Shown here one piece after another: positions 1-44,697 of a stretch of 44,697 bases of DNA. Below the pieces are notes generated by a model. It did not search any database and had not been told where the DNA came from. It saw only the letters and a list, made by a program, of their open reading frames with translations. Both the position numbers and the translations under genes were made by a program. Position 1 is the first letter of the stretch. The number at the start of each line of letters is the position of its first letter. This DNA is from a virus: positions 1 through 44,697 of IMG/VR virus record IMGVR_UViG_3300020411_001693; one strand, 5' to 3'.

Positions 1-1991
1 GATGCTAGGTTGATGTTCTCTGAAGAACCCCAGTTATCGCCTGTTGCTTCAAAGTTCCATGTTTTATCTCCGTCTCCAGAGTCAACTGTGAATCCTGCAC
101 CGTCAGCAGCTGAGTCATCAGCAGCTCCTGTAGCAACTTGGAAGTTCTTATCATCAATGTTTACTGTAGTAGAATTGATTGTGGTAGTCGTTCCATTTAC
201 AGTCAGGTTGCCTGAAATAACAGCGTTGTCGTTGATAGTTGTAGTACCACCATTCGAGTCTATCGTAAGATTACCCGATGATGTTGTTATAGTATTACCA
301 TCAAGTGATAAGTTATCAACTGTTGCAGATCCTGAAACCGCTAGAGCTCCAGCTACGTTGGTTCCATCTAAGTTTGTAGTACCATCAACGTCTAAGTTTC
401 CATTGAAATCAGCATTTCCTGCCAATGTCAATGATGATGCCATGTCAACCGCACCATCTATATCAACAGCATCTAAGTTTGTAGTACCATCAACGTCTAA
501 GTTTCCGTTGAAGTCAGCGTTCCCTGCTAGAGTTAGAGTAGACGCCATATCAACAGCACCGTCAATGTCTACAGCATCTAAGTTTGTAGTGCCATCTACA
601 TCTAAGTTTCCGTTGAAGTCAGCGTTCCCTGCTAGAGTTAGGGAAGATGCCATGTCAACAGCACCATCTATATCAACAGCATCTAAGTTTGTAGTGCCAT
701 CTACATCTATGTTTCCACTTAGATCAATACTTCCATTGACTGTTAGTGTTGAACCGTCAAATGTTAGGTTGCCTGAATCTTCTAATGCACCAGATGAACC
801 CGCTATAACAACACGATTGTTTGTTAGGTCACTAACTGTTGCTGAAGATAGAACTGTCTCTGCTCCAGAGATATTTGCTCCACCGTTACCGTCTATCGTA
901 CCAGTAACAGTAAGCCCAGCACCAACTGTTGCAGTTGTGGATACTAACTGAGTTATAGTACCAACACCTGAGACACCCATGTTGTCTAAGTCAGTGTGCC
1001 CATCTACATCCAAGCTCACGCTTATTGTTTGTGAACCTGTGACTGCTAGTGTTGAACCGTTGAATGTTAGGTTACCACTATCTTCGATCTCTCCTGATGT
1101 ACCAGCTAAGACGACTCTACCTGATGTTAGGTCAGATACTTTTGCTGTATCTGCTACAAGTGTGTCTATATTTGCTGTGCCATCAATATATAAATCTTTC
1201 CATTCTAAACCAGAAGCACCTAAGTCTCTAGCGTTATCTGAGCTAGGAACTAGGTCACTATCAAAACGACCTGTTGCTGTTATAGTATCACTCGTTGCGT
1301 TTCCTAGATCTACGTTACCATTGATCACGCCATTGCCAGTAACCGTTAGGTTTCCAGCTACTGTTGCATTCTCGTCAACAGTTAGTGTGTCAATCTTCGC
1401 AGTACCATCTATGAATAAATCTTGCCATTCTAAATCAGATTGTCCTAAGTCTCTTGCTCCGTCTGTGCTAGGAGTCAAGTCACTATCAAAACGACCTGTT
1501 GCTGTTATAGTATCACTTGTTGCATTTCCTAAATCTGTGTCTCCTGTTACTACTATGTTAGTAGTTGTTAGGATTGACCCATCAAAGGTTAGATTACCAC
1601 TGTCCTCTAGTTCCCCAGATGAACCCGCAATAACGACCCTATTATCGGTAAGGTCTCCGATTTTTGCTGTGTCTGCCAGTAATGCATCGATGTTCGCAGT
1701 ACCGTCAACGAAAAGGTTGTTCCACTCTTTTGTAGCTGAACCTAGATTATATGTGCCATCATCATCAGGAATAATATGTGAATCGACTTCACCACCAAAG
1801 ACAATATTATCAGTGTTCGCATCCCCTAAAGTTAGTGTGCCTCCATTGAAGGTAGTCGTACCAGTAACTTCAAGGTTACTGTACATAAAAACATCAGAAG
1901 CAAAAGTTGATACACCAACGTGTGAGGAAAGACCCGCCACAACTTGTTGATTCTTTCCACCAACCTTGGCTAGTTCTCTTGCCCTAGACAT
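1..1991 (-). CDS. large repetitive virion protein, tail-fibre/adhesin-like (C-terminal end outside window)
   Basis: The frame is open from the ATG at 1991 to the window edge (about 663 codons), so the 3' end is missing. The protein is low-complexity and rich in G, T, D, N, S and V. It is built from degenerate modules: a block resembling DLTxxRVVxAGSSGELEDSG occurs three times, and a 35-residue unit around LDAVDIDGAV repeats tandemly. No enzyme motif is seen. Such proteins are typical of the distal tail or fibre proteins of T4-like cyanophages, and a block like DLTSGRVVFSG also occurs in the 1847-aa protein of this window. A TATAAATA late promoter sits 32 bp upstream, which fits a late structural gene. 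The host-adhesion role is inferred from composition and context. Confidence 0.75.
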   Translation of the reverse strand, partial: MSRARELAKVGGKNQQVVAGLSSHVGVSTFASDVFMYSNLEVTGTTTFNGGTLTLGDANTDNIVFGGEVDSHIIPDDDGTYNLGSATKEWNNLFVDGTANIDALLADTAKIGDLTDNRVVIAGSSGELEDSGNLTFDGSILTTTNIVVTGDTDLGNATSDTITATGRFDSDLTPSTDGARDLGQSDLEWQDLFIDGTAKIDTLTVDENATVAGNLTVTGNGVINGNVDLGNATSDTITATGRFDSDLVPSSDNARDLGASGLEWKDLYIDGTANIDTLVADTAKVSDLTSGRVVLAGTSGEIEDSGNLTFNGSTLAVTGSQTISVSLDVDGHTDLDNMGVSGVGTITQLVSTTATVGAGLTVTGTIDGNGGANISGAETVLSSATVSDLTNNRVVIAGSSGALEDSGNLTFDGSTLTVNGSIDLSGNIDVDGTTNLDAVDIDGAVDMASSLTLAGNADFNGNLDVDGTTNLDAVDIDGAVDMASTLTLAGNADFNGNLDVDGTTNLDAVDIDGAVDMASSLTLAGNADFNGNLDVDGTTNLDGTNVAGALAVSGSATVDNLSLDGNTITTSSGNLTIDSNGGTTTINDNAVISGNLTVNGTTTTINSTTVNIDDKNFQVATGAADDSAADGAGFTVDSGDGDKTWNFEATGDNWGSSENINLA
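366..725 (-). repeat. 105-bp tandem repeat inside the coding sequence
   Basis: The sequence atctaagtttgtagt recurs at 366, 471, 576 and 681, exactly 105 bp apart. The first three copies are similar along their whole length; the fourth diverges after about 45 bp. The unit is 35 codons, so the repeat keeps the frame of the fibre-like protein and can change copy number without breaking it. Confidence 0.9.
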
Positions 1992-2022
1992 AAGTTATTA
2001 TACCCTAAGTTATTACTATTCT

Positions 2023-2030
2023 TATTTATA
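2023..2030 (-). promoter_or_regulatory. T4-type late promoter (TATAAATA)
   Basis: An exact TATAAATA reads on the minus strand, overlapping the stop codon of the upstream oxygenase gene and lying 32 bp before the ATG at 1991. This is the T4 late promoter consensus recognised by gp55-programmed polymerase. Confidence 0.7.
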
Positions 2031-2892
2031 TTACCTTTATTCTAAATGCTAATCTTTGAGTAATTTCAGGAGCAGTGATGCGTGGTGGTGCAGAAATGTG
2101 TGTGGTATTATGTTTGTACACTATAATACGACCTGGTTTATTACCAACCACCATTTCCGGCCAACCTAAGTTATAACCACGTTTCCAATGTTTAGCACCT
2201 GTATCCTCGTCATTGAAAAATGTTATCTCTCCTCCCCAATCAGGATGCCATTCTTGATTCAATACGAATAGTACTGTATAGTATGGGTCATCATCTTTTG
2301 CTCTTGGATCAGTGTCCTTGTGCATTTGACCACTTCTCTGACCTATCCTATCATTCTTCATAGGGTCAGTAGAACGACCATTCAGGTAACAGGTGAATCC
2401 TCCAGCAGCGTCAGTCTTCTCTACGTTATACTTATCGTAATATGACTTACCAGATATAAAATAACCAGTGGGTCCTGATAAACCAGTTATCGCTTCCTTC
2501 AGCCCAGCATCCAGTGTTGCTTTACCATCAAATATTTGATTGTTTATAGACGTGAATATATTCCATGCTTCTTTGCAATGATTCTGTGTGGATTCATTGC
2601 TCCACCCAATTGGGTGTCTGTACATTGAAAATCTGAATAGTGCTATCATATCCTCTATTGAGGTTTCAGCACCTAACACATGTTTGCTACTACTTTTACC
2701 TGATAGTTCAGGGATGTATTCCTGAATCGAAACTCTTCTCGCTTCTCCTGTTCTGAGTAGTTTCTTTTTCTTGTCTAGTAAATGGGTCATGCCTATCCAT
2801 TTACAGTACCAGCTAACGTTCTGTGCCCAATTATACATTGAGCTGTGCATGTCTTCACTGATTAGACCATCGTAGACTTTGACGTCGACCAT
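2026..2892 (-). CDS. 2OG-Fe(II) oxygenase (prolyl 4-hydroxylase-like)
   Basis: This 288-aa protein has a double-stranded beta-helix dioxygenase core in its C-terminal half. Visible metal ligands are H191-x-D193 (MHKDTD) and a distal His in KHNTTH (H261 or H265), followed by R280 as the probable 2-oxoglutarate anchor. DWGGEITFF at about 218-226 is a typical core strand. The N-terminal 130 residues match no family I recognise. The gene sits alone between two fibre-like genes. Modification of a virion protein is therefore one possibility, but the substrate is unknown. The 63-bp gap upstream contains a TATAAT-like stretch but no convincing -35. Confidence 0.8.
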   Translation of the reverse strand: MVDVKVYDGLISEDMHSSMYNWAQNVSWYCKWIGMTHLLDKKKKLLRTGEARRVSIQEYIPELSGKSSSKHVLGAETSIEDMIALFRFSMYRHPIGWSNESTQNHCKEAWNIFTSINNQIFDGKATLDAGLKEAITGLSGPTGYFISGKSYYDKYNVEKTDAAGGFTCYLNGRSTDPMKNDRIGQRSGQMHKDTDPRAKDDDPYYTVLFVLNQEWHPDWGGEITFFNDEDTGAKHWKRGYNLGWPEMVVGNKPGRIIVYKHNTTHISAPPRITAPEITQRLAFRIKVI

Positions 2893-2955
2893 AGTATAAG
2901 AGGTTTGAATTATATAGTAAGCACTACTATTGGGAGTTGTGCGGTGTCCCTTCTC

Positions 2956-4839
2956 TTATACTTCGGTTAGATTGATTTTATATTTCTTACCCGAAATGTT
3001 GTTTATCATGTATATATCATCTTTACCTTCTTGCAATGTCCAGTTACCTTCACTTCCATCAACGTCATTACCACCTGTACCTACATTACTGAAGTGCATG
3101 TCAGCAGTAAATACGTTTTGCCAACGTGTTCCTGCTGCACCCAAGTTTCTGGTAGCGTCTACGTCTGGTAACATATTACCAGTCATCGTAATATCACCCA
3201 CACTTATTGCAGGAGTACCAGTAAGACCTGTAGCATTACCATTCAACGTAGCACAAGTCAGCACGTTTGTGCCTGGGTTCCACTTAAGATCTGTGTCAGT
3301 TCTCAAGTCCTCATTACCAGTCAGAGTATCTACAAATGTAATGTAATGATCAGCAGAAGTTGTATTAGTTGCAGTCAACTCGACTTTATCAGCGATCACA
3401 CTTGTGAGTGCTGAACCATCAAGTGCGGGTAATGCTCCTGATAATTGTGCTGAAGGTAGATTTGTAAGAGATGCTCCTGAACCTGAGAATGTGGTAGCAG
3501 TTGCGATACCCGCAGTTATCGTACCAGCCGTCTCTATCGTAAGTCTCGCTGTACCATTTACTGAATTTACTATATTCAGTGCAGCAGTCTGTACACGTGT
3601 ATTGCCAGTTTGGATCGCAGTTGCATCAATACCCGTAAGGTTTGCACCATTTCCATAGAAATGTGATGCAGTTATAATACCACTAGCGTTGACTGTGGTA
3701 GCAAGAAGTTGACTTACAGTAGATACACCTGATGAGTTTATGTCACCAGTAACGTCCCCAGTTAGTCTTCCGACGAATCCAGATCCTCCGACTCCATTAA
3801 TACCCGCCACAAAACCACCAATAGCAGTGGCAATACCAGATACATTAATATTTGTTCCATTGAAAAATGCTACAGTAGATACACCAACGGAATTGAGTGA
3901 CCCTAAGAACCCGAAGCTTCCAACAGGTGCTACGAATCCTTTTGAGGTAGTTACAATACCCGTTGCTTGTATTGTATCACTAAAGAACTGATTTGCGGTA
4001 GAGATACCAGCAGCATTGAAGTTTCCAGTCAATCTACCTGTCACGTCTCCAGTCACATTACCTGTGACATCTCCTGTCAAATCTCCAGTTACGTCTCCAG
4101 TTAGATCTCCAGTGAATCCAGCAGTAGCTGTTACTCCAGCACCGGCTAAATCTCCCTTGAACCCAAGACTTGATGTTATAATACCACTCGCATTCACATG
4201 CTCAAACTGTCCGTTCACCTGAATGCTGGCGATACCCACTGATACTTGGTTTACAGTCAAACCAGCACCAACTCTTATCGTACCAACATTACCAAACCCG
4301 AACGTACCATCTTCATTCTGTACATTAGTTCTAGCATCAGCCGCAGAGAATATACTTACAATACCTGACTGACCTGGTTCTGGGAAGAATGATAAACCAG
4401 CACCTACTTTGAATGTTGTTATACCTGTCGCTCTCGTAAATCCATCAGCGTCCATTACATCATTAGTGGACTTGTTGATTTGCATGGTAGCAATACCAAC
4501 CTCTATACCACCACCCAAGTCTAACTTCATCTGAGTAACAGTAACACCATTACCTTTGAAGTTTAGTTTTGTAATTGAACCAGCAAAACCAGTTGGAGTT
4601 ATCTCATCTTTCTGTACTTCTATACCATCAACACTACCAGACGGTGCTCCTGAAGGAACATCCCAAAATCTTTCGCCCTCTACAGTACCGTATAGTACCA
4701 TATTATTATTAGCGGGCAGTCCAAGATTAGGTTCTGCTTCTTCCAATCCAAGGAAAGCAGGAAGACCTGGTGTCTGTTTTCTGTGTGTGGATAGTCCAGC
4801 GTATGATGTTACACCAACTCGCCCAGATAATAATCTCAT
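2956..4839 (-). CDS. tail-fibre-like virion structural protein (627 aa)
   Basis: A glycine/threonine-rich structural protein with many short repeats, including a run of GDVTG/GDLTG units near the middle. Its end combines a VDATRNLGAAGTRWQNVFT-like module with a terminal ISGKKYKINLTEV segment. That C-terminal layout is familiar from cyanomyovirus fibre-like proteins, where the end module probably promotes trimerisation. No enzymatic motif is visible. The ATG at 4839 lies 1 bp after the stop of the 112-aa gene, so the two are likely co-translated. The exact position in the virion cannot be read from sequence. Confidence 0.7.
   Translation of the reverse strand: MRLLSGRVGVTSYAGLSTHRKQTPGLPAFLGLEEAEPNLGLPANNNMVLYGTVEGERFWDVPSGAPSGSVDGIEVQKDEITPTGFAGSITKLNFKGNGVTVTQMKLDLGGGIEVGIATMQINKSTNDVMDADGFTRATGITTFKVGAGLSFFPEPGQSGIVSIFSAADARTNVQNEDGTFGFGNVGTIRVGAGLTVNQVSVGIASIQVNGQFEHVNASGIITSSLGFKGDLAGAGVTATAGFTGDLTGDVTGDLTGDVTGNVTGDVTGRLTGNFNAAGISTANQFFSDTIQATGIVTTSKGFVAPVGSFGFLGSLNSVGVSTVAFFNGTNINVSGIATAIGGFVAGINGVGGSGFVGRLTGDVTGDINSSGVSTVSQLLATTVNASGIITASHFYGNGANLTGIDATAIQTGNTRVQTAALNIVNSVNGTARLTIETAGTITAGIATATTFSGSGASLTNLPSAQLSGALPALDGSALTSVIADKVELTATNTTSADHYITFVDTLTGNEDLRTDTDLKWNPGTNVLTCATLNGNATGLTGTPAISVGDITMTGNMLPDVDATRNLGAAGTRWQNVFTADMHFSNVGTGGNDVDGSEGNWTLQEGKDDIYMINNISGKKYKINLTEV
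4018..4113 (-). repeat. 12-bp-period repeat encoding G-D-V/L-T units
   Basis: About eight successive 12-bp units encode GDVT, GDLT, GNVT and GRLT variants in the 627-aa protein. The period of four residues, each with glycine, suggests a regular fibrous or beta-helical shaft. Confidence 0.8.
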
Positions 4840-4840
4840 C

Positions 4841-5179
4841 TTACTTTGCGTTCTCTAGTATACTAATAATGCACTTCATAGTATTATTGTTATCCCCCTG
4901 AATTTTGAGGATATCACCTGTCTCCATAACGAGACGTCCATCAATGAATGACATAGCATCCTGATGTGGAATTCTGGCATTCTTTACAAGTTCAGTATCT
5001 ACTCCACTTCTACTGTGTTGTACAGTAAATGATGTTATAGATGAACCCTGTCCAACGTTAGATACGTTGCCGAATATTACAAGTGACGCTACACCAGGAG
5101 GGCAAGTGTAAATACCCACTGCTGCGTCTGTCACGGTATGTGTAATCGTTCTAAATTTATTTAATGGAATCGCAGCCAT
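4841..5179 (-). CDS. small virion-associated protein (112 aa)
   Basis: A short beta-rich protein with no membrane segment or signal peptide; it starts MAAIPLNKFRTITHTVT. I do not recognise a named domain. It lies between the 884-aa and 627-aa fibre-like genes with 1-bp gaps on both sides, in the same late operon. A role as an accessory fibre, connector or capping protein is plausible from context alone. A strong AGGAGG lies inside the last codons of the upstream gene, about 11 bp before the ATG. Confidence 0.55.
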   Translation of the reverse strand: MAAIPLNKFRTITHTVTDAAVGIYTCPPGVASLVIFGNVSNVGQGSSITSFTVQHSRSGVDTELVKNARIPHQDAMSFIDGRLVMETGDILKIQGDNNNTMKCIISILENAK

Positions 5180-5180
5180 C

Positions 5181-7835
5181 TTACATTTGTCCTCCTAAAG
5201 CGATGATTAATGGGGTAAGCGTTGCTTGGATACTCTTGTTGAAAGCATCTCCAGATATAGTTCCTGTTTGTTGATTGATAGTGAACCCATCGCCAACCTT
5301 AAGGTTTCCTCTCTCATCAGTAGACGTATAGACTACTCTACCTCCAAATTCAGATACTGTTTCATTCTCAGGAATGGTAACACCACCGTTTCTAGGTAGT
5401 GCAGCTGGAATAGTATGTCCAGAACCAACAAATTCAAATGTATATGATGACGCAAGAATAAGAGACTGTCTTGCGAATGGAACTGTTGACCCTACGCCCA
5501 CGTTAGCAGGAAGTGTTTGGTCAATAGTTATGGTAGAAACACCAGCAGTAACAGGTGTCGCACTATTTATAGTAAAATAAGTAGGTTCAAGTTCAGCAGA
5601 AGCAGTAGCTGTAACTCCTGTGCCTGGTGACGCTATGGTCACTGAAGGTGCAGCTCGATACTGTGATCCAGTAGCGAACATATTGACAGCAGTTATACTA
5701 CCAAAACCACTGACAACTGCTACACCCTCTGCGTTAGCCCCGTTAGGTCCGGAAGGTGCTCCTATGGTCACGATAGGAGGATTCGCAGAAGTATAACCAG
5801 AACCAGAGTTTGTTACGTTGACTCTGACTACCTCGTTGAATTTCTCTCCAAGATATAATACCTGACCTGAGTATGGTCTATCAGTTAGACCAGAAACTAC
5901 GACTGTATTATCTTCTTCCTCTGCTGTTGCTGTAAGAATACCTGTCTGATTTACTGTACCAACACCTGATGCAACTATTCCAAACGTACCAAATGATGCG
6001 TTAGAGTTGTTGAGGTCACACTGTCCACCTGATACACAACTGATTGCATACTCATCACATACGGTGAATATTGAAACTAACTGTGCATAACCATCGTTGG
6101 ATATAGTAACACCGATACCACCTTGGTTGTACTGTGTATATGAGTCAACAACCATTGACTTAGTACCATCAGCATGATCTCCATTTATCCTCATACCGAT
6201 GCTGTCAGGTACAAAGTTTGTACAGTTTCTGACGTATGGAGACTGAGTTATAATACCAGCAATTCTTGCATGACTTCCTGCATCACCAACGTTGAAGGTA
6301 ATAGTATCAGTAGTGTGTGCTGTAATAGCAGTGAATATACCAGCTATTGGGTCTGATGCTCTAGGATATGGGTGGTTAGTAGCATAATAGTCTTGCTCAC
6401 ACTGGAAATTGAGTGATGATGTTACTATACCTACACTGTTTGAATTGTTTAGACCATGTCCTGCGGACGTAACAGTAGTAACACCTGATGTTGGATCGTA
6501 TAATATCGCTGTAGGTGTCAGTGCATTACCAGCATGCCAGTTAGGTCCTACTTTTATACTATCAACACCCTTCACTGCACCCACATTGACAGTTATAGTA
6601 TCACTGGTAAACGCTGATATAGTAAGTGCTGTATTGTGTGCTGGATCTCCAACTCTTGGATATGTGTGGCTGGTAGCATGGTTGTCAGCATCACATGTAA
6701 ATGACAGTTTGTTTACGCCAATGGTGATAGTATTGCTAGTATCAAGTCCATGTCCTGCACTTGTTATTACCAAAACTCCAGTCAAAGGATTATAAGTCGC
6801 ACCAGATACAGACTTAGTTCCTCCACCTGTCACCGTAAATGCATCGGCTACTGTCCCACCATTGTATATGTGTGTTCCTGTGTCTTTATTCCATCTATGT
6901 CTATTGACAACACCCTGTGGAGGGAATGTTACCATCGCTGCTGTGTTTGCTGCACCAACGAATGACATGTTCTGTAATAAAGAACCATTATGTACTTCAA
7001 ACAGATCTTGTCCTATATTTGTAGGCATGATCTGTGTATTTCTTAGATCATCTCCGTCAATTGATACGTTTCTTGGTACGAAGATTGGGTTATTCTCTGG
7101 ATATATTCCTCCTGCTACTCTAATAGTGTCTCCTGCTTTTGCTACACCACATGCACCTTTGACTGATCTCTTTGCAGTTGATAGTGTCTTACCATCAGCA
7201 GCATCGTCTCCATCTTCTGCAACATAATATATGTTCAGTGTGGAAGCACCAGCTCCAACCCACTGTGTACCACCAGAATTATCTGCTGCTAATACAGATC
7301 CACCCGCACCAACAGTGTCGTTAGAATCACGGAATACACCATCGATTCTAACAGCACCCTTGACATCAAGGAGATACTCAGGTTGGGTGCTACCAATACC
7401 CACCCTATCATTCGAGTCATCATAAACTAAATTATCAGCACCACCAAATTTTCCGTCGGATTTTTTGTACTGTATTTGAGTTTGTAATCCCGATGCGTCT
7501 GTCTGAATGTCTGCTCCAGCACTCCACGAAACACCAGTTCCAACTGATATAAGAACATTATTATTTGCACCAGCACCTTCATTGCCATCAAATAATTTCT
7601 TTCTTATAATAACATCTTTATTGAAATCTATGTCTTTACCTGGCTGGGTGCTACCTATCCCAACCTGATTTGCTGCCAGAACGCCATCAAAATTGGCAGT
7701 CGTTGCTACGTCTAGACCGTATTTGGGATCAGTTTTACCAATACCAGTCTTATTATTGTCAGCATCAACTACTAGAGCGTCATCTCCGACCTCTAGACCT
7801 TTTTCTACCGCAAATTTCTTATTGACAGTCGCCAT
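5181..7835 (-). CDS. large virion structural protein with beta-helix segment (884 aa)
   Basis: The N-terminus (MATVNKKFAVEKGLEVGD) and the repeated VGIGSTQP modules are typical of cyanophage fibre-like proteins. A central segment starting NIYYVAEDGDDAADGKT and containing IRVAGGIYPENNP resembles right-handed beta-helix (DUF1565-type) proteins. Later come GSGYTSANPPIVTIG and GSQYRAAPSVTIA repeats. The segment around ISCVSGGQCDLNNSNASFG and the C-terminal FEFVGSG block both have counterparts in the 1847-aa neighbour, so the two are paralogous over long stretches. AAGGAG precedes the ATG. No catalytic residues are evident; receptor binding or glycan contact is inferred. Confidence 0.7.
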   Translation of the reverse strand: MATVNKKFAVEKGLEVGDDALVVDADNNKTGIGKTDPKYGLDVATTANFDGVLAANQVGIGSTQPGKDIDFNKDVIIRKKLFDGNEGAGANNNVLISVGTGVSWSAGADIQTDASGLQTQIQYKKSDGKFGGADNLVYDDSNDRVGIGSTQPEYLLDVKGAVRIDGVFRDSNDTVGAGGSVLAADNSGGTQWVGAGASTLNIYYVAEDGDDAADGKTLSTAKRSVKGACGVAKAGDTIRVAGGIYPENNPIFVPRNVSIDGDDLRNTQIMPTNIGQDLFEVHNGSLLQNMSFVGAANTAAMVTFPPQGVVNRHRWNKDTGTHIYNGGTVADAFTVTGGGTKSVSGATYNPLTGVLVITSAGHGLDTSNTITIGVNKLSFTCDADNHATSHTYPRVGDPAHNTALTISAFTSDTITVNVGAVKGVDSIKVGPNWHAGNALTPTAILYDPTSGVTTVTSAGHGLNNSNSVGIVTSSLNFQCEQDYYATNHPYPRASDPIAGIFTAITAHTTDTITFNVGDAGSHARIAGIITQSPYVRNCTNFVPDSIGMRINGDHADGTKSMVVDSYTQYNQGGIGVTISNDGYAQLVSIFTVCDEYAISCVSGGQCDLNNSNASFGTFGIVASGVGTVNQTGILTATAEEEDNTVVVSGLTDRPYSGQVLYLGEKFNEVVRVNVTNSGSGYTSANPPIVTIGAPSGPNGANAEGVAVVSGFGSITAVNMFATGSQYRAAPSVTIASPGTGVTATASAELEPTYFTINSATPVTAGVSTITIDQTLPANVGVGSTVPFARQSLILASSYTFEFVGSGHTIPAALPRNGGVTIPENETVSEFGGRVVYTSTDERGNLKVGDGFTINQQTGTISGDAFNKSIQATLTPLIIALGGQM

Positions 7836-7860
7836 TTAACAAAGAACTCCTTGATATGTT

Positions 7861-7868
7861 TATTTATC
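7861..7868 (-). promoter_or_regulatory. late promoter (GATAAATA)
   Basis: GATAAATA on the minus strand overlaps the TGA of the 1847-aa gene and lies 26 bp before the ATG of the 884-aa gene. It differs from the T4 late consensus only at the first, weakly conserved base. Confidence 0.6.
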
Positions 7869-10800
7869 AGCTAATACGCATGATGTAAGCGATAGCATAG
7901 TATGGTGGTAAGTTAGCATTAGTACCACTAACACCCTGTGCATCAATGGATAGTCCAGTTGATACTGATTCTGTATCAGCAGTGTATGCTGCTAGTCTGT
8001 CGCCATCAGGTCCTCCAGACTGTTCTAGTTCAGATATGTTACCTTGATCTGTGACATTACTAATACCACTACCAGCATAATTATTGCCAATGGTGCTTCC
8101 ATCTCTTGAAGCAAATGCATAGCTATGCTCGTGTCCAGACTCTGTAGTTGAGTGAGTGTGAGATACAATGACTGCGTCTGCACTACCACCTGTGCTGTTA
8201 GCAGCATATGCACTACCTCTACCAACGATAAACTTATCAACTAAGTTAGGTGTACCATTACTTCCATTACATAGTGCCCAGTTACTTGGAACGTTGGCAT
8301 CTGTTCCAGACCACATTATAATACCACCGATAGGTATAGTACCATTTCCAACAAAGTCAGAAGCGGTAACTGTTCCACCTGCTGTGATGTCATCGGCAGC
8401 GTTGATATCATCCGTAGATGTTATCTGTTCTGCTTGTAATGTTGTTGTAACTGTAGCATTCTGCTGAACTACTAAGGTATTGACTGTGAGTGTAGCACCT
8501 GAGAATATCATTGATGAACTATCTTGTAGTTCTCCATTCAATCCTGAGAATACCACTCTACCTGAAGTCAAGTCTGATACTTGTGCACTTCCTGCAACCA
8601 ATCCAGTTTGGAATGTACCAATACCAGAAGCAGTTATGTTACCACCTATGCTTGCATCACCTGTTACATCGAATACTCTACCGCTTGTATTCTCAGCTAT
8701 ACCAACTGCAACTCTATCGAATGAATAAGAGTCAGTGTGATCGTATGATATTGGGCTGAACTTCTTCCAAGGTTGGCTAGAATCTGATGTTCTTACCCAA
8801 CCAAGATAACCACCCTTATCGTACGTTGTGTTGATTATAACTTCATCTGTAGATGATGTAGGAGCAGTCTGGTTAGATCCATTCACCCCGATGATTACAC
8901 TATTACCTACATTACCTGACCTATTACCCTTCAGTTCAATGTCAACTACCTCAGTATTTCCTAAACTATAGAAGTTAGAGTTGACTGTAAGTTCGTCTAG
9001 TGTCAGTGTGCTAGGTAGTGCAGTGGTTGTAGTAGCGTCAAACTCACTAATAGTTGACTTCTCTTCACCAGTAATAGCATCTATCTTCTTCCTACCAACA
9101 AAGAACTCACCTTTGTCATTCATACCTGAGTACACAATTGTACCACCTCTAGAGGTAGTTGCCTGTGCTAGTAGTTGCTCGTCGTCATCTAAAACTCTGG
9201 TTTGAGTTTGTGGTAGTGACGTTGAGTAGTTACCTGGACCGAAACCAATGTATTCAAAAGTATGTCCTGATGCCCTGATCGTACTATGACGTCGTGACTC
9301 CATGGGTAATACTTTGATCTTCACCGCAGCAGCATAAGCAGGGTGTGATGTAGCATTAGTACCCAATGCACCCCTTGCTATAGAAGTTGTAGCATTGCTT
9401 GTAATACGAACAATCTCATTCTCTATCTGTAGGTAGTCACCTCTTCTGAGCTTGGAGTGGTTCTGTACTGATAATGTATTAGTTGTGGTAGTAAGACCTG
9501 ATGTTAGGTTAGTTGTAGTACCACCGTATATTGTTATACCTCTATTCTTTCCTCGTAAACCAATACCTGATCCATGTGCTATAGGTCCTGCTTGGAACGC
9601 TGGAGCTGTACCAGCATCCATCTTGACTGATACTGATGATCCATAACCAATCCTATCCTGAACTGAGAATGTTCCGTTGAATACTTCCCTATCGCCTGTG
9701 TTACCTGAAATTACAATCTCATCACCACGCTTTAGTCCTATGTCTCTATGTAATGTAACCGTAGCAATACCACTTATAGTATCATGTACAATATTATTGA
9801 TGGCAGTTGCCACACCAACGTGGTACATGTATCCACCTGTAGATCCAGCTGAGATATTACTCTTCTCAAACATCACCTTATTTGGATCTGTGATGTTGGT
9901 TATCCTACTAAGACCATTGTACTGATCACTTCCAACACCAACAATCTGAATAACATCACCCACATTGTTGTCGATTGCGGTGACAGTTACTTGACAGTCA
10001 GCACCTGGTGTAATGAATGGTACGCCCTTTACAGTAAGAACATCGCCTACGGTATAACCTGTACCATGATCAACTAAATCAATTGCTGTGATAGTTGCAG
10101 CAGCAGCGACAGTTACGTCAGCAGTTGCTCCTTTACCTGTACCACCAACAAGATCTACACTGAAATAAAATTCAGCCGAACCAGAGTTGGTTCCATACTG
10201 TGTACCACCAGTTATGTTACCAAGATTCAATATACCGTTGAATCCATGGTCAACCTCAGTAAAGATACTGACATCTGTTCCTGAAACGCTGCTGGTAGTC
10301 AATCCAATACCAACACCAGTGTCCTCTAATAAGTTAAGACTGGTTTCTTTTGTAATACTATGTGCAGGATCACTACCCTCTACCTGACCTATTGTGCCTC
10401 TGAGTGCATATGACTTGGTTGGTTCTGGATCGTCAACTGGGTTATCTACATTTACCTGTGGTCTGAGGTCGTTGATATTTTGTGGGAATCTGTTCTGCCC
10501 AATATCAAATGGTGCTACCTCAGGTATGCTATGGTAAGATAACAGAGTTAGATTATAGATACCATCTTGACTGCCTGGTCTGTGTTCCTGAATTACTTGA
10601 TGGTTGAAGATTTGATATGCATTACCATAATCTTTTCTTACGAAGTAAGGAGAGAACGTACGACCCGATCCAACAATATTGTTATTGTGTAATGTATATG
10701 GTATGTTAGCGGTGATAGTTGAAATACCACCAGGATTAGTGCTTATACCAATACTAAACGTCTTCTTATCGTTGATCTCTAATACTTCAAATACACCGTT

Positions 10801-13410
10801 ATATCCTTGATTTGCTAATCCACCACTGTTATTTGTTGATCTTAGTCTATTGATTTGTACAGTCTGACCTCTCTTCAACCTATGTGGGAACTTAGATGTG
10901 ATGATACCAACGTTACTTGCCCATGAAGCATGAATGATGTTAGTGTCAGTTCTAAGATCTGTATCACTAGCGAGGTCTACATTGTCGTTCTGGAACTTAT
11001 CATCATCTATGACAGCACCACTATCTTGTATAACATAACCATTCTGTGGTGGTGCAGCGTTTGATGCTCCTTCAGGAATGATATAAGTTGCTTGATATAT
11101 TTTCTCTAGGTCTCTTCTATTATCAACCTGTCTTCTAACAAATACGTTTGTTGTCTCAGGTGTAATACCAGTCTGGTTCTGTACTATAAACGTATGTAAA
11201 TTATTACCTGAGTCTACATTTACGTGCCAACCAGTCTCATCCCATTGTATTGGGTGACCAGGATCACCTGGCACTTTACTTACCACATCAGAGATGACTG
11301 TTAGTTCACCACCAAGATTATTGACGCCAGCAATATTATTATTTGCTAGTGCATTATTCTTAGTTGTTGCTATCTTGATTTGGTTAGCAGCAAGTGATGC
11401 TGTTATAGCATAGTATGTCTTCTTGTGCTCTATACCATCAGGTAATGATCCAGTATCACTGAAGAACTTGATTGACTCACCTTGGAATAGATTATGATCT
11501 GCTTGTAGTGTTATAACATCACTTGTTATACTATTGATTCCAGCAGCTCTACCTACCTTGTGGACTTTACGACCAGAAGGTCCTACTCCACTAGGAACTG
11601 TCATCAATACATTTGCTGTTGATGTAATACCAGCAATGGTAAGGTTCAGTGTTTCACCAAGCCTGTTACCAACAGTAAATATTGAAGTTTTATCTGAAGG
11701 AACTGTGTCCTTGTTCTTATAACCTCTAATGTATAACTTATTACTTGGTGCTGCGACTGTGTCTTCTACATCTATCTTCAACCAGTTGAAGTTTACTTCG
11801 TTAGCATAGTTCTTCTGTGCTGGAAGTATGTTGACGAGATATCCCTTATCATCTTTATTGAACGCATCAAACTTGAATCCATCAGCACCTAACGCTTTCT
11901 CACCAAAGTTAGAGTTAGAGTTAGTGATAGATGAGTCACCACCTGACTCACAAATAAAGTGCTTACCACAACCTACAGCAAACGTAGATACTAACTGTAA
12001 CACAGCATCATTAGATGCCTTGATGTGAAAACTCTCATGACTTGGTTTGTGTATTGCAAACGAGTCAGTGTGTAGTGTGGTGGAACTTCCTAATGTTGCT
12101 TGGTCTTTATAAGTTCCAGATACTGAGTCATACTTTACAAATGCATTATCATCCTTGTTTAGTGATACACCAGTGAACTGGGCAGCAACCATTGACTTGA
12201 ATCCAGATGCTTTTGCACCATCAGCATGAAGTCCGTTCATACCAAACACTGATCTTACAGAACAGTTGAAGATATATGGAGATGATGATGCTACGGTATC
12301 ACTCTCAATCGCAACAGTTGGAGCTAGACCTGACAGGTTGGGAGTTGCTGTAGATGCTGGTGCAGTTGTTACACTATAAGTAAACAACGTATCACTCAAT
12401 ACCTGAGTAACAATATGAACACCATCATACTCTGTACCGTTGACGTTACCTGATCCGGCTACGCCTCTTATTATAACTGGAGTACCCACGTTATAATCAT
12501 GTGGCTCAGCAGTTTGAACCGACACAACTGTGGTAGCAGTGGATGATGATGGGTTTACACCTGAATATATGTCCTCAATCTCAATTGCACCTACCTGAGA
12601 TAGTTCTCCAACGATTCTTGATTCGTCTGTTACCTTCTCAAAGTCTGTATTACTAGGATATGATGGGATAGCACGACCAGAACTGTTACCAAATGCCAGT
12701 GTCAACTTAGCATAGTACATGTCTAGGTCAGTTAGACCCTTACCACTTATCTCATTCTTACCATCAGCAAACTCAAATGCAGTTAGTTTATGGTGTGAGA
12801 AATTTGGTTGATATACTGATGTTGTATAATCTTTGAATATTCTATCTGCTGGATCTCCATCAAATATTGTGACTTCTCTGAAGTAACAACCACCAGTAAC
12901 TCTGAAGATCGCACTATTTGCTATGTTGGTATTAGCTGGGTCTGGTACAAACTTAGGTCTTACCTTAGTTTTTCTGAGATCCATACCAACGATGGATGTA
13001 CCACGTGGCATGATGACACCACCATGTGCAGAGTTGAATTGAAAGAGAACGTTCTGATCGCTCTGTACATCAAACTCTGTACCTATAGAGAATTCATTTA
13101 TTGCCTGACTAGAACCATTGACATCAGTAACTGCTCCCGCAGTATTGATCTGATAGCCTGGTCTGTTGTCAATATAATGAATACCTGGTGCTACTACAAT
13201 AGTAGTCTTATCAAACTTATCATTATCTTTACCTAACTGATATGAAAATCTAGCAGACTCAAGTAATGCCCTCTGGATAGTTTTAAAGGGTCTAGTTCTA
13301 GAATTACCTGTGTTGCTTATATCATCAGTCGCATCTAATTCCTCAGGATTAACGTATAAAACATTACCCTGTATATTTTTTAGAAAATTTTCAAGTCTAC
13401 TTAACGGCAT
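7867..13410 (-). CDS. giant virion protein with N-terminal beta-helix region and C-terminal tail-collar domain (1847 aa)
   Basis: The N-terminus contains LYVNPEELDATDD and RTRPFKTIQRALLESARFS, like DUF1565/beta-helix surface proteins. The middle holds repeated beta modules, including HGTGYTVGDVLTVKG and a block like DLTSGRVVFSG that also occurs in the first gene of the window. The last 150 residues or so (PIGGIIMWSGTDANVPSNWA, then LVDKFIVGRG and VSHTHSTTESGHEH) form a phage tail-collar domain, which usually ends short tail fibres (T4 gp12-like) and binds metal through HxH motifs. It is probably a distal tail or short-fibre-like protein. This is the largest gene here and lies at the promoter-proximal end of the fibre cluster. 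Confidence 0.8.
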   Translation of the reverse strand: MPLSRLENFLKNIQGNVLYVNPEELDATDDISNTGNSRTRPFKTIQRALLESARFSYQLGKDNDKFDKTTIVVAPGIHYIDNRPGYQINTAGAVTDVNGSSQAINEFSIGTEFDVQSDQNVLFQFNSAHGGVIMPRGTSIVGMDLRKTKVRPKFVPDPANTNIANSAIFRVTGGCYFREVTIFDGDPADRIFKDYTTSVYQPNFSHHKLTAFEFADGKNEISGKGLTDLDMYYAKLTLAFGNSSGRAIPSYPSNTDFEKVTDESRIVGELSQVGAIEIEDIYSGVNPSSSTATTVVSVQTAEPHDYNVGTPVIIRGVAGSGNVNGTEYDGVHIVTQVLSDTLFTYSVTTAPASTATPNLSGLAPTVAIESDTVASSSPYIFNCSVRSVFGMNGLHADGAKASGFKSMVAAQFTGVSLNKDDNAFVKYDSVSGTYKDQATLGSSTTLHTDSFAIHKPSHESFHIKASNDAVLQLVSTFAVGCGKHFICESGGDSSITNSNSNFGEKALGADGFKFDAFNKDDKGYLVNILPAQKNYANEVNFNWLKIDVEDTVAAPSNKLYIRGYKNKDTVPSDKTSIFTVGNRLGETLNLTIAGITSTANVLMTVPSGVGPSGRKVHKVGRAAGINSITSDVITLQADHNLFQGESIKFFSDTGSLPDGIEHKKTYYAITASLAANQIKIATTKNNALANNNIAGVNNLGGELTVISDVVSKVPGDPGHPIQWDETGWHVNVDSGNNLHTFIVQNQTGITPETTNVFVRRQVDNRRDLEKIYQATYIIPEGASNAAPPQNGYVIQDSGAVIDDDKFQNDNVDLASDTDLRTDTNIIHASWASNVGIITSKFPHRLKRGQTVQINRLRSTNNSGGLANQGYNGVFEVLEINDKKTFSIGISTNPGGISTITANIPYTLHNNNIVGSGRTFSPYFVRKDYGNAYQIFNHQVIQEHRPGSQDGIYNLTLLSYHSIPEVAPFDIGQNRFPQNINDLRPQVNVDNPVDDPEPTKSYALRGTIGQVEGSDPAHSITKETSLNLLEDTGVGIGLTTSSVSGTDVSIFTEVDHGFNGILNLGNITGGTQYGTNSGSAEFYFSVDLVGGTGKGATADVTVAAAATITAIDLVDHGTGYTVGDVLTVKGVPFITPGADCQVTVTAIDNNVGDVIQIVGVGSDQYNGLSRITNITDPNKVMFEKSNISAGSTGGYMYHVGVATAINNIVHDTISGIATVTLHRDIGLKRGDEIVISGNTGDREVFNGTFSVQDRIGYGSSVSVKMDAGTAPAFQAGPIAHGSGIGLRGKNRGITIYGGTTTNLTSGLTTTTNTLSVQNHSKLRRGDYLQIENEIVRITSNATTSIARGALGTNATSHPAYAAAVKIKVLPMESRRHSTIRASGHTFEYIGFGPGNYSTSLPQTQTRVLDDDEQLLAQATTSRGGTIVYSGMNDKGEFFVGRKKIDAITGEEKSTISEFDATTTTALPSTLTLDELTVNSNFYSLGNTEVVDIELKGNRSGNVGNSVIIGVNGSNQTAPTSSTDEVIINTTYDKGGYLGWVRTSDSSQPWKKFSPISYDHTDSYSFDRVAVGIAENTSGRVFDVTGDASIGGNITASGIGTFQTGLVAGSAQVSDLTSGRVVFSGLNGELQDSSSMIFSGATLTVNTLVVQQNATVTTTLQAEQITSTDDINAADDITAGGTVTASDFVGNGTIPIGGIIMWSGTDANVPSNWALCNGSNGTPNLVDKFIVGRGSAYAANSTGGSADAVIVSHTHSTTESGHEHSYAFASRDGSTIGNNYAGSGISNVTDQGNISELEQSGGPDGDRLAAYTADTESVSTGLSIDAQGVSGTNANLPPYYAIAYIMRIS

Positions 13411-13446
13411 TACCTATAAATCCTGACACCAATTCCTTCAACCTAT

Positions 13447-13563
13447 TTAGCAGCCATCGTCGTTGAACTTTGTGTGTATCAGTACAATATAGTCCTCATC
13501 GTCTACATCTTCGGGTTCTTCTTCCAAAAGACGTTGATCGTAGATTTTTAAGTTGGAGTCCAT
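13447..13563 (-). CDS. small acidic protein (38 aa), unknown
   Basis: The ORF starts MDSNLKIYDQRLLEEEPED and ends KFNDDGC. It is strongly acidic in the middle (EEEPEDVDDEDY). The ATG overlaps the stop of the upstream 114-aa gene as TAATG, the same coupling used elsewhere in this genome, which supports real translation. No family is recognised; the length leaves some doubt. Confidence 0.5.
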   Translation of the reverse strand: MDSNLKIYDQRLLEEEPEDVDDEDYIVLIHTKFNDDGC

Positions 13564-13907
13564 TACCGTAGTGGCAAACGTTGTAAGATAGGTGAAATAT
13601 CTGATTCTACTCTCTGTACAATCTTCTCTAATATATCCACATCAATGTTCATGAATGGTGGTATAATACCCAACATTCTTAGTAAACCATCAACAAAAAG
13701 TGCGAGTGTAGTGAAACCTAGTATCATACTAATGATAGTGGCATCTCTGTTATGCTTACGCATTGACTCCTCGTCAATCCTCCTTGCTTCAGCAACTGCG
13801 TCGGCAATTAGTTGATCCACTTCTTGCTTTGTGTAATATTGTGTCTCAAGATTGAGTTTCACAAACACATCTGAAGTTGGAATCTGACTGACTAATTTTT
13901 GTATCAT
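13563..13907 (-). CDS. membrane-anchored small protein with coiled coil (114 aa)
   Basis: An amphipathic, charged N-terminal half (KQEVDQLIADAVAEARRIDEE) is followed by one clear membrane segment at about residues 57-80 (TIISMILGFTTLALFVDGLL) and a C-terminal amphipathic helix. The gene lies between small unknown genes at the head of the fibre cluster. The arrangement could suit a membrane-tethered lysis or superinfection factor, but no specific function can be assigned. Confidence 0.6.
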   Translation of the reverse strand: MIQKLVSQIPTSDVFVKLNLETQYYTKQEVDQLIADAVAEARRIDEESMRKHNRDATIISMILGFTTLALFVDGLLRMLGIIPPFMNIDVDILEKIVQRVESDISPILQRLPLR

Positions 13908-13918
13908 TTATCTGGTCT

Positions 13919-14107
13919 TTAGGATATGTATAACAATTCTATCTCCTCATCAATCTCAACTGCCTTTTTTGACATTTGATGTATTGTGCAGAAATGGTCA
14001 GCATCATCACAATCAATTGTTTGCACCTGACCATCACACCCATGGATCTTTACTGATGCCCTTGGGATGTTGATTTCGATTTTACTGACGTATTCTTCAA
14101 TGTTCAT
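13919..14107 (-). CDS. small acidic protein with cysteines (62 aa), unknown
   Basis: The protein begins MNIEEYVSKIEINIPRASVK and has three Cys and several His residues (GCDGQ, DCDDADHFCTIH), which may bind metal. I chose the ATG at 14107. A TTG at 14140 preceded by AGGGAG would give 73 aa, but it lies upstream of the start point expected from the host-type promoter at 14129-14157. Family unknown. Confidence 0.5.
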   Translation of the reverse strand: MNIEEYVSKIEINIPRASVKIHGCDGQVQTIDCDDADHFCTIHQMSKKAVEIDEEIELLYIS

Positions 14108-14128
14108 GGGAGATTTGCAATTTTCCCT

Positions 14129-14157
14129 AATATAACGCAAAATACTCCCTATGTCAA
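14129..14157 (-). promoter_or_regulatory. host-type sigma-70 promoter candidate
   Basis: TTGACA (14157-14152), a 17-bp spacer and TATATT (14134-14129) read on the minus strand. The start point would be near 14122, 15 nt before the ATG at 14107. The match is strong, but it lies within a block of late genes. Confidence 0.5.
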
Positions 14158-14435
14158 TCTTCTATGGTTTCTCCGTCTTTGACGTTTGCCATAGCGTTAT
14201 ACTGTCCTGAGATACCAGCACCTAGGTTGTTTTTGATTTGAACCTGTCTGCCATCATAAAGAATTGCTTCAATGTATAGTTCCTGCCATACTCCGTATGG
14301 AGTTATTTGAACTACCATTGACTCTGGTTTGATCTTGTTCGCCCATGCATCAGGAAGACATATGAGTCCATCGGGTGGAATCTTACCTTTGCATCTAATA
14401 GTGGCTTTGCTTGGTGAATACTCTTCTGCTGCCAT
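14154..14435 (-). CDS. small virion-associated protein, single-domain version of the 250-aa protein's C-terminus (93 aa)
   Basis: The segment IRCKGKIPPDGLICLPDAW followed by VVQITPYGVWQELYI lines up with the C-terminal part of the neighbouring 250-aa protein (YFRGRTQDNEIVLPDYW, then ITVQTQPVGSTQDIIV), including the end (AMANVKD versus VYAERKD). It is therefore probably a duplicated beta-sandwich module. A TATAAATA late promoter sits 24 bp upstream. The function is presumably structural. Confidence 0.6.
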   Translation of the reverse strand: MAAEEYSPSKATIRCKGKIPPDGLICLPDAWANKIKPESMVVQITPYGVWQELYIEAILYDGRQVQIKNNLGAGISGQYNAMANVKDGETIED

Positions 14436-14458
14436 TTGCTGAGATATTATTACTTCAG

Positions 14459-14466
14459 TATTTATA
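14459..14466 (-). promoter_or_regulatory. T4-type late promoter (TATAAATA)
   Basis: An exact TATAAATA on the minus strand, 24 bp before the ATG at 14435 and just after the stop of the 250-aa gene. Confidence 0.7.
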
Positions 14467-14468
14467 CG

Positions 14469-15221
14469 TTACCTAGAATAGTTAGGATCGTCATACTTAG
14501 GATCTGGATAATCCTCCCAAGTTTCTCCTTGATACTCTACCACGAGTGGATTGACGTCTTTTCTCTCAGCATATACGTGGTAAAAACAATCAGTGACACC
14601 TTCAAGTGTTATCTTACTATCATCCCATTCCTTTACTATAATATCCTGTGTTGATCCAACTGGTTGTGTTTGAACCGTGATACTATCAATCACCACTAGG
14701 TCTTTCCAGTAGTCAGGTAACACAATCTCATTGTCCTGTGTTCTACCTCTGAAATATACACCAACCTCAGGTCCTTCAATACAAGCATATCTAAGTCTAT
14801 GTCCTTCTCCCTTACTGGGATGTACCATATCAAATGGTTTAGGTAAACTGTCAGCAGTTTTGTGTCTTGATTCTAATCTACCTTTAGATAAACAATCAAC
14901 CGCACCAGTGACATAAACATCACCATCTATTACTAATGCATTGACACCTTGAGCACCACCACCATTACCAACTATACTTACGTCACCCTCTACATCCAAT
15001 GCTCTACCCTTCATCTTGGGCTCAAATTTTTGAAGACCTATATCTGTACCTATGTTAATATGTCCAAACGCTATATCACTATGCTCTCCTAGAAACACAG
15101 GTCCTACTGCTGAAAGAGTTCCTACGTATGGTTTATCACCATCAAGAGTCTCTACTGATTGATCAACATGTGGTTCAGGTCCTATTACGATTTTACCTGA
15201 GAAAATATCTGGTATATTCAT
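14469..15221 (-). CDS. virion structural protein (250 aa)
   Basis: The N-terminal half is glycine-rich and beta-repetitive (LDVEGDVSIVGNGGG). The centre carries the segment PFDMVHPSKGEGHRLRYACI followed by EGPEVGVYFRGR, which I associate with small structural proteins of cyanomyoviruses. The C-terminal domain is shared with the adjacent 93-aa protein. The start overlaps the stop of the 181-aa gene by 4 bp. It follows the gp5 hub gene and its beta-helical neighbour in one operon, so a tail-tip or fibre-attachment role is reasonable. Confidence 0.6.
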   Translation of the reverse strand: MNIPDIFSGKIVIGPEPHVDQSVETLDGDKPYVGTLSAVGPVFLGEHSDIAFGHINIGTDIGLQKFEPKMKGRALDVEGDVSIVGNGGGAQGVNALVIDGDVYVTGAVDCLSKGRLESRHKTADSLPKPFDMVHPSKGEGHRLRYACIEGPEVGVYFRGRTQDNEIVLPDYWKDLVVIDSITVQTQPVGSTQDIIVKEWDDSKITLEGVTDCFYHVYAERKDVNPLVVEYQGETWEDYPDPKYDDPNYSR

Positions 15222-15763
15222 TTTTGTATTTTACTAATGAATTCTTTGAGTGATGGTGGTATGATCTTAGAGTTAGATTCATGTACATGAACAAACCCTC
15301 CTTGCAATACATGTGCAGCATCTGATCTTGCTATAAGATTCTGTGTTGCAATGACTTGCACGTTACTACCATTCAATTTAGCAGTTTTCTTTGCTTCTGC
15401 AAAGAAATCCTGATTTGCATTTAGTTTTATATTACCTTCTTCAGCGTCAGTTGCTTCCATAACTATCTTCGCAGCGTTCACGTTGAACTCACCACCACAT
15501 TCAATATTGAAGTCTCCGTCTACCTTTATACAAAGAGGTCCTGATCCTGACTGTATAATATTAGAACCAGGATTATCTACCTCTATACCTCTTTTGGATC
15601 TTATTTCCCAACCACCATCTCTGAATAAACGTAAGGTTGCATCCGATCCTGCCTTAAACTGGCAATCTGCTTTCCTCAGTACATCTTTATCTTCCCTACC
15701 GATCCTTAGAGAACCGTCATGAGGATGATTTATTATAATTGGTGGTACTTTATTCTCTGACAT
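15218..15763 (-). CDS. spike-like beta-repeat virion protein (181 aa)
   Basis: The protein contains consecutive short beta repeats (IKVDGDFNIECGGEFNVNAA, KIVMEATDAEEGNIKLNAN) like those of the trimeric spike of gp5/VgrG proteins. It is encoded directly after gp5 with a 1-bp overlap. T4 gp5 carries its spike on the same chain; here the spike-like repeats are on a separate ORF, so this may be the needle part of the hub. The ending SLKEFISKIQK is charged and helical. The assignment is an inference from repeat type and position. Confidence 0.55.
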   Translation of the reverse strand: MSENKVPPIIINHPHDGSLRIGREDKDVLRKADCQFKAGSDATLRLFRDGGWEIRSKRGIEVDNPGSNIIQSGSGPLCIKVDGDFNIECGGEFNVNAAKIVMEATDAEEGNIKLNANQDFFAEAKKTAKLNGSNVQVIATQNLIARSDAAHVLQGGFVHVHESNSKIIPPSLKEFISKIQK

Positions 15764-17754
15764 TATGCACCTCTAGGGCAATCTACTACAGTAAGGACGC
15801 TTGTGCTTGGTATGCTTGGTGATGCATATTCTTTGACTGGTACAAATTTTGTTCTAGGTCTTAGAACTGCACCATAACCAGTAGAACTGTTCACAGCAAG
15901 ACCAGATAAACTACCACCCATTGGGCAAGATCCTTTTAGTCCTACTATTCTACCATTGATTACCTCTGGTGTCATCACACAACCATCTGATGTTGATACT
16001 GTGTCGGTTGGTTGGTATCCTGTACCTGTGCTGACAATATCTGCACCTTCAATTACACCAACTACTTCTTCTCCTGCACTACCAGATCCAAGATAACCAT
16101 CACCTGTCTCTATCATGATGACCTCTACAACCTTTTCATCCTCTACAACTGCTATACCAGTAGCACCCCTACCATTCTCACAATTGTCTATAAAGGATAC
16201 ATATGGAGTTTCAGTATATCCAAATCCAAGATCTTTCATATCTACACCCACAACTTGTCCTATTTCATTGACAACTGCCTGACCAAATGCTCCGATACCA
16301 CCTCCACCAAAGAACTGCACACTAGGTGGTCCGCATGTCTCAGGGTCATATGGATTACAAGGACCTGCTAATTTCTCTAACTCACTCATAGGTCCTGGAT
16401 CTCCAGTCATACCAGGAAAAATATTGTCCATCATACCATCAATACCCTTACCAGTCTTATTCATAAGGTTTGTCATCCCAATCATCTTAGCAAAGTCCAT
16501 ATCTTTCTTGCCTGTCTGTCCTTTGTTCAACTCAACATCTAAGTCTAACTTACACTCAGAATCTTCACAAGCAAGAAGTTTCATAAGACCTTGAATAGCA
16601 CCTATTGCTTTACTCAACATTCCTCCGAAATTGGGTAAAGAAATACTTGGTATAAGACCTTTGATACCAGCCATCAATGGAGCGATTGCTTTCTGTATAT
16701 CATCTGTTATCTTACCTAAGATACCTGATAGGAAAGACTCAATAGCACATAAAGGAAAGTTCAACAACTTACCAATCAAACTCTTTATTGCTTTAGTAAT
16801 AAGATTTTTCAATCCTTTCATTATATTTTGCAGTAAACAATAGATACCATCCTTTGCTTTTTCTATACCTATTTGTTTTGCTAAGAAGTTAGGGTCAAGA
16901 AAATCCATTGCACCACTTACCGCATCGTCAATCTCATTGAATAACTTAGTTCTAGTATTTGCTATGACATTAGATAGACTTCCTGCCATTTTCTTGGCAG
17001 CATAATCCACTAATTTGTCTACATTTACCACTGTATTCAATACTGGATCTATGTACCCTGCTTTAGTCTTCTCTAATTTCTGTAGAACCTTCATCAAATC
17101 ACCAAGTGCTCCACCCATATTCTTCAATGCCTTGGATGGTGTGCTACACTCTGATGCTTTGGTTAGTTTTACTACTTTATTGTTCTCTATCTTACCAATA
17201 GTGTCAACCTTCTGACCATTGGATGCTAAAATCTGATCATTATTGTCAGGAATTGTGCCACCTTCAAATGAAACATCATCTCCACCAACCTTCGTAGTTA
17301 CTCCCAAACCCCCTGTTATGAAGGGGTCAACTCTGATTGGGGAAAATCCTGATGTAGCAGCAATTTCTACCTCATTCCAGTCAATGAGGTTCTTCATATT
17401 CTTATGCTGTGCTAAAGAACCGAATATGACTGGTTGCTGTGCCTCTATACCATCAAGGAAGAATCCAAAAACTGTCTCGCCACCTTGGAGAAAATTACTG
17501 AAACCAGTGTGATTGATACCTGATCCAAACGTGGGTGGTAATAAGAAATGTGCCCACGGTAATTCATCATCCTTTATGTCATTAGTTGCTGGATGCTTCC
17601 CTATTATTCTTACTTTTGCCCTATATCCGTAATCGTTTGTTTCTTTATTTTCTTCATTTCTCCACGCAGAGTCTATTACTACTTGTCCAATGAACCAGTA
17701 GAACCCATCTTGTCCAAGATGGTGCGTTTTTATAGACTCTTGTTCAAGTACCAT
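15763..17754 (-). CDS. gp5: baseplate hub/central spike protein gp5 (663 aa), without lysozyme domain
   Basis: The N-terminal 120 residues (FYWFIGQVVIDSAWRNEE, GYRAKVRIIGKHPATND, then LPWAHFLLPPTFGSG and GGETVFGFFLDG) match the OB-fold of the gp5 hub family. The middle is helical with hydrophobic stretches. The C-terminal third has GxGYxxxP beta repeats (DLGFGYTETPYVSF, ETGDGYLG, STGTGYQPTDT). The T4 lysozyme domain is absent, as is usual in cyanophages. It forms the centre of the baseplate with the gp27-like protein encoded upstream, and shares start/stop bases with cp12. Confidence 0.8.
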   Translation of the reverse strand: MVLEQESIKTHHLGQDGFYWFIGQVVIDSAWRNEENKETNDYGYRAKVRIIGKHPATNDIKDDELPWAHFLLPPTFGSGINHTGFSNFLQGGETVFGFFLDGIEAQQPVIFGSLAQHKNMKNLIDWNEVEIAATSGFSPIRVDPFITGGLGVTTKVGGDDVSFEGGTIPDNNDQILASNGQKVDTIGKIENNKVVKLTKASECSTPSKALKNMGGALGDLMKVLQKLEKTKAGYIDPVLNTVVNVDKLVDYAAKKMAGSLSNVIANTRTKLFNEIDDAVSGAMDFLDPNFLAKQIGIEKAKDGIYCLLQNIMKGLKNLITKAIKSLIGKLLNFPLCAIESFLSGILGKITDDIQKAIAPLMAGIKGLIPSISLPNFGGMLSKAIGAIQGLMKLLACEDSECKLDLDVELNKGQTGKKDMDFAKMIGMTNLMNKTGKGIDGMMDNIFPGMTGDPGPMSELEKLAGPCNPYDPETCGPPSVQFFGGGGIGAFGQAVVNEIGQVVGVDMKDLGFGYTETPYVSFIDNCENGRGATGIAVVEDEKVVEVIMIETGDGYLGSGSAGEEVVGVIEGADIVSTGTGYQPTDTVSTSDGCVMTPEVINGRIVGLKGSCPMGGSLSGLAVNSSTGYGAVLRPRTKFVPVKEYASPSIPSTSVLTVVDCPRGA

Positions 17755-17981
17755 TAGTCGTCATATACTAGACACTCTGGTTCATCAGGGTGAACATCAC
17801 AAAATACCTCTAGTACATTAGGGTCATGGTGATCTCCCGCTTCGATTTCATCTTTATGATGCTCGACATACTCCTCCAAGTCATGCAACTCATCTTCAAT
17901 ATGATGACGCATGGGTTCAGAAGTTTTAGGATCTTTTAGGATTTCCTTATCCTTTGCGATGTGGTCTTCAATGGATTTCAT
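17754..17981 (-). CDS. cp12: CP12-like Calvin-cycle inhibitor (75 aa)
   Basis: The C-terminus, HDPNVLEVFCDVHPDEPEC then LVYDD, carries the conserved CP12 loop with Cys61 and Cys70 spaced as in cyanobacterial CP12, where this disulfide loop enters the GAPDH active site. HHIEDELHDLEEYV at about 26-39 corresponds to the helical AWDxVEEL region. The N-terminal cysteine pair of many CP12 proteins is absent. CP12 scaffolds GAPDH and PRK into an inactive complex, shifting carbon towards the pentose phosphate pathway and NADPH for phage nucleotide synthesis. Oddly, the gene sits between two baseplate hub genes with 1-bp overlaps on both sides. Confidence 0.85.
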   Translation of the reverse strand: MKSIEDHIAKDKEILKDPKTSEPMRHHIEDELHDLEEYVEHHKDEIEAGDHHDPNVLEVFCDVHPDEPECLVYDD

Positions 17982-19261
17982 TATTCCTCGTATGGTAGAT
18001 AGTGTTCTCTAACAAGTGTAAGTCCTGTAAAATCTCCTCTAGGATTACCAAACTCATGTGATAGTCTTGCGATAAGATATTTACCAGAACTTGGTGTGAC
18101 GCCAGCAGTGGTGCCTTCGCCAGTATTTAGGTCGGGAAATTTGAAGTTTAGTGTCATACCAACTTCAAGGTTCAAGTTCATGGGAATAGTGACATCAAGC
18201 ATTTGAGAGTATAGCAATTGATACTGTGCAGCAGCATGTGATTGTCTCCAAGTCACTTTCTCCGCAAGTTCTGCTAACTCATTGTCTTTTGCAGTCGTTG
18301 ACCCAAGATCAAGAACACTTAGTATACGACGAGATGGAATTTCATCAGATGAACTAGCAACCTCACCGTCTGTTTCCGACTTATAGATGTAGGAATTTAC
18401 ATTCCTATCCATTATATTATACACCACATTATGGGATTGGTATTGACCCATCCTAAGTTTTTTGATGAGATCTTGACTTTCTCTAAATTTTGGTGTTGAA
18501 GCAAGTGTGAATGGATTAGTATTCATTGCATCTTTAGCTCCAACCTTTTCATAGACTGGGAAGACAGATTCTTCTTTCATCATATTCATTACAGACCTAA
18601 AATTATATCCAGTTTTTTGAGTCTCAAAGAACATATAACCACATAAACCTTTCTCAGGTGAGTCTGGTTCAGCCTTAGGTGTTACTGATTTTGTTGCTAG
18701 TCTATTGATAAGGTTGATAGGTCTTGTAAAATTTCCACAAAAATCATATGTATTTGAAGTTTCATCTACAACCTGTCTAGACTCAGGAGCACTTAATAAT
18801 TGTGAAAGTATACTTCTAACTGTAGAATCTATCTTACCCGTGTACTTATGATATGCTCTTGTTGTATGATTACTCAGAGTTGTTGGAGTAATGCACGTCA
18901 AAGTGTACATTTGTCTCTTGTCTTCATGATTTCCATCAATATTGACTATGATTAGATTATTATTGTTTGCCTGACTAAATTCAAAAACTTGCTCGTCCTC
19001 TAAACTTGCATGTCTGAATGCCAATTCAACTGACATTCCAGTCCTTATAGGTAACTTATCTAAAAGACCATTAGTATCCACACAAGTTATCTTTACTATT
19101 AGAGTATTACCAAAACCCTCATAATACTTACAGAATAACATCTGTCCCATCAGAGATTTAGCTACATTAGTCTCCTCAGGCACACTAATATCTCCAGCCA
19201 CATCAAACTTTATCAGTTTGTGACTTCTTGTCCATAAACCAGCAGATACTTCTTCTGACAT
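17981..19261 (-). CDS. baseplate hub protein, gp27-like (426 aa)
   Basis: A beta-rich first half (LMGQMLFCKYYEGFGNTLIV, IRTGMSVELAF) is followed by a segment TGKIDSTVRSILSQLL, typical of gp27/VgrG-type hub proteins. The end (MTLNFKFPDLN, KYLIARLSHEFGNPRGDFT) has the look of the second hub barrel domain. It lies next to gp5, its expected partner, separated only by the tiny cp12 gene. T4 gp27 is about 390 aa, so the size fits. The call rests on fold-like features and synteny. Confidence 0.65.
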   Translation of the reverse strand: MSEEVSAGLWTRSHKLIKFDVAGDISVPEETNVAKSLMGQMLFCKYYEGFGNTLIVKITCVDTNGLLDKLPIRTGMSVELAFRHASLEDEQVFEFSQANNNNLIIVNIDGNHEDKRQMYTLTCITPTTLSNHTTRAYHKYTGKIDSTVRSILSQLLSAPESRQVVDETSNTYDFCGNFTRPINLINRLATKSVTPKAEPDSPEKGLCGYMFFETQKTGYNFRSVMNMMKEESVFPVYEKVGAKDAMNTNPFTLASTPKFRESQDLIKKLRMGQYQSHNVVYNIMDRNVNSYIYKSETDGEVASSSDEIPSRRILSVLDLGSTTAKDNELAELAEKVTWRQSHAAAQYQLLYSQMLDVTIPMNLNLEVGMTLNFKFPDLNTGEGTTAGVTPSSGKYLIARLSHEFGNPRGDFTGLTLVREHYLPYEE

Positions 19262-21330
19262 TATACTGACATATACCCGTTTATCTCCATCATATTTATT
19301 GAGGAACCTCCACCAAACATTGCTATGGTGCTACTATTATCAATTGAGACATTAGTTGTTTGATTACCTTCTTGAAGTACATTGAAACTCGTATTTACTG
19401 GATTACTCTTTTCATAGAATCTCTTTATTCTCTTGAATTGTGGACTATTGAAATACTTTTGGAAGTCGAAATCACTTTCGAGGAACTTGAATTTCTTTTT
19501 AGGAGAGACCTTAGCCCCCTTAGGATAGGGGATTTGAAGATCTGTAGGACCTAAGTTGAAGAAGTCAATTATCTCAGTATCTACCTTGAACTTGGGGTCA
19601 GATGCTCTCCTTTCTAGGAAATTTCTATATGACTTATAAAGTGTCATCTCTGCATCAGTCATTGGATCACCAGTTACTATCTTTCTAAGCATATTACTTT
19701 GCATCAACTCAAATCTAGAAAACTCAATATCAGTTTTATTGATTATTTCCTCACCTTGTCTCATACTGTCTATTTCTTGTAATGAAATCTGTGTAATTTT
19801 ATTCCTATACCTTTCAATTTGACTTGATATTCTTCTTTGAGATTTGAAGTAAGCATTAGTCAATTCTTTATTATTTTTGAACTTAGCTGCTTCTGTTGAC
19901 ATCTCTTTGGAGAACTTCATCAAATTTCTTATCGCTTTATCATATATGTCAACCTTATCTACTAAGAATTTCTTACTCCTAACCTGTCTTACTAATCTTC
20001 TATTGTCATCCAGTACCTTATTAGTCTTGAAGTTTATTCTACGAATTTGTCTTCTAACTTCTATGGTTCTAGTTACATTTTTGTTGATAAACTGAGGTTT
20101 GACAAAGAATGGTATATTATTTGGTTTTACAATGGTACCACTACTTGTATTTGGTATTGCAATTCTACTACTACCAAGATTTGGAAATGGATTGTTTATG
20201 CTACCAGGAGTAACATTGATCATTTTCTTTGGTATAAACCCCTTTCCGAATCCCTTTGCTTTACCTCTCAATAATATGAGCAGTGCAATATTGAGAGGAT
20301 CTGTAAATGCATCTACATAATCTCTTCCAGTTTGTAATATACTTTCTTTTAGTATCTGTCCCCAAGGAATTCTTTTTAGGATATACAAATCCCTTTGAAG
20401 CGTCTCCTTAAAATTTCTTGGTTTTTGATTAGGGTCTGCTACGTCAAATTCAGTATCAGCACCTGTACCTGATCCAGGTGGTTTTGGTCTAGCAAACCTA
20501 TTGATAAAATCACTTAAACCACCTCGTCTTGCTGGAATAGCAAAATCACTATCTCTTGTTCTTGTGCGATCAAAGTCATCCTGTCTAAGTTTCTCAAATT
20601 TATCAAGAACTACATCAAACTTGTCAAGTGCTGATCCAAAAAGTGTAGATCCTTTTTGCAAATCAACTTTCTTCAGTTCTAATTTCCTTCTAGTCTCCTC
20701 ATTTGCACCTGTTATAGAATCAGCAATGTTACCACCTGACGTAGCACCAATAAAAGAACCTAAAATACCACCTAATGCACCACCAACAACCGTTCCAGCA
20801 CCTGGTACAATAAAAGATCCTATGAGTGCACCTAACTTTGCACCCGCAGCTCCACCAGCAATTGCACCACCTGTTGTGGCAACAGCACCAGTCCCTGCCT
20901 GTACATTAGTTTGACCTGATGCCTTCCTATCTAAAAAGTCATATCCAGTAAATGCTACTGTCAGAAGTGAATTTAGCTTTGATCCATTTCTTAGGATATT
21001 TGTATTGACTCTTCCACCACTCGATATAGTTGGTTTAGTTCTGAATATGTTAAACCTTCTTGTACCACTCCCTGTGGTTGGAGTAGGTCTTCTAGGTCTA
21101 AACCTTCTTATAAGACCAATACCAGCACCACCACCAGCTAATGCACCTATAATATTAGATCCTGTTTGTCTTCTTTGCTGTTGCCTATCAGCCTTATCCT
21201 TGAATGCTTTGTTTAGTTCTTCTCTTTCTTTTTGAAGTCTAGATTTTATCTTTAAATTTCTAAGACTGAGTAGTGACTCTCTTTCACTACCTATTTGCAT
21301 CAACTTGGTTGTTGCTGTAAAATTACTCAT
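19261..21330 (-). CDS. tape-measure/hub-associated protein (689 aa)
   Basis: The protein has a basic, coiled-coil N-terminus (SRLQKEREELNKAFKDKADR), a glycine-zipper hydrophobic region (AGGAAGAKLGALIGSFIVPG, then GTVVGGALGGILGSFIGAT) at about 155-200, and a charged helical second half. This composition resembles tape-measure or gp28/gp29-like tail-tip proteins that contact the host membrane. It is in the position of T4 28/29, between the gp26/51-like genes and the gp27-like gene. No enzymatic motif is seen. An AATAAATA late-promoter-like sequence lies within its 3' end at 19293-19300. Confidence 0.5.
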   Translation of the reverse strand: MSNFTATTKLMQIGSERESLLSLRNLKIKSRLQKEREELNKAFKDKADRQQQRRQTGSNIIGALAGGGAGIGLIRRFRPRRPTPTTGSGTRRFNIFRTKPTISSGGRVNTNILRNGSKLNSLLTVAFTGYDFLDRKASGQTNVQAGTGAVATTGGAIAGGAAGAKLGALIGSFIVPGAGTVVGGALGGILGSFIGATSGGNIADSITGANEETRRKLELKKVDLQKGSTLFGSALDKFDVVLDKFEKLRQDDFDRTRTRDSDFAIPARRGGLSDFINRFARPKPPGSGTGADTEFDVADPNQKPRNFKETLQRDLYILKRIPWGQILKESILQTGRDYVDAFTDPLNIALLILLRGKAKGFGKGFIPKKMINVTPGSINNPFPNLGSSRIAIPNTSSGTIVKPNNIPFFVKPQFINKNVTRTIEVRRQIRRINFKTNKVLDDNRRLVRQVRSKKFLVDKVDIYDKAIRNLMKFSKEMSTEAAKFKNNKELTNAYFKSQRRISSQIERYRNKITQISLQEIDSMRQGEEIINKTDIEFSRFELMQSNMLRKIVTGDPMTDAEMTLYKSYRNFLERRASDPKFKVDTEIIDFFNLGPTDLQIPYPKGAKVSPKKKFKFLESDFDFQKYFNSPQFKRIKRFYEKSNPVNTSFNVLQEGNQTTNVSIDNSSTIAMFGGGSSINMMEINGYMSV

Positions 21331-22847
21331 GAAGTAACTCCACCGAAGATTGCTGGTGAGTCATACTGAATAATGTTGTGGAAGTTGTCTATAGTAACAC
21401 CATCATTTGAACTATAGTCTGTTGATACAGTTACACTAGCAGATGATGCGTTACCGTCTATCATCGCAACGTTATTATTAGTGTTTGGCATCACAAATGT
21501 ATTAGAACTGATTTCATCATTACCAGTTCCAACTTCATCACTCCCTTCTGTAATCTCTTCAAAGAGAGGTGATATATCAAATAATTCATTCTCCGATGTA
21601 TTTGGTCTTATGTTTGGCATATTATTTAAGAATCCACCTAATGTCTCCGCATTCATATTACTAAATGGTGTCAGATCCTTCGCAGATAATTTTTGACCTT
21701 CTGGTAATGACTTGTTTATTTCAAATAATGCTAATTCTCTTTGCAACTGTTCAGTGAATAGTATCTTATCAGCATCAAACTTGAGACCTTTTGCGTCAAA
21801 CATCTCTTCTACAGCACCCAATGGATCTTCAATATTGAACAAACCGACTCCAGATTCTGCCTCTGGGTCTAAACCAGCTTGGTATTGATTGATTTCACTT
21901 AGAGTCATATCACTAACTGGAAGTGTCCTTCCACCTATTTGATCTAAACTTCCACCTGATTGCTCTTGAAGAAGATTTTGTAACTCCAACAATCTATCGT
22001 TCTTCATCAAATTAGGGAACAACCCTGAAGATGTTATTTTAGTACCATCAGCAGCACTTGTTGAAGTAGTACTACTAGGTACGATAGGACTTACTCGATC
22101 AACTCTATCTGATTGTAATCTGTCAATTAGGAATGAAAATCTTTCTAACTGTAGTTTGAACCTGTCTACATCTGGTTGGTTTATGGTTTGTTCTGTTACT
22201 AACTGCTTTCTTACGAGTTCTCCTCTTACCTTATCAGCATCACCGTCTCCTCCTTTACCAGCAAGTGCTCCCAATCCCATCAAACCAAGGAGTGGTAACA
22301 AGAGTCCTAATTTACCAGCACCAGCTCTAGGAGATAGACCAGCTCTCATTCCAGTTTGTGGTTTTACTCCTCCTCTCTTACCAAAACCTAATAGTTGTGA
22401 TATTATAATCGCTGATCCTGTTATAACCTCAGGTAAGTATTGTGATAGTGCTGCTCCTGTGGCAAGAGTTAGATCTCTTGCACCAGCACCAAAATTACCT
22501 TGCTGAAAGTTACCCATCGCTGATGCTAAACTAACACCAGTTATAAGTGCTGCTACATTCATCAGACTTCCCTTCAGACTTTCTGTAGTCTTAAGTTCTT
22601 TCTTTAGTAACTTTACTTCTTCATTATAATATCTTTCTCTTGATCTTATATCTCTATTGAGTGATTTTCTTATAACTGACATACTTTCTTCCATTCTGTC
22701 CAAATTGGAGAACATGGAAGTTACCTTTGCTGATACTATGTGTGTATTAGTCTCCTGTTGTGCCTGTGCATCCAGCAGAAGATTTACCTTCTGAGAAACT
22801 TCTCCCGAAGAAGGCATCATTGATGATAATTTTGTAATATCAGCCAT
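21327..22847 (-). CDS. tape-measure/hub-associated coiled-coil protein (506 aa)
   Basis: The first 100 residues are a coiled coil (MFSNLDRMEESMSVIRKSLN, RYYNEEVKLLKKELKTTESL). Glycine/alanine-rich hydrophobic stretches follow (VAALITGVSLASAMG; LPLLGLMGLGALAGKGG), then an acidic, flexible C-terminus. It directly follows the 59-aa chaperone-like ORF (8-bp overlap). In many tailed phages that position holds the tape-measure gene. It is thus a candidate tape measure or the gp28/gp29 counterpart, and may work with the 689-aa protein. Confidence 0.5.
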   Translation of the reverse strand: MADITKLSSMMPSSGEVSQKVNLLLDAQAQQETNTHIVSAKVTSMFSNLDRMEESMSVIRKSLNRDIRSRERYYNEEVKLLKKELKTTESLKGSLMNVAALITGVSLASAMGNFQQGNFGAGARDLTLATGAALSQYLPEVITGSAIIISQLLGFGKRGGVKPQTGMRAGLSPRAGAGKLGLLLPLLGLMGLGALAGKGGDGDADKVRGELVRKQLVTEQTINQPDVDRFKLQLERFSFLIDRLQSDRVDRVSPIVPSSTTSTSAADGTKITSSGLFPNLMKNDRLLELQNLLQEQSGGSLDQIGGRTLPVSDMTLSEINQYQAGLDPEAESGVGLFNIEDPLGAVEEMFDAKGLKFDADKILFTEQLQRELALFEINKSLPEGQKLSAKDLTPFSNMNAETLGGFLNNMPNIRPNTSENELFDISPLFEEITEGSDEVGTGNDEISSNTFVMPNTNNNVAMIDGNASSASVTVSTDYSSNDGVTIDNFHNIIQYDSPAIFGGVTS

Positions 22848-23019
22848 TAGCTTGCTGTACTTCTAATCGTTGTTTTTCTAATGCACTAGCTAGGTATTTT
22901 ACATATACCTCTCGCTCCCATGGTATCATCGACTCTATATCACTCAAAGACCACTTATGGTGGTGAATCAAACTAAAATTCGTCTCTAGAAAATTATCTA
23001 TTGACGTGTGATATAGCAT
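22840..23019 (-). CDS. gp51-like / tail-assembly-chaperone-like small protein (59 aa)
   Basis: The centre HHHKWSLSDIESMIPWEREV, followed by YVKYL, matches the short motif (H/W-S-L-x-x-I-E-x-M-x-P-W/F-E-R-E) of small proteins encoded between a tail-assembly gene and the tape-measure gene in many myoviruses. In T4 gene 51 follows gene 26, and this ORF follows gp26 in the same way. The ATG overlaps the gp26 stop as TAATG, and the ORF lies in the -1 frame relative to gp26 just after a slippery run. It may therefore be made both alone and as a gp26 extension. T4 gp51 is much longer, so identity with it is only positional. Confidence 0.65.
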   Translation of the reverse strand: MLYHTSIDNFLETNFSLIHHHKWSLSDIESMIPWEREVYVKYLASALEKQRLEVQQANG

Positions 23020-23744
23020 TATCCGAAAAAATTTGCCAAACCCTCAATTTCAACTTTAGTAGCAACCTGTGTATTAGGATTGATGACCTCTCCTTCATAC
23101 TTCAATTTTGGCATAGTAGCAAAGAACTGTTCAATTTTTTTGAACTGAGCACTGCTAAGTTGCTCAATGAAATTGACAATCTCCTTTAGTGTGCAATCAT
23201 CCTGTGTCCATGCTTCTTCTTCTGTATAAACAGTGTCAACACATTTTGCTACAGACTCGAATGCTGCATCAACTCCATCGTCATCAGCTTTGTCAGTGAC
23301 TGTAAAGTTAGTTCTTAGGAATTCATCCATAGATGGATATTTCATAAGAATACTAATCCCACCACCAATATCAATTTTCTTATCATGTCCTTCTGGTACA
23401 TCTAATCCGATGTCAGATAGTCCAATAGTAAGTGGAACTTGTGTATCTGGTTCATCATTACAGTTGACAAGTAATTCTACAGTCTCACCTACAGATTTAC
23501 CTCTTATATTGAGAAAAAGGTATTCTAAATCAAATGATGGAAGTTCATCCACTTTGATTCTAGACTGTACACAAGATTTTATGACATTTTTCACTGTGCC
23601 GATAATGTCTTTTTGTTTACCACTCTCAAGAGCGATAAGTAGTGCTTTTTCCTCTTTTACAAGAAAGGGTCTGTATTTTACTGGTTTACCAGTCGATAGT
23701 AGCGTCAACTCAAATGTAGGTGCTACAACTTTAGGTAATGGCAT
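23019..23744 (-). CDS. gp26: baseplate hub/assembly protein gp26
   Basis: This 241-aa protein has the gp26-family signature: PKVVAPTFELTLLSTGKPVK and YRPFLVKEEKALLIALESG at the N-terminus, then LPSFDLEYLFLNIRGKSVGE at about residues 63-82. The end (KYEGEVINPNTQVATKVEIE then GLANFFG) is encoded over an A3-T6-C run that could allow a -1 frameshift into the next ORF. The family acts in assembly of the central baseplate hub. A CTAAATA late motif is 22 bp upstream. Confidence 0.8.
   Translation of the reverse strand: MPLPKVVAPTFELTLLSTGKPVKYRPFLVKEEKALLIALESGKQKDIIGTVKNVIKSCVQSRIKVDELPSFDLEYLFLNIRGKSVGETVELLVNCNDEPDTQVPLTIGLSDIGLDVPEGHDKKIDIGGGISILMKYPSMDEFLRTNFTVTDKADDDGVDAAFESVAKCVDTVYTEEEAWTQDDCTLKEIVNFIEQLSSAQFKKIEQFFATMPKLKYEGEVINPNTQVATKVEIEGLANFFG
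23021..23032 (-). other. possible -1 ribosomal frameshift site at the end of gp26
   Basis: The gp26 frame reads GCA AAT TTT TTC GGA TAA. It contains two overlapping slippery heptamers of the X-XXY-YYZ type in the correct phase: A-AAT-TTT and T-TTT-TTC. A -1 slip leads, without a stop, into the frame of the 59-aa ORF. Frameshifting is inferred; no obvious downstream pseudoknot was worked out. Confidence 0.4.
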
Positions 23745-23765
23745 AATCTTTCAATTCAATCGTTT

Positions 23766-23773
23766 TATTTAGT
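23766..23773 (-). promoter_or_regulatory. late promoter candidate (ACTAAATA)
   Basis: ACTAAATA on the minus strand lies in the 44-bp gap between gp54-like and gp26, 22 bp before the gp26 ATG. CTAAATA is a reasonable variant of the late consensus. Confidence 0.45.
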
Positions 23774-23788
23774 ATAGCACTAATCAGG

Positions 23789-24727
23789 TTATTTTAATCC
23801 TTCATTATAAATTTTAAGTTGCTCAGAAGCAGAGGGTTGACCATCAGGACCCCATTCATGCTCTTCTGCCTCAATGAAGTAATCATCATATTCTTTACCA
23901 GTTCCAATGTTACTAGACACAGGTTGTCTTATTGTTTTATCTATTATAGGATCTCTAGTCTTAAATTTGTCACTTGTAAGGAAACCGTTACCATTTGATG
24001 CAGTTCTGTCAATATAAAAGTACTCATATTTGAACGAGACTGTTGTTTTTATGAGTTCAGACTTACCATATGCTAATGGAGAAGCAATAATATTGACTGG
24101 GAAGGCATTTTGAAGATAGTAAGTAATACTATTGGATCTGTTGAATGCAACATCAAAATTATCAGATTTATCTAGTCTCTTACCCTTATCATGCACCTCC
24201 TTACTAAATGCTGTAATTTCTATAGGGCATTTGTAAGTTCTTGGATATTGCAACCTTCTAAATGATGGAACATCATTGATACGGTCTGTGGTATTGAATC
24301 CATGTCCACCTCTGGATAAGTGAGTAGGTGATATAAACTCTAACCAAGCATTGAAGATATCATTGGTATAATAGTCTCTTTGACTATACCATGTAAGGTT
24401 TATATCAGGATATCTCCTAAATGTAGCATAATTCTGCGAAACACCTTGTCTCAACCCATCTACCTGAGATGTTTGAATCTGTGAACCAGGTAATAATGCT
24501 TCTGAGCAGAATAATGATAGAAATTGACCTGGTGATGCTTGTTTATCGTATAAAGTGCTTTGAGAAAGATAACTTGCTAGACTTTGAGAATTTTCAAAAT
24601 TTATTGATACATCATATATGTTATTGAAGGCTGGTGCAATACCACCATTTGCTACTCTTGATCTATATAATTCTTCCGTTGGCATGCGGTGCCTATCATT
24701 TCTATAGACACTTGGTACTCTAGCCAT
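23789..24727 (-). CDS. gp54: baseplate tail-tube initiator, gp54-like (312 aa)
   Basis: The size (T4 gp54 is about 320 aa) and a tube-protein-like sequence support this call: IYDVSINFENSQSLASYLS, then FLSLFCSEALLPGSQIQTSQ, INLTWYSQRDYYTNDIFNAW and FSKEVHDKGKRL. Proteins of the gp19/gp48/gp54 fold share the pattern of a tube beta-sandwich that accepts a wedge-shaped ligand ring. It is the first gene of the minus-strand hub operon and diverges from gp4 with a 30-bp gap. gp48, its partner in T4, is encoded on the opposite strand nearby. The assignment is by fold features and synteny. Confidence 0.6.
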   Translation of the reverse strand: MARVPSVYRNDRHRMPTEELYRSRVANGGIAPAFNNIYDVSINFENSQSLASYLSQSTLYDKQASPGQFLSLFCSEALLPGSQIQTSQVDGLRQGVSQNYATFRRYPDINLTWYSQRDYYTNDIFNAWLEFISPTHLSRGGHGFNTTDRINDVPSFRRLQYPRTYKCPIEITAFSKEVHDKGKRLDKSDNFDVAFNRSNSITYYLQNAFPVNIIASPLAYGKSELIKTTVSFKYEYFYIDRTASNGNGFLTSDKFKTRDPIIDKTIRQPVSSNIGTGKEYDDYFIEAEEHEWGPDGQPSASEQLKIYNEGLK

Positions 24728-24734
24728 CTAAATA
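24727..24734 (+). promoter_or_regulatory. late promoter candidate for the plus-strand block (TCTAAATA)
   Basis: TCTAAATA lies 24 bp before the gp4 ATG and overlaps the gp54 start codon on the other strand. It is the only promoter-like element seen in the 30-bp divergent gap. Confidence 0.4.
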
Positions 24735-24757
24735 TAGCGTGAACGTGTATACTATGT

Positions 24758-25189
24758 ATGTCATATCAGGGGAAGTTTCGTCCCAGAAACTCAAAAAAGT
24801 ATAAGGGCAACCCCCAAAATATCATTTATAGATCGCTTTGGGAAAGAAAGTTCATGGTATATTGTGATGAGAAACCTCAAATTCTCACATGGGCATCAGA
24901 AGAGTTCTTCATACCATACTATGACCCAACTACCAAAAAAGTGAAGAGATACTTTCCTGACTTCTATATCAAGTACAAGAATATACATGGTAAGGTGGTG
25001 GAAAAGGTAATAGAAATCAAACCATTGAAGCAATGTAATCCACCCACTCAGAAGAAAAAAACAAAGAAATATATGTATGAAGCACTAGAATATGCAAAAA
25101 ATCAAGCAAAATGGAAGGCAGCAAAAGATTTCTGTGCTGACCGTAAGTGGGAATTTCAAGTAATGACGGAGAAGGAACTTGGCATATAG
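24758..25189 (+). CDS. gp4: head completion protein gp4 (nuclease-like)
   Basis: The 143-aa product has the gp4-family pattern NPQNIIYRSLWERKFMVYCD, then PDFYIKYKN and VIEIKPLKQ. The E (SLWERK), PDF and E-x-K (EIKP) residues form a TnsA/VSR-like PD-(D/E)XK arrangement, consistent with gp4 being a nuclease-like head completion factor that prepares filled heads for tail joining. It is the first gene of the plus-strand block; its last codons overlap the next start (TTG) by 11 bp. Confidence 0.85.
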   Translation: MSYQGKFRPRNSKKYKGNPQNIIYRSLWERKFMVYCDEKPQILTWASEEFFIPYYDPTTKKVKRYFPDFYIKYKNIHGKVVEKVIEIKPLKQCNPPTQKKKTKKYMYEALEYAKNQAKWKAAKDFCADRKWEFQVMTEKELGI

Positions 25190-25598
25190 CGACGAATTCC
25201 CAGACTCAACTTATAGTGGGAGTCCTAAACCTGGCACCCTTTCTATTTTTAGATATGGTGCAAAATATAAGAAAACACTACCATATTGGGATAGAAACCC
25301 ACTATGCTACATTTTTGGAGCATCTGGTGGTGCATTCTATGGTCTAAACTTACACTACAACCCCCCTACTAACAGGAGAGCAATTCTGAGTTATATTGAT
25401 AATGGTGGAGATCCGACAAAGGTTCGTGGGTACCATAAATACCTAAAGTCTTATATGGATACCCCTTTCATTGTACTTGCTATGAGTGACTGGGACAAAG
25501 CATTATCCTATGGTATGGAAGAATTCCGTAGAGTTATAGGTTCTGTAGAGTTGGGTGTCGACGCAGCGACAGTACAAAAAGGTGGTTTTTACAAGTAA
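25179..25598 (+). CDS. conserved T4-like phage protein of unknown function (139 aa)
   Basis: The protein carries the striking segment KKTLPYWDRNPLCYIF, then GLNLHYNPPTNRRAILSYI, which I associate with T4-like phages but cannot tie to a known activity. Translation most likely starts at TTG 25179: no ATG is usable in frame, and GAGAAGGA precedes it. The gene overlaps gp4 and abuts gp48, so a morphogenesis role is likely. In T4 this neighbourhood holds gene 2 (DNA end protector), but I see no similarity that would justify that name. Confidence 0.65.
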   Translation: MAYSDEFPDSTYSGSPKPGTLSIFRYGAKYKKTLPYWDRNPLCYIFGASGGAFYGLNLHYNPPTNRRAILSYIDNGGDPTKVRGYHKYLKSYMDTPFIVLAMSDWDKALSYGMEEFRRVIGSVELGVDAATVQKGGFYK

Positions 25599-27394
25599 TG
25601 TCATTATCAGAAGAACAAAAAGAAGCTCAAAGGTACGCAATGGAACATTGTGTATTTGAAGGTGGATCTCTTATGGGAGGGGATTTAGGAAATACCTACT
25701 CATGTGAGATGGGTATAAATGGTGATATTGGTACAGATGCAGTAAATGAAGATGGATATCATAGAATTGAAGTAGATATAACAAATGTTGATGGAAGTGC
25801 TGGAACAGAAGAGGTATATGTAAAACCAATATTATCAACAGATGTTAGTCCGGAAAAAAATAATTTTGGGTCAGTTATAAGAATCGAAACTTTAAGTGGT
25901 GAAGTAATAGATTTAGACTCAGAATTGGGTAAAAATTTAGTGAAATCTGATAATTTTAGTGAGTTATATACTAGAACATTAGCACAATTGAAGTATGTGT
26001 CAGAGACTTCTGGAGTACAAAACTTCGTCCTATCAAAAGATCAATGGGAAGCAGCAAATGAAGCAATTGCAAGAAATGATGACGGTGATCTAAAAGACTT
26101 ATGGGATAAAATAAACACAGATGAACATGTAAGGAACTCAAGTTTTCCTTGGTTATTCAAATATAAAGACTTGAATACTAATGAGTATAGTGAGGATCAA
26201 ACTGGTGTTAGAATATCAACTTCAGAAGGGGAAAAAACCGTCTTAAATAATAGAGAAGAAGAAGAACAAACAACAGAGGATTTGGATACAAACAATGGAT
26301 TAGGAGAAATATTCAAATTATTCCCTGTTCTAAAATATCCTGCTGATGCTGCATATGGGGCTGGTGGTCAAGATTATATCAGATTTGAGACTTTTAAGTA
26401 TAAACCACCCAATGTAGGTTCTTTTGATAAAAGAAGAAGACAAGCGGATACAGAACCAGCAATAGTAGATTTTATAGCGGGTAGAGGTCCAGCTAGATCT
26501 ACAAATCTTGGAGATTATGGTAATACAATAAAATTACCTATTCCAAATGACCTAAGAGTAAGTAATGGTGTTGAATGGGGTGGTGGTAAAGCAAATGCAA
26601 TGGAGTTGGCAGCATTTCAAGGTGCTACAAACAGAATTGGTGATATTGAAAATGGAGGTTTCGGACAGTTATTCAAGGGTTTGAATAATATTGGTAAATT
26701 AATAGATGAACTTAAACAGTTAGATAATGATGACCTAGGTAGTGGAACAGCAACGACAGCATTCCTTGCAAAGATGATGTTATCTTCTCTCAATATAAAT
26801 GTAGACACTAATCAATTTGTTGCACGTTCTTTGGGAATATCAATAAACCCAAATCTAGAATTATTATTCTCAAGTCCAAAGTTGAGAAATTTCACATTTA
26901 GATTTGATTTTGCACCAAATGATGAGGAAGACGCTAAAGTGTCTAGACATATAATGAGAGTGTTTAGACAAGGCATGCAACCCACTGGGTATGCTGGTAG
27001 GCAGGCTGGTCAACGTATAGGAACCGCAAATATCTTTATTGGTGCACCTAGAGTGTTTAGAATAGGTTACTTCAATGGATCTAGTAGAATTAGAGGTTTA
27101 CCTATACATAAAATATGTGCTTTGACACAAGTATCAACAAACTTTACACCTGAAAATGTTTACCAGTCTTATGCAGATAGTAGAGCAGTGTCTAACCCTG
27201 TTAGATCAACCATGGAGTTAGCATTTACTGAGTTGACTCCAATATTTGCCGAGGATTACTTAGATCCAGATGGAGATGGTGGAACAAAAGAACAGAAAAA
27301 TAATGCAAGTATAGCAGACTTGATTAGAGCAGAAGGTGAAGGAGGAATCCTTCAAGGTGATAATAAAATCAATGTGGAGGATATTGGATTCTAA
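25598..27394 (+). CDS. gp48: baseplate tail-tube cap gp48 (598 aa)
   Basis: The conserved part lies in the C-terminal third: FVARSLGISINPNLELLFSS, then LRNFTFRFDFAPNDEEDAK and RHIMRVFRQGMQP. These are characteristic of gp48, which caps the baseplate and starts the tail tube with gp54. The protein is longer than T4 gp48 (about 364 aa); the extra 200 or so N-terminal residues are acidic and unrecognised. The start overlaps the upstream stop (TAATG), and its own stop overlaps the gp53 start. Confidence 0.8.
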   Translation: MSLSEEQKEAQRYAMEHCVFEGGSLMGGDLGNTYSCEMGINGDIGTDAVNEDGYHRIEVDITNVDGSAGTEEVYVKPILSTDVSPEKNNFGSVIRIETLSGEVIDLDSELGKNLVKSDNFSELYTRTLAQLKYVSETSGVQNFVLSKDQWEAANEAIARNDDGDLKDLWDKINTDEHVRNSSFPWLFKYKDLNTNEYSEDQTGVRISTSEGEKTVLNNREEEEQTTEDLDTNNGLGEIFKLFPVLKYPADAAYGAGGQDYIRFETFKYKPPNVGSFDKRRRQADTEPAIVDFIAGRGPARSTNLGDYGNTIKLPIPNDLRVSNGVEWGGGKANAMELAAFQGATNRIGDIENGGFGQLFKGLNNIGKLIDELKQLDNDDLGSGTATTAFLAKMMLSSLNINVDTNQFVARSLGISINPNLELLFSSPKLRNFTFRFDFAPNDEEDAKVSRHIMRVFRQGMQPTGYAGRQAGQRIGTANIFIGAPRVFRIGYFNGSSRIRGLPIHKICALTQVSTNFTPENVYQSYADSRAVSNPVRSTMELAFTELTPIFAEDYLDPDGDGGTKEQKNNASIADLIRAEGEGGILQGDNKINVEDIGF

Positions 27395-28050
27395 TGGGTT
27401 ATTTTACAAACTTTCCGAAAGTATCACTACCATCCTTTGCGGATAATAGGAGTTCATCTCTTGATTTTGTCAATTCGACAAATTTATTCAAAAGAGGAAA
27501 AATAAGAGAAGAAATTATAGGTAGTATAGCTGCATTTGAAAGATATTCTATAAATGGTGATGACAGACCTGATAATGTGGCATTTAGAGTATATGGAGAT
27601 TCTTCATTAGATTGGGTAATTCTAATAAGCAACAATATACTAAATGTGAGAGATGAGTGGCCAATGAATCAATATGACTTCAAAAGATATATTGATAATA
27701 AGTACTCAACATCACTTCTTACACAAATTCACCATTATGAGTCAAAAGAAGTAAGAAACTCAAAAGGACTTCTTTTACAACAGTCTGGAATATGGGTTGA
27801 TGCAGATCACTCCTTCTCTTGGTCTGAGAATGGTAAGAAGTACACTCAAACTGGAACCACGTCAGTATCAAATTTACAGTTTGAAGAAGATAGAAATAAT
27901 AAGAAAAGATCAATCAATGTAGTAAGATCTAACTATCTTGAAGTTATAAAAGAAGATATGAGAGAATTACTCACATATACTGATAGTAGTCAATATGTCA
28001 ATAGAAAACTGAAAAAAGGATCTAATCTAAGAATTTTGTCTCCTCGCTAA
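27394..28050 (+). CDS. gp53: baseplate wedge subunit gp53 (218 aa)
   Basis: The segment DDRPDNVAFRVYGDSSLDWV, then ILISNNILNVRDEWPM, corresponds to the gp53-family core (in T4, YGNPQLYWVLLMCND). IREEIIGSIAAFERYSI upstream and YLEVIKEDMRELL near the end complete the family layout. gp53 closes the baseplate wedge before ring assembly. Its 3' end overlaps the convergent hydroxylase gene by 24 bp. Confidence 0.85.
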   Translation: MGYFTNFPKVSLPSFADNRSSSLDFVNSTNLFKRGKIREEIIGSIAAFERYSINGDDRPDNVAFRVYGDSSLDWVILISNNILNVRDEWPMNQYDFKRYIDNKYSTSLLTQIHHYESKEVRNSKGLLLQQSGIWVDADHSFSWSENGKKYTQTGTTSVSNLQFEEDRNNKKRSINVVRSNYLEVIKEDMRELLTYTDSSQYVNRKLKKGSNLRILSPR

Positions 28051-28578
28051 ATGGTGAGGATTGTTCTCACTATGAGGAACATCCCAAACTAGGGTATATC
28101 TGTCAACATCACTTACATTGACAGCACCATGTGGTATCTTGTTGTTGAACCAAAAGAAAGTGCCAGGTGCAACATAGAATTCCTGATTACCGACTTGATA
28201 TAAGTATACTCCTTGTAACGATAAGTGATATCTATCTTTGTTTTGGTAATATAACCCCTTATCAATATGCCTTAGGACTTTATCGCCTGGTTTGAGCCGA
28301 AAGAATCCTGCTCTACCTGTTTCCTTTATATTATGTCTTTCCCAAAATTTGTGCACATTTTTGTACTTATCGTATAATGGTGTTTTTCTTTGTCCCATCG
28401 CATCATGCGGATCTTCGCCTTTTTCGACTTTTGCCCAAACTAACGGTAAAAACCCATATGGGCTCTTATCGCCACCTACACCTCTTTGCTTAGATACCCA
28501 ATCCCAGTCATCTAAGTCCATTTCGTCTAAAAACGGTTTTACGTCAATATTCTCTTCTATGATAATAATGTTTTCCAT
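28027..28578 (-). CDS. aspartyl/asparaginyl beta-hydroxylase-like 2OG oxygenase (183 aa)
   Basis: The pattern FFRLKPGDKVLRHIDKG, then DRYHLSLQGVYLYQVG and FFWFNNKIPHGAVN, is that of the Asp/Arg/Asn beta-hydroxylase family. Metal ligands are probably H104, D106 and H150, and R160 binds 2-oxoglutarate. The substrate is unknown; a protein side chain is likely given the family. It is the last gene of the minus-strand gp32 run and ends within the convergent gp53 gene. Confidence 0.8.
   Translation of the reverse strand: MENIIIIEENIDVKPFLDEMDLDDWDWVSKQRGVGGDKSPYGFLPLVWAKVEKGEDPHDAMGQRKTPLYDKYKNVHKFWERHNIKETGRAGFFRLKPGDKVLRHIDKGLYYQNKDRYHLSLQGVYLYQVGNQEFYVAPGTFFWFNNKIPHGAVNVSDVDRYTLVWDVPHSENNPHHLARRQNS
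28041..28060. terminator. hairpin at the convergent gp53/hydroxylase junction
   Basis: TCCTCGC (28041-28047) pairs with GTGAGGA (28054-28060), a 7-bp stem with one G-U pair and a 6-nt loop. It sits where two converging genes overlap, so it may end transcription on both strands. There is no long U-tract on either side, so termination is uncertain. Confidence 0.3.
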
Positions 28579-28595
28579 GAAAAAACCTTAAGGGT

Positions 28596-28660
28596 CATTT
28601 TTTGGTCGGAGTTTTTTTTGCCCTTTTTTGAAAACAAAAAGTCGTTTTTGGTACAGCTTA
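28596..28660 (-). repeat. 65-bp repeat copy A (intergenic)
   Basis: Aligned without gaps, 51 of 65 positions match 36686-36750, including an identical 13-mer, cggagtttttttt. Here it fills most of the gap between two oxygenase genes. In the phase matching copy B it reads TTFCFQKRAKKTPTKK then a stop, like a decayed version of MTFSLPETGKKTPAKK. Confidence 0.65.
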
Positions 28661-29224
28661 GGCATGAATAAGTATGTGGAAAGCAATAGATACTCGTGAC
28701 TTCTCTGACCTATTGACATCAACATAGTGAATCAAATTGCTGTTGAAATAAACTCCTTTGTTTGCTTTAGGTTTTATAACACATGCATTATGATCTGATT
28801 TAGGTACAACTGCTGTATTCAAGTACCTATTAGTAAATGGACTCATGATAATAAGATCACCACATCTTGGTGGTGCTTTCAACCAGTATGCTCCACTGAT
28901 CTGTCCATAAGTATGATGATGCATCATATTAGATGCACCTTTACCGTTTATGTTAGCAAAAAGATGGACACATTCCAGACCTCTTGGTCTTACTATGTCA
29001 TATGACTGTAGATATTCATAGCAATTATTTACTATCATCTCTTTCAAAGGATTGAACTGTGGCATCTTATCGAGTCCAGTTTTCTGCCAACCATCTACGT
29101 TAGAGTATCCATCTGACTTAGGATCTTTTTCATGTAGTTCCATTACATGCCTAAGAGAAAGGTCTAGGACGGTAAGACTACCATCCCAGACCCCTACATG
29201 TTCATTGAAGGATAAGATATCCAC
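28658..29224 (-). CDS. 2OG-Fe(II) oxygenase (188 aa)
   Basis: The core MMHHHTYGQISGAYWLKAPP, then GDLIIMSP, and later GVYFNSNLIHYVDVNRSEKS and RVSIAFHI match the putative 2OG oxygenase family common in cyanophages. Likely ligands are in HHH (102-104) and H166, with R177 for the co-substrate. Translation starts at GTG 29224, immediately after the gp32 stop (TAA-GTG), so it depends on gp32 translation. The substrate is unknown. Confidence 0.75.
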   Translation of the reverse strand: MDILSFNEHVGVWDGSLTVLDLSLRHVMELHEKDPKSDGYSNVDGWQKTGLDKMPQFNPLKEMIVNNCYEYLQSYDIVRPRGLECVHLFANINGKGASNMMHHHTYGQISGAYWLKAPPRCGDLIIMSPFTNRYLNTAVVPKSDHNACVIKPKANKGVYFNSNLIHYVDVNRSEKSRVSIAFHILIHA

Positions 29225-30109
29225 TTACTCTTCTGCTAGTTTCTGAAAGTAACTTAGTGCATCATCATCTTCATTGACTGATGCTGGTGCAGATGCAACA
29301 ACAGGTTCTGGTGTTGCAGTTACGATCTCTTCCTCTTCATTAGCAACTTCTGGTGCTACAGGTGTTCTCTTGTTGTTTAGAACTGCATTCAATCTGGTTT
29401 CTAAATCTTGATATGATTTGAACTCAGATGGATTTGTAAATTCTTTGAGAGAATACTGCTTCTTCCATAGTGCTTCAAGTGCATCATCATCGTCAAGTAA
29501 TGCAGAAGATGCAGCGAACTCAGAACTATCATAGTTTCTGTATCCTGCTACGTTCTTTGCTTTCAACTTGAAGTTAGCACCCTGCCAGAAATCGAATGGA
29601 TCGATTGCTTCCTCGTCCTCAAACTCAGGTTGCATTGCTGCTGTAATTTTGTCAAAGATTTTCTTACCAAATTTATATAAGAATGTTTGACCTTCATTCT
29701 GAGGATTGGTCGGATCTTTTACAACATAGATGTTTGCAATGTAAGTAAGTTTTCTCTTCTGCTTACGTGCAAGGTCTTTGTCTGCATCTATGCCACTGTT
29801 CCATAGTAGTCTGTTGTACTCTGACACAGGATCTTTTTGACCAAGTGTAGTTAGACTATTCTCTATGTACCAACCACCAGGTCCTTGGAAAGCATGTGAC
29901 CATACCTTTGCCCATGGTAGTTCTTCTCCGTCAGGTGCAGGGAGGAATCTGATTACAGCATAACCGTTTCCTGCTTTGTCTACTTCTAATTTCCATAGAC
30001 GGTCATCAACATTAGATGAACCAGTCGTATTCATTTTCTCTATCTCCTTGGTCAACTTAGAAGTAAGATTTCCCAAGCGAGATTGTTTTTTTAGATTTGC
30101 AAATGTCAT
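29225..30109 (-). CDS. gp32: single-stranded DNA-binding protein gp32 (294 aa)
   Basis: The gp32 core is clear: LWKLEVDKAGNGYAVIRFLP, then WAKVWSHAFQGPGGWYIEN, LTYIANIYVVKDPTNPQNEG, FLYKFGKKIFDKI and FWQGANFKLKAKNVAGYRNY. The C-terminus is acidic (NEDDDALSYFQKLAEE), as expected for contact with replication partners. The zinc ligands of T4 gp32 are missing. I place the start at ATG 30109: an in-frame ATG at 30172 lies at or before the start point of the strong promoter at 30177-30205, leaving a leader of about 60 nt. Confidence 0.9.
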   Translation of the reverse strand: MTFANLKKQSRLGNLTSKLTKEIEKMNTTGSSNVDDRLWKLEVDKAGNGYAVIRFLPAPDGEELPWAKVWSHAFQGPGGWYIENSLTTLGQKDPVSEYNRLLWNSGIDADKDLARKQKRKLTYIANIYVVKDPTNPQNEGQTFLYKFGKKIFDKITAAMQPEFEDEEAIDPFDFWQGANFKLKAKNVAGYRNYDSSEFAASSALLDDDDALEALWKKQYSLKEFTNPSEFKSYQDLETRLNAVLNNKRTPVAPEVANEEEEIVTATPEPVVASAPASVNEDDDALSYFQKLAEE

Positions 30110-30176
30110 AAGTTTGACTCGTAGTATTCGTCGTATTGAATGGATTGGTGGATTAACACCTTGCATACGCAAGTTT

Positions 30177-30205
30177 AGTATAGTATACTATTTAGGTGTC
30201 GTCAA
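30177..30205 (-). promoter_or_regulatory. sigma-70 early promoter of gp32
   Basis: TTGACG (30205-30200), a 17-bp spacer and TATACT (30182-30177) read on the minus strand; the start point is expected near 30170. A CCTAAATA late-like motif (30189-30196) lies inside the spacer, so the gene could be read early and late. Confidence 0.7.
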
Positions 30206-30208
30206 GTA

Positions 30209-30442
30209 CTAATCTTTATCTAATTTTTGGAAGAATTCTTTCAGTGTAGTCTGGTGACCTGACTCTCTACTAGGTGGTTCTTTGATGCCCATAATTTTTT
30301 TGTAATCAATATACATTGCTTGAAGTAACCAACTCTGAGATAGACTATGAGGTCCTTCCTCAAGTAATTCTACTTGACGTTTGTTGAGTCCTGCCTTACG
30401 TGCTAGGTACTCTTTTCTCCATGCATGGGGGTTTTCGTTCAT
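30209..30442 (-). CDS. small protein with C-terminal PIP-box-like motif (77 aa)
   Basis: The N-terminus (AWRKEYLARKAGLNKRQVEL then LEEG) looks like a helix-turn-helix-like helical segment. Near the C-terminus, QTTLKEFF fits the canonical sliding-clamp binding motif QxxLxxFF exactly. The gene stands just before gp32 and in the same run as gp59 and gp33. A clamp-binding accessory of replication or late transcription is therefore an attractive inference. I cannot name a family. Confidence 0.6.
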   Translation of the reverse strand: MNENPHAWRKEYLARKAGLNKRQVELLEEGPHSLSQSWLLQAMYIDYKKIMGIKEPPSRESGHQTTLKEFFQKLDKD

Positions 30443-31128
30443 GTTTCTGGTGGTTGGAAATGATGAGCATACTGATCATCAATGTCTGCTAACTCATGTT
30501 TAGTTTTATATGCCCACTCTGTAGTGTGTCCGACACTCCACTTCTCTGTGTTCTCTACCTGATAGTTTTGAGAGCACACCTCAAAGTCTGGTGTCTGCTT
30601 GTCCTCTGGTATCAAACTCATGTCTCTCCACTGTATTCTATTGTTAGGTTGAGCAGCAAACTGACCGTTATCTAATGCAATAATATTGAATGATTTATGT
30701 TCTGGATCATCTTGACTGTAGTTTGTGTTCAGAGTTGATGACTGAGCATGACAATTATCAATCGTAAAACAATACTGTCCATCATGCATCTGTCTGTCCT
30801 TACCAAAGAAGGAACAGCGATTGAGTAAGGGTTTCTCTATCACAGTCACATCATAGTCAAAGCAATCCCACAACTGTAATGTATCAAGTGGTAGTAACTC
30901 ATCAGGATTGTAGTCTTTCTTCCATACGAATGCACTGATCGGTAACTTGTCAAACAATGCACCATAGTCTGTCAATAGTGTCTCAAAGTACAATGCTTTG
31001 TGCTGCACACTCTTGACTGAGATCCATGTGCCAGGTGTTATCTCACCGTGACCTTTCTGATGGTCGTATAAGAATTCTTTTCTCACATACACCGAGTATG
31101 GTGGTAAATTATGAATCAAAAATGACAT
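30439..31128 (-). CDS. unknown cyanophage protein (229 aa)
   Basis: A mixed alpha/beta soluble protein without signal or membrane segment, beginning MSFLIHNLPPYSVYVRKEFL. Acidic and aromatic residues are frequent. It has five cysteines, with no CxxC pair. Its ends share bases with both neighbours (ATGA/TAATG couplings). It belongs to the early run headed by the promoter at 31479-31507, between the DUF1825 gene and the PIP-box gene. No function can be proposed from sequence. Confidence 0.6.
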   Translation of the reverse strand: MSFLIHNLPPYSVYVRKEFLYDHQKGHGEITPGTWISVKSVQHKALYFETLLTDYGALFDKLPISAFVWKKDYNPDELLPLDTLQLWDCFDYDVTVIEKPLLNRCSFFGKDRQMHDGQYCFTIDNCHAQSSTLNTNYSQDDPEHKSFNIIALDNGQFAAQPNNRIQWRDMSLIPEDKQTPDFEVCSQNYQVENTEKWSVGHTTEWAYKTKHELADIDDQYAHHFQPPET

Positions 31129-31457
31129 TATCTTTTTAGTTGTGATTGCATCTTATCTAATGTATCTTTCATGTTCTTGAATATAGTAGTCATGTCTGTG
31201 GTTCCAAACCCTAACATTTTAGTCTGCTCTTTCAATTTATTTTTCATCTTCACTGCATCTGGATCTTCAGACAAACACATCCTAGTCCACATGATCTGTT
31301 GCTTCTCTAATAGTTCTTTCAATGTCTCTATGTGTTCCCACTTTGCATCGGGACTCATGTATGGAAACTTTAGTATGACTGAGTAGAGATCTTTCTGTAG
31401 GTCGTAGATGTATTTCATCTCTTCCTTCACTGTCTCCGACTCAAAAAAATCTGCCAT
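31128..31457 (-). CDS. DUF1825 family protein (109 aa)
   Basis: The protein starts MADFFESETVKEEMKYIYDL and ends IFKNMKDTLDKMQSQLKR. It is all-helical and follows the DUF1825 pattern of cyanobacteria (FF-S-E-V-x-E-E, then a helix with KELLEKQQIMWTRMCLSED). The family is nearly confined to cyanobacteria and their phages, so the gene was probably acquired from a host. Its biochemical role is unknown. A strong sigma-70 promoter lies just upstream, suggesting early expression. Confidence 0.7.
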   Translation of the reverse strand: MADFFESETVKEEMKYIYDLQKDLYSVILKFPYMSPDAKWEHIETLKELLEKQQIMWTRMCLSEDPDAVKMKNKLKEQTKMLGFGTTDMTTIFKNMKDTLDKMQSQLKR

Positions 31458-31478
31458 CTTTGATTTACTTCTTCCAAT

Positions 31479-31507
31479 ATTTTATATAGTTTTCACCCGC
31501 ATGTCAA
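31479..31507 (-). promoter_or_regulatory. sigma-70 early promoter before the DUF1825 gene
   Basis: TTGACA (31507-31502), a 17-bp spacer and TAAAAT (31484-31479) on the minus strand; the start point is near 31472, 15 nt before the ATG. The -35 lies within the last codons of gp59. Confidence 0.65.
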
Positions 31508-32092
31508 TAGCCAACTTCTATATTTTGTGCGATCTATCTTCATGAATGGTAAGTACTTTCTGATCTTCATACCAACTGATCTCCAAACAGGGTCGTCTAG
31601 TTTCTTATCAAACTCATCACAGAAGTTGAACAGTCTTTCGTAGATACACATGTTCTCTACACTAAACCTACCAGCAAGATGTTCTTTTAGTAATGGTGGA
31701 TGACCCTCTGAGGTGTCAAATAAATCGTCAATCTTATATGTCTCAAGTAATGTATTAGTCTGAGACTTGAAGTCATAGAACAAACTCTCTGATCTCCTCA
31801 TCCAATCTTTATATACTACCTCTCCTGATCTGATTATATTTCCTATCCACACACCCTCAGGGTTATCTGTCGCTACAAAGTTAGCAAGGAAGAAATTATG
31901 TATCTCATTGTCCTTATACTTCCTTGATGTTTTCTCAAAGAAATATCGATCCTTCCTCTTGTAGAATGATTCTATCTTTGCTTTCGATCTACCACCATAC
32001 TTATGGTAGTCATACTTCTCTCTCGTAAAGTGGTTCTTGAATGCAAGATACTGTTTATAAGTATCAAACGGTGTCATAGGTCTCTTCAGCAT
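31493..32092 (-). CDS. gp59: replicative helicase loader gp59 (199 aa)
   Basis: The segment RKDRYFFEKTSRKYKDNEIH, then NFFLANFVATDNPEGVWIG, corresponds closely to T4 gp59 (KRRDKYFFQKLSEKYK... ISNLVANQDAWIG). MTPFDTYKQYLAFKNHF at the start and DDPVWRSVGMKIRKYL near the end also fit. gp59 loads gp41 helicase onto gp32-coated DNA. Size is close to T4 gp59 (217 aa). The start overlaps the upstream radical SAM gene by 29 bp. Confidence 0.85.
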   Translation of the reverse strand: MLKRPMTPFDTYKQYLAFKNHFTREKYDYHKYGGRSKAKIESFYKRKDRYFFEKTSRKYKDNEIHNFFLANFVATDNPEGVWIGNIIRSGEVVYKDWMRRSESLFYDFKSQTNTLLETYKIDDLFDTSEGHPPLLKEHLAGRFSVENMCIYERLFNFCDEFDKKLDDPVWRSVGMKIRKYLPFMKIDRTKYRSWLLTCG

Positions 32093-33140
32093 ACATCGGT
32101 ACGTTTTTCTTCATTGTAGCATCTAATTGCTGCGTTGCAGTAAACCAAACTGGATTACGTGGACACATCGTACAAATGTCATGAGGTTTCAACACCTCAT
32201 CAAATGATTTCCTTATGTTTTCTTCGGTATCATTTATGCTTGTGGGTTTATAGTCAAGGTACTTCTTCCATGCTGGATCATCTACCTGATCTGTAGCATG
32301 CAAAGACTCTCTGAGATATGATATCATAGGGCACTTCCATAGATGTCCATTGTATAACTGACTGTTAGGGCAAGAGCAATGCTTGAAACTCTCTTCAGGA
32401 TCACCCTCCTCGAAAGGATAGTACTTTATACTATCATCATTCATCTCATACTTGACAATGTCAAACCACTGTCTTGGTTTACCATCAAGTAATCTAAATG
32501 CTTCACTAAACTCTAGCAAGTTCTCTGTGTCCACACCTCTGGACTTGAGATACCTCACAAACTTTGCTGCGTTCTCCCAGTTGACAGATCCTTGTGGTGT
32601 GTACCATGGTTTGTGGAAGGTAAGTCTAAACACTACACCTTTCAACATCTCATCAGCAATCCATTCTTGTTCCTGTATTAGTCTAGATCCATTGCTGAAT
32701 AGTTTTATATTACATTTCTGTCCTGTTGCTTCTGCCACTTCTCTTGTGACTGTGACAACTTCTTTAGTCCTTGGTTCTAGTAATGGTTCACCACCTATGA
32801 TACTGATGTGACTCCACACATGTATCTTTGGTAGTATGTTCTTTATATCTTCTTTTAGTGCATCAATATCTACCCTACTGTTCACACCCAACAGACTACT
32901 GTTATGATTACATGCTCTGCATGCTAGGTTGCACCCATTGATAACATGTATGCTGAGTAACCTAGTGGTAGGTCTCTCCTTTTCTAGTTCTACAATCTCT
33001 TCTGGAGTGCACTGTCTGAAATTACTTATCCAAAAACCACGTTGTTCTCTCACGTAGTCGACACTAACCGCTACCTCTCTGAGTCTTTCCTCAGGTAATT
33101 GGTTGTGGATCTTTCCAAATGTCCACTCCTTGATCTTCAT
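32064..33140 (-). CDS. radical SAM enzyme 1 (358 aa)
   Basis: The [4Fe-4S] motif CNLACRAC (C70, C74, C77) is followed by the SAM-binding GGEP at 116-119. The C-terminal part has extra cysteines in HCSCPNSQLYNGHLWKCP (C255, C257, C270) and CTMC (C323, C326), a SPASM/twitch-like arrangement for additional clusters. The same C-terminal motif occurs in radical SAM enzyme 2, so the two are paralogues. The gene is placed between gp33 and gp59 with TAATG coupling to gp33. The substrate is unknown; SPASM-type enzymes often modify peptides. Confidence 0.85.
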   Translation of the reverse strand: MKIKEWTFGKIHNQLPEERLREVAVSVDYVREQRGFWISNFRQCTPEEIVELEKERPTTRLLSIHVINGCNLACRACNHNSSLLGVNSRVDIDALKEDIKNILPKIHVWSHISIIGGEPLLEPRTKEVVTVTREVAEATGQKCNIKLFSNGSRLIQEQEWIADEMLKGVVFRLTFHKPWYTPQGSVNWENAAKFVRYLKSRGVDTENLLEFSEAFRLLDGKPRQWFDIVKYEMNDDSIKYYPFEEGDPEESFKHCSCPNSQLYNGHLWKCPMISYLRESLHATDQVDDPAWKKYLDYKPTSINDTEENIRKSFDEVLKPHDICTMCPRNPVWFTATQQLDATMKKNVPMYAEETYDTV

Positions 33141-33406
33141 TAGATGCTAAAGAATTTTGCCTTAGATGTTCTCTTTAGATAATTTAGGTCAGTAGCATTG
33201 CCTTTGAGTTTTTCTTTCAAAGGTTTGGTGATGAGTTTAGAAACAGATTCTACCTCGATGTTATTCACATCACAGTAGTGACAGATTGCCTCGATGTAGT
33301 TCATCTCGTTGTTGTTACTAACAAGATTCTCAATGTCATTAGTAAACTTGTCCTGACAGAGCAATCTGTTCTTCAGGATCTCACGCATCTTTGTTTTGGC
33401 ACTCAT
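33140..33406 (-). CDS. gp33: late-transcription coactivator gp33 (88 aa)
   Basis: The segment FTNDIENLVSNNNEMNYIEA, then ICHYCDVNNIEVESVSKLI, lines up with T4 gp33 (FIIEKMVEEFGMSYLEATTA, FLEENSIPETQFAKFI). The C-terminal tail ends KAKFFSI, comparable to the hydrophobic clamp-binding end of T4 gp33 (DFLL). gp33 links the sliding clamp to RNA polymerase for late promoters. ATG 33406 is taken as the start; a TTG at 33424 would add six residues. The position before gp59 and gp32 matches T4 order. Confidence 0.75.
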   Translation of the reverse strand: MSAKTKMREILKNRLLCQDKFTNDIENLVSNNNEMNYIEAICHYCDVNNIEVESVSKLITKPLKEKLKGNATDLNYLKRTSKAKFFSI

Positions 33407-34055
33407 TGATTTTTTCTTCGACAAATTTTTGAATGTAAAGGACTAATTTTTTCATATACTTTATCTTATCATACTCCTCGTACACTGTCACCTCTCCGTT
33501 CTCACATGTCATAATAATAACAAGTTTCTTGACAGGTATTCCTGTACGTTCAAAGAACATACAAGCATACGCTGCTGCCTGTACAAAATAGTTCTCTATC
33601 CAATCCCTAGGTTTGGGTTTCTCTGCTGTCTTGAAATCAATTATTGATAACTCTCCATTATATTCTGCGATGCAGTCGACTGTACCGGCAACACCTAACT
33701 CTTCACTGAATAAACTTTTCTCAAGAGCGTATATATTATTTATATTTTTTAGGGTCTCCTTCGCTTGAAGGAACAACATCTTAGGACTAGGTTTATCAAA
33801 CTCTACCTCCTTGTTGAGTAGATGATTCTCTATCAACTCATGTGTAGCAGTACCTCTGGAGGTTGCACGTTTAGTAATTCTATTTGCTTCTGCTTCACCT
33901 ATCCTCTTCCTCCAGTCAACAAAGATTTGTTTATTCCAGTGTGAGGTAACTGAAGTGATTGAGACCATGGGTCTACCATTGACAGTGTAATACCTAGCAC
34001 CATCTATATTCTGCCTCTTTAGTTTAGGCAGTTCGCATTCAACATGAGTGAACAT
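33381..34055 (-). CDS. RecB/Cas4-like PD-(D/E)XK exonuclease (224 aa)
   Basis: Motifs appear in order: RGTATHELIE at about 68-77 (helix with catalytic His/Glu), GVAGTVDCIAEYNGELSIID, then FKTA giving the D...DxK core, and YFVQAAAYACMFFE (QxxxY). This is the layout of RecB/MGME1-like single-domain nucleases. It lies between phoH and gp33 with 1-bp coupling to phoH. A role in recombination, DNA degradation or end processing is likely. Confidence 0.8.
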   Translation of the reverse strand: MFTHVECELPKLKRQNIDGARYYTVNGRPMVSITSVTSHWNKQIFVDWRKRIGEAEANRITKRATSRGTATHELIENHLLNKEVEFDKPSPKMLFLQAKETLKNINNIYALEKSLFSEELGVAGTVDCIAEYNGELSIIDFKTAEKPKPRDWIENYFVQAAAYACMFFERTGIPVKKLVIIMTCENGEVTVYEEYDKIKYMKKLVLYIQKFVEEKINECQNKDA

Positions 34056-34807
34056 TACAAACCTAAGGTGTGTTTACTGGTGATATAACTCCTGACTAAT
34101 CCAGACCTTACTATATCATCAACACCAAACTCAACCAAAGCAAACTCAGGCATCATAGTGATGATCTTTTGAAAGTCTAAGATACCATTCTTCTCATTGG
34201 TTCTAATGAGATCGGTTTGTGCTACGTCACCGCAGAACATAATCTTAGTGTCTTCACCTACTCTTGTTATTATACTATCTAACTCGTGAAAATTCAAGTT
34301 CTGTGACTCATCTACTATAACAATAGATGCATCAAGTGTTGTTCCTCTGATGAAAGATGTAGACCAGAAGGTCACACTCTCCTGTGCTTTGAGATTACCC
34401 CACAACATTTCAAATTCATTGTCCGTTGCCAACTCAAACATATACTTGACCATATTCTTGTATGGTATCTGGTATAGTGCTGACTTGTCCTCGTGATCAC
34501 CAGGTAAGAAACCTATCTCTCTGGTTGACACAAGTGATCGTACCAAGACTACCTTATTGTATGGTGTCAAAGGATCTAGCACCTGTTTCAGTGCCATGTA
34601 GAGAGTGATGAATGTCTTACCTGTTCCTGCTGCACCATAAAGGAATAGGTTCTTGCCCTCATTGTAGTGAGCAAATGCAGTAGTCTGATTAGGTGTGATA
34701 GGTTCGATAGGAACCATCATGTCAGAGTTATATGGTTTCTTCCTACGTAATTGCTTTGCTGTCATGCCAGCACCTACACTGACTGACATTTTCTTTTTGC
34801 GTGGCAT
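34055..34807 (-). CDS. phoH: PhoH-like P-loop ATPase (250 aa)
   Basis: Walker A is GAAGTGKT at 58-65, and Walker B is in ASIVIVDESQN. NLKAQESVTFWSTSFIRG and KIMFCGDVAQTDL follow, typical of PhoH proteins (helicase-like ATPase domain). It is a common marker gene of cyanophages; the true role is unclear. I prefer ATG 34807 (MPRKKKMSVSVG), which overlaps the upstream stop as TAATG. An earlier in-frame ATG at 34882 would overlap the upstream gene by 76 bp. Confidence 0.85.
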   Translation of the reverse strand: MPRKKKMSVSVGAGMTAKQLRRKKPYNSDMMVPIEPITPNQTTAFAHYNEGKNLFLYGAAGTGKTFITLYMALKQVLDPLTPYNKVVLVRSLVSTREIGFLPGDHEDKSALYQIPYKNMVKYMFELATDNEFEMLWGNLKAQESVTFWSTSFIRGTTLDASIVIVDESQNLNFHELDSIITRVGEDTKIMFCGDVAQTDLIRTNEKNGILDFQKIITMMPEFALVEFGVDDIVRSGLVRSYITSKHTLGL

Positions 34808-35058
34808 TAGAAGTGTACTGTCTTTTGTGGTTTTACTTTTGATCCTGGTACTTGTGCTACCTTTGATAGCACCTCGTTCCATCCACCATCTGTTCTACTG
34901 TAAGCATCTCCTGTGCCACTGACGGTACCTGCTGCACCCTGTGACCAATCTTTATCCCAATCAGGGTTGTCCTTTCTCCACTGATCATACTCTTTCATAG
35001 ACATGATGATCTCTTTAGTCTCACCTGTCTTCAAATTCTTTATTGGGTATGTTGGCAT
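34807..35058 (-). CDS. FmdB-like small protein lacking zinc cysteines (83 aa)
   Basis: It begins MPTYPIKNLKTGETKEIIMS, like FmdB zinc-ribbon regulators (MPTYxYxC), but contains no cysteine at all, so zinc binding is lost. The rest is tryptophan-rich (YDQWRKDNPDWDKDWSQ) and ends with a disordered tail. The gene is coupled to phoH (TAATG), and a late promoter lies 19 bp upstream. The relation to FmdB is a motif impression only. Confidence 0.5.
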   Translation of the reverse strand: MPTYPIKNLKTGETKEIIMSMKEYDQWRKDNPDWDKDWSQGAAGTVSGTGDAYSRTDGGWNEVLSKVAQVPGSKVKPQKTVHF

Positions 35059-35075
35059 GTGTTTTTGTAAGTGAT

Positions 35076-35936
35076 TTATTTATAGGTATTAATTACCTTC
35101 CTCTGTGTCTTCTCTTGTTGAGCAGCACTAAAGTGAAGAGGTTTTGCTGTACACATTCTGCATACATTATCAGGTAGTATAGATCCCTCACAAAACTTTG
35201 TCAACTCATCATCAGCACAGTCAACAGAGACACCATCAACATAATATTCCTGCCACTCTGGATCATCACGTTGACCTGTTACGTCCAACATCTCCCTGAG
35301 AAATGCAGTGTTCGGACATTTCCACAACTTACCATTATATAATTGTGAGTTAGGACATGAACAATATTTGAAACTCTTATCAGGTTTCTCATGGTTGTAT
35401 GGATATACTTTATCTCCTCTCTTCTTTATACTATAGAACCACCTGTCCTTATTAGTATGATGTTCTGTTGCTCTAATCTTCCACGTCTGATTGGGAGCAG
35501 GACCTATGAACAATTCATGATCTGTCTTAGCAACAAAGTCTCTTACTGTTTTTATTATCTTGGCACCACGTTCTGTAGTCTCTGGTAAATGAAAACTAAA
35601 TCTCAGATATACTTTAGGGTGGTCAAGGTATTTGTATATCCAATCATTACTTTCTAATAGTTCACCATTAGTATAAAGATACACATCATTACTAGCATGC
35701 TCTAGACATGTAGTAAATATCTCCTCGCATCTAGGATTCAAGAGTGGTTCACCACCTATCACTGATACTCTATTGATATCTACTCTTGGTAAGATAGTCT
35801 TTATATCATACAGAAGTTTATCTGTATCTAACTTACTGCCTGGTGCAAAGTAATTACTAAAATGATTGCAACCTTTACATGATAGGTTGCAACCAATGGC
35901 AGAACTAACGTCAAGTATGTTGAGTCTAGGTTTCAT
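35076..35936 (-). CDS. radical SAM enzyme 2 (286 aa)
   Basis: CNLSCKGC (C16, C20, C23) binds the radical [4Fe-4S] cluster, followed by SVIGGEPLLNP (GGEP 61-64). The C-terminal YCSCPNSQLYNGKLWKCP (C192, C194, C207) and CRMC (C259, C262) match the same motifs in radical SAM enzyme 1, showing paralogy. It overlaps the carbamoyltransferase N-half gene by 11 bp, so the two proteins are made together and may act on one product. The substrate is unknown. Confidence 0.85.
   Translation of the reverse strand: MKPRLNILDVSSAIGCNLSCKGCNHFSNYFAPGSKLDTDKLLYDIKTILPRVDINRVSVIGGEPLLNPRCEEIFTTCLEHASNDVYLYTNGELLESNDWIYKYLDHPKVYLRFSFHLPETTERGAKIIKTVRDFVAKTDHELFIGPAPNQTWKIRATEHHTNKDRWFYSIKKRGDKVYPYNHEKPDKSFKYCSCPNSQLYNGKLWKCPNTAFLREMLDVTGQRDDPEWQEYYVDGVSVDCADDELTKFCEGSILPDNVCRMCTAKPLHFSAAQQEKTQRKVINTYK
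35077..35084 (-). promoter_or_regulatory. T4-type late promoter (TATAAATA)
   Basis: An exact TATAAATA on the minus strand, 19 bp before the ATG at 35058 and overlapping the stop of radical SAM gene 2. It would drive the FmdB-like gene, phoH and the nuclease. Confidence 0.65.
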
Positions 35937-36735
35937 TATATGCTAGGTATGCTGCACCCATTGCAGTGCCACCATCATGAGCAACAGGTTCGACATAGAA
36001 ATTTATATGAGGGTACATCTTTTGTATCTTATAGTTAGCAACACAGTTCAAGAAGCAACCACCTGACAAACATACATCTCCTGTTGTCATTTCTATTAGT
36101 TCTCTGTATCTTCTCTCCCATCTCTTTTGTATGGTAGAAGCAGGGTCATGATTGTATGCACTCAGACCCATGACCTTCCCTGCATCTCTGTAGTCCCATT
36201 CATATGTCTTAGCAGTCTCTTCAAATAATCTACCAATACCTACGAACTCAGGTGAGAAGTATCTCTTGTGTGTCTCTACGAATGTGGGTGCTACGAAAAT
36301 AGATTCTATCTCTAGTCCTTCGCTTGTCTTAGAACCATTAGAGTCTACAACCACACAAGATGCTTCAGTAAACCCAGAGTTATAGAAAGCACATGCAGCA
36401 TGAGTTAGATGATGCATAGATCTATAGTCATACAGTCTAGCGTTAGGATATTTCTTTTTTATATTTGATATGTCTTTTATATTATCTAATCTCTTATCAC
36501 CTTGAGTCCAGAATGAGTCAGTCAAGGCTACGTGTTCAATTCCTTCTGGTAGATATGGTAACAAGGAACTGACCTTATGATCCCACTTGTTCCTTGTTAC
36601 TCTTTCTGACTCCAGATATAATTTTGGTTTACCATACTCCAATAAACATACCGACCCGTTGTTTGATAGGTTGAACCCTACAACCCATTTTTTTGCCGGA
36701 GTTTTTTTTCCAGTTTCTGGTAAACTAAAAGTCAT
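35926..36735 (-). CDS. carbamoyltransferase N-terminal (Kae1-like) half, copy 1 (269 aa)
   Basis: NodU/CmcH-family N-domain: GFNLSNNGSVCLLEYG, then HHLTHAACAFYNSGF (His108, His109, His112), VVVDSNGSKTSEGLEIES, GKVMGLSAY, LSGGCFLNCVANYKI and AHDGGTAMGAA. This ASKHA-type domain transfers the carbamoyl group from carbamoyl-adenylate to the acceptor. The C-domain is missing from this ORF and is encoded just upstream as a separate gene (4-bp overlap). The first 16 residues (MTFSLPETGKKTPAKK) are an extension lying within the 65-bp repeat shared with 28596-28660. Confidence 0.85.
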   Translation of the reverse strand: MTFSLPETGKKTPAKKWVVGFNLSNNGSVCLLEYGKPKLYLESERVTRNKWDHKVSSLLPYLPEGIEHVALTDSFWTQGDKRLDNIKDISNIKKKYPNARLYDYRSMHHLTHAACAFYNSGFTEASCVVVDSNGSKTSEGLEIESIFVAPTFVETHKRYFSPEFVGIGRLFEETAKTYEWDYRDAGKVMGLSAYNHDPASTIQKRWERRYRELIEMTTGDVCLSGGCFLNCVANYKIQKMYPHINFYVEPVAHDGGTAMGAAYLAYNET

Positions 36736-36750
36736 TTTTGCCTGAGCTTA
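36686..36750 (-). repeat. 65-bp repeat copy B (spans the carbamoyltransferase gene junction)
   Basis: 51 of 65 positions match the intergenic copy A at 28596-28660. Here it covers the last codons of the C-half gene and the first 17 codons of the N-half gene. Confidence 0.65.
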
Positions 36751-37331
36751 TGCACCTCAGGGAAGTAAAGATAATCTATTGCACTATCCTCAAAGGTTTT
36801 GATTGCATCCTCAGGTGTCTCCACTAGAGGTTCTCCTGCCATGTTGAATGATGTGTTGAATAGCATAGGCACATCAGTAATCTGATAGAAAGCATCAATC
36901 AATTGATAGTAATTTAGATTGTCTTTCATGTCAACAGTTTGTACTCTACAAGTCTTGTCTATGTGTAGTACCGCAGGGATTTTATCATGTGTATGTGGTA
37001 AAGCATCCACAGCATACATCATGTACGGAGACTCTACAAGTCCTGCCATGTCAAACCACTTGTGTGCATGAGGTAGTAGTACACTGCCAGCGAATGGTCT
37101 GAAGGACTCTCTTCTTTTGATTAAATTAATCTTGTCTTTACCTTCAGGGTCTCTTGGATCATACAAGATAGATCTATTACCTAGTGCTCTAGGTCCTGCT
37201 TCTGACCGTCCTTGAAAGATGGCAACGCTATTTCTATCCGCCAAAAGTTCTGCTACTTGGTGGGAAGTAACGGTGTCACCTTCTATATCTTGAAGGTCGT
37301 AAATAGGTCCTAAGTAAAGTGTTTCAATCAT
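36732..37331 (-). CDS. carbamoyltransferase C-terminal (YrdC-like) half (199 aa)
   Basis: The segments GRSEAGPRALGNRSILYDPR (41-60), then KINLIKRRESFRPFAGSVL, ILHIDKTCRVQTV-like residues and VPMLFNTSFNMAGEPLVETP are diagnostic for the C-domain of NodU/CmcH/TobZ carbamoyltransferases. That domain binds carbamoyl phosphate and ATP and forms carbamoyl-adenylate. In bacteria it is fused C-terminally to the N-domain; here it is a separate protein encoded 5' of N-half copy 1, the reverse of the usual order. Confidence 0.85.
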   Translation of the reverse strand: MIETLYLGPIYDLQDIEGDTVTSHQVAELLADRNSVAIFQGRSEAGPRALGNRSILYDPRDPEGKDKINLIKRRESFRPFAGSVLLPHAHKWFDMAGLVESPYMMYAVDALPHTHDKIPAVLHIDKTCRVQTVDMKDNLNYYQLIDAFYQITDVPMLFNTSFNMAGEPLVETPEDAIKTFEDSAIDYLYFPEVHKLRQK

Positions 37332-37539
37332 CGTGGTCGTCCCAAGGGTCTGCTAGTTCTTTGTTATCAAAGAAGGATTTATACAGACCGTACCCTGAGA
37401 GGAGTACTAATATTACAAGGACTGAGATGCCAAAAGTAATGTTTGGATTCAATGTCAAGTGAGGAATCAATGGTTCCTTACAGTTCAATTCCCATGTACC
37501 AGGTAAAAAATACACTGGTGGGCAAGATAAAAATGTCAT
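37324..37539 (-). CDS. single-pass membrane protein (71 aa), unknown
   Basis: ATG 37539 overlaps the upstream stop as ATGA. The protein has one membrane helix (ITFGISVLVILVLLSGYGLY) at about residues 35-54 and an acidic tail ending DPWDDHDD. The N-terminal part contains two cysteines. It lies inside the carbamoyltransferase cluster and overlaps the C-half gene by 8 bp. No family is recognised. Confidence 0.55.
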   Translation of the reverse strand: MTFLSCPPVYFLPGTWELNCKEPLIPHLTLNPNITFGISVLVILVLLSGYGLYKSFFDNKELADPWDDHDD

Positions 37540-38036
37540 ACTATCCAATTTGGTTTTCTGGATGGGTCACGTAGATAATTAGATGCAACCCAAGGTTTGC
37601 TGCTAATGTAATTCTTGTAAGCAGTAAAAGTGTCAATGCTTGTGTCATGTTTAAACTCATCGGGCATTGCACGGGTAAAGGACGTGGGTGGTGGGCAGTC
37701 GTCAAAGATAATATCAGCACACTCTATTGTGTACTGACAACTATGAGTCTTGTTGTATCTATGTGTGTATTCTGCACACAATGCTAGACCATGTTCAATC
37801 AACCATCTGTAGTTAGTCTGTGCCCAGATAGTACATGGATGATTACGGAAAGCACCCTTGTCTGTTTTGTATGGTGAACCATCTACCTTAGGTAGTATGC
37901 CAAATCCATGACCCCACTTGTCTGACGCTACGATAGAGAGCATTTGACATGTCTCTAGTGGCATCTTGACTATGTGTTTGTCGGGTAAAACTTGAGCAGA
38001 CTTGACAGGTGATGGATCAGTTACAAAAATGTTCAT
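37536..38036 (-). CDS. conserved phage protein of unknown function (166 aa)
   Basis: It starts MNIFVTDPSPVKSAQVLPDK, then HIVKMPLETCQMLSIVAS, with NHPCTIWAQTNYRWLIEHGL, ALCAEYTHRYNKTHSC and FTRAMPDEFKHD further on. I know similar proteins from many T4-like phages and some bacteria but no proven activity. The conserved Asp, His (DKHIVKM) and Glu residues could form an active site. ATG 38036 is preferred over TTG 38045. It overlaps the second N-half gene by 20 bp. Confidence 0.65.
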   Translation of the reverse strand: MNIFVTDPSPVKSAQVLPDKHIVKMPLETCQMLSIVASDKWGHGFGILPKVDGSPYKTDKGAFRNHPCTIWAQTNYRWLIEHGLALCAEYTHRYNKTHSCQYTIECADIIFDDCPPPTSFTRAMPDEFKHDTSIDTFTAYKNYISSKPWVASNYLRDPSRKPNWIV

Positions 38037-39072
38037 AATATGCAAGTAACGCTGAACCTATTGCTAGACCACCATCATAAGAAAGTGGGTCAGCATATAG
38101 ATTTACATCTACATTCTTTATGATAGCGTAGTTTGCTACACAATTCAAGAAAAAACCACCAGTTACACACACATTCTTATTATTTGTTAGGTTTATTGCC
38201 ATCGCTACCATGTATATTGCATGTCTTTCTGCTGATTTCTGTAGATTATATGCTAGGTCTATTGGTTCTTGGTTACCATAGTATCCTGTGCTATCCTCCT
38301 TGGCATATAATTCTTTGCTACAAAAACTATGACCATACTCCTCTTTGAATAGATCAACACGTTTAGATCCATATCCTGTACGTTCCAATCCATATGCTGA
38401 CAGTCCCATCGTCTTCCCTGCATCTAACTCATCAAACCCACACTCTCTTGAGACCCTTCTGTATGCCTGTCCAACGCTAGTCCTATCACTATAGAGTATG
38501 AATCCATCAGTATTCTCACTGTGACAGTCCTCACCCTCCCAGAACAGTAACTCTGTGTTCATTGATTCCCAATATGGTTTCTCTATCTTTCTACATTCTT
38601 CTTCACTCCAGAACGTAGAGTAATGTTTGAAGACAGGATTCTCATTGTCAAATATACTTTCTATCTCACAGAATCTACGTTCATTATGATCATGAACTGA
38701 TCCCTTACCATCCATTACTAAGACAGCACAGTCATCAAATGGTGATCCGTAACGTGCGTTAGCAGCATGACACTCATGATGTCTCTGTCTGTAATCTAGT
38801 ATCGGTATCTTCTTATCTCTTATGACTTTACAAACTGCTTCCTTCTCCTTAGTTCTCTGTAAAAACTTCTTAGGATAATACTTTGTATAACAATCACATA
38901 TAGCAACAGCATCTACTCCATCAAGGTATTTCTCTACCAAAAATTTTGCACCACGATCCCTCTTGATTCTACTGAGTCTTTCTTCTTCAAGATAAAACTC
39001 AACCTCACCGTCATTTATGATAGCAAGAGAACCATTCTTGGATAAATTTATTCCTGCAATCCGTGTTCCCAT
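38017..39072 (-). CDS. carbamoyltransferase N-terminal (Kae1-like) half, copy 2 (351 aa)
   Basis: The same domain type as copy 1 but clearly diverged: RIAGINLSKNGSLAIINDGE, HHECHAANARYGSPFDDCAV (His98, His99, His102), VMDGKGS, GKTMGLSAYGLERTG, VTGGFFLNCVANYAI and SYDGGLAIGSA. It is about 80 residues longer, with an insertion in the middle (about residues 150-190). No C-domain follows, so it must share the separate C-half or act without it. The start overlaps thyX by 25 bp. Confidence 0.85.
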   Translation of the reverse strand: MGTRIAGINLSKNGSLAIINDGEVEFYLEEERLSRIKRDRGAKFLVEKYLDGVDAVAICDCYTKYYPKKFLQRTKEKEAVCKVIRDKKIPILDYRQRHHECHAANARYGSPFDDCAVLVMDGKGSVHDHNERRFCEIESIFDNENPVFKHYSTFWSEEECRKIEKPYWESMNTELLFWEGEDCHSENTDGFILYSDRTSVGQAYRRVSRECGFDELDAGKTMGLSAYGLERTGYGSKRVDLFKEEYGHSFCSKELYAKEDSTGYYGNQEPIDLAYNLQKSAERHAIYMVAMAINLTNNKNVCVTGGFFLNCVANYAIIKNVDVNLYADPLSYDGGLAIGSALLAYYEHFCN

Positions 39073-39695
39073 CCTAGTGCCTCTGCAACGGCAGGGAATT
39101 GTCCTGCAAAAATACAGGCACAGTTCCTAGCGATCTCCATGTGTTCCTTTTGAGTACCGTGTGCAGATCTTAAATTTATGTAGTGTATCCAAGACCGACA
39201 TGACCCTGTCATGTAAAGTTTTGTAGGTGTTGCTAGTGGTAAGACAAACCTTGCACACTCCTTCGCAACACCCTCCTCTAGCATCTGATGATACAATGCC
39301 TCTGCTGAACTGAACAAAGTTTTTATCTGCAATTCTAACTTCTGTTTTACAAACTCATCCAAGTCATCAGTAGAGTTCTGACGATTCTTTTCGTCCTGTC
39401 TTCTGAGATCTGGTATAGGAATCTCTCCTAGATGATCAGTGCTTGCATAGCGTTGACTGAACTCTTGGAATGTAAATGATCTATGTCTTAGTATCTGTGC
39501 AGCGATAGCACGAGTTGTCTCTATCTCTAGAGTCATGGTCGCTTGCTCAAATACTGACCAGTGATTGTGCTTGATACAATACTTCAGTAAACCAGCGTAC
39601 TTCTCGTTCTCCTGATTGTTAGGGTTAGATACTCTGGCAATGTATGCCATCATCTTCTCAGCATCAGGAGTGATGGTTACTAACTTGACGTTCAT
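39048..39695 (-). CDS. thyX: FAD-dependent thymidylate synthase ThyX (215 aa)
   Basis: The ThyX signature RHRSFTFQEFSQRY is present, followed by GEIPIPDLR and, near the end, MTGSCRSWIHYINLRSAHGT then QKEHMEIARN. ThyX methylates dUMP to dTMP using methylene-THF and FADH2, supplying dTTP for phage replication. It is common in cyanophages. The ATG overlaps the stop of the 50-aa ORF (ATGA). Confidence 0.9.
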   Translation of the reverse strand: MNVKLVTITPDAEKMMAYIARVSNPNNQENEKYAGLLKYCIKHNHWSVFEQATMTLEIETTRAIAAQILRHRSFTFQEFSQRYASTDHLGEIPIPDLRRQDEKNRQNSTDDLDEFVKQKLELQIKTLFSSAEALYHQMLEEGVAKECARFVLPLATPTKLYMTGSCRSWIHYINLRSAHGTQKEHMEIARNCACIFAGQFPAVAEALGWEHGLQE

Positions 39696-39844
39696 ATGTC
39701 CTCTATTTGATCACCATAATCCACTTCAATTGGATCTAGGTCATCATATTTATAGGACTGTTCGTCACTCCATACCTCTGCCTTGAGTGCAGACAGTAGC
39801 ATTTCTAAGTCAGTGACGATGACTTTTAGTTTGTCTCTATCCAT
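39692..39844 (-). CDS. small acidic protein before thyX (50 aa)
   Basis: It begins MDRDKLKVIVTDLEMLLSAL, then KAEVWSDE, one amphipathic helix followed by an acidic tail ending DQIEDI. It is coupled to thyX by ATGA. An extended -10 (TGCTATAAT) lies so close that the transcript would start at or next to the ATG. Similar small ORFs before thyX are familiar to me from cyanomyoviruses; the function is unknown. Confidence 0.6.
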   Translation of the reverse strand: MDRDKLKVIVTDLEMLLSALKAEVWSDEQSYKYDDLDPIEVDYGDQIEDI

Positions 39845-39850
39845 GGCAAA

Positions 39851-39859
39851 ATTATAGCA
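39851..39859 (-). promoter_or_regulatory. extended -10 promoter before the thyX operon
   Basis: TGCTATAAT on the minus strand follows directly on the T7 tail of the upstream terminator. A -35 is weak (TTGCAC, 16-bp spacer). The start point would fall at the ATG of the 50-aa gene. Confidence 0.5.
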
Positions 39860-39886
39860 TAAAAAAAGGAGGGTGCAATACCCTCC
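39860..39886 (-). terminator. intrinsic terminator after the DUF4278 gene
   Basis: GGAGGGT pairs with ACCCTCC across a 5-nt loop, followed on the minus strand by seven T. It ends the secreted-peptide/DUF4278 transcript before the thyX promoter. Confidence 0.85.
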
Positions 39887-39906
39887 AGATAATATAAGTA
39901 CAAAGT

Positions 39907-40050
39907 TTAACTCTTAGATGCAAACTTTCTTACAACCTTGATACCACGGTACATTAGATCGTGGTTACGGTTCTGGTCTGCTTCTGCAAGTACCTTTGCT
40001 TTATACTCGTTAGCGTCATACTGAACGCCACGGTAAGTGACTGTTGCCAT
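39907..40050 (-). CDS. DUF4278-like small protein (47 aa)
   Basis: MATVTYRGVQYDANEYKAK at the start and HDLMYRGIKVVRKF near the end reproduce the doubled YRG pattern of DUF4278, a small family found in cyanobacteria and their phages. AGGAG precedes the ATG at good distance, and an intrinsic terminator follows 20 bp after the stop, so this is a real short gene. Biochemical role unknown. Confidence 0.7.
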   Translation of the reverse strand: MATVTYRGVQYDANEYKAKVLAEADQNRNHDLMYRGIKVVRKFASKS

Positions 40051-40092
40051 GGGTTTTCTCCTGATAGTAGTAGGGATTGTAGCCCCGTTCCT

Positions 40093-40269
40093 TCAGTCGT
40101 CTTTTGCGTCCTTGAAACACATAGGATTAGTATGTGCTACCACAACCCTTGTTATTTCTAATTGCTCAGATATGTCAGGATTATTTCTTGCAGTATCTAT
40201 TAGTTCAGCAGCAGTCTCACAATCAAGTGGTGCTCCAATCACTATTAGACTAAGAAGAAGTTGGTACAT
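40093..40269 (-). CDS. small secreted or periplasmic peptide (58 aa)
   Basis: It begins MYQLLLSLIVIGAPLDCETA, a hydrophobic signal-like segment without a strong basic N-region, followed by a helix and an end (CFKDAKDD) with a second cysteine. The two cysteines could form a disulfide after export. Similar DAKDD-ending small proteins are familiar from marine phages. No strong ribosome binding site is seen before the ATG. It heads a two-gene unit with the DUF4278 gene. Confidence 0.6.
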   Translation of the reverse strand: MYQLLLSLIVIGAPLDCETAAELIDTARNNPDISEQLEITRVVVAHTNPMCFKDAKDD

Positions 40270-40270
40270 A

Positions 40271-40330
40271 AGGATGAACGATTCCGTTCCGAGTCGGCTT
40301 ACTTGCGTCCCTTGCGGGATGAACGTATGG
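40271..40330 (-). promoter_or_regulatory. structured leader with 9-bp direct repeat
   Basis: CGTTCATCC occurs twice, 45 bp apart, on the minus strand. Between the copies lie a CCC-GCAA-GGG hairpin with a GNRA-type loop and an ACGCAAG/GCAAG motif. It occupies most of the untranslated leader of the secreted-peptide gene and is more GC-rich than its surroundings. Confidence 0.4.
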
Positions 40331-40332
40331 GT

Positions 40333-40361
40333 ATGCTAACATACCACCCATATTTAGTCAA
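40333..40361 (-). promoter_or_regulatory. sigma-70 early promoter of the secreted peptide/DUF4278 unit
   Basis: TTGACT (40361-40356), a 17-bp spacer and TAGCAT (40338-40333) on the minus strand. ACTAAATA, a late-type motif, overlaps the -35 (40351-40358). Confidence 0.5.
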
Positions 40362-41484
40362 CCCCTTTAGTATCAACGGATACATTTTTTCTTTTGACAC
40401 CACAGTAATCCGAACAGATGTGGGGTCTCTTATCCCATGACTCTACAAGTGTACACTGGAATAATGGCGTGTTCAATATCTCTTCAAGTGAATTATGTTT
40501 TAAAGATAAAGATTTCAACCCACCCTGATTCTCTATGAGTGGAATCATACTATCGTAGAACACCTTCTGCATATACTCAGCACCCACACCTTTATTAGGA
40601 TTCTTTATGTCCCTGTAGATAGCAGGGGAATCTATATCACCATGGATATAGTAGTCAGGATAGAAGAAGCGTAGTCTACTCTGGTGGAAGCAGCAAGCAT
40701 GAACAATACCACGACTGTCTATCCTAAGTTGACCAGGACTCTTGATACCATGACCATACCTACAATCAATCTCTGTATCCTCTGCTGCGGGTGGCTGCTG
40801 GAACACATGACCATCAACACCCTCTAGTTTATGTACCACTCCCCTGTATTCATATGTAAATGTACCATCTCCCTTACCACTAGCATCATATAGATCGTTT
40901 ACATTAGTATGTCTGAAGTCTTTGAACCCCATCAGTCTACTAAGATTTCTACATCGTTTGATTTGATGTTGGTTGTGTTTGAATACTAGCATCCTCCAGA
41001 CAGCAGGACCTCCTGCCTTTATAAATGCTCTAGCACTGTCTATAACTTTATTATAATCTACACCTACTCTGTACTGTTGTAGAGTATCTGACAAACCATC
41101 TATGGAAAAGATAAGAAAACTATCTCTGTGTGATGATGCCATGAGAGCACCTAGTCTACCCCAGAACTCTTGGTCTCGTGTACCACCATTGGTACTCATC
41201 TGGAAGACTATACTACTGTTAGCGTTGAGAGTGTAAGAATATATGTCTAACAAATCCTCATTCAATGAGGGTTCACCGAATGATCCTTGAAAATATATCA
41301 GTTCTGTCTTTCTAAGAGTCTCAATAGGAAACCATCTCTTCCAATCAGCGAGTGATATGGAAGAGCGATTCATAGATGGGTCTGGTTTCAAGACCGCTAC
41401 CTCATCATTGTATGAGGTCTTGTGTCTAGCACATAAAGGACACTTGGAGTTGCAATGATCTGTTAGATCAATTAGGAACTTCAC
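40354..41484 (-). CDS. radical SAM enzyme 3, SPASM-type (376 aa)
   Basis: CNSKCPLC (C11, C15, C18) lies right at the N-terminus, followed by IYFQGSFGEPSLNEDLL (GEP SAM motif). The C-terminal half contains CRYGHGIKSPGQLRIDSRG, then IVHACCFH, and further CTLVESW and ICSDYCG, a SPASM-like auxiliary cluster region. It differs from the other two radical SAM proteins and is not their close paralogue. Translation starts at GTG 41484, overlapping the upstream stop (GTGA). The substrate is unknown; the family often modifies peptides. Confidence 0.8.
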   Translation of the reverse strand: MKFLIDLTDHCNSKCPLCARHKTSYNDEVAVLKPDPSMNRSSISLADWKRWFPIETLRKTELIYFQGSFGEPSLNEDLLDIYSYTLNANSSIVFQMSTNGGTRDQEFWGRLGALMASSHRDSFLIFSIDGLSDTLQQYRVGVDYNKVIDSARAFIKAGGPAVWRMLVFKHNQHQIKRCRNLSRLMGFKDFRHTNVNDLYDASGKGDGTFTYEYRGVVHKLEGVDGHVFQQPPAAEDTEIDCRYGHGIKSPGQLRIDSRGIVHACCFHQSRLRFFYPDYYIHGDIDSPAIYRDIKNPNKGVGAEYMQKVFYDSMIPLIENQGGLKSLSLKHNSLEEILNTPLFQCTLVESWDKRPHICSDYCGVKRKNVSVDTKGVD

Positions 41485-41933
41485 CTATCCTTCCAAACTA
41501 TCTCCGGATATGCTTTCTCTACTACGTTTCTAGTGATGCGATACTTGCTTTGTAGTTCTCCATCTTTCACTAGAACTAATACTTCTGCCTCGTCCTTATG
41601 TAATGACTCAAGCATCTGGACTAGCATTGTCTCACGTTTCATCTGAGACAGTCTAGGATTGCCACCTCTTACAAAATTGTAGAGTGATCTCCACTCATGA
41701 ATCAAACGTGTGTGTCCTCCGTCAACTCCAACTGGAGCATCATTAGGTTTGTAAGGGACATCTCCCTCAGGAAGAGCACTTCTGATTGCTTTATCAAAGT
41801 TCCAAATCAAACATGCTTTTACATCATCTCTCTTGTACTTTGTAAGTACTTCTACTTTTTTCTCAACAGTTTTAGCACCATGAGCTGCTCTGAGTATCTC
41901 AGAAACAAGAGGATTAGGTGGTAGTTTTGCCAT
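41481..41933 (-). CDS. DUF6433-like conserved T4-type phage protein (150 aa)
   Basis: A charged helical protein with LPPNPLVSEILRAAHGAKTV, then RDDVKACLIWNFDKAIRSAL, MKRETMLVQMLESLHKDEAE and a C-terminal ITRNVVEKAYPEI. I relate it to a conserved family of T4-like phages (DUF6433) without known activity. It is coupled to radical SAM gene 3 and follows the 76-aa membrane protein by 2 bp. Confidence 0.6.
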   Translation of the reverse strand: MAKLPPNPLVSEILRAAHGAKTVEKKVEVLTKYKRDDVKACLIWNFDKAIRSALPEGDVPYKPNDAPVGVDGGHTRLIHEWRSLYNFVRGGNPRLSQMKRETMLVQMLESLHKDEAEVLVLVKDGELQSKYRITRNVVEKAYPEIVWKDR

Positions 41934-41935
41934 AA

Positions 41936-42166
41936 TTAGTCATCAAGATCATCTAGTTCGGGTTTGCCATTCTCAAATCGAAAGGCGATCAATTCATCAG
42001 CAATGGGGTTACCATTCTCGTCAAACATCTCAGGATGAGTGTACTGAGGTGTCACGTCATGTATATATGCACGTAACAAGTAACCAATCACAAGAGATAC
42101 TCCTATCGCTAGGAGGAGCACAGTCACACTGAGGGCAATGATAACTGCTGTAATGTTTAGATCCAT
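41936..42166 (-). CDS. single-pass membrane protein (76 aa), unknown
   Basis: An N-terminal membrane helix (ITAVIIALSVTVLLLAIGVS, then LVIGYLL) at about residues 5-31 is followed by an acidic soluble tail ending GKPELDDLDD. The ribosome binding site AGGGAGA lies in the 3' arm of a hairpin just upstream. Family not recognised. Confidence 0.6.
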   Translation of the reverse strand: MDLNITAVIIALSVTVLLLAIGVSLVIGYLLRAYIHDVTPQYTHPEMFDENGNPIADELIAFRFENGKPELDDLDD

Positions 42167-42175
42167 TTGTTTATG

Positions 42176-42199
42176 TCTCCCTGTGTATATGTAGGGAGA
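42176..42199 (-). promoter_or_regulatory. hairpin that can hide the ribosome binding site of the 76-aa gene
   Basis: On the minus strand TCTCCCT pairs perfectly with AGGGAGA across a 10-nt loop. AGGGAGA is also the Shine-Dalgarno sequence, 9 nt before the ATG at 42166. The fold would block initiation. Confidence 0.5.
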
Positions 42200-42277
42200 T
42201 TCTTATACCCCATAATAACACAGAAAATACAGGTTTTCTTTTTCTCTTCCTTGTGAGAAGAAAAACCGACCCTTTGT
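42200..42277. other. intergenic stretch with imperfect inverted repeat
   Basis: Between glutaredoxin and the 76-aa gene. GGTTTT at 42232 and AAAACC ending at 42267 border an imperfect, T/A-rich inverted repeat. No convincing -35/-10 pair was found. Confidence 0.35.
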
Positions 42278-42514
42278 TCAGATCATCTTTAGTCTTTGGA
42301 GATGATGTAGTGTGTCTTTGCATCCGCCTATGTGTTTGTTATCAATTTGAACTTGTGGAAAGGTAGCACCCTCCTCAAACTCCTCATAAAACTGGCGACG
42401 AGTAAAGTCTTTGTCCAGTTTGTACTCTAGGTATTCTATCTTGACAGCAGCAAAGAGTTGTCTGACTCTTTCGCACCATTGACAGTTATCTCTAGACCAT
42501 AGAACTGCTTTCAT
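42278..42514 (-). CDS. glutaredoxin (78 aa)
   Basis: A short thioredoxin-fold protein with the redox motif CQWC (C11, C14), the cis-proline segment TFPQVQID (P53) and the glutathione-site IGGCKD (G63, G64). Phage glutaredoxins usually donate electrons to ribonucleotide reductase. The ATG overlaps the stop of the upstream oxygenase gene (ATGA). Confidence 0.85.
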   Translation of the reverse strand: MKAVLWSRDNCQWCERVRQLFAAVKIEYLEYKLDKDFTRRQFYEEFEEGATFPQVQIDNKHIGGCKDTLHHLQRLKMI

Positions 42515-43101
42515 GAATTTTTCAGTATTTTTGGGTCAATGAATTTACGCTCGAAACGTTTACTCAATTGTACTATGTTTCCTGCAACAACAAACCTGTC
42601 ATTGCCTTCTTCCATCTTATCAACACCATGTGGTGCATAGGATGGATAAAATATTATATCATTTGTTCTCTGTGTTTCGGGATATACTTTCTGATCTCCT
42701 AACATAAAGTAGAAGCACTTTTGTTTCGGAACATCAACGAAATGCACCCATGAAACCAGTTGACTAGGATGTTTATAATGATTATGAACATCAATAACCG
42801 CACTGAGTTCCCTTGTATATAGTTGACCCCAAATGCTGTCGTAACTGAATATAGATTCACTATTATACAATCCAATTTTTTGTAGAACTTCCTTCAGTTT
42901 TGGTATGTAGATCTGAAGTAGTTCTTTATCTACAAAGTTACCATCCACTGTGTTAGCAGTGTTGTTAGGATTCCTATGGTAACCTGTGTAATGTTGACCC
43001 CAATCAGGATCACCCTTCAAAAAGTAAGGGTTTCTGTATTTCTTCTTCAAATTTTTGACAGTACTATCCGTCAGGACAAACTGTTCCGTCCATAATATCA
43101 T
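42511..43101 (-). CDS. 2OG-Fe(II) oxygenase (196 aa)
   Basis: The beta-helix core has DVHNHYKHPSQLVSWVHFVD (H106, H108), then CFYFMLGDQ and DIIFYPSYAPHGVDK (H158) and DRFVVAGNI (R169). This is the HxH/D...H...R arrangement seen in cyanophage oxygenases. It is translationally coupled to glutaredoxin. The substrate is unknown. Confidence 0.7.
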   Translation of the reverse strand: MILWTEQFVLTDSTVKNLKKKYRNPYFLKGDPDWGQHYTGYHRNPNNTANTVDGNFVDKELLQIYIPKLKEVLQKIGLYNSESIFSYDSIWGQLYTRELSAVIDVHNHYKHPSQLVSWVHFVDVPKQKCFYFMLGDQKVYPETQRTNDIIFYPSYAPHGVDKMEEGNDRFVVAGNIVQLSKRFERKFIDPKILKNS

Positions 43102-43118
43102 AACAAAGTTTTATTATA

Positions 43119-43403
43119 TTAACTCGTTGGATAAGAACCAGTGATGGTCTTCTGCTTCTCCATGTAATCTCTGTCTGCTAGGACTAACTTCTTCGCCATC
43201 TCCTGCTTTCTCCAGTAGTCTATCCTCTCATCAAATGCAGTTCTGTCAATCTTCTTTAGAAGTCTCTCTCTAAATCTCCACTGTGGATTTGACCCTGAGG
43301 TATCAAGAGCAGTAGCGTCAGCAGCATCAGAAAGTACACCGTCTTTTTCTTTGAGTGTATTGTTAACAGAGCTATCAAACTCTGCGTTTCTTGCTATAGA
43401 CAT
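43119..43403 (-). CDS. unknown charged protein (94 aa)
   Basis: The first 40 residues are probably disordered (NTLKEKDGVLSDAADATALD). A basic helical segment (WRFRERLLKKIDRTAFDERI, then DYWRKQEMAKKL) follows. There is no membrane segment or cysteine pattern. An exact late promoter lies 25 bp upstream. Function unknown. Confidence 0.55.
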   Translation of the reverse strand: MSIARNAEFDSSVNNTLKEKDGVLSDAADATALDTSGSNPQWRFRERLLKKIDRTAFDERIDYWRKQEMAKKLVLADRDYMEKQKTITGSYPTS

Positions 43404-43426
43404 CTGTTATCTGTTTGTTTCTACAC

Positions 43427-43630
43427 TTATTTATAAGACTCGTCATAAGATGGAGGGATGTGATGGTCATTCCAGTGCCTGATATTACCACCAACAATAA
43501 AACAGTTGGTGATTACAAGTTGAACCATGATAAGGGTTCTTATAATACAGATCCAGTTGTCATACTTCTTTGTTGTCTCATCATTGAAAGAACCTAAAGC
43601 ATACTTCCAGACCTTCCAGAACTCTTTCAT
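43427..43630 (-). CDS. small membrane protein (67 aa), cyanophage type
   Basis: MKEFWKVWKYALGSFNDETT leads into one hydrophobic helix (IIRTLIMVQLVITNCFIVGG) at about residues 29-48, then a His-rich tail. Proteins starting in this way are familiar from cyanomyoviruses; the function is unknown. The ATG overlaps the stop of the 36-aa ORF (ATGA). Confidence 0.6.
   Translation of the reverse strand: MKEFWKVWKYALGSFNDETTKKYDNWICIIRTLIMVQLVITNCFIVGGNIRHWNDHHIPPSYDESYK
43428..43435 (-). promoter_or_regulatory. T4-type late promoter (TATAAATA)
   Basis: An exact TATAAATA on the minus strand, overlapping the stop of the 67-aa gene and 25 bp before the ATG at 43403. Confidence 0.65.
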
Positions 43631-43737
43631 CCGAACGTCCGTACGTTGTAGTGTCTACGGACAGGTGGGTAAAGATCTTTCTTTACTCTTGCCTTCATGT
43701 ATATGCGAAGGAGTTGGTCAGTTGTTAGTGTCATCAT
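43627..43737 (-). CDS. very small basic protein (36 aa)
   Basis: It begins MMTLTTDQLLRIYMKARVKK and ends in a basic, proline-containing tail (YPPVRRHYNVRTFG). ATGA coupling to the 67-aa gene supports translation. As at thyX, the start lies a few bases after the T7 tail of a terminator and a -10-like TAAATT, with almost no leader. Confidence 0.5.
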   Translation of the reverse strand: MMTLTTDQLLRIYMKARVKKDLYPPVRRHYNVRTFG

Positions 43738-43749
43738 GATAATTTAGCA

Positions 43750-43777
43750 TAAAAAAAGACCCCTGTAAAGGGGTCTT
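43750..43777 (-). terminator. intrinsic terminator
   Basis: AAGACCCC and GGGGTCTT form an 8-bp stem with a 6-nt loop, followed on the minus strand by seven T and then ATGC. It is the downstream stop for the ncRNA transcript. Confidence 0.85.
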
Positions 43778-43789
43778 ACATATCGAAGT

Positions 43790-44042
43790 AATAACAAAAG
43801 GAGGGAGACCCCGAAAGGTCTCCTATGTTATAACGAAAAGGGGAAGGAAGGATTACTTATCGTACCAACATGAACAGGGAATCGCTAAAGCGAAAATTTG
43901 TTACTGCTCAACTCAAGTTCCTCTGGTAAAGGTTCACCTCCTTTAGGGAGGGCGAGTACCACCTCTAACTTGATGCATTACCCCGCCAAATTCCAACAGG
44001 GTTATTCTGCCACTTCCATGAGCGATGATCAGTCACTCATCT
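43790..44042 (-). ncRNA. candidate early non-coding RNA between psbA and the 36-aa gene
   Basis: A perfect sigma-70 promoter places the 5' end near 44042, and hairpin terminators lie at 43804-43823 and 43750-43777. The RNA would be about 240-290 nt. Its first bases form an 8-bp hairpin (ATGAGTGA with TCGCTCAT, 7-nt loop). Further on, CCTCC and GGAGG pair around CTAAA, and AAAGGAGGTGA within this hairpin is fully complementary to the 16S rRNA 3' tail. TCGC-TTTA-GCGA forms another hairpin. No ORF longer than about 30 codons with a proper start is present. Two short protein-like stretches (containing HRSWKWQNNPVGIW, and LPKGGEPLPEELELSS) lie in different frames, so a decayed small gene is the main alternative. 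Confidence 0.5.
43804..43823 (-). terminator. hairpin, probable first terminator of the ncRNA
   Basis: GGAGACC and GGTCTCC form a 7-bp stem with a 6-nt loop; on the minus strand it is followed by CCCTCCTTTTG. The U-tract is short, so stopping may be partial. Confidence 0.5.
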
Positions 44043-44048
44043 GTATTT

Positions 44049-44077
44049 ATTATAACAGCATCTTCACTACGTGTCAA
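44049..44077 (-). promoter_or_regulatory. perfect sigma-70 promoter (TTGACA-N17-TATAAT)
   Basis: TTGACA (44077-44072), exactly 17 bp, TATAAT (44054-44049) on the minus strand; the start point is near 44042. AATAAATA, a late-like motif, overlaps the -10. It is the best promoter match in the window, yet no ordinary gene follows. Confidence 0.8.
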
Positions 44078-44181
44078 CTCTTTTTGGTGATATCTTATAT
44101 GCATTAGTTCTATCAAGGAGAAAGACCCTACTATGATTAGGTTGCAGACGGTCAGAGGATGAGTAAAATATTTCAAGGCAT

Positions 44182-44210
44182 AAAAAAAGACCCCTACTAT
44201 GTAGAGGTCT
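44182..44210 (-). terminator. intrinsic terminator of psbA
   Basis: AGACCTCTAC pairs with GTAGGGGTCT on the minus strand (10 bp with one G-U, 3-nt loop), followed by seven T and ATGC. The G-U pair becomes a C-A mismatch on the plus strand, so it works for the minus strand. It starts 12 bp after the psbA stop. Confidence 0.85.
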
Positions 44211-44221
44211 GTGTGATCGGA

Positions 44222-44697
44222 CTAACCGATAGCGGGTGCTGTAAGAGCAACAGTTGAAGACTCAGCAGAAGCAAGGTCTAGTGGGAAGTTGTGTGCATTT
44301 CTTTCATGCATTACTTCCATACCTAGGTTTGCTCTGTTTAGAACATCTCCCCATGTAGGAACGATCTTTCCGTTAGCATCAACTACAGACTGGTTAAAGT
44401 TGAAACCGTTGAGGTTGAATGCCATTGTACAGATTCCCATAGAGGTCAACCATACACATACAACTGGGAATGTTGCTAGGAAGAAGTGTAAACTTCTTGA
44501 GTTATTGAAAGAAGCATATTGGAATATGAGTCTTCCGAAGTAACCGTGTGCAGCAACGATGTTGTATGTTTCTTCTTCTTGTCCAAACTTATAGCCGTAG
44601 TTTTGACTCTCGTTCTCTGTTGTTTCTCTGATTAGAGATGATGTAACTAAAGAACCGTGCATTGCACTGAAGAGACTACCACCGAACATACCTGCTA
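44222..44697 (-). CDS. psbA: photosystem II D1 protein, C-terminal half (5' end outside window)
   Basis: The last 157 or so residues of D1 are present. [14 protein letters not shown] holds the non-heme iron ligand His215, [20 protein letters not shown] is conserved, [15 protein letters not shown] contains the QB-site Ser264 and His272, and [17 protein letters not shown] holds the Mn4Ca ligands His332, Glu333, His337, Asp342 and Ala344. A 16-residue C-terminal extension ([15 protein letters not shown]) follows the processing site, as in precursor D1. Phage D1 replaces the damaged host protein so that photosynthesis continues during infection. The gene is cut by the window end and carries its own terminator. 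Confidence 0.95.

Follow-up and report, generated by a model that had tools for sequence, protein, structure and literature searches.

The window, by which we mean the whole 44,697-nt stretch of DNA analysed, is a fragment of a T4-like cyanophage, a marine cyanobacterial virus, and encodes the halves of a class III (TobZ/NodU-type) carbamoyltransferase as separate, reordered genes. Known class III carbamoyltransferases are single chains with two sites joined by an internal channel. In the interpretation that we favour, and to which we give an even chance, one carbamoyl-AMP-forming subunit (C) would feed two Kae1-like subunits (N1 and N2) that differ in their acceptor chemistry. The genes of the locus are:

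39048..39695, minus strand: thyX, upstream neighbour (PF02511, E 3.6e-48)
39037..39039, minus strand: codon of N2 Lys12, aligned with TobZ His14 / GdmN His27
38017..39072, minus strand: N2 subunit, longer Kae1-like half, 351 aa (PF02543, E 1.9e-20)
37536..38045, minus strand: Pyr_excise-family protein (PF03013, E 3.3e-18; phrog_624)
37324..37548, minus strand: PsbN homologue (PF02468, E 6e-10; phrog_8051)
36732..37331, minus strand: C subunit, stand-alone YrdC-like half, predicted carbamoyl-AMP synthetase (PF16861 Carbam_trans_C, E 3.4e-61)
36661..36663, minus strand: codon of N1 Asn25, aligned with TobZ His14 / GdmN His27
35926..36735, minus strand: N1 subunit, short Kae1-like half, 269 aa (PF02543 Carbam_trans_N, E 9e-15)
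35076..35936, minus strand: rSAM1, radical SAM protein (PF04055 Radical_SAM, E 1.5e-9)

On the transcribed strand thyX, N2, Pyr_excise, psbN, C, N1 and the radical SAM gene follow each other as one overlapping gene string, in which C and N1 share 4 nt. The preliminary description had placed all open reading frames exactly, and all are on the minus strand; its separate C-half and two N-halves are real, with matches to PF16861 and twice to PF02543 above cut-off, and the overlap of N1 with the radical SAM gene was borne out at 11 nt.

A search for phages with the same gene set, which had been suggested earlier, found split C and N1 together in 76 distinct viral loci, the window included, and N2 as well in 48 of them. 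An assembly or frameshift artefact was rejected because the split recurs in so many distinct loci. The split module is thus no accident and is conserved as a unit; N1, N2 and C are under purifying selection (median dN/dS 0.15-0.21). N1 accompanies C in every intact split locus, and no intact locus was found with C and N2 but without N1. Twelve loci with thyX in place contain C and N1 and no N2, which makes N1 the indispensable half and N2 a dispensable one. When bacterial and archaeal genomes were scanned with C, only three matches were returned. The phage collection that was searched contained no cultured cyanophage with N2, and searches of an open-access library yielded no account of phage carbamoyltransferases with split or duplicated halves.

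C is predicted to be a carbamoyl-AMP synthetase, an intact activating half. The motifs GPRALGNRS, KxRExFRPFA, HxDxTCRxQT and NTSFN are kept across 71 split copies, as is the YrdC-like catalytic motif KxR...SxN, present in the window as KRR and SFN. The protein aligns to the YrdC-like domains of VtdB and GdmN. Its match to PF01300, the TsaC family, reached 14.6 bits and remained below the cut-off of 25.1.

The AF2 models of N1 (pLDDT 92.0) and N2 (pLDDT 88.4) are both of high confidence and have TobZ as top PDB match, and TobZ, GdmN and VtdB rank ahead of Kae1/TsaD. The metal ligands are kept in N1 (H108, H112, D131, D254) and in N2 (H98, H102, D121, D333) of the window; the HxxxH...D...D ligands, GKxMG and GGxxLNCxxN occur in 74/74 N1 and, apart from truncated rows, in 49/49 N2 sequences. 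A loss of ATP/metal-site residues from N2, named in the preliminary description as evidence against a modification pathway, was therefore not seen. N2 had been regarded there as the diverged half; it is N1 that deviates more. At the position of the general base, TobZ H14/GdmN H27, N1 sequences have Asn (65) or Glu (9) and none has His, N2 sequences have Lys (33) or His (14 of 47), and His is present in 58/58 fused phage enzymes and in 6/6 other split or extra N-halves. The window follows this pattern with Asn25 in N1 and Lys12 in N2. N1 is also devoid of the acceptor-side insert which carries the acceptor-binding loop 4' of GdmN; both the missing insert and Asn25 were placed by profile alignment to TobZ. 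In GdmN the mutation H27N abolished activity (PMC9633730). N1 might be catalytically dead, or it may perform a different chemistry without the residue thought essential. N1 and N2 form one clade each and are sister clades (97/95; 98), and so originated by duplication inside the split lineage. The replacement of the catalytic His in N1 and N2 and the lack of the GdmN acceptor-loop insert in N1 are new here.

In the favoured scheme, C would convert carbamoyl phosphate and ATP to carbamoyl-AMP and, in association with N1 and N2, would pass it on to both. Each Kae1-like subunit would bind metal and carbamoyl-AMP. N2 would act as the more conventional transferase, with His or Lys as base. N1, since it has neither the usual base nor the acceptor-side insert, would most likely carbamoylate another acceptor, which may not be a hydroxyl, or an acceptor that a partner protein presents. 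Small molecules or sugars are the most likely acceptors, ahead of DNA; for sugars this assignment draws on distant fused paralogues and not on the split locus. The preliminary description had proposed a small-molecule, sugar, peptide or nucleic-acid modification module; of these a nucleic-acid acceptor is disfavoured in its best-known form, 5-hydroxymethylcytosine (5hmC).

The differences between N1 and N2 are also consistent with a single heteromeric transferase, comparable to TsaD/TsaB in tRNA t6A synthesis, in which C would take the part of TsaC, N2 would carry out the chemistry on one acceptor, and N1, its base lost, would have a structural or regulatory role. We regard this as an unlikely but serious contender. 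The Asn or Glu in N1, the former lethal to GdmN activity, and the missing insert fit such a role, and TsaB itself is a shortened TsaD paralogue (PMC9654439). In GdmN the partner monomer contributes a loop to the acceptor site, so an acceptor site in this family can be formed with the help of a partner subunit. Distance matrices of N1 and N2 correlated with r=0.87 as compared to 0.64 for thyX and phoH (25 loci, shared ancestry not corrected for). However, N1 retains the four metal ligands and the nucleotide motifs throughout, whereas the C-lobe of TsaB supports neither nucleotide nor metal binding, and in the 12 loci without N2 it is N2, not N1, that proves optional. That N1 is instead a decaying or redundant duplicate, with carbamoylation performed by N2 and C or by a complete fused enzyme encoded at another phage locus, appears improbable. 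N1 evolves fastest (mean distance 0.41 vs 0.33 for N2 and 0.31 for C), and three larger relatives encode an additional complete, compact fused enzyme of ~460 aa elsewhere; the split module therefore need not cover all carbamoylation. These observations contrast with the constant presence of N1 beside C, its invariant metal ligands and a dN/dS of 0.15.

The partner of N1 may be sought in rSAM1, a protein with a CX3CX2C motif and extra C-terminal cysteines. It is paralogous to rSAM2 (32064-33140; 35% identity) and had no specific subfamily match in NCBIfam. The gene directly follows N1 in 103/109 cases (redundant loci included), which, together with the overlap in the window, could mean that N1 takes part in a modification made by rSAM1 and carbamoylates an acceptor built or carried by it. 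This special case of the favoured explanation, not exclusive of it, seems rather unlikely: four loci with readable downstream sequence do not contain rSAM1, an SGNH-like protein takes its place in three (all with the same 569-nt gap, of which one was read), and the rSAM1 allele was swapped independently of N1 (L008-L014, 64% identity vs 96-99% for N1). A three-subunit machine with one carbamoyl-AMP synthetase and two diverged Kae1-like transferases, of which one would dispense with the catalytic His and act on a non-hydroxyl acceptor tied to the radical SAM enzyme, is put forward as a tentative and speculative proposal. The 'membrane peptide' and 'conserved unknown' once counted among the module members are the PsbN homologue and the Pyr_excise-family protein; as many loci have neither, both were excluded as module parts and are passengers in a phage subset. 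An arrangement of N-half and Pyr_excise in common with the denV of S-SSM7 was discarded as well, the Pyr_excise and denV proteins being dissimilar.

The thyX gene is a conserved neighbour of the module in most loci, but probably not part of the mechanism. It could be taken to supply a modified nucleotide for a carbamoylation of DNA bases as by the MetaGPA 5hmC carbamoyltransferase, which is likewise phage-encoded, of class III and near a thymidylate synthase; such enzymes co-occur in cytosine-modified phage contigs (PMC8670742). Those contigs, however, carry PF00303 enzymes, and ThyX belongs to an unrelated family. As a gene for the hydroxymethylated base which the fused MetaGPA enzyme needs, PF00303 was not found in seven relatives, including one of 192 kb (most are genome fragments). 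The signature positions TobZ 421/423 tell modified contigs from unmodified ones. All 71 split and all 60 fused copies have G and R there; the 5hmC enzyme, to which the identity is 29%, has C and T. On account of the signature residues and the lack of PF00303 in these relatives, 5hmC-DNA modification was dropped as the leading idea; we consider it very improbable.

TobZ, GdmN, NovN, VtdB and NodU share with the module the Kae1-like fold with its HxxxH...D...D metal site and the YrdC-like half with GPRALGNRS, KxR and NTSFN. They are, however, one chain with the Kae1-like part ahead of the YrdC-like part, while the module has separate genes, C before N1, and a second Kae1-like gene. The module further differs in the catalytic His, which is Asn or Glu in N1 and Lys or His in N2, and in the acceptor-side insert, which N1 lacks. 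The TsaC and TsaD/TsaB system resembles the module in its separate activating and transfer subunits and duplicated Kae1-type subunits, but C belongs to PF16861 and both N-halves keep the metal site. HypF differs by its acylphosphatase and zinc-finger domains, for which no Pfam match was obtained in the module.

The nearest fused relatives are the 'Nol-like carbamoyltransferases' of the cyanophages P-SSM2, S-SSM7 and S-CAM8 (phrog_1601; up to 64% identity to C), in which the catalytic His is present. In P-SSM2 and S-SSM7 they are located in sugar-nucleotide cassettes near tail fibres, and the fused relative of Sf-FS3 lies in a similar sugar-nucleotide cassette. Like the module, S-SSM7 and Sf-FS3 have a stand-alone extra N-half with metal ligands, beside one fused enzyme, but in another gene arrangement and clade and with the His kept. 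The cultured cyanophages S-RIM44, Sf-CH3, Sf-FP1 and S-SCSM1 contain split C-then-N pairs after thyX, in the place and order of the module, apparently undescribed so far. These have one N-half per C (two pairs in S-SCSM1), placed outside the N1 and N2 clade and with the His retained.

A naturally split enzyme whose transfer subunits are duplicated would offer a simple system for studying the hand-over of carbamoyl-AMP between proteins and whether a single activator serves several acceptors. N1, as a natural Asn variant of the His essential in GdmN, tests the role of that residue. Some cyanophage papers call such genes aspartate carbamoyltransferase or pyrimidine-synthesis genes; the family evidence assigns them to the TobZ/NodU type, which bears on claims of phage pyrimidine metabolism. 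PHROGs also contains a 181-residue C-half family, phrog_20469.

The psbA fragment, gp32, gp59, phoH, baseplate gp53, late-transcription coactivator and thyX genes identify the window, a viral record of 44,697 bases, as a fragment of a T4-like cyanophage. All ORF coordinates of the preliminary description proved exact, on the minus strand, and Pfam agreed with its assignment of a radical SAM gene and of separate C- and N-terminal carbamoyltransferase halves (one C, two N). The genes which it had called a membrane peptide and a conserved unknown lie where it placed them, but were identified as a PsbN homologue and a member of the Pyr_excise family. The genes form an overlapping string in the following order:

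39048-39695, minus: thyX
38017-39072, minus: N2, the longer Kae1-like half
between N2 and psbN, minus: Pyr_excise family gene
37324-37548, minus: psbN homologue
36732-37331, minus: C, the stand-alone YrdC-like half
35926-36735, minus: N1, the short Kae1-like half
35076-35936, minus: rSAM1, radical SAM gene

The psbN alleles located within this carbamoyltransferase string are diverged (42-97% identity among close relatives). The window also contains two 2OG-Fe(II) oxygenase-like genes (2026-2892 and 42511-43101; weak Pfam matches).

IMG/VR was scanned with N2, rSAM1, C and N1, phage records were scanned as well, and the loci were annotated by BLAST. Stand-alone C together with N1 was present in 76 loci after removal of duplicates, the window counted, and 48 of them also carried N2; counts of N1 neighbours also take in loci that overlap on one contig. 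Besides the arrangement of the window, N2-Pyr_excise-psbN-C-N1-rSAM1, the variants comprised N2-C-N1-rSAM1, C-N1-rSAM1 lacking N2 despite the presence of thyX (12 loci, including the single-cell virus AG-345-D19), and N2-C-N1 without rSAM1, which is replaced by an SGNH-like gene in the one locus fully read. C and N1 therefore make up the invariant core, with N2 and rSAM1 as frequent partners and psbN and Pyr_excise as passengers. As the majority of the viral contigs are incomplete, an apparent lack of N2 or of a fused copy is uncertain wherever a locus does not have both flanks. True N2 was not found in annotated phage records, where the best matches reached at most 34% identity.

Split C-N pairs extend beyond the clade of the window: S-RIM44, Sf-CH3 and S-SCSM1 carry C-then-N pairs downstream of thyX, and S-SSM7 and Sf-FS3 a fused enzyme with an additional N-half, all annotated as carbamoyltransferase or Nol only. 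The carbamoyltransferase genes of 1.5-1.8 kb in a 2010 cyanomyovirus comparison have the size of fused forms (PMC3037559). Phage carbamoyltransferases have been termed pyrBI/aspartate carbamoyltransferase or the first step of pyrimidine synthesis (PMC10436341; PMC9146016), whereas the S-MS29 gene matches the Carbam_trans (TobZ/NodU) type.

N1 and N2 each formed one clade (bootstrap 100) and were jointly separated from fused and other split forms (support 97/95; 98 in another tree). Judged from these trees, they are duplication products within the split lineage; some lines have probably lost N2. Resolution was lower in the C tree. Median dN/dS values of 0.15 (N1), 0.18 (N2) and 0.21 (C), obtained by a simple counting method with saturated pairs excluded, indicate purifying selection. 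The YrdC-like motifs GPRALGNRS, KxRExFRPFA and NTSFN are conserved in C (71 copies). AlphaFold models were confident (pLDDT 92.0 for N1, 88.4 for N2) with TobZ as top match for both; given TM-scores of 0.58-0.74, normalised by query length, only the predicted fold is claimed.

The position of TobZ His14, equivalent to GdmN His27, is occupied by Asn25 in N1 and Lys12 in N2, according, in the case of TobZ, to a profile alignment and the crystal entry of the TobZ H14N variant, whose Asn aligned with N1 Asn25. Among the fused phage enzymes, all 58 that cover this site had histidine, as did all four after-C N-halves, both extra N-halves and, within a GHNAS motif, the 5hmC enzyme. N1 copies carried Asn (65) or Glu (9, each followed by His), N2 copies Lys (33) or His (14). 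GdmN H27N is inactive (PMC9633730). Roughly 70 residues that separate the GKxMG and QxxWE helices are furthermore missing from N1; by alignment, GdmN loop 4' (residues 238-246), an acceptor contact across the dimer, maps to this segment.

In class III enzymes carbamoyl-AMP is formed by the YrdC-like domain, and carbamoyl transfer is the task of the Kae1-like domain (PMC9654439). By analogy, one C would supply carbamoyl-AMP to both N1 and N2, which would carbamoylate different acceptors or use different acceptor chemistries. This difference is the most economical reading, because the acceptor-activating residue and the acceptor-side insert differ while the donor side is kept. A TsaD/TsaB-like pairing of N1 and N2 is the less likely alternative, given that N1 retains its metal site and that some loci have no N2.

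As to the acceptors of N1 and N2, fused relatives in P-SSM2, S-SSM7 and Sf-FS3 adjoin nucleotidyltransferase, carbohydrate kinase, phosphoheptose isomerase and epimerase genes. A 192 kb relative of locus L077 encodes a second, compact fused enzyme of about 460 aa (L184:5322-6701; also in L185 and L186) beside GDSL/SGNH-like, radical SAM and glycosyltransferase-like genes and baseplate gp25, possibly another tailoring cluster in a virion region. Its SGNH-like gene belongs to the same family as the gene following N1 in the split locus L020 (34% identity); the SGNH-like label was assigned from the look of the motifs and a single weak match to GDSL. These neighbourhoods and the link to L020 favour sugars or small molecules as acceptors by analogy; carbamoylation of 5hmC DNA is disfavoured.

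In loci L008-L014 rSAM1 is only 64% identical to that of the window while most neighbouring genes are 90-100% identical, pointing to an allele swapped as a unit by recombination. Two additional radical SAM genes lie near the module (32064-33140 and 40354-41484). The former is paralogous to rSAM1, with which it shares 35% identity and a C-terminal CSCPNSQLYNG motif; some relatives (L029, L096) carry it in duplicate.

Follow-up and report, generated by a model that had tools for sequence, protein, structure and literature searches.

The manA motif is the described RNA closest to the one considered here. It was reported by Weinberg et al. in 2010 with a pseudoknot marked by a question mark, and was proposed there, as it is listed in Rfam (RF01745), to be a cis-regulatory element and riboswitch candidate (PMC2864571). 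In the portions of the literature available to us, manA is already listed in cyanophages, always as cis-regulatory (PMC2864571, PMC9964418 and the review PMC12197685); since 2010 it has been treated as a probable switch acting in cis, in phages that are among the most common of the ocean, and no ligand for it was found in the literature searched. CfrI of cyanophage S-PM2, another non-coding RNA beside psbA, is antisense to the 3′ end of that gene (PMC9602691, PMC12197685). ROOL and GOLLD are structured phage RNAs of unknown function that often lie near tRNA islands (PMC12286853); they are much larger than manA, with other folds, and have no Rfam match within positions 43400-44697 of the DNA studied here. 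The T4 RNAs rnaC and rnaD, small and stable, are encoded by a T4-type phage directly beside tRNA genes and in this resemble manA, but they are shorter (139 and 119 nt); we rejected homology, as the rnaC/rnaD region gives no manA match at E up to 5. Finally, the put RNAs of phage HK022 lie downstream of early promoters and act without dedicated proteins (PMC9378689).

The window, by which we mean the whole 44,697-nt stretch of viral DNA that was analyzed, contains one manA copy (Table 1). The first-pass annotation had proposed a non-coding RNA with its own host-type promoter at this site; the RNA is indeed structured and the promoter is shared across a family, but that family is a described one that the annotation had not recognized. 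Against the Rfam covariance models, the segment matches RF01745 at 109 bits (E 4.8e-29; model 1-192 of 192), passing the family cut-off of 55.2 bits, and it shares with the published motif (PMC2864571) this full-length covariance match, the cyanophage origin and the helices.

Table 1. Positions of features in the window and of manA copies that lie between tRNA genes.
Record	Feature	Position	Strand	Remarks
Window	psbA, 3′ part	44695-44222	(-)	same strand as the RNA, upstream of its promoter
Window	psbA terminator	44210-44188	(-)	hairpin; separates psbA from the RNA
Window	sigma-70 promoter, TTGACA-N17-TATAAT	44077-44049	(-)	exact, 12/12; position relative to the motif conserved in the family
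Window	-35 box, TTGACA	44077-44072	(-)	17-nt spacer, TG ahead of the -10 box
Window	-10 box, TATAAT	44054-44049	(-)	part of the exact consensus promoter
Window	5′-terminal 8-bp hairpin	44040-44018	(-)	first element of the manA motif; predicted fold
Window	manA RNA (RF01745)	44039-43837	(-)	full-length covariance match; divergent 'CCCTGTTGG' subtype
Window	conserved 3′ extension	43834-43788	(-)	outer stem GUUAUAACA/UGUUAUU around hairpin 43823-43804; compensatory changes among close relatives
Window	intrinsic terminator, AAGACCCC-UUUACA-GGGGUCUU then U-tract	43777-43751	(-)	-13.7 kcal/mol; stem 43777-43756
Window	promoter-like TTTACA-N17-TAAATT, extended -10	43769-43741	(-)	9/12; -35 inside the terminator loop
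Window	next gene, 35-aa ORF (MTLTTDQLL...)	43734-43627	(-)	reading frame kept in relatives
Window	67-aa ORF after the 35-aa ORF	43630-43427	(-)	
S-CREM1 (isolate)	tRNA-Leu	1333-1414		
S-CREM1 (isolate)	manA	1416-1630		
S-CREM1 (isolate)	tRNA-Asn	1630-1702		
ACG-2014f	tRNA	1106-1179		
ACG-2014f	manA	1181-1391		
ACG-2014f	tRNA	1393-1464		
L165, L197	manA			fills the gap between tRNA-Thr and tRNA-Ala

The divergent subtype to which the window copy belongs scores lower than the commonest manA subtype (109 versus about 190 bits) and is common to S-SSM7, P-RSM1, S-SSM4 and about 60 IMG/VR stretches. In an alignment of 20 non-redundant subtype members, 98% of the alignment cells are paired, a value that drops to 46-55% when the partner is slid by 1-3 columns; double-sided compensatory changes are found at 18 of the 41 base pairs, and none of 500 shuffles was as good as the real structure on four of five measures. 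The covariance search against cyanophage genomes that the first-pass annotation had named as a check, once run, returned both a known Rfam family and these doubly compensated pairs. The window core also contains CUAAAGGAGGUGAACC, within 43930-43960 (-), an 11-nt match to the canonical Shine-Dalgarno complement of 16S rRNA; it is not conserved in the other subtype members and is probably a coincidence. One might still suppose that a promoter and hairpins have come together by chance in an intergenic stretch with no functional RNA, given that a perfect promoter appears in 12 of 100 shuffled windows (0.12 expected by chance); at the level of sequence conservation this is refuted by the Rfam match and the covariation, and we give it almost no credence. 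Two hairpin loops that are almost invariant in the subtype, GGUGGU and ACCA, are complementary, and their pairing may account for the pseudoknot shown with a question mark by Weinberg et al. (PMC2864571).

The stretch holds no convincing gene, as had been noted at first pass: own-strand ORFs of more than 25 aa are absent inside the window RNA, the one exception being a 47-aa TTG frame, whose start lies upstream of the promoter. A conserved protein encoded in the manA stretch was likewise considered and rejected, as the annotated ORFs that overlap it fall mostly in different gene clusters and look spurious. Hypothetical proteins are annotated over manA in S-SSM7 (SSSM7_180), P-SSM4 (PSSM4_169.1), P-HM1 (PHM1_121), P-HM2 (PHM2_011/012) and S-SSM5 (SSSM5_127), in each case probably spuriously. 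PhotoRC-II (RF01717) has no match up to E 5 within 43400-44697, and no tRNA genes were found in the window. A strict-pattern search placed manA in three contigs of bacterial assemblies, which may be phage DNA.

The perfect TTGACA-N17-TATAAT promoter of the first-pass annotation is present and is the sole exact (12/12) consensus promoter of the window; the spacing from its -10 box leads us to expect a transcript start at about 44042. The 8-bp hairpin that had been described at the 5′ terminus is recovered in the predicted fold, and the 293-nt window RNA folds with z = -3.1. Across the family, promoters matching at least 11 of 12 positions are found in 75 of 79 unique manA upstream regions (12/12 in 24 of the 79), with spacers that are invariably 16-17; of 2000 random windows from the same loci, 12 reach 11/12. 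Given this conservation, the window promoter is not there by chance. A few bases separate the end of the -10 box from the first hairpin (a gap tallied in 49 copies, secondary to the count of 79 upstream regions), so that the motif would begin at the transcript start; judged from about 260 copies compared, the start-anchored promoter is common to the manA family. In 49 of 142 unique upstream sequences, a G+C-rich hairpin holds the -35 box in its loop or in an arm, and the T-run of that hairpin doubles as the promoter spacer. Such a fused terminator-promoter takes the form GAGGG-TTGACA-CCCTC-TTTTTTTATGC-TATAAT (e.g., L155, L006 and L217), and 43777-43741 of the window is possibly another instance.

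The first-pass annotation had placed two hairpin terminators after the RNA. The second, with its strong stem and U-tract, stands and is the probable 3′ end of the window RNA; the first (43823-43804) has a strong stem but a weak, T-poor tail, would be weak as a terminator, and more plausibly forms the inside of a larger conserved 3′ hairpin, the inner arms of which co-vary between relatives. The manA core, like most of the stretch that follows, hardly varies in a set of six distinct close relatives that includes the window. The promoter-like element in the terminator possibly starts the next transcription unit, a reading that we keep tentative because the match is just 9/12; its layout is the grammar of the 49 fused manA promoters. 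The 35-aa ORF starts at 43737 or, more likely, at a second, conserved ATG at 43734, and the 484-bp gap previously reported between the end of psbA (44222) and the next (-) ORF start (43737) is confirmed. While RF01745 is filed as cis-regulatory, the window copy is cut off from this next ORF, about 100 nt from the motif, by the 3′ hairpin and the terminator. Farther on, a late-promoter-like TATAAATA occurs at 43435-43428 (-), a motif that is not enriched in the window.

We consider it somewhat probable that the window copy is made early as a discrete RNA of some 290 nt and functions as a free molecule. Soon after infection, host RNA polymerase carrying the principal sigma factor would initiate at the motif's first base; the core of about 200 nt would fold into the manA structure, followed by the conserved 3′ hairpin; and transcription would end at the terminator to yield a free RNA from its own transcription unit. 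The tight 5′ hairpin would protect the RNA end from 5′-dependent decay, and the discrete RNA probably acts in trans, through a host or phage protein or complex to which it would bind. The sequences themselves establish the family, the structure, the promoter and terminator, the start position across the family and the tRNA-bounded copies; we infer the early timing from the sigma-70-type promoter, and a stable free RNA and action in trans are likewise our inference.

In the alternative under which the family is filed, manA would be a cis-acting leader or riboswitch: on sensing a ligand, it would govern whether transcription stops at the downstream hairpins, and hence the 35-aa and 67-aa ORFs. 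Most manA copies do precede an ORF: among 97 non-redundant copies with enough downstream sequence, 65 have one within 120 nt with no terminator detected, an upper bound since the count misses imperfect terminators such as the new 3′ module described below. The remaining contexts have a terminator before the next ORF (21, including two at more than 200 nt), an ORF at a distance of 120-320 nt (8), a tRNA next (2) or nothing (1). In favor of a free RNA, a terminator stands 0-3 nt from the 3′ end of the motif in several relatives (L155, L156, L157, L160, L188, L205 and P-SSM7). A terminator stands before the 35-aa ORF in the window too, as such a switch would have it, but it lies clear of the motif and may itself contain the promoter from which the next gene is transcribed. 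A competing fold of the window RNA, in which the 5′ strand of P1 pairs downstream, has a slightly lower computed energy than the manA fold (-94.8 versus -91.3 kcal/mol with P1 forced), which makes attenuation conceivable, although this pairing is weakened in the close relative L171. Against control in cis, the first downstream genes of 263 manA copies form 37 groups without detectable similarity, including gp32, transaldolase, HSP20, ThyX, a mannose-6-phosphate isomerase domain, PurS and pyrimidine-dimer glycosylase, and the exactly tRNA-bounded copies have no adjacent ORF to control by translation. The choice of neighbor is not random, as gp32, T4-GC176 and talC make up 126 of the 263 first genes. 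On balance, we regard a cis-acting leader as rather unlikely.

Exactly one manA copy is present in each of 16 complete genomes of the annotated phage collection, at differing sites: behind gp23 in P-HM1 and P-RSM4, ahead of gp32 in P-HM2, behind pstS in P-SSM4, ahead of talC in P-RSM6, between regA and purL/hsp20 in P-SSM2 and downstream of psbA in P-SSM7. One copy per genome was considered as proof of trans action and is weakened by the glutamine riboswitch, a cis-acting control that is likewise at most single-copy in those 16 genomes; copy number is thus indecisive. A comparison with wcaG found nothing and is uninformative. The nearness of manA to psbA is incidental, to judge from the dozens of different genes that it adjoins, before or behind; among the isolates examined, P-SSM7 is the only one, besides the window, with manA in the psbA region. 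The terminator that had been assigned to psbA was found, and an antisense RNA like CfrI is ruled out, as the window RNA lies on the psbA strand, outside the gene and past that terminator; the distinction from CfrI drawn at first pass, on sense orientation and an intervening terminator, therefore holds.

The most telling observation comes from three lineages in which manA precisely fills the space between two tRNA genes, leaving 0-7 nt free (Table 1). In S-CREM1, a tRNA gene ends 1-2 nt ahead of the motif, so that this copy, of the same family as the window copy, has no adjacent promoter of its own, whereas the window copy has one; PMC9964418, in the part available to us, lists it as cis-regulatory and passes over its tRNA flanks. 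Dozens of genome records of ACG-2014f match, and both flanking tRNAs are unannotated in the record examined (L324 = KJ019037). A tRNA-Thr/Ala/Asn array without manA occurs in Syn19, and promoter-driven manA runs directly into tRNA-Gly in S-SSM7, L199 and L183. A tRNA lies near manA in 10 of 269 contexts, a small minority. The 5′ end of manA is thus a transcription start in one setting and the 3′ end of a tRNA in another. As for the 3′ end of manA, one setting places a terminator there and another a site where RNase P is expected to cut. From the copies sandwiched between tRNAs or abutting tRNA-Gly, tRNA maturation would be expected to excise an RNA that is elsewhere defined by promoter and terminator. 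The simplest reading would be that the RNA itself, with defined ends, is the product. We raise the possibility, which falls just short of an even chance in our judgment, that manA as a whole is no riboswitch family but a discrete, stable, trans-acting RNA of marine cyanophages, made from its own start-anchored promoter or by tRNA-type processing, and a counterpart of the small stable RNAs in the tRNA clusters of other phages.

The same tRNA-bounded copies bear on two further readings. A nascent-RNA antiterminator like HK022 put would bind polymerase as a start-proximal folded RNA, so that terminators are passed, and manA resembles put as a structured RNA downstream of a strong early promoter (PMC9378689), being start-proximal and indifferent to whether genes, tRNAs or terminators follow. 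Yet there is one manA copy per genome where many early promoters are expected in such phages, the copies inside tRNA arrays have no adjacent promoter, and put, compared by description, is about 70 nt with two stem-loops; we hold antitermination to be improbable. Alternatively, manA might be a portable 5′ leader that merely stabilizes or boosts whichever early transcript bears it, as a 5′ hairpin at the transcript start and an element ahead of many different genes could suggest; the hairpin alone would then suffice, leaving unexplained the conserved 150-nt core with its covarying helices as well as the tRNA-bounded copies, and we deem this very improbable.

A conserved hairpin, GACCTAAGATGCAA..GGGCAGANGGTC, often with a T-run after it, occurs in L016 (8951-8987), L023 (4576-4612), L031 (3630-3667) and about 119 IMG/VR stretches; in each of the 97 copies that could be tested, it follows manA by no more than 40 nt. 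It matches no Rfam family, is absent from the window, and is apparently an undescribed optional 3′ module of manA RNA. In the open-access main texts searched, we saw neither the start-anchored promoter nor the tRNA-bounded copies nor this extra 3′ module mentioned. If a promoter fixes the ends of manA in some phages while tRNA processing does so in others, RNA or protein partners should be sought rather than ligands, for which existing strains would suffice, as S-CREM1, P-SSM2, P-HM2 and other phages with manA are in culture.

In S-CREM1 (L323 946-1844), one strand carries a cluster of structured RNAs, with the wcaG, manA and abiF RNAs plus several tRNAs packed into about 0.9 kb. Downstream of manA and the 3′ module in L010 (3764-3834), and similarly in L033, there is a tRNA-Gly-like gene that scores 52 bits as a tRNA by Rfam in L010, is missed by ARAGORN, and is possibly a divergent tRNA.
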